From: Thermoanaerobaculales bacterium | Lineage (GTDB): Bacteria; Acidobacteriota; Thermoanaerobaculia; Thermoanaerobaculales; Sulfomarinibacteraceae | Length of the DNA stretch: 34,560 nt | Assembly: GCA_021107705.1 (NCBI GenBank) | Contig: JAIOSJ010000301.1 | Location: 1 to 34,560, forward strand | Direction of reading: 5' to 3' | Shown here: positions 1 through 34,560 of the stretch, piece after piece | How positions within the stretch are numbered: the stretch's first letter is position 1 | Layout of the letters: each line of letters opens with the position of its first letter | Made by a program: the position numbers and the translations under genes | The notes under the pieces: model-generated | What the model was told of the DNA's origin: nothing | Databases searched by the model: none | The model's input: the letters and a program-made list of their open reading frames with translations, nothing else

Positions 1-1434
1 GATCCCGACGGCGGCTCGGAAGTGCGCGAGACGGTCGTCACCACCTTTGCCGTTCCGGAGAAGCCCGTCGATCCTGTGGTGTACCACGTCGTTCCCGGCT
101 CAGGTGGCGGGACAGGTACCCCGGTCGATCCCTTTCTTGGTATCGAGTACGCTCAGAGCCAAGCCACTCCCGGTTCGGTCTTCAATCTTCATGCCGGAAC
201 CTATCAGGGCTTCGACTCCGGTGGGGAGATCCAGCTGAATATCCCCGGGACGTCGGATGACTTCATCGTCTGGCAGGCGGCAGGAGACGGGGCCGTCGTG
301 TTCGACGACCCACTCAGGATCGCGGCTGACTTCATCTGGGTCGAGGGTATTCACATTCGAGGCCACGTTGGTGTTGAGTCCGAATACGGCCTCCGAACCT
401 ATGATGCGCCGGAGTTCGTGGTGATCAGCAGGAATCTGTTCACCGATTTCTACTACAGCATCGCCCTCAACCACGGCGGTGAAAATTGGGTCATTACCGA
501 TAATACGATCATCGGCGACAAAGACGTTATCGGCACTCCGGATGGACCACCCAGCTACGGTGGGGAGGGGATCGAGTTGGAACACACCAGCGGGCACACG
601 GTGGCCCATAACAGTATCTCCCGTGTAGCCGACGGAGTGTCCTATCCCCTGAGAAACACCGACATCTTCGGCAACGAAATCTTCGACGTCACCGATGACG
701 GCATCGAACCGGACTACGCCTACGCCAATATCCGCATCTGGGGAAACCGCATCTCCAACGCCCGCCACGCGGGGATCAGTTTCCAGCCGATGAACGGGGG
801 TCCCTGGTATATCCTGCGAAACCAGGTCGTGGCAGGAAACGAAGGGCTTAAACTGCGCGAAAGCACCCGTGCCCTGATCGCCCACAACACCTTCGTCGGT
901 TGGGAGGGCGTTCAGGCATACGGCTCGGAGAGGCTCTTGAATTTCCAGTCGAACAACAACCTCTGGATCACGGTGCAGGATCGCTACGCCTGGGAAAACG
1001 GAGTCGGAGGCGATGCATCTTGGAGTACGAACCTTGATTACGACGGCTTTGACTGGGGAGAATACGTGTACGCCTTCAAGTGGGGTCCGGATGAACGCTT
1101 CGTTGATCTGGTCGAATTCTCGGCGGCAACCGGGCTGGAAACCCACGGTGTCCAGGTCGACCGGAACACCTGTTTCACGACCTTTTACATCCCCGAAGCC
1201 CCGCCTCAGTCCATGCCCTTTCAGTACATGGCGCTCAAGGATGCCTCTCCGGCGATCGATGCCGGTGTCCTCCTGGCCAACATCAACGACGACTTTGAAG
1301 GCTCAGCGCCCGATCTCGGTCCCTTCGAGAAGGGGAAGGGTCTTCCCTGGTACGGACCGAGACCGGAAGGGCTCCTCTTCTTCGACGGCTTCGAAACTGG
1401 GGACACAGCCGGTTGGAGTTCGACTACATCCTAA
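1..1434 (+). CDS. Secreted right-handed parallel beta-helix repeat protein, 5'-truncated by window edge
   Basis: Frame 1 is open from base 1 to TAA at 1434. Asn/Gly/Ile-rich beta-helix pattern (VAHNSISRVADGV, IFGNEIFDVTDDGI, IRIWGNRISNARHAGI, ALIAHNTFVGWEGVQ). C-terminal tail LLFFDGFETGDTAGWS. Confidence 0.75.
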   Translation, partial: DPDGGSEVRETVVTTFAVPEKPVDPVVYHVVPGSGGGTGTPVDPFLGIEYAQSQATPGSVFNLHAGTYQGFDSGGEIQLNIPGTSDDFIVWQAAGDGAVVFDDPLRIAADFIWVEGIHIRGHVGVESEYGLRTYDAPEFVVISRNLFTDFYYSIALNHGGENWVITDNTIIGDKDVIGTPDGPPSYGGEGIELEHTSGHTVAHNSISRVADGVSYPLRNTDIFGNEIFDVTDDGIEPDYAYANIRIWGNRISNARHAGISFQPMNGGPWYILRNQVVAGNEGLKLRESTRALIAHNTFVGWEGVQAYGSERLLNFQSNNNLWITVQDRYAWENGVGGDASWSTNLDYDGFDWGEYVYAFKWGPDERFVDLVEFSAATGLETHGVQVDRNTCFTTFYIPEAPPQSMPFQYMALKDASPAIDAGVLLANINDDFEGSAPDLGPFEKGKGLPWYGPRPEGLLFFDGFETGDTAGWSSTTS

Positions 1435-1452
1435 CCCGCATTTCTCACCAAT
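1433..1452 (-). repeat. Dispersed 19-bp intergenic repeat core (GGTGAGAAATGCGGGTTA)
   Basis: taacccgcatttctcaccaa; matches the copies at 1595, 1614, 3079, 13303, 13393, 17673 and 21657. Confidence 0.7.
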
Positions 1453-1594
1453 CTTCTGCTGCGGCCGGCGATGCACTGTGCCCAGCGGCGTTTTCTCGCA
1501 TCGGGATGCTCGACGGACTGTCGAGTACGACTCCGCGTCCCTCAGGTCGAAAACCCCACTGGACACAGCACCTCACCGCCCTCGCAACGAATCT

Positions 1595-1632
1595 TGGTGA
1601 GAAGTGCGGGTTAACCCGCATTTCTCACCAAC
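1595..1632. repeat. 38-bp near-perfect palindrome made of two abutting inverted repeat cores
   Basis: ttggtgagaagtgcgggtt/aacccgcatttctcaccaa; 19-bp arms with one mismatch and no loop. Confidence 0.85.
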
Positions 1633-1821
1633 CTCATCGCGTCTTGCGTCTTTCACTTCGAAAACCGTTAATTAAGTCGGGTTTGGTCCTGTACTTGAGC
1701 AACCGTTGTCGTGGTGCGGTACGGTGGTGCTATTCTATCTTGTGCGGCTCGTGCAATTTTTCACAGTCGGCCTTTCGGTCGGCATGTCACGAGTCCTGAG
1801 AAACCGAGAGGGGAAAGAAAA

Positions 1822-2832
1822 ATGCTGAACAAGATTGGTGTCATTGGTGGTGGAAATATTGGTGGCGTTCTCGTCCAGGAGATCGTTCGCCGCGGTTTGG
1901 CGCGCGAGGTCGGTCTGGTCGATCCAGCTCCGTTCGTGAATCCTGACGATCCGCCGGAGCGGCAGGCAACTGCGGCAAAACAGACCATCGCAGGCGGTAA
2001 ATGCCTCGACATCGCCGAAGCAATGCCGGTGTTGCGCACTGATGTCCGGTGCTACGGCTCGAAGGATTATTCGGCCCTGGCCGGGGCCGACATGGTGATC
2101 AACACCGCCGGTGTGCCGCGCAAAGCTCGCCCGGATGGGACCTTCCCAAGCCGTGACGAGTTGTTGGCCATCAACCTCAAGGTCACAAACCAGGTCGCCG
2201 AAGGGATTTCGGCACAGTGCCCGGATGCGATGATCATCTCCATCGCGAACCCGCTCGACGCCATCGTCTACACTTTGGACAAGCGTCTCAATCCTCCGAA
2301 GAACAAGCTTGTGGGTATGGCAGGCGTGCTCGACTCGGCGCGCTATTGCTACTTCGTCGCCGAAGCGGCCAACGTCTCGGTGGACAACGTCAACGCGTTG
2401 GTGCTCGGTGGTCATGGCGACACCATGGTTCCGGTTCGCTCTTCGTGTTTGATTGCCGGTATTCCGGTTGACAAATTCATCGACGCTGAAACCCTGGCCG
2501 CGATCGAGACCCGTACGCGCAAAGCGGGCGGAGAAGTCGTCGGTCTCCTCGGCATCGGTTCGGCCTTTGCCTCGCCGGCCTGGTGTGCACTCGAAATGGC
2601 GGAGGCAATTGCCTACGACAAACGCAAGATCATGCCGGTGTGTACCAAGCTTGAGGGTGAGTACGGCGCCGACGGTCTCTTTGTCGGCGTTCCCGCCATT
2701 CTCGGCAAGAACGGTGTCGAAGAAGTGATCGAACTCGATCTCACCGCCGACGAGAAGGCCGCCTTCGCCAACTCGATCAACGCGGTCAGCAAGACATGTA
2801 GCGAAGCCGACGAGATGCTCGCCAAGCTCTGA
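1822..2832 (+). CDS. mdh: Malate/lactate dehydrogenase family (malate dehydrogenase)
   Basis: N-terminal Rossmann motif MLNKIGVIGGGNIGGVL; VINTAGVPRKARPDGTFPSRDELLAIN; active-site LGGHGDTMVP. ATG at 1822 preceded by gagaggggaaag. Confidence 0.93.
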   Translation: MLNKIGVIGGGNIGGVLVQEIVRRGLAREVGLVDPAPFVNPDDPPERQATAAKQTIAGGKCLDIAEAMPVLRTDVRCYGSKDYSALAGADMVINTAGVPRKARPDGTFPSRDELLAINLKVTNQVAEGISAQCPDAMIISIANPLDAIVYTLDKRLNPPKNKLVGMAGVLDSARYCYFVAEAANVSVDNVNALVLGGHGDTMVPVRSSCLIAGIPVDKFIDAETLAAIETRTRKAGGEVVGLLGIGSAFASPAWCALEMAEAIAYDKRKIMPVCTKLEGEYGADGLFVGVPAILGKNGVEEVIELDLTADEKAAFANSINAVSKTCSEADEMLAKL

Positions 2833-2860
2833 TTCGGTAGCTTAGCTGAAAGTTCCAAAG

Positions 2861-2893
2861 AGAGCCGGAACCTTTTTGGTTCCGGCTCTTTTG
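2861..2893 (+). terminator. Rho-independent terminator downstream of mdh
   Basis: agagccggaacc-ttttt-ggttccggctct followed by tttggtt; 12-bp perfect stem. Confidence 0.85.
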
Positions 2894-2948
2894 GTTAGCC
2901 CGACCTCTCAAAAAACCTCAGCAGTTTGAGCAATGTGATGAGCGCCCA

Positions 2949-3040
2949 TTGTGGTAGCGGGCTTCCAGCCTGCGGTCCGAGAGCGGGGATGATCACGCAC
3001 GCGACCTTTCCGACCACAGGCTGGAAGCCCGCTACCACAA
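2949..3040. repeat. Long inverted repeat (24-bp perfect arms, 44-nt spacer)
   Basis: ttgtggtagcgggcttccagcctg (2949-2972) against caggctggaagcccgctaccacaa (3017-3040). Confidence 0.85.
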
Positions 3041-3041
3041 A

Positions 3042-3097
3042 ACAGATGGCTGCCATGCGTCGCCCGCAGCAGACAGCCGGTGAGAAGGTCGGGTTAG
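3042..3097 (+). repeat. 56-bp dispersed repeat, copy A
   Basis: acagatggctgccatgcgtcgcccgcagcagacagccggtgagaaggtcgggttag; 54/56 identical to 21620-21675. Confidence 0.85.
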
Positions 3098-4350
3098 CTC
3101 CCGACCAGGCGATTTCGGCCCGATCTCTTCGCTCTGTAGAGGGAGCGATCCGCGGCGCGGAGTACTTCACCGCTTTCGCTGCGATCGGCAGTCGGACCGG
3201 CGACGCCGATACTGACGGTCAGCTTCGCCTGAGGTGGTGTTTTCTTCGATTTCTTCGGTCGATCCGGTTTCTTTTGCGGACGCTCCGGTGAGCGAATGCT
3301 GAATTTGCGGTCGGCGATGGCGCGGCGGAGGTCCTCAAGATGTGGGCGGGCGGAAGCGACTGATTGGCCTGAGAAGATCAAAGCGAACTCCTCTCCGCCG
3401 TAGCGATATGCTTTGGTGCGTCCTCCGGTAGCTCTCAGACTGTCGGCGACCATTCGCAATGCCTGATCACCTGCCTGGTGGCCGTACCGATCGTTGAAGC
3501 GCTTGAAATGGTCGATATCGACCATTGCAATGGCGTAGGTACCTGTGAGACTACGGAGCGCTTCGTTGAAGGCTCTCCGCGCCGGGAGTTCGGTCAACTC
3601 GTCCAGAAAAGCCAATTTATGAGAGTCTTCCACCAGTCCCAGGAGCAGGACGAGTTGGGCTGCGGCCAGAAGCAAGGTCGCGCTCAAGAGTCCCCGATCG
3701 CCGTGCATCGCAAGAGCGCAGCAGGTCAGGACCCCCAGCATTCCGATTTCGAACACGCCACGTCGGAGTGTCAATGCCACGAGCGTGAAAACCGTAGCGA
3801 TGAGGAAGGCGAGTAGTGAGGCCTGAGGTGTTTGCGCCAGGTCAAACCACCTGCCGAATCTGTTCTCGCTCAAGCCAAGACTGAGAACCCAGCTGACCAG
3901 TGCCGGTTGAATGAAGATCGCCGCCAAGCAAATAAGAGTCGAGACTTTAACCACCGACCGATCTCGGAAGAGCCCGATCAACCCCAGGTTCAAGGGCAGA
4001 AGAATGGCGAGGGCTGCGAGTCCGGGGCCGAAACCGGTACTGATTTCTACGGTCAAAGGGCCTCGAATCAATTGGTTTGCGAGGGCGAGCGTCATGGCAG
4101 CGAGAAATATGCGGCTGCGGCGGAAACGCCAGGCCAGGATGATGCTGAAGATGGCCAAGAATTCGGTTGCCCTTTCCGCAAACGGTAAATAGGCGGAAGG
4201 AAGCTCGGTCAGACCGGTAATCCAGCCGGCCGCCGGGAGAGAAACGGCGGTTGCAATCGTGATTCTTCCGGGCAGGTTTTTCAGGCGGACCTCCAGACCT
4301 TGTTTGAGAATAGCTGAGTTGCGAGGCCGAGTTTGTGCTGATGAACACAA
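3094..4350 (-). CDS. Membrane-associated GGDEF-domain protein (putative diguanylate cyclase)
   Basis: Several hydrophobic N-terminal segments, then DELTELPARRAFNEAL...IDHFKRFNDRYGHQAGDQALR...RYGGEEFALIF...LTVSIGVA...ADRSLYRAKRSGRNRL. Start codon uncertain. Confidence 0.85.
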   Translation of the reverse strand: MCSSAQTRPRNSAILKQGLEVRLKNLPGRITIATAVSLPAAGWITGLTELPSAYLPFAERATEFLAIFSIILAWRFRRSRIFLAAMTLALANQLIRGPLTVEISTGFGPGLAALAILLPLNLGLIGLFRDRSVVKVSTLICLAAIFIQPALVSWVLSLGLSENRFGRWFDLAQTPQASLLAFLIATVFTLVALTLRRGVFEIGMLGVLTCCALAMHGDRGLLSATLLLAAAQLVLLLGLVEDSHKLAFLDELTELPARRAFNEALRSLTGTYAIAMVDIDHFKRFNDRYGHQAGDQALRMVADSLRATGGRTKAYRYGGEEFALIFSGQSVASARPHLEDLRRAIADRKFSIRSPERPQKKPDRPKKSKKTPPQAKLTVSIGVAGPTADRSESGEVLRAADRSLYRAKRSGRNRLVGS

Positions 4351-4414
4351 AGAACCTCTTGGAAACGAAAGTCATATTCATCTCGGTGGGGGATAATGTC
4401 TCTCTGGAGGTCGT

Positions 4415-5167
4415 GTGAAGAACAACGATGACCTGGGTGCAATCCTCGAGTGGGTCAATGGGTTGGATGCGGCTCGGAAGGTACGAGTGCTGGATGTGCG
4501 GGTTGGGGCCTTCTGGTCGGTTGTGCGTACGACCGAAGGCGTCGGAATGGCGTCGTCGCACTTTCCTGGGTTTCACGCCGGTAGTGTGATTCCGGTAGCG
4601 GACGCCGGGAGTCTCGGCGGGGGCTCAGCCCTCGAGCTGGCCCGTCTGTGCCTGTCTCAATCAGTCATCGAGACCTCGATCGGTGTCGCGACGCTCAACT
4701 CCCTGCTGACGTCACGTCTTGGTGAGACAACATCAGACAACGCCAGGGATCTTCTCGTTCAGTACGGGGCAGGACGGCGCATCGCCATGATCGGCCGTTT
4801 TCCCTTTGTCGATCAACTCCGTTCGGTCTGCGACGAGTTGTGGGTGTTTGAGCAGGATCAGCGGAAGGCCGACGAGTATTCGGAGAGGGATCTTGCCGAG
4901 ATGCTTCCCAAGGCCGACGTCGTGGCCGTCAGTGCTACGACGCTCATCAATCACACCTTGCCGTCCATCCTGAAATGGACCCGACCGGAGGCCTTTCGAA
5001 TGATGCTCGGGCCGAGCACCCCCCTATGTCCCGTACTGTTCGACGCTGGTTTCAACGTCTTGTGTGGGACCGTGGTTGAAGAGCCGGAAATGGTCATCCG
5101 TGTCGTTTCTCAGGGCGCCGTTACGCAGCAGATCAAGGGCGTTCGACGGGTATGCCTCTGGGCGTAG
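4415..5167 (+). CDS. DUF364/DUF4213 family protein (putative heavy-metal chelation domain)
   Basis: IGVATLNSLL, IAMIGRFPFVDQLR, ADVVAVSATTLINHTLPSIL, MMLGPSTPLCPVLFDAGFNVLCGTVVEEP resemble DUF4213-DUF364 proteins. Confidence 0.7.
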   Translation: MKNNDDLGAILEWVNGLDAARKVRVLDVRVGAFWSVVRTTEGVGMASSHFPGFHAGSVIPVADAGSLGGGSALELARLCLSQSVIETSIGVATLNSLLTSRLGETTSDNARDLLVQYGAGRRIAMIGRFPFVDQLRSVCDELWVFEQDQRKADEYSERDLAEMLPKADVVAVSATTLINHTLPSILKWTRPEAFRMMLGPSTPLCPVLFDAGFNVLCGTVVEEPEMVIRVVSQGAVTQQIKGVRRVCLWA

Positions 5168-5658
5168 CGAAGCTGATTGATCGAAGAGTGGGATGACCGA
5201 AACGATAAACAGAAGAACGTCGGCAGGCACGTCCCAGCGGGGCACGCGGCCCGCGAGTTTTGAGCGCGTGACAGGTCCGGTGATCGAGGTCGCGGGTTCT
5301 CGAATTCACGAAACAATCGCTTCCACCGGGGGTGGTCCGACCTTTTGCTGCGGGTCGTTTCGTTTTCAGTGGGTGCAAAAAGTCCGACCTGGCCCGCCGC
5401 GGGAAGGGAGTTCAAAACAGTCGTCCCGGCAGGCGGGTAGGCCGTCGCTGTACGAAGTGCGGCGGTGAGATGCGGAGCGTTGTGAATATTGAGTTCAACG
5501 AGCTACATTTGGCGCCGCGAGGATTTCGAGGCGCAGGCTGGAAAAGAGTTCTGAAAGAAACGGTCTCACAACCACATCGGAACCGTCTGATCATCGGTTC
5601 AACTATAATCTAAACTGAGGTCTGTCAAGGATTTTTGCATGTGCCTGAGCTGACAGCT

Positions 5659-5699
5659 CCCGGCGGAGCCGGAACTCAACAGGTTCCGGCTTCGCCGGG
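5659..5699. repeat. Stem-loop (17-bp arms, 7-nt loop) upstream of the RiPP-like operon
   Basis: cccggcggagccggaac-tcaacag-gttccggcttcgccggg; one mismatch. Confidence 0.75.
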
Positions 5700-5788
5700 C
5701 GAGGTGCTAGGATTGTCGCTGCCGAGAGCCGACCTCTGAGAGTGGTTGGAGCCTTGGATATCTGCTCATCGGGAATCGGAGGATCAGC

Positions 5789-6082
5789 ATGGATTTGGAT
5801 ACAGTCCTGATGCCAAATGGGGATTTCGTGTTCCGGGATATCGGAGGCGAAACGATCTTGGTTCCGGTGAGGGCGGGGGTCAGTGAGCTGGATTCCCTTT
5901 TTGCCCTCAACGAGGTTGGAGCGGTGGTGTGGAAAGGGGTGGAAGCCAGGTCCAGCGTTCAGGAGATCGTCTCGGTCGTGCGGGCTGAATTCGAGATCGA
6001 GCCGGCCGTTGCCGAAAAAGATGTTCTCGAGTTCCTGGATGTTCTGGTCGAGCGGAATCTGATTCGGCACGCTGAGGTTTGA
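5789..6082 (+). CDS. PqqD family peptide-recognition (RRE) protein
   Basis: About 97 aa; LDSLFALNEVGAVVWKGVEARSSVQEIVSVVRAEFEIEPAVAEKDVLEFLDVLVERNLI is a typical PqqD pattern; abuts a radical SAM gene. Confidence 0.85.
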   Translation: MDLDTVLMPNGDFVFRDIGGETILVPVRAGVSELDSLFALNEVGAVVWKGVEARSSVQEIVSVVRAEFEIEPAVAEKDVLEFLDVLVERNLIRHAEV

Positions 6083-7305
6083 CGGTGGCCGTGCTCAAAG
6101 AAACAGATTACGCCGAGTTCAGCAAGAGGATCCATGGGCGTGTCTCTCCGACTTCACGCCGTCCCATTAACGGCGCCATTGAAGTGACCCGGCGATGTAA
6201 TCTCTCGTGTTCGCATTGTTATAACAATCTCCCCGCAGGCGACCCCAAAGCCCGGGCTCGCGAATTGACGTTCGAGGAATACCGCAGAATTTTCGATCAG
6301 TTGGCCGAGGCGGGCACACTGTGGGTTCTATTGACGGGGGGGGAGATCTTCGCCCGGGCGGATTTTCTGGATATTTATCGCTACGCCAAACAGAAGGGTT
6401 TTCTCCTGACCCTGTTCACGAACGGCATGGCCATCAACGAGGCCCGGGCCGACTTTCTGGCTCAGTGGCGTCCCTTTGCGATCGAGATCACCCTCTACGG
6501 TGATACTCGGGAGACCTATGAGCGTTTGACTGGTGTGCCAGGCTCGTTCGATCGGGTCCGAAGGGCGATCGAGATCGTGCTTGAGCGGCAACTGCCGTTG
6601 AAGTTGAAAACAGTTGTTCTCAAGGAGAACCGACACGAGCTCGGTGCGATGAAGGAATTTGCGGAAGAGCTGGGCGTCGAATTCAAGTTTGACGCGATGA
6701 TCAACCCGCGCCTCGACGGATCCCTGGCACCTCTGGCCACACGACTCGAGCCTGCCGAAGTTGTGGCCCTCGACCTTGAGGATCCACGGCGTCTGGAGGC
6801 GTGGGATACCTTCTGCGACCATTTCCACGGGCCGGCCCAACCTCCCGAGAGGGAAGATCGTCTCTATCACTGCGGGGGCGCCGTCAACTCCTTCTCGATT
6901 GACCCGTACGGCAATCTTGGACTCTGTGGTTTTTCCCAGAAGGACCTTTTTGACCTGCGTGGCGGGAGCTTCAAGGAAGGATGGGATTCCTTTCTGGGAA
7001 AGGTCGTGGAACGCCGGGTCCGAACTGTGACCAAATGCACGACCTGCCATCTCAAGGCGCTTTGCGGAATGTGTCCGGCTTACGGGGAACTCGAGAACGG
7101 GAATCCGGAGAATCCTGTTGACCATCTCTGTCATGTCGCCCATTTGCGGGCCCATATGCTCGAACTGGAGATTTCCCCTCATGGAGAGTGTGAATACTGC
7201 CCCGGGGGCAGGGAATACGAGCTGTTGCTTTCGGAACTTTGCCGGCTAGAAGCGTGTGCCGTATTGGCCTCTGAGGACGACAAGCCTCTGAGGACGACAA
7301 TTTGA
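6079..7305 (+). CDS. Radical SAM/SPASM domain peptide-modifying enzyme
   Basis: EVTRRCNLSCSHCYNN (CxxxCxxC), LLTGGEIF, SPASM-like region YHCGGAVNSFSIDPYGNLGLC...CTTCHLKALCGMCPAY...HLC. Overlaps the PqqD stop codon; TTG at 6079 or GTG at 6085 may be the start. Confidence 0.92.
   Translation: MTVAVLKETDYAEFSKRIHGRVSPTSRRPINGAIEVTRRCNLSCSHCYNNLPAGDPKARARELTFEEYRRIFDQLAEAGTLWVLLTGGEIFARADFLDIYRYAKQKGFLLTLFTNGMAINEARADFLAQWRPFAIEITLYGDTRETYERLTGVPGSFDRVRRAIEIVLERQLPLKLKTVVLKENRHELGAMKEFAEELGVEFKFDAMINPRLDGSLAPLATRLEPAEVVALDLEDPRRLEAWDTFCDHFHGPAQPPEREDRLYHCGGAVNSFSIDPYGNLGLCGFSQKDLFDLRGGSFKEGWDSFLGKVVERRVRTVTKCTTCHLKALCGMCPAYGELENGNPENPVDHLCHVAHLRAHMLELEISPHGECEYCPGGREYELLLSELCRLEACAVLASEDDKPLRTTI
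7267..7300 (+). repeat. Perfect 17-bp tandem duplication inside the 3' end of the radical SAM gene
   Basis: gcctctgaggacgacaa repeated twice head to tail. Confidence 0.95.
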
Positions 7306-7561
7306 TCGAGGGCGATGGAATTGGCCAGTCCGGCCCCGCTCCTGGTTGATGTGCTGCGCGCATTGGGGTTTTGTCAGTCTGTTGGTCTGCTCTATAGATA
7401 TTCATCGAAGTTAGGGCTATACTTCGAATTGGAAACTATTGTGATGCCCGGGGAATCGGCCACCATAGGTTGGTGTTGTTTCTGACGGGTTCCGGGAACG
7501 TAGAGCGGGTCGATGCCATGGATGGCGAGTGAACTCCGGGGAGTGGGGTAAGAGGTGCGTA

Positions 7562-7744
7562 ATGATTAATGATGGAAGCCCAACGAAGACCGTGCAGAAA
7601 AAAGGCTATGTCAAACCGACCATCTCCGAGGTGAAACTCCGGCCGGAAGAGGCAGTCCTGGGGAACTGCAAGATCAGCGGTTCTTCCGGGCCGTTGTCGG
7701 GTAGCTGCGCATCTCCAACTACCTGCTCCGTGCTGGGTTCGTAG
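7562..7744 (+). CDS. Putative RiPP precursor peptide
   Basis: MINDGSPTKTVQKKGYVKPTISEVKLRPEEAVLGNCKISGSSGPLSGSCASPTTCSVLGS: charged leader-like region, then a short Gly/Ser/Thr/Cys-rich core. Lies between a radical SAM gene and maturation-type genes. Confidence 0.82.
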   Translation: MINDGSPTKTVQKKGYVKPTISEVKLRPEEAVLGNCKISGSSGPLSGSCASPTTCSVLGS

Positions 7745-7768
7745 CGGTGGAGTGCGAATGGGGAGAGT

Positions 7769-8692
7769 GTGAGTCACCCTGACGCCGCCGGCGTCGATTC
7801 AGGCCATGGCGCCGGCGAGACCTACAGTTTTGCCGTCGCCGGCATTGGGATCAGGATTCGCACACAGGGGTCGTCCTTTCGCCGGGAACCACGGCGGCAG
7901 GAGTTTGAGACGGTTGTGCAGGATCCTGACATAGGGCTGCGAGTGGGCCGTCGAGAGTTGGGGGCCGAGTCTCCTGGCGAGCTCGTCTTCGACTCGGGAA
8001 TGGTCTGGCGCCTCTACGATGAAGAGGGCGAACGGGTCTTCAGGTTCTTCTCGCCCCAAAGCGGTGCCGTTCCCTACAAGGAACTTCGCGTCGGGCGCGA
8101 TTATCGCGAGGGCGAAATCGTGCTCCATGAGCCATGGCAGGGTGTTGAGCTTCCGGATCCTCTGGAGTATCCCCTGGATGAGCTTCTGGTTGTTCATCGG
8201 CTGGGGCAGGGTCTGGGCGTTGAACTCCACGGTTGTGGAATCGTTGACGAGGCGGGTTTGGGCTGGCTCTTCGTCGGGCACTCCGGCGCCGGCAAGAGCA
8301 CCCTGGCGGCGCTCTGGGCCGAACGAGACGTCACGGTCCTCAGTGACGATCGGATCATCCTGCGAAAGACCGACGCCGGCATCCGGATGTTTGGAACCCC
8401 CTGGCATGGCGAGGCCGGTTTCGCCGTGGCGACCAGCGCACCACTTGCGGGAATCCTGATCGTCGAACACGGTCGCGGGAATGACATCGAGATCCTGACG
8501 CCGATTTCGACAGTCTCCGAGTTGATGGCGAGAGCCTTCGTGCCCTTTCACGAGCCGGAGGCACTCGAGACGGCCATCGACGTGCTTGGCGTTGCGGCAG
8601 CCGGTCTGCCGTGTTGCCGTTTTCGGTTCACACCCGACAGTTCCGCCATCGATCATCTCTCGAGTTGGATGCGGACGGTTACCGATGCCTGA
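7769..8692 (+). CDS. HPr kinase/phosphorylase-like P-loop protein
   Basis: VELHGCGIVDEAGLGWLFVGHSGAGKSTLAALWAERDVTVLSDDRIILRK: Walker A plus DDR motif typical of HprK-like proteins in peptide clusters. Confidence 0.8.
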   Translation: MSHPDAAGVDSGHGAGETYSFAVAGIGIRIRTQGSSFRREPRRQEFETVVQDPDIGLRVGRRELGAESPGELVFDSGMVWRLYDEEGERVFRFFSPQSGAVPYKELRVGRDYREGEIVLHEPWQGVELPDPLEYPLDELLVVHRLGQGLGVELHGCGIVDEAGLGWLFVGHSGAGKSTLAALWAERDVTVLSDDRIILRKTDAGIRMFGTPWHGEAGFAVATSAPLAGILIVEHGRGNDIEILTPISTVSELMARAFVPFHEPEALETAIDVLGVAAAGLPCCRFRFTPDSSAIDHLSSWMRTVTDA

Positions 8693-9242
8693 GCCTGTGG
8701 GACGCCTGCGGTTTCAACCGGTCTTGCGTGCTCTCTTGAACGACGGTCAGACCGTACGATTTGAAGCCCCCGGTCGAAGCATGCTGCCGACGATCCATGA
8801 TGGAGATTCCCTGGTGGTGGCACCGGTGGATCCGGCATCAATCAGTCGCGGTGACGTCATTGTCGTCGAGGGGCCGAATTGCGTTCGCGCACACCGGGTG
8901 GTGGGTGAAGGCGGTCGCAGCAGTGGCACCTTCCTCTTACGGGGTGATGCGCTGCTCCTCCGGGATGCCCCGGTTTCTCCAGAACGGGTCCTCGGCAGGG
9001 TTGCCGGGGTGGAACGTAACGGCCGTCGGTACGCGGTTCAGGGGCCGGTCGTTCGTGCAAGGGTTTTTCTGCGCCGGTCGCTGGTGGCCGTGCGCAGGTG
9101 TTTGCCGGATCCACGGCGGTGGTTTGACGGGGCTGGTTCCCGAAAGGGGCGCCCTGTCGGCGATGTTGTCTTAGGTCCAATAAGTCTCAACGAAGGCCGC
9201 AGGGACGGCGGCGCCCGAATTGACGGAGGTCGTAATGAGTAA
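8685..9242 (+). CDS. S24/S26 (signal peptidase I-like) peptidase
   Basis: VRFEAPGRSMLPTIHDGDSLVVAPVDPASISRGDVIVVEG...RAHRVVGEG...LLRGDALLLRD; Ser in SMLP, candidate His in AHRV. ATG overlaps the upstream stop by 8 nt. Confidence 0.8.
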   Translation: MPEPVGRLRFQPVLRALLNDGQTVRFEAPGRSMLPTIHDGDSLVVAPVDPASISRGDVIVVEGPNCVRAHRVVGEGGRSSGTFLLRGDALLLRDAPVSPERVLGRVAGVERNGRRYAVQGPVVRARVFLRRSLVAVRRCLPDPRRWFDGAGSRKGRPVGDVVLGPISLNEGRRDGGARIDGGRNE

Positions 9243-9297
9243 TGCAACGACGACACGGACTATGTCTCTCGACTCAGTTACAAGGGGTGGGGGGAAG

Positions 9298-12200
9298 ATG
9301 CGTTCACTCATTGTGTTGACCTCGATCGTGGCGCTTGTGATGAGCGCAGGCGTTGTGTTGGCGGATGATACGGATGTCCAATACGATACGTCCTCCGACA
9401 GCAAAACCGGATCCACGGCGGCCCACACTTTGTCGTGGTCCACCCACACCGTGGCCAACGAGAGCAACCGGTTCATGACGGTTGGCATAAGCTTGAATCA
9501 CGACACAACGACGGACGATCCGATTACGGTGGGGTCCGTGACGTGGATTGTCGGGGCCACCAAGCAGGGCTTCGGCGTCAAGCAGGCCGAGAGTTCAACG
9601 ACGGGTACCGACGCAGTGCGTGCCGAGATCTGGTCCCTTCTTGCGCCGACCACCGGATCCGGGACCGTCAAGGTCACGCTCAACAATATTTCGGTGAACG
9701 ATGAGATCATCGACACCTCGACTACGGGCAACACCGCAGTCAGCGCCGGCACCATTCACACTGGGCCGGACGGCAGCACGACGACCTTTTCTGATACCGA
9801 TGCTGCTGGATCCGCCCTGAGCACGCCCGTCGTACCCTCGTCGGTAACGATCTCTGCGACGGTGAGCAGCAGTACCGTTACCGCGACCGACGACGGAAGT
9901 GGAAACTTGACGGGAACCGGCGTCAGCTCAGGCTCCGTCAACTACAGCACCGGCGCCTGGAGCATCACATACACTACGGCGCCGGACAACTCCACGAACA
10001 TCACAGCTTCCTACAACCATGGAAAATACTCCTTCAGCGGGACCCTGGACGACTCGGAGGTGGAAACCCAATCGGTGACGATCACTGCGCAGGTGAACAG
10101 CAGCGCCGTATCGATCACGGATGACGGGAGCGGGAGCCTCTCGGGTACCAACGTCACCGGCACGATCACCTACTCATCGGGCGCGTGGACGTTGGAGTTC
10201 ACGCAAAGAGCGCCTGACAATGTAGATATCACTGCGGACTATCAGTGGCAGAACGTGGCCGATGTCATCGCGGGCGCGGTTTCGTTCTACAATGTCAACC
10301 AGACCAATCCGAGCACGAATGGTTCGGCAGGTGACGACACCGACACGACGCCGACCGTTTCGGTGACGACCGATGATCGGGATGCGGTTTTTGGCGTGGT
10401 CGCCACGACAGGTCCCGCCAATTCACTCACCAAAGCCTACAATCATATGACCGACCGATGGAATGACAACAACGGAACCGGCAGCACGGATACCAGGGCT
10501 GCAGGCTGTACGGCGCCGGGCGCTGATCCGAGCACCATCATTCGATGGACGCTGGGTGTGGCTCGTAAATCGGCCATCGCCGCAATCAACATTAAACCTA
10601 ACAACACCCCCACCGAAGCCCGCTTTGCGAAGGCCCGGGCCTTCGCGACGGAAGCCGGAACGCTGGTGACCTGGCGGACGGCTTACGAGGTTCACAATCT
10701 GGGCTTCAGGGTGTGGCGGGAAGACCAGCACGGGGAGCGTGTTCGGCTCAACCGGTCTCTCATCGCCGGGTCGGCACTGTTCGCCAGGCCGTCCACCGTG
10801 CTTAGCGTGGGGCGTTCCTACGTCTTCTGGGATGCCGAAGCCGTAGGAACATCCGACCGATACTGGTTGGAGGCGGTCGATCTGGACGGCAGTATTGAGC
10901 TGCACGGACCGTTCCTCTCCCAGCCGGTCTCCGGAGAGAAGCCGGTCCGGGACCTCGGCAATATGTCTTCGCTCAAGGCGCGGCGCCTGAGCAGTCCACC
11001 CGTGACCCAGCTGGGGCGGGATGCCTCGAAGACCAAGCTTTCCGTCAAGGCCCTTGGCGCCGGCGCGCGCAGTGGGGTTGGTCGAGCGGGCGATGCCTTT
11101 GGGCAGTGGCGCATGGCGGCGGCGCCGGTAGCCAAGATCCTGGTGGATCACGACGGATGGTATCGTGTGACCCGGGCCCAACTGGCTTCGGCGGGCTACG
11201 ATCCGGGACCCTCGGCGACGGCCCTTGTGCTGGTCAATCAGGGGCACGAAGAGCCCCTTCGGATCACCGGACTGAATGACGGTCGCCTCGACATGGAGGA
11301 CGCCATCGAGTTCTACGGGAGGGCCGTCGACACGCCGTTCACCGGTGTGAACGTCTACTGGCTCGGCGAGGGCCTACTCCCCGGGCGGCGCCTGAGCGAG
11401 GCGCCGGGGGACTCGGGGTTGGCCGAACCGGTCGCCACCTTCGCGGCGACGGTGACGCTGCAGGACCGCTCGCTCTACGTGGCGGCGGTGACCAACAACG
11501 GCGAGCGCGACAACTTCTACGGCCCGGTCGTCGGGTTCGATCCCCTGTCCCAGGTGCTCAATGTCGATGCACTGCCCCCCGAAGGCGCCCAGCAGCCTGC
11601 AATTCTGGAGATCGCGCTGCAAGGTGTGACGGCGGCGGATCATCTTATCGTGATCAGTTTTAATGATCATCAGCTTGACGAGATGGAGTTTTCGGGGAAC
11701 GAGAGCGCGGTGCAGACATTCCAGATCGATCCTTCGTGGCTGCGTCTGGGCGCCAACGAGGTCATTCTCGAGGCGCAAAACGGAGACCAGGATGTCAGTG
11801 TGACGGACTTCGGCAGTCTGACGTGGCAGCGTCCGTTCGTTGCCCATGGGAACCGTCTCGAGATGACGGCCCCACCGGGGGCGACCGTCCGGGTGAGTGG
11901 ATTCTCGGTGGGGGACATCCGTCTCTTTGACCTGTCCCACCGACATCAGCATGTCGCTATCCTCGGCGCGATCGGGCAAACCGGTGATCAAAGCTGGGCG
12001 ATCGAGGCCGTGCTCCCGGGCGTCGTTGGCGATGGTGATCGGCTTCTTTTGGCCGTGATCGACAGCGAGATCGAAGCGCCGGCCGGCCTCGAGAGCAACA
12101 GCCCGAGTTCGTGGAACACCGCGGACAACGGTGCGGCCATGGTGATCATTGCCCACTCCGACCTGCTGTCCTCGGCTCAGCGGCTTGCGGCCTACCGGAG

Positions 12201-13161
12201 TGCTCACGGCGTCTCCACGGTGGTGGTGGACGTTGCCGATCTGTACGACGAATTCTCGTGGGGGATCAAGGATTCCGAGGCCCTTCGTGTCTTCCTGAAG
12301 AGGGCCTCCGCAGTCTGGGAGAGCGTTCCGGGCTACGTCCTGCTGATGGGAGACGCCAGCGTCGATCCCAGGAACTACCTGGGCTTTGGGGACCGAGACC
12401 TCGTGCCGACGAAGATCCTGGCCACCAATCTCCTCAAGACCGCGAACGACGACTGGTTTGCGGACCTGGATGGGGACGGCTTGGCGAATCTGGCGGTGGG
12501 CCGCCTGCCGGCGGGAACGCCGCATGAAGCTGAAGCGATGGTCAACAAGATCATCGGTTATGAGCAGGAGGCGCCGGGCGCGTGGGTCAAAGACCTCACC
12601 CTGGTCGTCGACGCCGTGACGGGGGACTTCGACTTTGGGGTCGCCGTCGATGCTCTGGAAGCCCTGATTCCGAGCACTCTCGAGGCCGACCGGATCGACT
12701 TCGGTGAGATGGAGCAAGATACGGCCCGTCAGCTCATTCTGGACGCCTTCGAAGCAGGCCGGTTGCTCGTGAACTACGACGGGCACGGTTCCCAGGCGGT
12801 CTGGGTCTCCGACGATGTCTTCGGGAATGCGGACGCCCTGAGCCTCGGAAACGGCTTCAAGCTTCCGCTGGTCGTTGCCATGAACTGCCTCAACGGCCTG
12901 TTCCATGACGTTTACCAGGACAGCCTGGCCGAGGCTCTTCTCAAGAATCCGGACGGCGGCGCCGTGATGGTCTGGGCCTCCTCGGCTTTGACCGATCCCA
13001 CGGGACAAGACCTGATGAATCGGGATCTCTACCGGTCGTTGTTCGGGGGCGCCTCTCCGACGGTCGGCGACGCCGTGATAGCGGCCAAGGCCAACGTCAC
13101 CGATCAGGACACCCGGGACACCTGGATCCTGTTCGGGGATCCCAGTATGCATCTGAGATAA
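9298..13161 (+). CDS. Large secreted C25 (gingipain-like) cysteine peptidase with tandem beta domains
   Basis: Signal peptide MRSLIVLTSIVALVMSAGVVLADD. C-terminal C25 features: YVLLMGDASVDPRNYL, DDWFADLDGDGLANLAVGRLPA, catalytic-type His in LLVNYDGHGS and Cys in VVAMNCLNGLF; ends WILFGDPSMHLR. Confidence 0.88.
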   Translation: MRSLIVLTSIVALVMSAGVVLADDTDVQYDTSSDSKTGSTAAHTLSWSTHTVANESNRFMTVGISLNHDTTTDDPITVGSVTWIVGATKQGFGVKQAESSTTGTDAVRAEIWSLLAPTTGSGTVKVTLNNISVNDEIIDTSTTGNTAVSAGTIHTGPDGSTTTFSDTDAAGSALSTPVVPSSVTISATVSSSTVTATDDGSGNLTGTGVSSGSVNYSTGAWSITYTTAPDNSTNITASYNHGKYSFSGTLDDSEVETQSVTITAQVNSSAVSITDDGSGSLSGTNVTGTITYSSGAWTLEFTQRAPDNVDITADYQWQNVADVIAGAVSFYNVNQTNPSTNGSAGDDTDTTPTVSVTTDDRDAVFGVVATTGPANSLTKAYNHMTDRWNDNNGTGSTDTRAAGCTAPGADPSTIIRWTLGVARKSAIAAINIKPNNTPTEARFAKARAFATEAGTLVTWRTAYEVHNLGFRVWREDQHGERVRLNRSLIAGSALFARPSTVLSVGRSYVFWDAEAVGTSDRYWLEAVDLDGSIELHGPFLSQPVSGEKPVRDLGNMSSLKARRLSSPPVTQLGRDASKTKLSVKALGAGARSGVGRAGDAFGQWRMAAAPVAKILVDHDGWYRVTRAQLASAGYDPGPSATALVLVNQGHEEPLRITGLNDGRLDMEDAIEFYGRAVDTPFTGVNVYWLGEGLLPGRRLSEAPGDSGLAEPVATFAATVTLQDRSLYVAAVTNNGERDNFYGPVVGFDPLSQVLNVDALPPEGAQQPAILEIALQGVTAADHLIVISFNDHQLDEMEFSGNESAVQTFQIDPSWLRLGANEVILEAQNGDQDVSVTDFGSLTWQRPFVAHGNRLEMTAPPGATVRVSGFSVGDIRLFDLSHRHQHVAILGAIGQTGDQSWAIEAVLPGVVGDGDRLLLAVIDSEIEAPAGLESNSPSSWNTADNGAAMVIIAHSDLLSSAQRLAAYRSAHGVSTVVVDVADLYDEFSWGIKDSEALRVFLKRASAVWESVPGYVLLMGDASVDPRNYLGFGDRDLVPTKILATNLLKTANDDWFADLDGDGLANLAVGRLPAGTPHEAEAMVNKIIGYEQEAPGAWVKDLTLVVDAVTGDFDFGVAVDALEALIPSTLEADRIDFGEMEQDTARQLILDAFEAGRLLVNYDGHGSQAVWVSDDVFGNADALSLGNGFKLPLVVAMNCLNGLFHDVYQDSLAEALLKNPDGGAVMVWASSALTDPTGQDLMNRDLYRSLFGGASPTVGDAVIAAKANVTDQDTRDTWILFGDPSMHLR

Positions 13162-13302
13162 CCCGACGGCGGGCCGGAACCGAAGTTCCTCGAGTTCGTT
13201 CGCTACGAAGGCGTTGACGGCCGTGTAGCGAATTTAAAAGGGACATCTGTTTTATTCTTGATCCGTGACCACGAGCGGCGTCGATTGGTTGCAGCTTCGG
13301 CC

Positions 13303-13411
13303 GGTGAGATATGCGGGTTAGCCATCGAGCAAGAAGTATGGACGAGAACCGTGGCCCTCGTCCATAGCTGCTGATCAATGCCCTACACCCTCCTAGCCCG
13401 CATGTCTCACC
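13303..13411. repeat. Candidate MITE/REP-like element: inverted repeat cores flanking an internal hairpin
   Basis: ggtgagatatgcgggttag (13303-13321) and ctagcccgcatgtctcacc (13393-13411) in opposite orientation; internal stem tatggacgag/ctcgtccata (13337-13366). Confidence 0.65.
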
Positions 13412-13540
13412 GGGTTTCGTCTCGAGGACGGCGCATCGTCGTCCGCAGCAGGAAGCGATCCGCGGTCATTCGACGGGTGTGCCTCTGGGCACGGTCAAGC
13501 TGATCACTGACAGCCCCACAACTCCCGGCTCCACCGGTTT

Positions 13541-14260
13541 CTATCGTTTGACGCCGGACTTCAGAAGAAGGGTTTTAGGATTGAGGAGGATATTGAGGTC
13601 GTTGTCGAGCATCTGCTGTTGGTCCTTGAGAACGTGCAGACGAATTCTGTTTTTGTGGGGATCGAGGCTGAAGGCGAGATCCACCTGATCTTCAAAACCT
13701 TCGGCCGGTAGTGGCAGGTATCCCGGCTTGGGATCGGGGCCGTCTCGGTGGGTTCGGCAGGCCATCCAGATCTCGGCGTCCATTTCGGCGCCCGTCGAGC
13801 GGAGGTCCTCCAGGTCGGAGGTCTCGAGTCCCTCGAACTTCACGCGGTCGAGAATGATGACCTGGGGTTTGAAGTCCATGGCGTTCTCGAGCAGGTCCAG
13901 TGCTTGGCGCAGCCGGTCGATGGTGAAGGATCCCCCGAAGTACGTGTGAATGTGGCGCCGCCTCTCCACGTCAAGCTGGATGGCCGCCCAGTGTTCGAGC
14001 TTTTTCTCTCGTCGCAGCATTTCCATAAGGAGGTCGTCATACCAACCACGCACTTTGTCGACGGTGCGTTCGAGAGAGATGTGGAGGACCTTCTGGCCGG
14101 AGAGAAGAGCATCGATGCCGATGCCGACGATGAAGGCGGTCTTGCCCACGCCCGCACGGCCCATGACGAGGGCGAGTTTTCCGGGCCCCGGTCCGGGGTA
14201 ACCGTCCCGCTCGAGAAGAGTCCTCGGCGAGCGACGCAGTTCAAACATCAGATTGGTCAT
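13541..14260 (-). CDS. RecA/DnaB-like P-loop ATPase
   Basis: KLALVMGRAGVGKTAFIVGIGIDALLSGQKVLHISLE (Walker A), PQVIILDRVKFEG (Walker B-like), AEIWMACRTHR. ATG overlaps the fusA TAA by 1 nt. Confidence 0.72.
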   Translation of the reverse strand: MTNLMFELRRSPRTLLERDGYPGPGPGKLALVMGRAGVGKTAFIVGIGIDALLSGQKVLHISLERTVDKVRGWYDDLLMEMLRREKKLEHWAAIQLDVERRRHIHTYFGGSFTIDRLRQALDLLENAMDFKPQVIILDRVKFEGLETSDLEDLRSTGAEMDAEIWMACRTHRDGPDPKPGYLPLPAEGFEDQVDLAFSLDPHKNRIRLHVLKDQQQMLDNDLNILLNPKTLLLKSGVKR

Positions 14261-16347
14261 TATTCGTCCTCCTCATCGGACTTGCCGCCGTACTCTTTCA
14301 AGAGTTCGTCGGAAACCTCTCGCGGAACCGGTGCGTAGCGTGCAAATTCCATTGTGAACTCAGCCTTGCCCTGGGTGGCAGATCGAAGAACGGTTGAGTA
14401 TCCGAACATTTCCGCGAGTGGGACATCACCGTCCACACGGGTGAAGCCGCCGTCTTCGGTCGATCCGGCGATCACACCGCGGCGCTGCATGAGAGAGCGA
14501 TAGATGGCGCCCTGAAACTCACCTGGACCCTCTACGGAGACTCGCATCAGAGGCTCGAGGATTCTCGGTTTGGCCCGCCGATAGGTTTCCCTGTGCGCTG
14601 CCCGGCAGGCAGTTTGGAAGGCCATGTCGGATGAATCGACGGCATGAGAATTTCCGTCTTCAAGAACGGCTCGAAGACCGACGACGGGAAAGCCGATGAG
14701 ACCGCCCTTCTGCATCGGAGCTTTGAAACCCTTCTCACAGGCTGAGATGAATTCAGTTGGGATCGAACCGCCACGGACCTTGTTGACGAATTCGTATTCG
14801 CCCTCTTCATAGGGTTCGATGTATCCGATGACCCTTGCGTATTGACCCGATCCGCCGGTCTGTTTTTTGTGTGTGTAGTCGAAATCGGCTCGCCGGGAGA
14901 CTGCTTCTCGGTAGGCTACCTGGGGCGCTCCGGTCTCCACTTCGGCACTGTATTCGCGCCGCATACGTTCAACATAGACCTCCAGATGCAGTTCGCCCAT
15001 GCCGGAGATGATCGTTTCGCCGCTATCCTGGTCGAGGCCGACTCGAAAGGTCGGGTCCTCCTTGGTAAAGCGCGAAAGGGCCTTGCCCATGTTGGCCTGT
15101 GCTTTCGTGTCGATCGGAGTCACCGAAAGAGAGATGACCGGTTCGGGTACGTACATTGAGGTCATCGCCAGTCTCGGTCCGGGTCCGACGAAGGTGTCGC
15201 CGGTGTGGCAGTCGATTCCGAAGAGACCGACGATGTCTCCCGCGTCACCGCTGCCGATGTCTTCCATTTTGTCCGCGTGCATGCGGACCAGACGCCCGAT
15301 CTTGATCTTCTTGCCGGTTCGGGTTTGAATTACGGTGTCACCCTTGGACAGCGCGCCCTGGTAGACCCGTAGGAAGGTCAGCTGACCGTAGCGGCCTTCG
15401 TCGAGTTTGAAGACATAGGCAACGATCTGCTTGGTGGGATCGGAATCCAGTACAACCGCGGTATTGTCATCATCCAGATCCACCGCCTCGATCGGGATGT
15501 CGGTTGGGCAGGGAAGGATGTGATTGACCGCATCCATCAGGGGCTGGATACCTTTGTTCTTGTATGCGGAACCCATCAGGACAGGGACCAACTCGAGGTC
15601 AATCACTCCCTTTCGGATTGCATCGTAGATGAGTTCGGGAGTCGCCTGATCCTCCAGTGCCGCCTCCATTAGTTCATCAGAGAACATGCTTGCGGCATCG
15701 ATCATTTCGGCGCGGGCATCCTCAGCATCCGCCAACATGCCCGCCGGAATATCGGTGACCTCGACCTGTTCACCGGCCTCACCTCGGAAATAGAGGGCCT
15801 TCATTTCGATGAGGTCGATGACACCCTCGAATTTTTCCTCGAGCCCGATCGGCAGCTGCAGGAGGACGGAGTTTAATCCGAGTTTGTCCCGCAATGAAGT
15901 GGCCACACGCTGGGGATTGGCGCCCGTCCGGTCACATTTGTTGACGAAGGCGATGCGTGGAACCTTGTAGCGCTTCATCTGCCGATCGACGGTGATGGAC
16001 TGAGACTGCACGCCGGCAACCGCGCAGAGCACGAGGATCGCCCCATCGAGGACCCGCAGCGCTCGCTCGACTTCGATGGTGAAGTCGACGTGGCCCGGTG
16101 TGTCGATGATGTTGATGTGGTGACCCTTCCACTCGACATAGGTCGAAGCCGAGGTGATTGTGATGCCTCGCTCACGTTCGAGTTCCATGTGATCCATGGT
16201 TGCCCCGACTCCGTCCTTACCGCGCACGTCGTGGATCGCATGAATCTTCTGCGTATAGAAGAGGATCCGTTCGGTCAACGTGGTCTTCCCGGAGTCAATG
16301 TGTGCCGAGATGCCGATGTTCCGTATTCGTTGAATGTCGATACTCAT
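14260..16347 (-). CDS. fusA: Elongation factor G (spdEFG1/mitochondrial EFG1-like type)
   Basis: [95 protein letters not shown]. 695 aa. Confidence 0.95.
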
Positions 16348-16445
16348 ACTGTTCTTTCCCGCGCGATTCCGATTGATCGCACTATTCGACAAACTCCGGC
16401 ACGGAGGGAGGCGTAGGGCCTCGATCATGCCGGGGTTGGCACGAG

Positions 16446-16474
16446 AAGGTACAACCCAGCCAAAGATATGTCAA
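16446..16474 (-). promoter_or_regulatory. Candidate sigma70-type promoter for fusA
   Basis: On the minus strand: TTGACA-17 nt-TACCTT, about 100 nt upstream of the EF-G ATG. The -35 is perfect and the -10 weak. Confidence 0.45.
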
Positions 16475-16535
16475 TTCCGCCACCGAGAATTTAGCGAATT
16501 ATCGATATTCCGTTTGAGGGCCTGGGAGGTTCCCG

Positions 16536-17594
16536 TCAGGTGCGCACAACCTGCGTGCCGGCGATCATGTCGTGCAGGCCCTTCTTTTCGTCATTGAACA
16601 AAACCATGAGAAAGCCGATGTAGAAGATAGCCCCGCTTGCCATATATCCCAGTAATCGGAGGGTGGCCTTGCCGTAGCCGAGTGGCTGAACCCCGTCTTG
16701 GCGAACGACTTTCAGTTTCAGAATACGTTTTCCAAGAGTCGCACCGCTCCTGGCCCAGGGAACGAGGATGTAGCCGATCGCTACGACGGCACACAGGAGC
16801 CAACCCAAGAGGCTCAGTACTACGACTGCACCTTGGCTTTTCTGCGCCAGTGCGGCAACTCCGATGCCGATAGGGATCATGATGACCATCATGATGACGG
16901 TGAGGATGATGGCGTCGATCAGATAGGCGCCCAGGCGAATCCCGAATCCCGCCGGCTCGCCGATTGCGGCTGATTGAAGCGGTCTTGCGGCATTCGACGC
17001 AGGTCTTCGTGGCGGTGGCGCCATCGGTCTCATTGGGGGAGGCGCCTGAGCTGGCGCCATGGCCGGCACAGCCGGAGGCGGCGCTTGCTGGACCACCGGT
17101 GGGGGTGGCGCCTGAATTGGTGGCGCCTGAACCGGTGGCGGTGTCGCGGGCATAGCTGGAGGTGGGCTTTGGGCCGGCTGAGGAGGCTGCTCCTGAGCGA
17201 ACGCTGCCGTTGGTTCAGCCTGCGGAGAGAATTCACCTCCGGGCGCCTTCCTGAAATCGGCTGCATCGATCAGAACCGTTGCCGCCTCGGCGGGTGGGTC
17301 AACATAGGTGATCGAAGTTCCGGCAATACGGATTTCGTCGCCGTCGATCAAAAGGTGTTGCTCGATCTTCTTTCTGTTCACCCAGGTCCCATTGGCGCTT
17401 CCGGCGTCACTCAAGAGGTAACCCTCGGGCGACCGGTGAATTTCGGCATGGTGCCGGGATGCCGTCTTGTCGTTCAGGATAATCCTGTTGCTCTGAGCCC
17501 GGCCGAGTGTGACCCTGTCGTCGGGCAGTTCGAATTCTTGGATTTCTGATGAATCGGCGGGTTTGATCTTCAATAGAGCCACGGCGCCCTCCAA
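16536..17594 (-). CDS. FHA domain - Pro-rich linker - RDD transmembrane domain protein
   Basis: FHA: VTLGRAQSNRIILNDKTASRHHAEIHRSPEGYLLSDAGSANGTWVN. Pro/Ala/Gln linker. RDD: AGFGIRLGAYLIDAIILT...SGATLGKRILKLKVV...KKGLHDMIAGTQVV. Start codon uncertain. Confidence 0.88.
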   Translation of the reverse strand: MEGAVALLKIKPADSSEIQEFELPDDRVTLGRAQSNRIILNDKTASRHHAEIHRSPEGYLLSDAGSANGTWVNRKKIEQHLLIDGDEIRIAGTSITYVDPPAEAATVLIDAADFRKAPGGEFSPQAEPTAAFAQEQPPQPAQSPPPAMPATPPPVQAPPIQAPPPPVVQQAPPPAVPAMAPAQAPPPMRPMAPPPRRPASNAARPLQSAAIGEPAGFGIRLGAYLIDAIILTVIMMVIMIPIGIGVAALAQKSQGAVVVLSLLGWLLCAVVAIGYILVPWARSGATLGKRILKLKVVRQDGVQPLGYGKATLRLLGYMASGAIFYIGFLMVLFNDEKKGLHDMIAGTQVVRT

Positions 17595-17672
17595 TGTGTT
17601 GTCCTATGATGCTTCCAAACAGTACCTGACGTCAAATGAAAAGGTGGAAGGATTGTGTAGGGCATTGAACAG

Positions 17673-17691
17673 CTAATCCGCATTTCTCACC
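17673..17691 (-). repeat. Dispersed 19-bp intergenic repeat core
   Basis: ctaatccgcatttctcacc. Confidence 0.6.
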
Positions 17692-17884
17692 GGTTTTCGT
17701 CGCATCCTTGGTCCGTACAGGGATTACTGCGTTTTGAATGCGCCTCAATTCCACTTCACGACCCTCCGAAATCCATCCGCCGTCAATGCCCCACACCGTC
17801 CTGGCGAACCAATATTTACGAAAGGCTCCAAACTGAGTGTTACACTTCCCGGCGCAGGAAGCTCGAAAGGCGAGGAGGCTGGTG

Positions 17885-20800
17885 ATGTTCCGTAAACCCC
17901 TGTTCTGGGCCGTATTCATTCTGGTTTCTGTTCTCTGCACCGCATGGGCGGTGATGCACTTTGCCGAGGCATTTCCCCTCGTGACCCTCGAGGTGAAGAT
18001 GGACAGGGCCGGCGCCCTGGCCGCGGCGGAAGATCTCGCAACCGACCGTGGATGGGGGCCCGAAGAGGCTCGGCAGGCGGTTGTCTTCCGGCACGACGGT
18101 GCGGTGCAGAGCTTTGTCGAGCTTGAAGCCGGAGGCAAGGCGGCCTACGCCGAAGTGTTGGGCGGGGATCTCTACTCTCCCTACACGTGGGTCGTGCGGC
18201 GGTTCCGCGAGGGTGAGACCAACGAGAGCGTCGTCCGCTTCCGGCCCGATGGGACGCCCTACGGTTTCCGGGAGAAGCTTCCCGAGGATGAACCCGGAGC
18301 GGCTCTCGAATCGGAAGCCGCACGCGAGCTCGCCGTAGCGGCGGTTTCCTCCGGCTGGCAGGTGGATTTCGGCGCATATGAACTGGTCGAGGCTTCCCAG
18401 GAGGTCCGGCCCGGTGGGCGCATCGACCACACCCTGGTCTACGAACGCCCCGATCTGCAGATCGGTGACGGCCGCTACAGGTTGCGGCTGGTGGTGAGCG
18501 GCGACCGATTCACCGAGCTCACCCACTTCGTCAAAATCCCCGAGGCCTTTCAACGGCGCTTTCAGGGGATGCGCTCAGCCAATGACGGTATCGCCACCGC
18601 CTCCGCATTCGCCATTGCCATCCTCTACATGGCCGGCGGCTGCATCGTGGGACTGTTCTTCTTGATGCGTGATCGCTGGGTGGTGTGGAAGCCGGCGCTG
18701 AAGTGGGCGTTGTTCATCGCCTTCCTTCAGGTCCTGGTGGTGCTCAACCAGTGGCCTTTGCTGTGGATGGGTTATGACACTGCTGTCTCCTCGACCACCT
18801 TCGTCCTCCAACAGGTGGGTATCGCTCTGGCTCAGTTGATCGGTATGGGGGCGCTCCTGGCGCTCTCATTCATGGCCGCCGAGAGCCTCGGTCGACGTGC
18901 CTTTCCCCGGCATGTCCAACTCTGGCAGTCATGGAAGGGAGAGGTAGCGGCATCCAGGACGATGCTCGGCTACACCGTAACGGGTTACCTCCTTATCGGC
19001 ATTTTCTTCGCCTACGAGGTGGGTCTCTACTTCCTCGCCAACCGCCACCTCGGGTGGTGGACACCGTCGGACGCTCTTATCGACCCCAATGTGCTCGCAA
19101 ACATCTTTCCGTGGTTGACATCGATCGCGATCTCGCTGCAGGCCGGTTTCTGGGAGGAATGTCTTTTCCGGGCCGTTCCCATCGCCGCAGCCGCTCTCCT
19201 CGGCCGCCGGTTCGGGAAACCCTGGTTGTGGATCACGGGGGCCATGATTCTGCAAGCGGTGATCTTCGGCGCCGGCCATGCCAACTACCCCGCTCAGCCC
19301 GCCTACGCGCGCTTGGTTGAGCTGACCATCCCCGCCCTCGGTTTTGGTGGTTTGTATCTTCTCTTCGGTCTGGTGCCGGCCATCATCTTCCACTTCGCCT
19401 ACGACGTCGTGTGGTTTGCGCTGCCGCTTTTTGCAGCCGACACGCCGGGTATCTGGCTCGATCGGGGGCTGGTGATCCTGCTGGCTCTGATACCGCTGTG
19501 GGTGGTGTTGCGCGCTCGTCGGCGCGCCGGAAGTTGGGGCGAGGTGCCCGAGGCCGATCTCAACAGCAGCTGGTCTCCGCCTCCACCGGCGCCCGTCAAG
19601 GAAAGGGGCCCGATCGAGGTATCGACCGGCCTGCGCCCGCAGATGCTGCGCCTCCTCGCCGGTCTCGGCGTGGCGGGGGTCTTGGCCTGGGCCCTGATCG
19701 GTTCATCCCCCGCCGACGCGCCGGTCTTCGAGTCCGGGGACCGGGAGGCCCGGACGGTCGCCCGCGAAGCTCTGGCCGACCGTGGGTTCACGGTGGAAGC
19801 GCCGTGGCGGGAGCTGAGCACGGTCCAGTCGTCGTTGGGCATTGCAGACCGCTTTGTCTGGCGCGAGGGGGGAGAAGATGCCTATCGCGAACTTCTCGGT
19901 CGCTACCTCCCGACGCCTCGGCGACTGGTGAGGTACGCCCGCTTCGAAGGCGATGTGGCCGAACGTGCCGAGGAGTACCGCGTCTATGTCGGCCCCGACG
20001 CCGCGTTCCAACGGGTGGTTCATCAGCTTCCCGAAGCCGGCACCGGCGTCAAACTCGAGGAGGACCAGGCTCGTACCATAGCGTTGGCGGCGATTGAAAC
20101 CGATTACGGTCTCGCGAGCGAGGAACTCGTCGAGGTCTCGGCCGAACCTTCGAAGCTCCCGGAGCGCCGCGACTGGAACTTCGTCTTCAAAGACTCGGAT
20201 GGCTATCCGATGGAGAGCGGAGAGGCGCGGATAGTGGTCACCATCGCCGGAGACGAGGTGGCCGAGATGGACCGCTTTATCCACGTGCCCGAGGAGTGGG
20301 AGCGTGCCGAACGCAACAGGCGGAGCGTCACACAGGTCGTACGGATCATGTGCTCCGTCATCTTTGTGCTGCTCTTCATCACTGGGGCGGTGGTGGCGGT
20401 GGTGCGCTGGAGTCGCGGCCGGTTTGCGGTCTCGACCTTCGTTCGATTCTGTGGTCTGCTGGCAGTCATGGGTGTCATCCAACTCGCCAACGGCTTTCGG
20501 TCCGATTCGTCTCACTTTCTTACCGCCCAGCCGTGGGCGCTGCAAACAATGATCCTGATCATCGGTGGGCTGATCGCCTTCCTCGGAATCGCCGCGGTGA
20601 ACGGGCTGTTGGTGGGACTCGCCCACCGGTGGCTGCCGCCTCAGCCGGCCGGAGCCCATGGGGCGCCGATCGCCGCAGGTCTCGGACTCGGCGCCCTCCT
20701 TGCGGGAATCTCCGAGGTGGTGGGGATGCTGGCACCTCAGACCATGCCGTTTTGGCCGAATTTTGTGGGTGCCGCCGACTCTGTGCCCCTGGTTGCCGCG

Positions 20801-21274
20801 GTTCTCGGGCCCGTCGGCTCGTGGATCTCGAGCGCCGCGCTGCTCCTGTTTATCGTAGCGGTGATAAACGCCGTAACCGACGGTTGGAGGCAACGCCGGG
20901 CGTTGGTTTCCACGATGTTGACGTTGTTGGGTCTGGTGATGGTCGGCAGGGACGGGGTCGAAAGCGTTCCGTTGTGGTTGGTGGGGGGTCTCATCACCGG
21001 GTTGGTCCTACTGGTGGTGTGGGTGCTGGTGCTGCGCCACCATCCAGCCTTGGTCCCTCTGGTGACCGCGGGCGCCGCGATCCTCGCAACCCTGCGCGAG
21101 GCTTTCCAAGCAGCCTATCCGGGAGCGCTGACGGGTTCGCTGGTCGGCGCCGCCATCATTCTGGCGCTGGCTATCTGGTGGTTCCGACTGATCGGTACGG
21201 ACACAGCGGCCAGACAAATGGATGAACCGCCGCAGAACCCCGAAGGTGCTGCGGTATCAACTGTGGAGGTGTGA
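17885..21274 (+). CDS. Internally duplicated CPBP (CaaX-like) family intramembrane glutamic endopeptidase
   Basis: MFRKPLFWAVFILVSVLCTAWAVMHF start. CPBP motif FWEECLFRAVPIAAAALLGRRFG, GAGHANYP, FHFAYDVVWFALP. C-terminal half repeats the periplasmic-domain plus multi-TM layout. Confidence 0.8.
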   Translation: MFRKPLFWAVFILVSVLCTAWAVMHFAEAFPLVTLEVKMDRAGALAAAEDLATDRGWGPEEARQAVVFRHDGAVQSFVELEAGGKAAYAEVLGGDLYSPYTWVVRRFREGETNESVVRFRPDGTPYGFREKLPEDEPGAALESEAARELAVAAVSSGWQVDFGAYELVEASQEVRPGGRIDHTLVYERPDLQIGDGRYRLRLVVSGDRFTELTHFVKIPEAFQRRFQGMRSANDGIATASAFAIAILYMAGGCIVGLFFLMRDRWVVWKPALKWALFIAFLQVLVVLNQWPLLWMGYDTAVSSTTFVLQQVGIALAQLIGMGALLALSFMAAESLGRRAFPRHVQLWQSWKGEVAASRTMLGYTVTGYLLIGIFFAYEVGLYFLANRHLGWWTPSDALIDPNVLANIFPWLTSIAISLQAGFWEECLFRAVPIAAAALLGRRFGKPWLWITGAMILQAVIFGAGHANYPAQPAYARLVELTIPALGFGGLYLLFGLVPAIIFHFAYDVVWFALPLFAADTPGIWLDRGLVILLALIPLWVVLRARRRAGSWGEVPEADLNSSWSPPPPAPVKERGPIEVSTGLRPQMLRLLAGLGVAGVLAWALIGSSPADAPVFESGDREARTVAREALADRGFTVEAPWRELSTVQSSLGIADRFVWREGGEDAYRELLGRYLPTPRRLVRYARFEGDVAERAEEYRVYVGPDAAFQRVVHQLPEAGTGVKLEEDQARTIALAAIETDYGLASEELVEVSAEPSKLPERRDWNFVFKDSDGYPMESGEARIVVTIAGDEVAEMDRFIHVPEEWERAERNRRSVTQVVRIMCSVIFVLLFITGAVVAVVRWSRGRFAVSTFVRFCGLLAVMGVIQLANGFRSDSSHFLTAQPWALQTMILIIGGLIAFLGIAAVNGLLVGLAHRWLPPQPAGAHGAPIAAGLGLGALLAGISEVVGMLAPQTMPFWPNFVGAADSVPLVAAVLGPVGSWISSAALLLFIVAVINAVTDGWRQRRALVSTMLTLLGLVMVGRDGVESVPLWLVGGLITGLVLLVVWVLVLRHHPALVPLVTAGAAILATLREAFQAAYPGALTGSLVGAAIILALAIWWFRLIGTDTAARQMDEPPQNPEGAAVSTVEV

Positions 21275-21275
21275 A

Positions 21276-21449
21276 ATGCGAAATTCCGTGATTCTCCTTG
21301 TACTTGGGGTGCTGTTGTTGCTCGTCAGCTTGGCGGCCGATGCCATTGGACTTGGGCCGAGCCCGGGTCTGGGGTGGAAGCAGATCCTCGGCGCCGTCGT
21401 CGGGGTGGCCGTGGCCGCGATCGGAATATATAGGATGCGCCGGTCGTAA
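21276..21449 (+). CDS. Small membrane protein (two predicted TM helices)
   Basis: MRNSVILLVLGVLLLLVSLAADAIGLGPSPGLGWKQILGAVVGVAVAAIGIYRMRRS; starts 1 nt after the upstream stop, with a ggaggt RBS. Confidence 0.7.
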   Translation: MRNSVILLVLGVLLLLVSLAADAIGLGPSPGLGWKQILGAVVGVAVAAIGIYRMRRS

Positions 21450-21619
21450 CCCTCGTGCGACACACTCCTGGTTCGCCGGGTTGACCTCGAACGTCGAAAA
21501 TCGGGCGACGCAGTCGTAGTAGCGCGATGTAGAAACCTCGCGCACCGCCCAAGTGGGCGATTAGGCCAACCGTCTGAGGGTCTGTGTGGGCTGGAGAAGA
21601 ACGATTTGCAAAATGCACG

Positions 21620-21675
21620 ACAGATGGCTGACATGCGTCGCCCGTAGCAGACAGCCGGTGAGAAGGTCGGGTTAG
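21620..21675 (+). repeat. 56-bp dispersed repeat, copy B
   Basis: acagatggctgacatgcgtcgcccgtagcagacagccggtgagaaggtcgggttag; two mismatches to 3042-3097. Confidence 0.85.
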
Positions 21676-21731
21676 ATGCGTCCCTACAATCATGCACGGA
21701 TGCTTCGGTATGATGGTGTTCTGGAGGTACC

Positions 21732-23456
21732 ATGTATCACAAGATTATCCAGATAGTGTTGCTTTGCGCGCTCATCCTGCTGCCGGGGTTGTCGGAGGCC
21801 GAGAAGGAATCAGGCGTCGGCGACACTGAGTTGCTCAACCTCATGCAATTTGAACTCGACCGCTCTTTCAAGAACCTGAAAAATGCCGATGAGACCCCCA
21901 TTTACTACATGCAGTACGCGGTCATCGAGAACCGCGATTTTGCTCTCGCGGTGACCAATGGCGGGCTGGAAGCGCCGATATCTTCGACCCTACGTTATCT
22001 GGATGTGGACATTCGAGTCGGCAGTCCGGAGCTTGACAATACGCACGAGATCCGCAGCGACAACTGGCGGGACAATTACACTCCACGTCGTCTGGTGCAG
22101 TTCCCTCTCGAGGCTGATCCGTTGGCGGTGCGCACGACCTTGTGGAACGAGACCGAGTATAAGCGTCGTAAGGCGCTCGACCGTTTCACCAAAGTCAAGG
22201 CCAATCGGCAATTGAAGGTCGAAGAAGAAGATACATCGGCCGATTTTTCTGCGGCACAGGCACAGCAATTCGAAGAGATCATGCCTGAACAGCTGTTCGA
22301 CGCCGAGTACTGGCGCCCCGTGCTCAAGCGTGTCGGTCAATATGGCGCCGGTTTGCCATTTGTCAAAAACTCCAGCGTGCGACTGCAGCTGACCCAGAAA
22401 ACGACCTACATGGTCAACACTGAAGGAACCCGTTTGCAGCACGGCGCGTGTTACATCCGCCTTTTCGTCAATTTCACCGGTATGGCCGAGGATGGCATGG
22501 AACTGCGACGGACCGAAGGATGGAATGCAGCTTCGTTCGGCAAGTTGCCGTCCGAAGAGGAAATCATGGCGACGTCCAGGCGATTGGGCGCAGAACTCAA
22601 AGACCTCATCGACGCGCCGGTGGTCACTCCTTTCGTCGGGCCGGCGATTCTGGTCAATCGGGCCAGTGGAGTCTTTTTCCACGAGATCTTCGGTCACCGT
22701 CTCGAAGGGCACCGCCAGAAGAGTGAAAGCGAAGGGCAGACTTTCACTAAAATGGTCGGCAAATCGGTGCTGCCGGATTTCCTCGACGTTTTGGACGACG
22801 CCACATTGGCCGACTTTGACGGCATCGACCTGCGGGGATACTACAAATTCGACGACGAAGGTGTTCCGGCGCAACCCGTGAGCATCGTTGAAAATGGTGT
22901 GCTCAAGGAATTTCTGCTGACCCGTTCACCGATCGACGGTTTCCCGCGCAGCAACGGCCATGCGCGCCGGGATTTCGGCCGCGAAGTCGTGGCTCGCATG
23001 GGCAATACGATCGTGAGATCTTCAAAAGCTTTTGAATATCAGAAGTTGCGCGAAATGCTGATCGACGAGATCAAAAAGCAAGAAAAACCTTATGGCCTGA
23101 TTTTTCAGGACATTTCAGGAGGGTTCACCATGACCGGTCGTGGTGGCACGCAAGCGTTCAAGGTCATTCCGCTCTTGGTGTACCGGGTTTTCCCGGATGG
23201 TCGTGAGGACGAAGTTGTGCGCGGCGTCGATATTGTCGGCACGCCACTGACGAGTTTCAGCAAGATCATCGCAACCGGGGACGATCCCGCCGTCTTTAAC
23301 GGTACCTGCGGAGCCGAATCGGGCTCGGTGCCGGTCAGCGCAATCTCGCCGAGCATTCTGGTGTCCGAGATCGAAGTCGAAAGGGTGCGCAAAGGCCAAG
23401 AAAAGCCGCCGCTGCTGCCACCACCCAACAAAAAGGGTCAAGGAGGTGCAGCATGA
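21732..23456 (+). CDS. Exported TldD-like metalloprotease
   Basis: Signal peptide MYHKIIQIVLLCALILLPGLSEA. Zinc motif GVFFHEIFGHRLEGHRQKSESEGQTF. C-terminal TldD-like segments such as GAESGSVPVSAISPSILV. Confidence 0.88.
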   Translation: MYHKIIQIVLLCALILLPGLSEAEKESGVGDTELLNLMQFELDRSFKNLKNADETPIYYMQYAVIENRDFALAVTNGGLEAPISSTLRYLDVDIRVGSPELDNTHEIRSDNWRDNYTPRRLVQFPLEADPLAVRTTLWNETEYKRRKALDRFTKVKANRQLKVEEEDTSADFSAAQAQQFEEIMPEQLFDAEYWRPVLKRVGQYGAGLPFVKNSSVRLQLTQKTTYMVNTEGTRLQHGACYIRLFVNFTGMAEDGMELRRTEGWNAASFGKLPSEEEIMATSRRLGAELKDLIDAPVVTPFVGPAILVNRASGVFFHEIFGHRLEGHRQKSESEGQTFTKMVGKSVLPDFLDVLDDATLADFDGIDLRGYYKFDDEGVPAQPVSIVENGVLKEFLLTRSPIDGFPRSNGHARRDFGREVVARMGNTIVRSSKAFEYQKLREMLIDEIKKQEKPYGLIFQDISGGFTMTGRGGTQAFKVIPLLVYRVFPDGREDEVVRGVDIVGTPLTSFSKIIATGDDPAVFNGTCGAESGSVPVSAISPSILVSEIEVERVRKGQEKPPLLPPPNKKGQGGAA

Positions 23457-25192
23457 AAACAGTCAAAAGAATGAGTTTTGCCATGCATTTATTGGTCATT
23501 GCGGCCTTTTTGACCGTGCCCATACAGTCGATTGCGGCAGACGATGTCATCGCCCGGGCCATGGCCGACGAGTTGGCCCGCACCAGCAAACAGCTCGTCA
23601 TGCCTGGCATGGAACCGCCCTACTTCGTCAGTTATTGCATCGAAGACGAATTCTCCGCCGAGATCATTGCTACGAACGGCGCTATCGTGGAGAGCAACCA
23701 GAAAGCGAACCGGCAATTTTTCGTCGATGTTCGGGTTGGTGATCACAAGCTCGACAACAGCTATTTCATCGGTCATTGGCGCGATCTCTTTGGGCGCCCG
23801 ATGACCATGGTCGAAGAAGACGACTATGCCGGCATCCGCCATCAACTATGGCTGTACACCGATGTCGCTTACAAAAAGGCGTTGGAGAACCTGGCCGGCA
23901 AAAAGGCATATCTCGCATCGCACCCAGTCACGGTAGAGATTCCGGATTTCGTGGCGGCCGAAAGCAGAGTCGTCGAAGATGAACCCGTTGACTTGGCTCT
24001 GGATCTAAGCTTCCGGCAGGAACAGGTGGACCAGGCATCCAAAGCCCTGGGCGCCTTTGCCGGGCTGCAGGAGTGGCAGGTGATTCTGCAGGCCGAAGCT
24101 TCGAACAAGCGTTATTTGAATTCCGAGGGAGCTCGATTTCTGAAAACGCGCAACCGGTGCATGCTCGAAATCTCGGCCACCGCCCTGGCGGCAGACGGCC
24201 AACGCCTGACCAATTTCCGTCGTCTGCTCACGGTTGACCCAGACGAGATCTTGTCTGGTGACGAGATTGTCAAAGAAGCGCAAACCGTGGCTCGAGAGCT
24301 GCTGGAGATGGCCGAGGCGCCGGCCCTCGACGAGTATGCGGGCCCGGTTTTGTTTTCGGAATGCGCCGCGGCGCAGGTTATAACGCAACTGTTTTCCGGG
24401 CAGCTCACGCCGGCTCGGTCGCCGCTCATGCAAGAGGGTTGGATGCGGCAATACATGCCCGATGCAAAGCTCGTGCGGCGGGTCAATCGAAGAGTCATGC
24501 CGGAATTCATGCATGTCACAGACGATCCAACTCGGGAGCTCTTTGACGGAGTCAAGTTGGCCGGCCACAGGTTGGTGGATGACGAAGCTGTGGCGAGTCA
24601 GAAAATCGAACTGATTAGGGCCGGGCGACTTGTCAACCTGCCCATGAGCCGCCGGCCGAGCAAGAAGATCCGCAGCTCCAACGGCCATGCCAGTCTGTTG
24701 GACAACCAGTGGATCGTACCGACCGTTTCGAGCCTGTTTGTCGAAAGCGACAAGACAAAGACAGAAGCGGAGTTGCTGACCGACCTGCGTAAGACGGCCG
24801 GCGAGTTCGGCAATGAGTATGGCCTGTTGGTCAAGCGACTCGACCGGCCGGAAATCTCTTCACGCTACAGCTGGTCGACTGAGCAAGAAGCATCGACCGA
24901 GCTCATGACTGATCCTTTGATCATGTACAAAGTCTATGTGGATGACGGCCGCGTGGAACCCGTGCGGGGCTTGACCCCCGACGACATCACCGTGCGCAGT
25001 TTGCGCGACATCATCGCTATCGGTGACACGGTGAAGGCGTTCAACATGTTGGTGTCGACGAGCATCCAGCCGGATGCCTATGCGGTGACGGTCGTCACAG
25101 GGTCGATTCTCATTGAAGACGCCGGTTTTAAAGCTGTTACAAGCCGTGAACCTCTTCCGGTGAGTACGAGACCGTTGGTTGCCGCGAAATAG
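23453..25192 (+). CDS. Exported TldE/PmbA-like partner lacking the HExxxH zinc motif
   Basis: ATGA overlap with the upstream gene. Signal peptide MSFAMHLLVIAAFLTVPIQSIAA. Region equivalent to HEIFGHRLEGH reads SECAAAQVITQLFSGQ. Shared PxxFDG(V/I)xLxG and SNGHA segments. Confidence 0.82.
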   Translation: MKTVKRMSFAMHLLVIAAFLTVPIQSIAADDVIARAMADELARTSKQLVMPGMEPPYFVSYCIEDEFSAEIIATNGAIVESNQKANRQFFVDVRVGDHKLDNSYFIGHWRDLFGRPMTMVEEDDYAGIRHQLWLYTDVAYKKALENLAGKKAYLASHPVTVEIPDFVAAESRVVEDEPVDLALDLSFRQEQVDQASKALGAFAGLQEWQVILQAEASNKRYLNSEGARFLKTRNRCMLEISATALAADGQRLTNFRRLLTVDPDEILSGDEIVKEAQTVARELLEMAEAPALDEYAGPVLFSECAAAQVITQLFSGQLTPARSPLMQEGWMRQYMPDAKLVRRVNRRVMPEFMHVTDDPTRELFDGVKLAGHRLVDDEAVASQKIELIRAGRLVNLPMSRRPSKKIRSSNGHASLLDNQWIVPTVSSLFVESDKTKTEAELLTDLRKTAGEFGNEYGLLVKRLDRPEISSRYSWSTEQEASTELMTDPLIMYKVYVDDGRVEPVRGLTPDDITVRSLRDIIAIGDTVKAFNMLVSTSIQPDAYAVTVVTGSILIEDAGFKAVTSREPLPVSTRPLVAAK

Positions 25193-25415
25193 GTTGCAAA
25201 GCGGCGCACAAAGGTGGCGAAGCCACGACCAGGGTTTAGCCAGCTGAGTAATTGAGTCGGTTGACGGACTGATCAATAACGAACCATGAATCCGGGAAGA
25301 AGAGATGCATTTTTCCTCCTCCATGTTAGGGTGACTCGTGCGGTTGTGACATTGCTTCCGCCGGTTAAGTTCAAAAAAAACCGAGCCACAAAATCGAAAG
25401 ACGAGGTGAGATTCG

Positions 25416-26597
25416 ATGGGCGACGAGTTAATTTATCTGGACAACGCGGCGACAACCTTCCCCAAACCCGATGTCATGCACGACGCCGTTCGGGACTTTT
25501 ATCGAAAGAACGGAGTGAACCCCGGTCGAACGGGTTGTGATCTGGCCATCGCGGCCGAGGAAATGATCCACGGAACACGGAAAAAGTACTCGACTCTCTT
25601 CAATAGGAGTCTTGTCGAGGGCGGTGGCGCCAAGGATCCGAACAGACTTGTTTTCACCTCAAATGCCACCATGAGTCTCAACCTTGTCATCAACGGGACC
25701 GTGGCGCCCGGCGACCACCTGGTTACGACAATGCTGGAGCACAACTCGGTGATCCGCCCTGTCAATCACAAGGTCAAGGAAGGCGCCGAGGCAACCTACG
25801 TTGTGCCGGACAACGAGGGCTACCTCGATCCCGAGGAAATTCGCAAGGCCGTCAAGAAGAACACCACACTCGTCATCATCAACCACGCGTCCAACGTTAC
25901 CGGAGTGGTTCAGGACATCGAGGCTATCGGAAGGGTATGCAAAGAGGAAGGCGTACCTCTGGCCGTCGACTCGGCTCAGACCGCCGGCGTGTTGTCCATC
26001 GACATGCCCAAGTGCAACATCAGTTTCCTGTCCTTTACCGGGCACAAGGGACTGTTCGGCCCAACAGGCACCGGCGGCATATGTTTGGCGGACGACGCGA
26101 AGATCAGGGGGACAATATACGGTGGCACTGGGGTGCGAAGCGCCATCCCTTTTCACCTTGAGGAATATCCCTACAGACTCGAAGCGGGAACGCAGAATCT
26201 GGCCGGGATCGCCGGTCTTTCCGCTGGACTCGACTGGGTGCTCGCCAAGGGTATTGAGAATATCTACGCCCACGAGATGGGCCTGTTCGAGCGGCTTCAG
26301 GAAGGGCTGGCAGAGATCAAGGGCATCAAGATCTGGGGTACCAGGAACCTACAGAACAGGGTGGCTACCTTGTCGATGACCGTAGACAAGTACGATGCTT
26401 CCGACGTGGGTACCATTCTCGACGTCGATTACGGAATCCAAACCCGCACCGGACTGCACTGCGCGCCTCTGATCCACGAGTACCACGGATCGGCGCCGAG
26501 GGGTACGGTCAGGTTCTCGGTAGGTCCGTTCAACACAGAGGAACACATCGAGGCGTCCATAAAGGCCGTAGCCGAGATATCGGCTGAGAGAAACTGA
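25416..26597 (+). CDS. Class V aminotransferase / cysteine-desulfurase family protein
   Basis: MGDELIYLDNAATTFPKPDVMHDAV, TTMLEHNSVIRPVNH, PLAVDSAQTAGVLSIDM, FLSFTGHKGLFGPTGTGGI (PLP lysine), TGLHCAPLIHEYHGSAPRGTVRFSVGPFNTEE. Confidence 0.9.
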   Translation: MGDELIYLDNAATTFPKPDVMHDAVRDFYRKNGVNPGRTGCDLAIAAEEMIHGTRKKYSTLFNRSLVEGGGAKDPNRLVFTSNATMSLNLVINGTVAPGDHLVTTMLEHNSVIRPVNHKVKEGAEATYVVPDNEGYLDPEEIRKAVKKNTTLVIINHASNVTGVVQDIEAIGRVCKEEGVPLAVDSAQTAGVLSIDMPKCNISFLSFTGHKGLFGPTGTGGICLADDAKIRGTIYGGTGVRSAIPFHLEEYPYRLEAGTQNLAGIAGLSAGLDWVLAKGIENIYAHEMGLFERLQEGLAEIKGIKIWGTRNLQNRVATLSMTVDKYDASDVGTILDVDYGIQTRTGLHCAPLIHEYHGSAPRGTVRFSVGPFNTEEHIEASIKAVAEISAERN

Positions 26598-26622
26598 GCC
26601 GATTGTTCAAAGGAGTCGATAG

Positions 26623-26940
26623 ATGCCGTCCATAGTAGTCAACGGAAATTCACTTGACACAAATGACGAGGGTTATCTGGTCAATATTGACGACTGGAAT
26701 CCAGATGTTGCACTTGCGTTGGCCGCCGGGGAACAGGTGGACGACCTGACCGAAGATCACTGGGAAGTGGTCAACTATATTCGTGACTTCTACCTGGAGA
26801 ACAAGACGGCCCCCATGGTTCGGAAGATTTGCAAGAAAACCGGGTTCAAGCTCAAGCAGATCTATCGATTCTTTCCCACCGGACCGGCCAAGGGGGCGGC
26901 CAAGATAGCCGGTCTTCCGAAGCCGGACGGGTGCGTCTAA
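26623..26940 (+). CDS. DsrC/TusE family sulfur-carrier protein, single conserved C-terminal Cys
   Basis: LDTNDEGYLVNIDDWNPDVALALA, HWEVVNYIRDFYLENKTAPMVRKICK, FPTGPAKGAAKIAGLPKPDGCV. Confidence 0.93.
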   Translation: MPSIVVNGNSLDTNDEGYLVNIDDWNPDVALALAAGEQVDDLTEDHWEVVNYIRDFYLENKTAPMVRKICKKTGFKLKQIYRFFPTGPAKGAAKIAGLPKPDGCV

Positions 26941-26983
26941 CCCGGTAGACATTACCGTTAAGTCGGTGATTCGGAGAGGAATA

Positions 26984-28261
26984 ATGGACGACGAGAAAAC
27001 CGGAGGCATGGACGCTGAGGAGAAAACCGTTGCCTTTGCCGGCTTGAAAGATCGTTTCGATCAAATTGAAGAACCATACGTGAGCCCTGACGGCGAGACC
27101 ATCGCCGCCATAGTTCAAAGAGACGACGATAGCTTCAGTGTCTGCGCAAACGGCGAAGAATGGGAAGGCTCGTTCGAGAAGGTCTGGTACCTGCGCTTTA
27201 CCCCCGACGGTCGTGCGACCGCACTCGTGATGGACGATGACGAATGGACCCTGGCCGTGGATGGAGAGCCGTGGGAAGAATCATTCGAATACGTCTGGAA
27301 CACCTTGTTCAGCGCGGACGGGAAGAGCATCGCGATCGCCGCTCAGGACGATTCCAGGTACTTCATGGTGCTGGACGGGCAACCCTGGGAAAAGAGATAT
27401 CACCGGATTTCCGACATGATCATCAGCGACGATGGAGCGCGAACCGCCGCCGTAGTGCAGACGAAACCGCTTGGACAGGGAGAGATCGCCGAGTTTCAGA
27501 AAGGTGTCTTTACGGTGGCGGTCAACGGCGAAAGCTGGCCGTGTTCGTTTATGGGCGTGTGGCGTCCGGTTTTCAGTTCTTGTGATCGACGTGTCGCTGC
27601 CTCCGTGCGCCTGAACCAGTTCGATTACACCATTGCGGTCAACGGAGAATGCTGGAGAAGCGCTTATAGATGTGTCTGGGAGCCCGCGTTCAAACCAGGC
27701 AGCTCTACGGTATTGGCGCCGGTCATGAAGGATGGGAAGTGGCGCCTCTTCGCCGACGACGAGGACATGTGGGGAAGGGAGTTTTTCCAGATCTGGAGCC
27801 CGACCTGCAGCGATGACGGCGCCCGTGTCACTGCGATCGTCGCGCCGAAATACGGTAAGTGGACGATTGCGGTCGACGGCGATCCATGGAGACTTCTCTT
27901 CGACGAGATGGTGAGCGATCTTGTGGTGTCGCCCGGGGGCGGCAAGAGAGTGGCGGCCGTCGGCAAGCACCGTGGGAAATACTCCATCTTCGTGGACGGT
28001 ACTTCATGGGATGACCTTTTCGACATGGCCTGGAAGCCGGTTTTCAGCCCTACCGCGGAGCATGTCGCCGCGAAAGTGGAAAAGAACGGGAAGTACGGGA
28101 TCGCCCTCGACGGAAAGCTGGTCGTTTCCCAATGCGACGCGACCTTTGATCCGGTGTTCGACCCGAACGGTGATCTATTGATACTCAAGTACCTGAAGAA
28201 CGGGCACTATACCCGACGTATAGCAAGGATCTCGGATCTAACAGCGGGGAAGGCACAGTGA
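26984..28261 (+). CDS. tmcD: TmcD-like WD/beta-propeller electron-transfer complex subunit
   Basis: Repeated Trp-containing blades such as LAVDGEPWEESFEYVWNTLFSADGKSIAIAAQDD; directly upstream of TmcC- and TmcB-like genes. Confidence 0.8.
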   Translation: MDDEKTGGMDAEEKTVAFAGLKDRFDQIEEPYVSPDGETIAAIVQRDDDSFSVCANGEEWEGSFEKVWYLRFTPDGRATALVMDDDEWTLAVDGEPWEESFEYVWNTLFSADGKSIAIAAQDDSRYFMVLDGQPWEKRYHRISDMIISDDGARTAAVVQTKPLGQGEIAEFQKGVFTVAVNGESWPCSFMGVWRPVFSSCDRRVAASVRLNQFDYTIAVNGECWRSAYRCVWEPAFKPGSSTVLAPVMKDGKWRLFADDEDMWGREFFQIWSPTCSDDGARVTAIVAPKYGKWTIAVDGDPWRLLFDEMVSDLVVSPGGGKRVAAVGKHRGKYSIFVDGTSWDDLFDMAWKPVFSPTAEHVAAKVEKNGKYGIALDGKLVVSQCDATFDPVFDPNGDLLILKYLKNGHYTRRIARISDLTAGKAQ

Positions 28262-28917
28262 CCGCGCTGTACGATTTCATCACCGGTCCGATGGCATGGC
28301 TGAGCTTTGCCGTGTTCTTCGGCGGTATTATCTTCAAACTCGTGAGGATGGTCCTGCTGGCGCGCGAGAAGGATATTTTCATTTTCTCCTATATGAGCTT
28401 CAGGTACGGGTTGCGCTCCATCCTCCACTGGTTGACGCCGTTCGGTACGCGCAGCATGCGCGGACACCCACTGATGACCGTGATGATGTTCGCTTTTCAC
28501 ATTTGTGTAATCGCGGCGCCCCTTTTTGTAATGGCACACGGTGTTCTGATCGAGGAGGGCACGGGAGTTTCCTGGCTTTCCATACCCGACAAGGTTGCGG
28601 ACGTCATGACGGTCATTGTCATTTGCAGCCTCTTGTTCTTCGTGGTTCGCAGGTGTGTGGTTCGGGAGGTCAGGTTTGTCACAACGCCTTCAGATTTTAT
28701 GCTGCTCAGTCTGGTCGTGGCGCCTTTTGTCACGGCCTTCATCGCCTACCACCAGTGGTTGGACTATCGGCTGTTCATGATTGCGCACGTTATTTCCGGT
28801 GAGGCGCTGCTGATGGCCATTCCGTTCACTCGCCTGAGCCACCTCATTTTCAGTCTCTTCACCAGGGCGTACGCCGGCAGCGAGTTCGGAGCGGTCCGCT
28901 ACGCCAGGGACTGGTAG
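28258..28917 (+). CDS. tmcC: TmcC-like integral membrane subunit (NarI-like cytochrome b)
   Basis: Multiple TM segments; FGGIIFKLVRMV, GHPLMTVMMFAFHICVIAAPLFVMAHG, IAHVISGEALLMAIPFTRLSHLIF. GTG start overlaps the TmcD stop. Confidence 0.82.
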   Translation: MTALYDFITGPMAWLSFAVFFGGIIFKLVRMVLLAREKDIFIFSYMSFRYGLRSILHWLTPFGTRSMRGHPLMTVMMFAFHICVIAAPLFVMAHGVLIEEGTGVSWLSIPDKVADVMTVIVICSLLFFVVRRCVVREVRFVTTPSDFMLLSLVVAPFVTAFIAYHQWLDYRLFMIAHVISGEALLMAIPFTRLSHLIFSLFTRAYAGSEFGAVRYARDW

Positions 28918-28927
28918 GGGAGAGCGA

Positions 28928-30265
28928 ATGACGAAAGAAATATCGTCCGCCGCCAGGTCCGATAAGATCATAGACTCGCAGTTGGAAAGAGGGGCTGCGG
29001 CGCTGACGCAGGAGCGAATCGAGCAGGTCGTCAACCGATGTCTCGACAACGAGACCGGCGCGAGATTAAAGGTCTATCTGGAAACCTGCGCGCACTGCGG
29101 ACTGTGTTCGGACGCGTGTCATCACTACCTTTCCAACGACAACGACCCGCAGTTCTCACCAGCCGGCAAGGTGATGCGGACTCTTGGGCACATGGTCAAA
29201 AAACGAGGAAAGGTGAGTCCCGCTTTCTTCAAGAAGGCGGCCGAGATCGCCTATACCGAATGCAATGTCTGCAAGCGCTGCACAATGTACTGCCCCTTTG
29301 GAATCGACACCGCGTACCTGATGCTCGTAACCAGAAGAATTTGTCACAACCTCGGGGTAACGCCTCAGTACCTGCAGGACACCGCCCACAGTCACAGCGC
29401 CACCATGAACCAGATGTGGGTGAAGGAGGACGAGTGGCTGGACACTCTTCAGTGGCAGGAGGACGAGGCCCGCGACGAACTTGAAGGGCTCAGAATACCG
29501 CTGGAGAAAGAGGGGGCCGATGTGATGTACTCGATCATCGCGCCCGAACCGAAATTTCAGCCTCAGTTGATTCTTCAGACGGCGGTTCTGATGAACTTGG
29601 CAGGCATCGACTGGACCATGCCGGCGACCCCCGGCTGGGACAACAGCGACATGGCGATGTACTCCGGCGACGACGAAGTGATGGGTCGGGTGAAGCGAGC
29701 GCATTTCGACACTGCGGCCCGTCTGAAGGTCAAACGCATCGTGATGGGGGAGTGCGGGCACGCTTTCAGGTCCGTCTACGACGTCGGCAACAGGATTTTG
29801 GGCTTCAGGATGCCGCCTATCCCTGTTGTTCACGCCCTCGAGTTTTACTACGAGCTTTTCAAGACCGGGAAACTGACCGTAACCCACAAGTTTGACAAGA
29901 CCATTACCATGCACGATCCTTGCAATGTTTCGAGGGGTAGGGGTCTCCACGACATGGCCAGATATGTCGTGAACGCCGCCTGTACCAACTATGTGGACAT
30001 GGCGCCGAACCGCGAGCACAACTTCTGTTGCACAGCCGGGGGAGGCGTTATCAATTGCGGCCCCCCCTTCAAACAAAAGCGCATGGAGGCGTCGAAGATC
30101 AAAGCGGAGCAGCTGAAGGCGACCGGGGCCGAGGTGCTTATCTCCGCCTGCCACAACTGTCACAGCGGCCTGGAGGACATCGTCGAGCACTACGAGCTGG
30201 ATATGGAGGTCAAGTTCCTCGGGGATATCCTGTTCGAGGTGGTGGACAGACCGGAGGTAGAGTGA
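28928..30265 (+). CDS. tmcB: TmcB-like HdrD/CCG-domain iron-sulfur protein
   Basis: ETCAHCGLCSDACHHY and ECNVCKRCTMYCPFGID (4Fe4S); CCG-like motifs VMGECGHAFRS, HDPCNVSRGRGLHD, NFCCTAGGGVINCGP, ISACHNCHSGLEDI. Confidence 0.9.
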   Translation: MTKEISSAARSDKIIDSQLERGAAALTQERIEQVVNRCLDNETGARLKVYLETCAHCGLCSDACHHYLSNDNDPQFSPAGKVMRTLGHMVKKRGKVSPAFFKKAAEIAYTECNVCKRCTMYCPFGIDTAYLMLVTRRICHNLGVTPQYLQDTAHSHSATMNQMWVKEDEWLDTLQWQEDEARDELEGLRIPLEKEGADVMYSIIAPEPKFQPQLILQTAVLMNLAGIDWTMPATPGWDNSDMAMYSGDDEVMGRVKRAHFDTAARLKVKRIVMGECGHAFRSVYDVGNRILGFRMPPIPVVHALEFYYELFKTGKLTVTHKFDKTITMHDPCNVSRGRGLHDMARYVVNAACTNYVDMAPNREHNFCCTAGGGVINCGPPFKQKRMEASKIKAEQLKATGAEVLISACHNCHSGLEDIVEHYELDMEVKFLGDILFEVVDRPEVE

Positions 30266-30687
30266 TGGGACGATCCCTTTTTGCTGCCGTAATGCTGACG
30301 GGTATGTGCCTGGTTTCATGGGCTTTCGGACAGGAGGAGATGACCCGGGTGAACAGCGATGCCTTCGAAAATCCGTCCAGGCATGAGGCGCTCTTCGTCC
30401 ACGATGCACACAACGAAAAGGCGGGCCTGGGAGAATGCGCTTCCTGTCACCATATTTTCGAGAACGGGGTGTTGCAAAAAGATGATTCATCCGTGGGTAC
30501 GCCATGCTCCGAATGTCATCAACCTTCCGATAGGGGAGAGACACCCAGCCTCATGCGTGCGTTTCACTTGAAGTGCAAGAGTTGTCATCAAGAACTCAAG
30601 TCAGGTCCTCTGATGTGTGGAGAATGTCACAAGAGGCCAACTCGGTGGATCCGGAACCAAGAAGCGACAGGCCGGCCCGCCGGGTAG
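30265..30687 (+). CDS. tmcA: Tetraheme class III cytochrome c (TmcA-like)
   Basis: Signal peptide MGRSLFAAVMLTGMCLVSWAFGQ; four CxxCH motifs (CASCH, CSECH, CKSCH, CGECH). TGATG overlap with tmcB. Confidence 0.87.
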   Translation: MGRSLFAAVMLTGMCLVSWAFGQEEMTRVNSDAFENPSRHEALFVHDAHNEKAGLGECASCHHIFENGVLQKDDSSVGTPCSECHQPSDRGETPSLMRAFHLKCKSCHQELKSGPLMCGECHKRPTRWIRNQEATGRPAG

Positions 30688-30909
30688 CTCTCAGCCGTCA
30701 GCTTAGCTGTTTGCAAAACTCCAGGAATAGCCACAAAAAGGCACAATAACGAAGCCCAAAAGACTACTGTGGTTGCTTTTCGCAAATCATTCTCCTTGAG
30801 AATTGCTCAATGTAGGTTATGCTTCCATCAGCGATATACATAAGGGTCGATCGGGCGAGATCGACGATGCCGTGCCCGGCATTGCCGGAAGCCCGTCAAC
30901 GAAGGGAGT

Positions 30910-31434
30910 ATGGGTATGAGAGGATCTGTGTATCTGTTCGACTTGAAGGTTATCTGTTGTGTGATGGTATTGGCAGTCGGGGTTTCGACCTTGGTTTCCG
31001 CCCAGGGTCGCAGCTATTCGTCACCACTGGTCATCCCGGCCGCGGACTTCTCCGACACGGGCTTCGCTTCACACGACGGCTACGAGTTCTGGCCGGCCAT
31101 GGGTTATCTGAAGAGCCTCGGGTTCCACAATCTGAAGGCCCCGGTCTACCTGCCCAACGGCGCCACCATCACCGGGGTGACCGCGGTCCTGTATGACAAT
31201 GTTTCGGGCATCAACATGCAGGTGGCAATGTTCCGGTGCAACCGGACCACCGGTGATGTGGATCGGATGACATTGATCTACAGCCCGACCAGCGCGGCCA
31301 TCCAGGAGGTCCCGAATCCCGATCCGATCACCAACCCTGTGGTCTCCTATCCCGATTACTGGTACTACGTGGTCGTCGAGTTCGCCGCTGCCGACCAACG
31401 TCTGTACGCGGTCCGGGTCGACTACACGGAGTGA
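30910..31434 (+). CDS. Secreted hypothetical protein, paralog of the next gene
   Basis: Signal peptide; IPAADFSDTGFASHDGYEFWPAMGYLKSLG...APVYLPNGATITGVTAVLYDN...RLYAVRVDYTE. Confidence 0.75.
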   Translation: MGMRGSVYLFDLKVICCVMVLAVGVSTLVSAQGRSYSSPLVIPAADFSDTGFASHDGYEFWPAMGYLKSLGFHNLKAPVYLPNGATITGVTAVLYDNVSGINMQVAMFRCNRTTGDVDRMTLIYSPTSAAIQEVPNPDPITNPVVSYPDYWYYVVVEFAAADQRLYAVRVDYTE

Positions 31435-31437
31435 GAG

Positions 31438-32043
31438 ATGACGACACATACGAGCGCCCCCCGTTCTCGCGTCATCCTGGCGTGTGTCGCCGCCGGCATC
31501 TTCCTGACCGGTCCTGGTCTCGCTGTATCGGACGAGTCGCCGTCCGAGACAAGGGCATTCGACGATGGCGGTGTTCTGATGATTCCGGCCTCAGCCTTCA
31601 GTGTGTCGGGTTTCGACCCGGACGGGCATGAGTTCTGGGCAGCCTCTGGGTACTACCGCGGCACCGCCACGACCACAGGCTGCATCAAGGCTGCGGTCTA
31701 CCTCCCTCAGTACGCAAGAGTGACGAGTGTCTCCGCGACCGTGTACGACAACGCCGATCCACACGATATCCTGATCCATCTCAATCGCGTGGACAAGGAC
31801 ACCGGCACAAAGGTGACGATGGCCGAGCTGGAGACAACGGCACAGAGTGGCTCGCTGTTGTTTCCCTCGGACACCTCGATCGTGGTGCCGGTGATTCTCT
31901 TTCCGCAGTATATCTACTACGTCGGCACCTGTCTCAACAGCTCCAGCCTGCGTCTGTACGGAGTGCGCATCGATTACGAAACGGGCCTGTTCGCGGATGG
32001 CTTTGAGTCCGGCAGCACCAGCGCGTGGTCCGCGGTTAACTGA
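31438..32043 (+). CDS. Secreted hypothetical protein with C-terminal DGFESGSTSAWS tail
   Basis: Signal peptide; IPASAFSVSGFDPDGHEFWAASGYYRG...AAVYLPQYARVTSVSATVYDN...RLYGVRIDYETGLFADGFESGSTSAWSAVN. Confidence 0.75.
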   Translation: MTTHTSAPRSRVILACVAAGIFLTGPGLAVSDESPSETRAFDDGGVLMIPASAFSVSGFDPDGHEFWAASGYYRGTATTTGCIKAAVYLPQYARVTSVSATVYDNADPHDILIHLNRVDKDTGTKVTMAELETTAQSGSLLFPSDTSIVVPVILFPQYIYYVGTCLNSSSLRLYGVRIDYETGLFADGFESGSTSAWSAVN

Positions 32044-32083
32044 CAAAACTGTTTCGGCCGGTGTGGGCAGAAATGTGAGGTAA

Positions 32084-32262
32084 GCTCAAGCGTGTTCGCA
32101 ACCAAGGAGGAAGAAATATGCGATTGGCAAGATCCTCGATTCCGAGTTCGCCGGTTACCACCGCTTCGAGGACGGCAAGATTGTCGAGACGTGGGTCACC
32201 TGGGACAACCTGGTTATGCTGCAGCAACTGGGCCTGTTCCCACCCGTGCCGGCCGAAGGTGA
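32084..32262 (+). pseudogene. Possible remnant of a SnoaL-like / ester cyclase C-terminus
   Basis: In-frame reading gives KILDSEFAGYHRFEDGKIVETWVTWDNLVMLQQLGLFPPVPA with no upstream domain and no plausible start. Confidence 0.5.
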
Positions 32263-32283
32263 TTCCGCCGAGGCCGATTGCCG

Positions 32284-34188
32284 CTACTCCACGACGAAGG
32301 TCACCGAGGCGATCTCGTTGCCGTCAGAAGAGGCGGAATCGTGGAGCCGCACGTCCCAGCGACCGGTGTGGCCCGGCGCCTTTAGTTTGACCGTGCCATC
32401 ACTTTTGCCCGACACATAGGCGTAGCCGACATCGTGCCGGTCGTTCTCAGCGGAGCTGCCGTGCGCTACCTCCGACGGGATGATCCCGATCCAGGCGTTG
32501 GACGGCAGGCCTTCAGGCATGGTGAACTGCACCGCTAATTCCTCACCCGGCGCGAAGCGCGTCTTGGCGAGCACGAGCTTGCCGCTCGCCACTTTGACCG
32601 AGAAGGTTGCAGACGCGATCTCGCTGCCGTCCGAGGTGGCGGAATCGTGCAGCCGCACATCCCAGCTGCCGGCGTCGCCCGGCGTCTTCAGCTCGATCGT
32701 GCCCTCGCTTTTGCCCGACACGTACTTGTAGCCGACGTCATGTCGGTCGTTCTCGGCCGAGCTACCGTGCGCCACCTCCGACGGGACAATCCCGACCCAG
32801 GCGCCCTGCTCCAATACCGAGGTCGCACTGAAGTGTACGACCATCTTCTGGCCGGCCAGGTAGTCCTGTCGGTCGAGCCACACTCGGGCGCCCGGCGTCG
32901 TGACGGTGAAGGTCACGGAGGCGATCTCCCGGCCCGACGTGTCTGTATCGTGCAGTCGCACGTCCCAGTTGCCCGCGGTGGCCGGCGCTCTCAATTCCAG
33001 GGTGCCGTCGGCGGCGTTCTTAATGTACCTGTAATCGACGTCATGCTTGTCGTTGACGCCCGCGTCCCCGTGGGGGATGTCTGATGGGACGATGCCGGCC
33101 CACGCGCCCGTGCCCAGTTTTGCGTTCGCCTCGAAGTGCACAGCGATCTTCTCGCCTGTGGTGAAGTCGGTCTTGTCGAGCCACACGCGGCCCTGGGCCG
33201 CTTCGACCCGGAAGGTTGCGTGCGCGACTTCGCGCCCCTTGCGGTCCGAATCGTGCAGCCGGACGTCGTAGGTTCCTGGATTGGATGGCGCGGAAAGAGT
33301 ACTCGTTCCCGCAATGCGGCCCCGAATAAACTCGTAGCTCGAATCGTGTCGGTCGTTGACCTCTTCGCTGCCGTGCTCGACCTCGGACGGGACGACGCCG
33401 ATCCACGCGTGCTCGTGGAAGGTCGGTGCGGCCTCGAAGTGGGCCGTCACCCGGCCGCCCGGGGCGACCACGGTCGGTTCGTCCAGCCACACCCGGCCCT
33501 CGCCGCTGGCCGCCGGCTCTTCCTCCACCCTGGTAGCCTCGCGGGCGGCAAAGGCAAAGTCCTCGGCGCTGCCGGCAGAGTAGTACCTCCCGCCGGTCGC
33601 CTCAGCGATGCACTTCAGCTGCGCGCTCTGCTCGTCCGTGACGTCGAAGCCGACCACATGAATGACGAAGTCCACGCCCGACTCCTTGAGCAGGCGCGCC
33701 GCCTCGCAAGGATCGGGGTCGCAGGTCTCCTCCCCGTCCGATACCAGCACAATTGTGCTCGCCGCCTCCTCCAATCGGATCTCCTCGACCGCCCGCTTAA
33801 TCGAACGGGTAATCGGGGTCTTGCCCTTGGGGTTGACCGCCGAGATCCGTGCCACCAGAGCGTTCTTGTCGATCGGTCCCATGGCTACCGCCGTCTCGAC
33901 GTCGTCGCAGTCGCCCTTTTTCCGATGGCCGTACAGAATGAGCCCAACCCGGGTCGAGTCGGGCAGATCCTTGATGATCGTAGTGAGTGTCTGCTTGGCG
34001 ATCTCAATCTTCGTGACCCCCTCGATTTGGCCCCACATCGAGCCCGACCCGTCGAGGATGAGCATGGCGGACGCCTCAGGAGCGTCTGCTGCCCGGCAGA
34101 TTGCCGGTGTGGCGAATGCGACGACCGTCATCAAGACGGTGACTGCCATCGTGCGAGTGAAGGAAGGAATGTGACCGAGTGTGCTCAT
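32284..34188 (-). CDS. Secreted VWA-domain protein with four about 100-aa tandem C-terminal repeats
   Basis: Signal peptide; MLILDGSGSMWGQ (MIDAS), GKTPITRSI, IVLVSDGEETC. Repeats of the type VWLDxxxFxxGEKxxVHF...AWIGIVPSEVAHGSSAENDRHDVGYxYVSG...WDVRLHDSxTSDGxEIASxTFxV. Confidence 0.9.
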   Translation of the reverse strand: MSTLGHIPSFTRTMAVTVLMTVVAFATPAICRAADAPEASAMLILDGSGSMWGQIEGVTKIEIAKQTLTTIIKDLPDSTRVGLILYGHRKKGDCDDVETAVAMGPIDKNALVARISAVNPKGKTPITRSIKRAVEEIRLEEAASTIVLVSDGEETCDPDPCEAARLLKESGVDFVIHVVGFDVTDEQSAQLKCIAEATGGRYYSAGSAEDFAFAAREATRVEEEPAASGEGRVWLDEPTVVAPGGRVTAHFEAAPTFHEHAWIGVVPSEVEHGSEEVNDRHDSSYEFIRGRIAGTSTLSAPSNPGTYDVRLHDSDRKGREVAHATFRVEAAQGRVWLDKTDFTTGEKIAVHFEANAKLGTGAWAGIVPSDIPHGDAGVNDKHDVDYRYIKNAADGTLELRAPATAGNWDVRLHDTDTSGREIASVTFTVTTPGARVWLDRQDYLAGQKMVVHFSATSVLEQGAWVGIVPSEVAHGSSAENDRHDVGYKYVSGKSEGTIELKTPGDAGSWDVRLHDSATSDGSEIASATFSVKVASGKLVLAKTRFAPGEELAVQFTMPEGLPSNAWIGIIPSEVAHGSSAENDRHDVGYAYVSGKSDGTVKLKAPGHTGRWDVRLHDSASSDGNEIASVTFVVE

Positions 34189-34560
34189 TGTGACCCCCTG
34201 TAAACCGGTGGCTGAGGATACAGGAATTCGGTCCGAAACGAGATGTTGGTTAAGGAATGAAGACAAGAGTCTCGTCAGAACTGATTCCTTGCGGGACAAT
34301 GCTTTCGATTCCACGATCAAAAGTCGCGAGACGTCCGGCGTTGGCCAGGGCAATCCGTCGAACGGATTGCATGCGGCCCTTCAGGCCGGAGTGATGATCT
34401 CGAATAATCGAGGGAACCGCGCCTCAACGGGACGTGCGGATATGTAGCGCGACGGATTATGTTGAGTACGGCTTGTAACCTCCTGTAATCAAAGGGTAAT
34501 TCTCCGATCTGCTCTACATAATGTTGCGAGAAAAGCGAGCAGTTGATCCGTTGGCTGATA

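Follow-up and report, generated by a model that had tools for sequence, protein, structure and literature searches.

A conserved six-gene cassette encoding a radical SAM/SPASM enzyme, an HprK-like kinase and two predicted peptidases, a probable RiPP pathway

The window, meaning the whole stretch of 34,560 nucleotides analysed (contig C265 of a 4.3 Mb assembly that is 95% complete), carries six co-directional genes on the forward strand between positions 5789 and 13161. They encode a PqqD-family protein, a discrete RiPP recognition element (RRE; 5789–6082; PF05402, E = 9.4e-17), a radical SAM/SPASM enzyme (rSAM; 6079–7305; PF04055, E = 3.3e-22) starting at TTG 6079 or GTG 6085, a precursor peptide of 60 aa (about 7562–7744), an HprK-like putative peptide kinase (7769–8692), a predicted S26/S24-like Ser/His peptidase (8685–9242; PF00717, 24.7 bits against a cut-off of 23.3) and a C25 protease of the PorU/gingipain type (9235–13161; PF01364, E = 3e-84, 283.8 bits against a cut-off of 23). 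Three gene boundaries overlap: the PqqD stop with TTG 6079 by 4 bases, the kinase stop with the S26 ATG at 8685 by 8 bases, and the S26 stop with the C25 ATG at 9235 by 8 bases. Pfam matches and ORF coordinates bear out the five genes of the original prediction, with their order, position and the two overlaps it had named. It had placed the end of the cluster at 9242, which is ruled out by the overlapping, conserved C25 gene, the sixth member of the cassette. Promoter and terminator scans returned near-chance or uninformative matches.

An rSAM profile scan of about 85,000 species, one genome each, recovered 133 relatives, of which 80 loci were examined. The precursor was matched at 77 of these loci, PqqD at 75, the kinase at 73, the S26-like protein at 64 and the window's C25 protein at 46, many of the absences falling at contig ends. 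The seven loci that miss the kinase do so at contig ends or through a relocated gene. Where enough flank was available, the exact order PqqD–rSAM–precursor–kinase–S26 is kept in 41 of 50 loci. Neither the precursor matches nor this shared order is due to chance, and the order, whose conservation the original prediction had proposed to check, is not unique to the source genome. A census of neighbouring ORFs found outer genes that are syntenic in some lineages and no conserved exporter; an ABC exporter occurs at 7 of the 80 loci, in varying positions. By record label, the carriers are mainly Acidobacteriota of several classes, followed by Myxococcales, Nitrospirae, Deltaproteobacteria and others, labels that may err for MAGs. 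Two loci (L066 and L078) lie in public MAGs labelled Bordetella parapertussis, which look like mislabelled bins.

ATG 7562, rather than the first GTG of its ORF (7529), is the probable start of the precursor, because homologues align from that ATG. Its leader carries the motif Y16..P19, Cys residues occupy positions 36, 49 and 55, and the last residue is Ser60. The Y..P element is similar to YxxP, a motif found in lasso leaders and in further substrates of discrete RREs (PMC10368454, PMC12710340). Common to the 77 complete precursors, counting the window's, are a Y..P stretch rich in K/R, the sequence LRPEEAVLG.CK, a GP-containing variable stretch, two further Cys and a terminal GS that is rarely replaced by AS, LS or VS. 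In their alignment, whose members share ancestry and are not 77 independent cases, no substitution occurs at the Tyr, Pro, Val, first Cys, Lys, third Cys or last Ser (77/77), and 72 sequences have the second Cys in its column. Entropy is zero at the last Ser and above 3 bits at positions −3, −5 and −7. The precursor is thus a true conserved family, found at 77 of 80 loci, which answers the reservation attached to the original prediction that it might not be conserved; it matches no NCBIfam model. Val at −3 and Gly at −1 precede the first Cys, which is compatible with the (−3,−1) rule of signal peptidases, and a putative cut lies after Gly34, between VLG and xCK.

For the PqqD protein, the best NCBIfam model is lasso_PqqD_Bac, at 46 bits against a cut-off of 80. 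The rSAM has a CX3CX2C motif (Cys40/44/47) and SPASM-type Cys at 265, 283, 320, 323, 329, 332 and 351, plus Cys371/374; the rSAM and SPASM-type Cys are invariant among nine homologues. The nearest solved structures are PqqE and SkfB, and SkfB and CteB are distant structural relatives only. In the NCBIfam comparison, the enzyme stays far under every cut-off, its best score being 108.6 against 500 bits and another 103.3 against 265. The three conserved Cys of the precursor are compatible with thioether crosslinks. An extra Cys-rich C-terminal tail, C(5)CGxCS, is present in the homologues at L035:9555–10817, L036:9260–10534 and L040:7389–8648 and lacking in the window's copy. The source genome also holds another rSAM gene (L049:8421–10204, contig C190), 36% identical and directly 3′ of a weakly kinase-like ORF; this second locus yielded no convincing precursor.

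The similarity of the kinase to HprK is weak in sequence (PF07475, E = 6e-5, under the cut-off; PDB HprK, E = 2e-4), and its AlphaFold model (pLDDT 93) matches the HprK and PEPCK structures. H154, G170, G175, K176, D193 and D194 are invariant among 32 homologues, S177 being Thr in some, and the kinase has every catalytic residue reported for BsfK and its relatives (H154, G170, G173, G175, K176, S/T177, D193 and D194). BsfK needs H148, G163, K169, S170, D186 and D187 (PMC10368454), which correspond by spacing to H154, G170, K176, S177, D193 and D194. Earlier lasso kinases phosphorylate a C-terminal Ser, and BsfK phosphorylates Ser3 of a precursor that ends in Asp (PMC10368454). Taking the BsfK-like catalytic residues, the target of the earlier lasso kinases and the invariant last Ser together, the cassette kinase quite probably phosphorylates the C-terminal Ser of the precursor; the Ser3 target of the related BsfK counts against this assignment. 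The invariant Ser also sharpens the remark in the original prediction that HprK-like proteins occur in some lasso-peptide clusters, which our comparison supports. This residue is kept in L115, whose genome has no C25, and in G056 (locus L076), whose genome has no S26, and therefore tracks neither peptidase. L132 is the only flanked locus without a kinase, and its genome has the kinase on another contig, immediately followed by an S26 gene. A separate rSAM/kinase/S26-like cluster at L061:312–3529 has a candidate precursor (1587–1772) that ends in GG, which counts against a terminal-Ser rule.

In the S26-like protein, Ser32 and His70 are invariant among 37 homologues, and an RGD stretch is invariant or nearly so; Sec11/SipW-type enzymes likewise have a Ser/His dyad. 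The structure model matches SpsB (Foldseek E = 5e-4), SipA and LexA, and together with the PF00717 match and the invariant Ser32 and His70 it gives the protein the signal peptidase/S24 fold and its catalytic Ser. No membrane helices are predicted in the window's copy. The C25 protein has a predicted signal sequence, a long N-terminal region, and His1184 and Cys1218 (counted from ATG 9235) as catalytic residues; the His is kept in 31 of 31 homologues and the Cys in 30 of 31, as expected of the C25 family, and PorU in the PDB is matched at E = 1e-18.

At 14 loci a single uninterrupted ORF holds both peptidases; in six more genomes the ORF of S26 continues into the genome's only C25, the open frames spanning about 3000 aa, which makes at least 20 fusions in total. 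Pfam confirms the fusion in L087 (S24, 28.2 bits against a cut-off of 23.3; DUF11 repeats; C25, 286 bits). By simple hydropathy, most fusions have their first hydrophobic helix about 65–100 residues past the S26 His; L066, L111 and L118 have none by this measure. This arrangement suggests that S26 is cytosolic and C25 lies outside the membrane, because the helix of the fusions falls at the place of the signal sequence in free C25 proteins. Among 37 loci with both flanks, the C25 domain is present in 20, a further 12 are cut by the end of the retrieved stretch or interrupted ahead of the domain (6 of these resolved as C25), and five (L061, L069, L070, L071 and L115) have no C25 nearby; in L115, none was found in the genome. 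Nucleotidyltransferase genes of the NTP_transf_5 family (PF14907), known from kinase-bearing lasso clusters, lie near cassettes without C25 at L061:13090–14205 and L073:1196–2335. In G056, no S26 was matched in the genome, yet the precursor retains VLG, and S26 therefore cannot be the sole leader peptidase. Among the few genomes searched whole for S26 or C25, none was shown to lack both.

In G042, a distant relative of the cassette carries another type of precursor, and a search with this precursor hit 28 of the 152 genomes of the class. This second family reads loosely [YW]..PRIL.REPLE..A..C.P.PAK....C..GPISS and differs from the first in its core and leader end. It is seen at L045:2321–2488 and 7879–8049, where two C25–precursor pairs stand in tandem, at L138–L160 and at L162; all its members end in Ser, L161 aside, which was rejected as a chance match. 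Among 24 stretches of 3 kb, the neighbours include an rSAM in 17, C25 in 12 and a kinase in 6, and five stretches have none of the three within 1.5 kb. G042 has two C25 genes with a precursor gene directly after each, and G112 has three precursors on one contig, about 5.4 kb apart. Intermediate precursors that end in GS, with C25 close by, occur in L041, L042 and L044. A supposed precursor–C25 fusion in L146 was ruled out, the two being in different frames.

At 77 of 80 loci a precursor with a leader motif adjoins an RRE and a modifying enzyme, as is generally expected of a RiPP locus, and the cassette is very probably a RiPP cassette. The conserved precursor family and the PqqD and rSAM genes uphold this part of the original prediction; its further claim, of a complete pathway in five genes, goes too far, C25 having been missed, a conserved exporter being absent from the census and cleavage by the S26-like protein being putative. 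On sequence evidence, the best reading is a widespread, undescribed class of rSAM RiPP with putative phosphorylation and a two-peptidase module. The PqqD protein would bind the Y..P leader motif and present the precursor to the rSAM, which would most likely use radical chemistry to form crosslinks (thioether or similar) at these conserved residues, the precursor's Cys. The kinase would phosphorylate the invariant C-terminal Ser, the S26-like peptidase would remove the leader on the cytosolic side, probably at the VLG site, and the exported C25 would carry out the last, extracytoplasmic step, in which the peptide is trimmed, released or transferred. A six-gene RiPP pathway that includes these steps is the best explanation and, on balance, a probable one, supported by the conserved order, the invariant precursor residues, the S26–C25 fusions and the second family of Ser-ending precursors. 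For its parts, S26 has about an even chance of being the leader peptidase, and the chance that C25 acts on the peptide falls slightly short of even.

The close tie between precursor and C25 could also mean that the peptide is a partner of C25 and not diffusible: a modified phosphopeptide would inhibit, activate or be conjugated by the PorU-like protease, and the other genes would only make the peptide. C25 is the sixth gene, adjacent or fused at most loci, and the C25–precursor pairs of G042 and the spacing of the three precursors in G112 point the same way. However, the L115 cassette stands in a genome without any C25, L061 and L073 have a nucleotidyltransferase gene nearby instead, and the core varies strongly, as would not be expected of a peptide that fits closely to a conserved enzyme; we consider a partner role fairly unlikely. 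It is improbable, too, that the precursor is no substrate of the kinase and peptidases, the kinase being regulatory, as HprK itself is, and S26 and C25 forming an independent pair for processing surface proteins that accompanies the cassette. The adhesin-like repeats of C25 proteins (DUF11 in L087) and the fusion of S26 and C25 to each other, not to the RiPP genes, would fit such a pair, whereas the presence of the kinase at 73 of 80 loci, the invariant C-terminal Ser and the position of S26 directly after the kinase even when relocated from the cassette argue against it. Returning to the six-gene RiPP pathway, a speculative and rather unlikely form of it would be a RiPP with its own sortase, in which a crosslinked, C-terminally phosphorylated peptide is passed across the membrane to the PorU-like C25, joined to the cytosolic S26, and trimmed or ligated to the cell surface.

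Several characterised systems share parts of the cassette. Kinase-type lasso clusters (paeninodin type; ThcoK, SyanK, BsfK) likewise have a discrete PqqD-like RRE, a YxxP leader motif, an HprK-like kinase with the same catalytic residues and a precursor with a C-terminal Ser, the known substrate site in several lasso systems. In the cassette, however, the rSAM/SPASM enzyme, the S26-like protein and C25 replace the leader peptidase B2 and cyclase C, neither of which turned up among the six genes when the cassette and its neighbours at 3094–5167 were scanned with Pfam and NCBIfam models. Systems of the sactipeptide/ranthipeptide type (SkfB, AlbA, StsB, CteB) also pair a SPASM rSAM and an RRE with a Cys-bearing precursor, as we infer for the cassette; the cassette differs in adding a kinase and C25, its rSAM falls far under the maturase cut-offs (StsB, 78.5 against 625 bits; AlbA, 62.6 against 850), and its crosslinks are putative. 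SynChlorMet (Scm) likewise has a PqqD-like protein and SPASM rSAM enzymes, and its ScmC is weakly resembled by the cassette kinase, but the cassette has one rSAM rather than two, no precursor match, and S26 and C25 in addition; the scores are 12.1 against 125 bits for ScmC, 33.7 against 100 for ScmD, 78.9 against 400 for ScmE and 61.1 against 400 for ScmF. The HPr-rel-A/HprK-rel-B models gave 13.3 against 200 (TIGR04352) and 28.9 against 200 bits (TIGR04355), and the GeoRSP rSAM model 58 against 400. The C25 domain, with its His/Cys dyad, is shared with the T9SS sortase PorU and gingipains, and the PorU model NF033707 aligns over residues 637–1312 (ORF from 9220) at 229.2 bits against a cut-off of 420; unlike PorU, the cassette C25 is joined or fused to an S26-like peptidase inside a peptide-modification operon.

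Of the NCBIfam systems tried, SynChlorMet, GeoRSP, HPr-rel, PQQ, mycofactocin and the sactipeptide maturases were all rejected with scores far under cut-off, in keeping with the original statement that the cluster fits no textbook class. That the cassette belongs to SynChlorMet, GeoRSP, HPr-rel or a lasso cluster, as the overlapping parts (PqqD-like, rSAM, HprK-like/ScmC-like) and weak model matches might suggest, is very improbable given these scores, a precursor that no model matches and the missing lasso leader peptidase and cyclase. NCBIfam holds no maturase family with this gene combination, a literature search, mostly of journals outside subscription, gave no description of the gene set, and no characterised rSAM family with the same genes was found; the original prediction had named membership of such a family as telling against it.

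The cassette recurs across dozens of species, many in little-cultured Acidobacteriota, and may be a common, overlooked peptide system. If the proposed pathway is right, it would unite rSAM chemistry and C-terminal Ser phosphorylation in one peptide, a pairing not found in the literature searched, and would offer a genomic rule by which an HprK-like kinase in a cluster predicts Ser as the last residue of the precursor. It would also pair a signal-peptidase-like enzyme with an exported caspase-fold protease in one fused protein, apparently on opposite sides of the membrane. Elsewhere in the window, a DUF364/DUF4213 gene (putative heavy-metal chelation) lies upstream of the cassette at 4415–5167, and positions 21732–25192 hold a tandem pair of paralogous exported proteins, of which the first and not the second carries HEIFGH, TldD/PmbA-like by eye.
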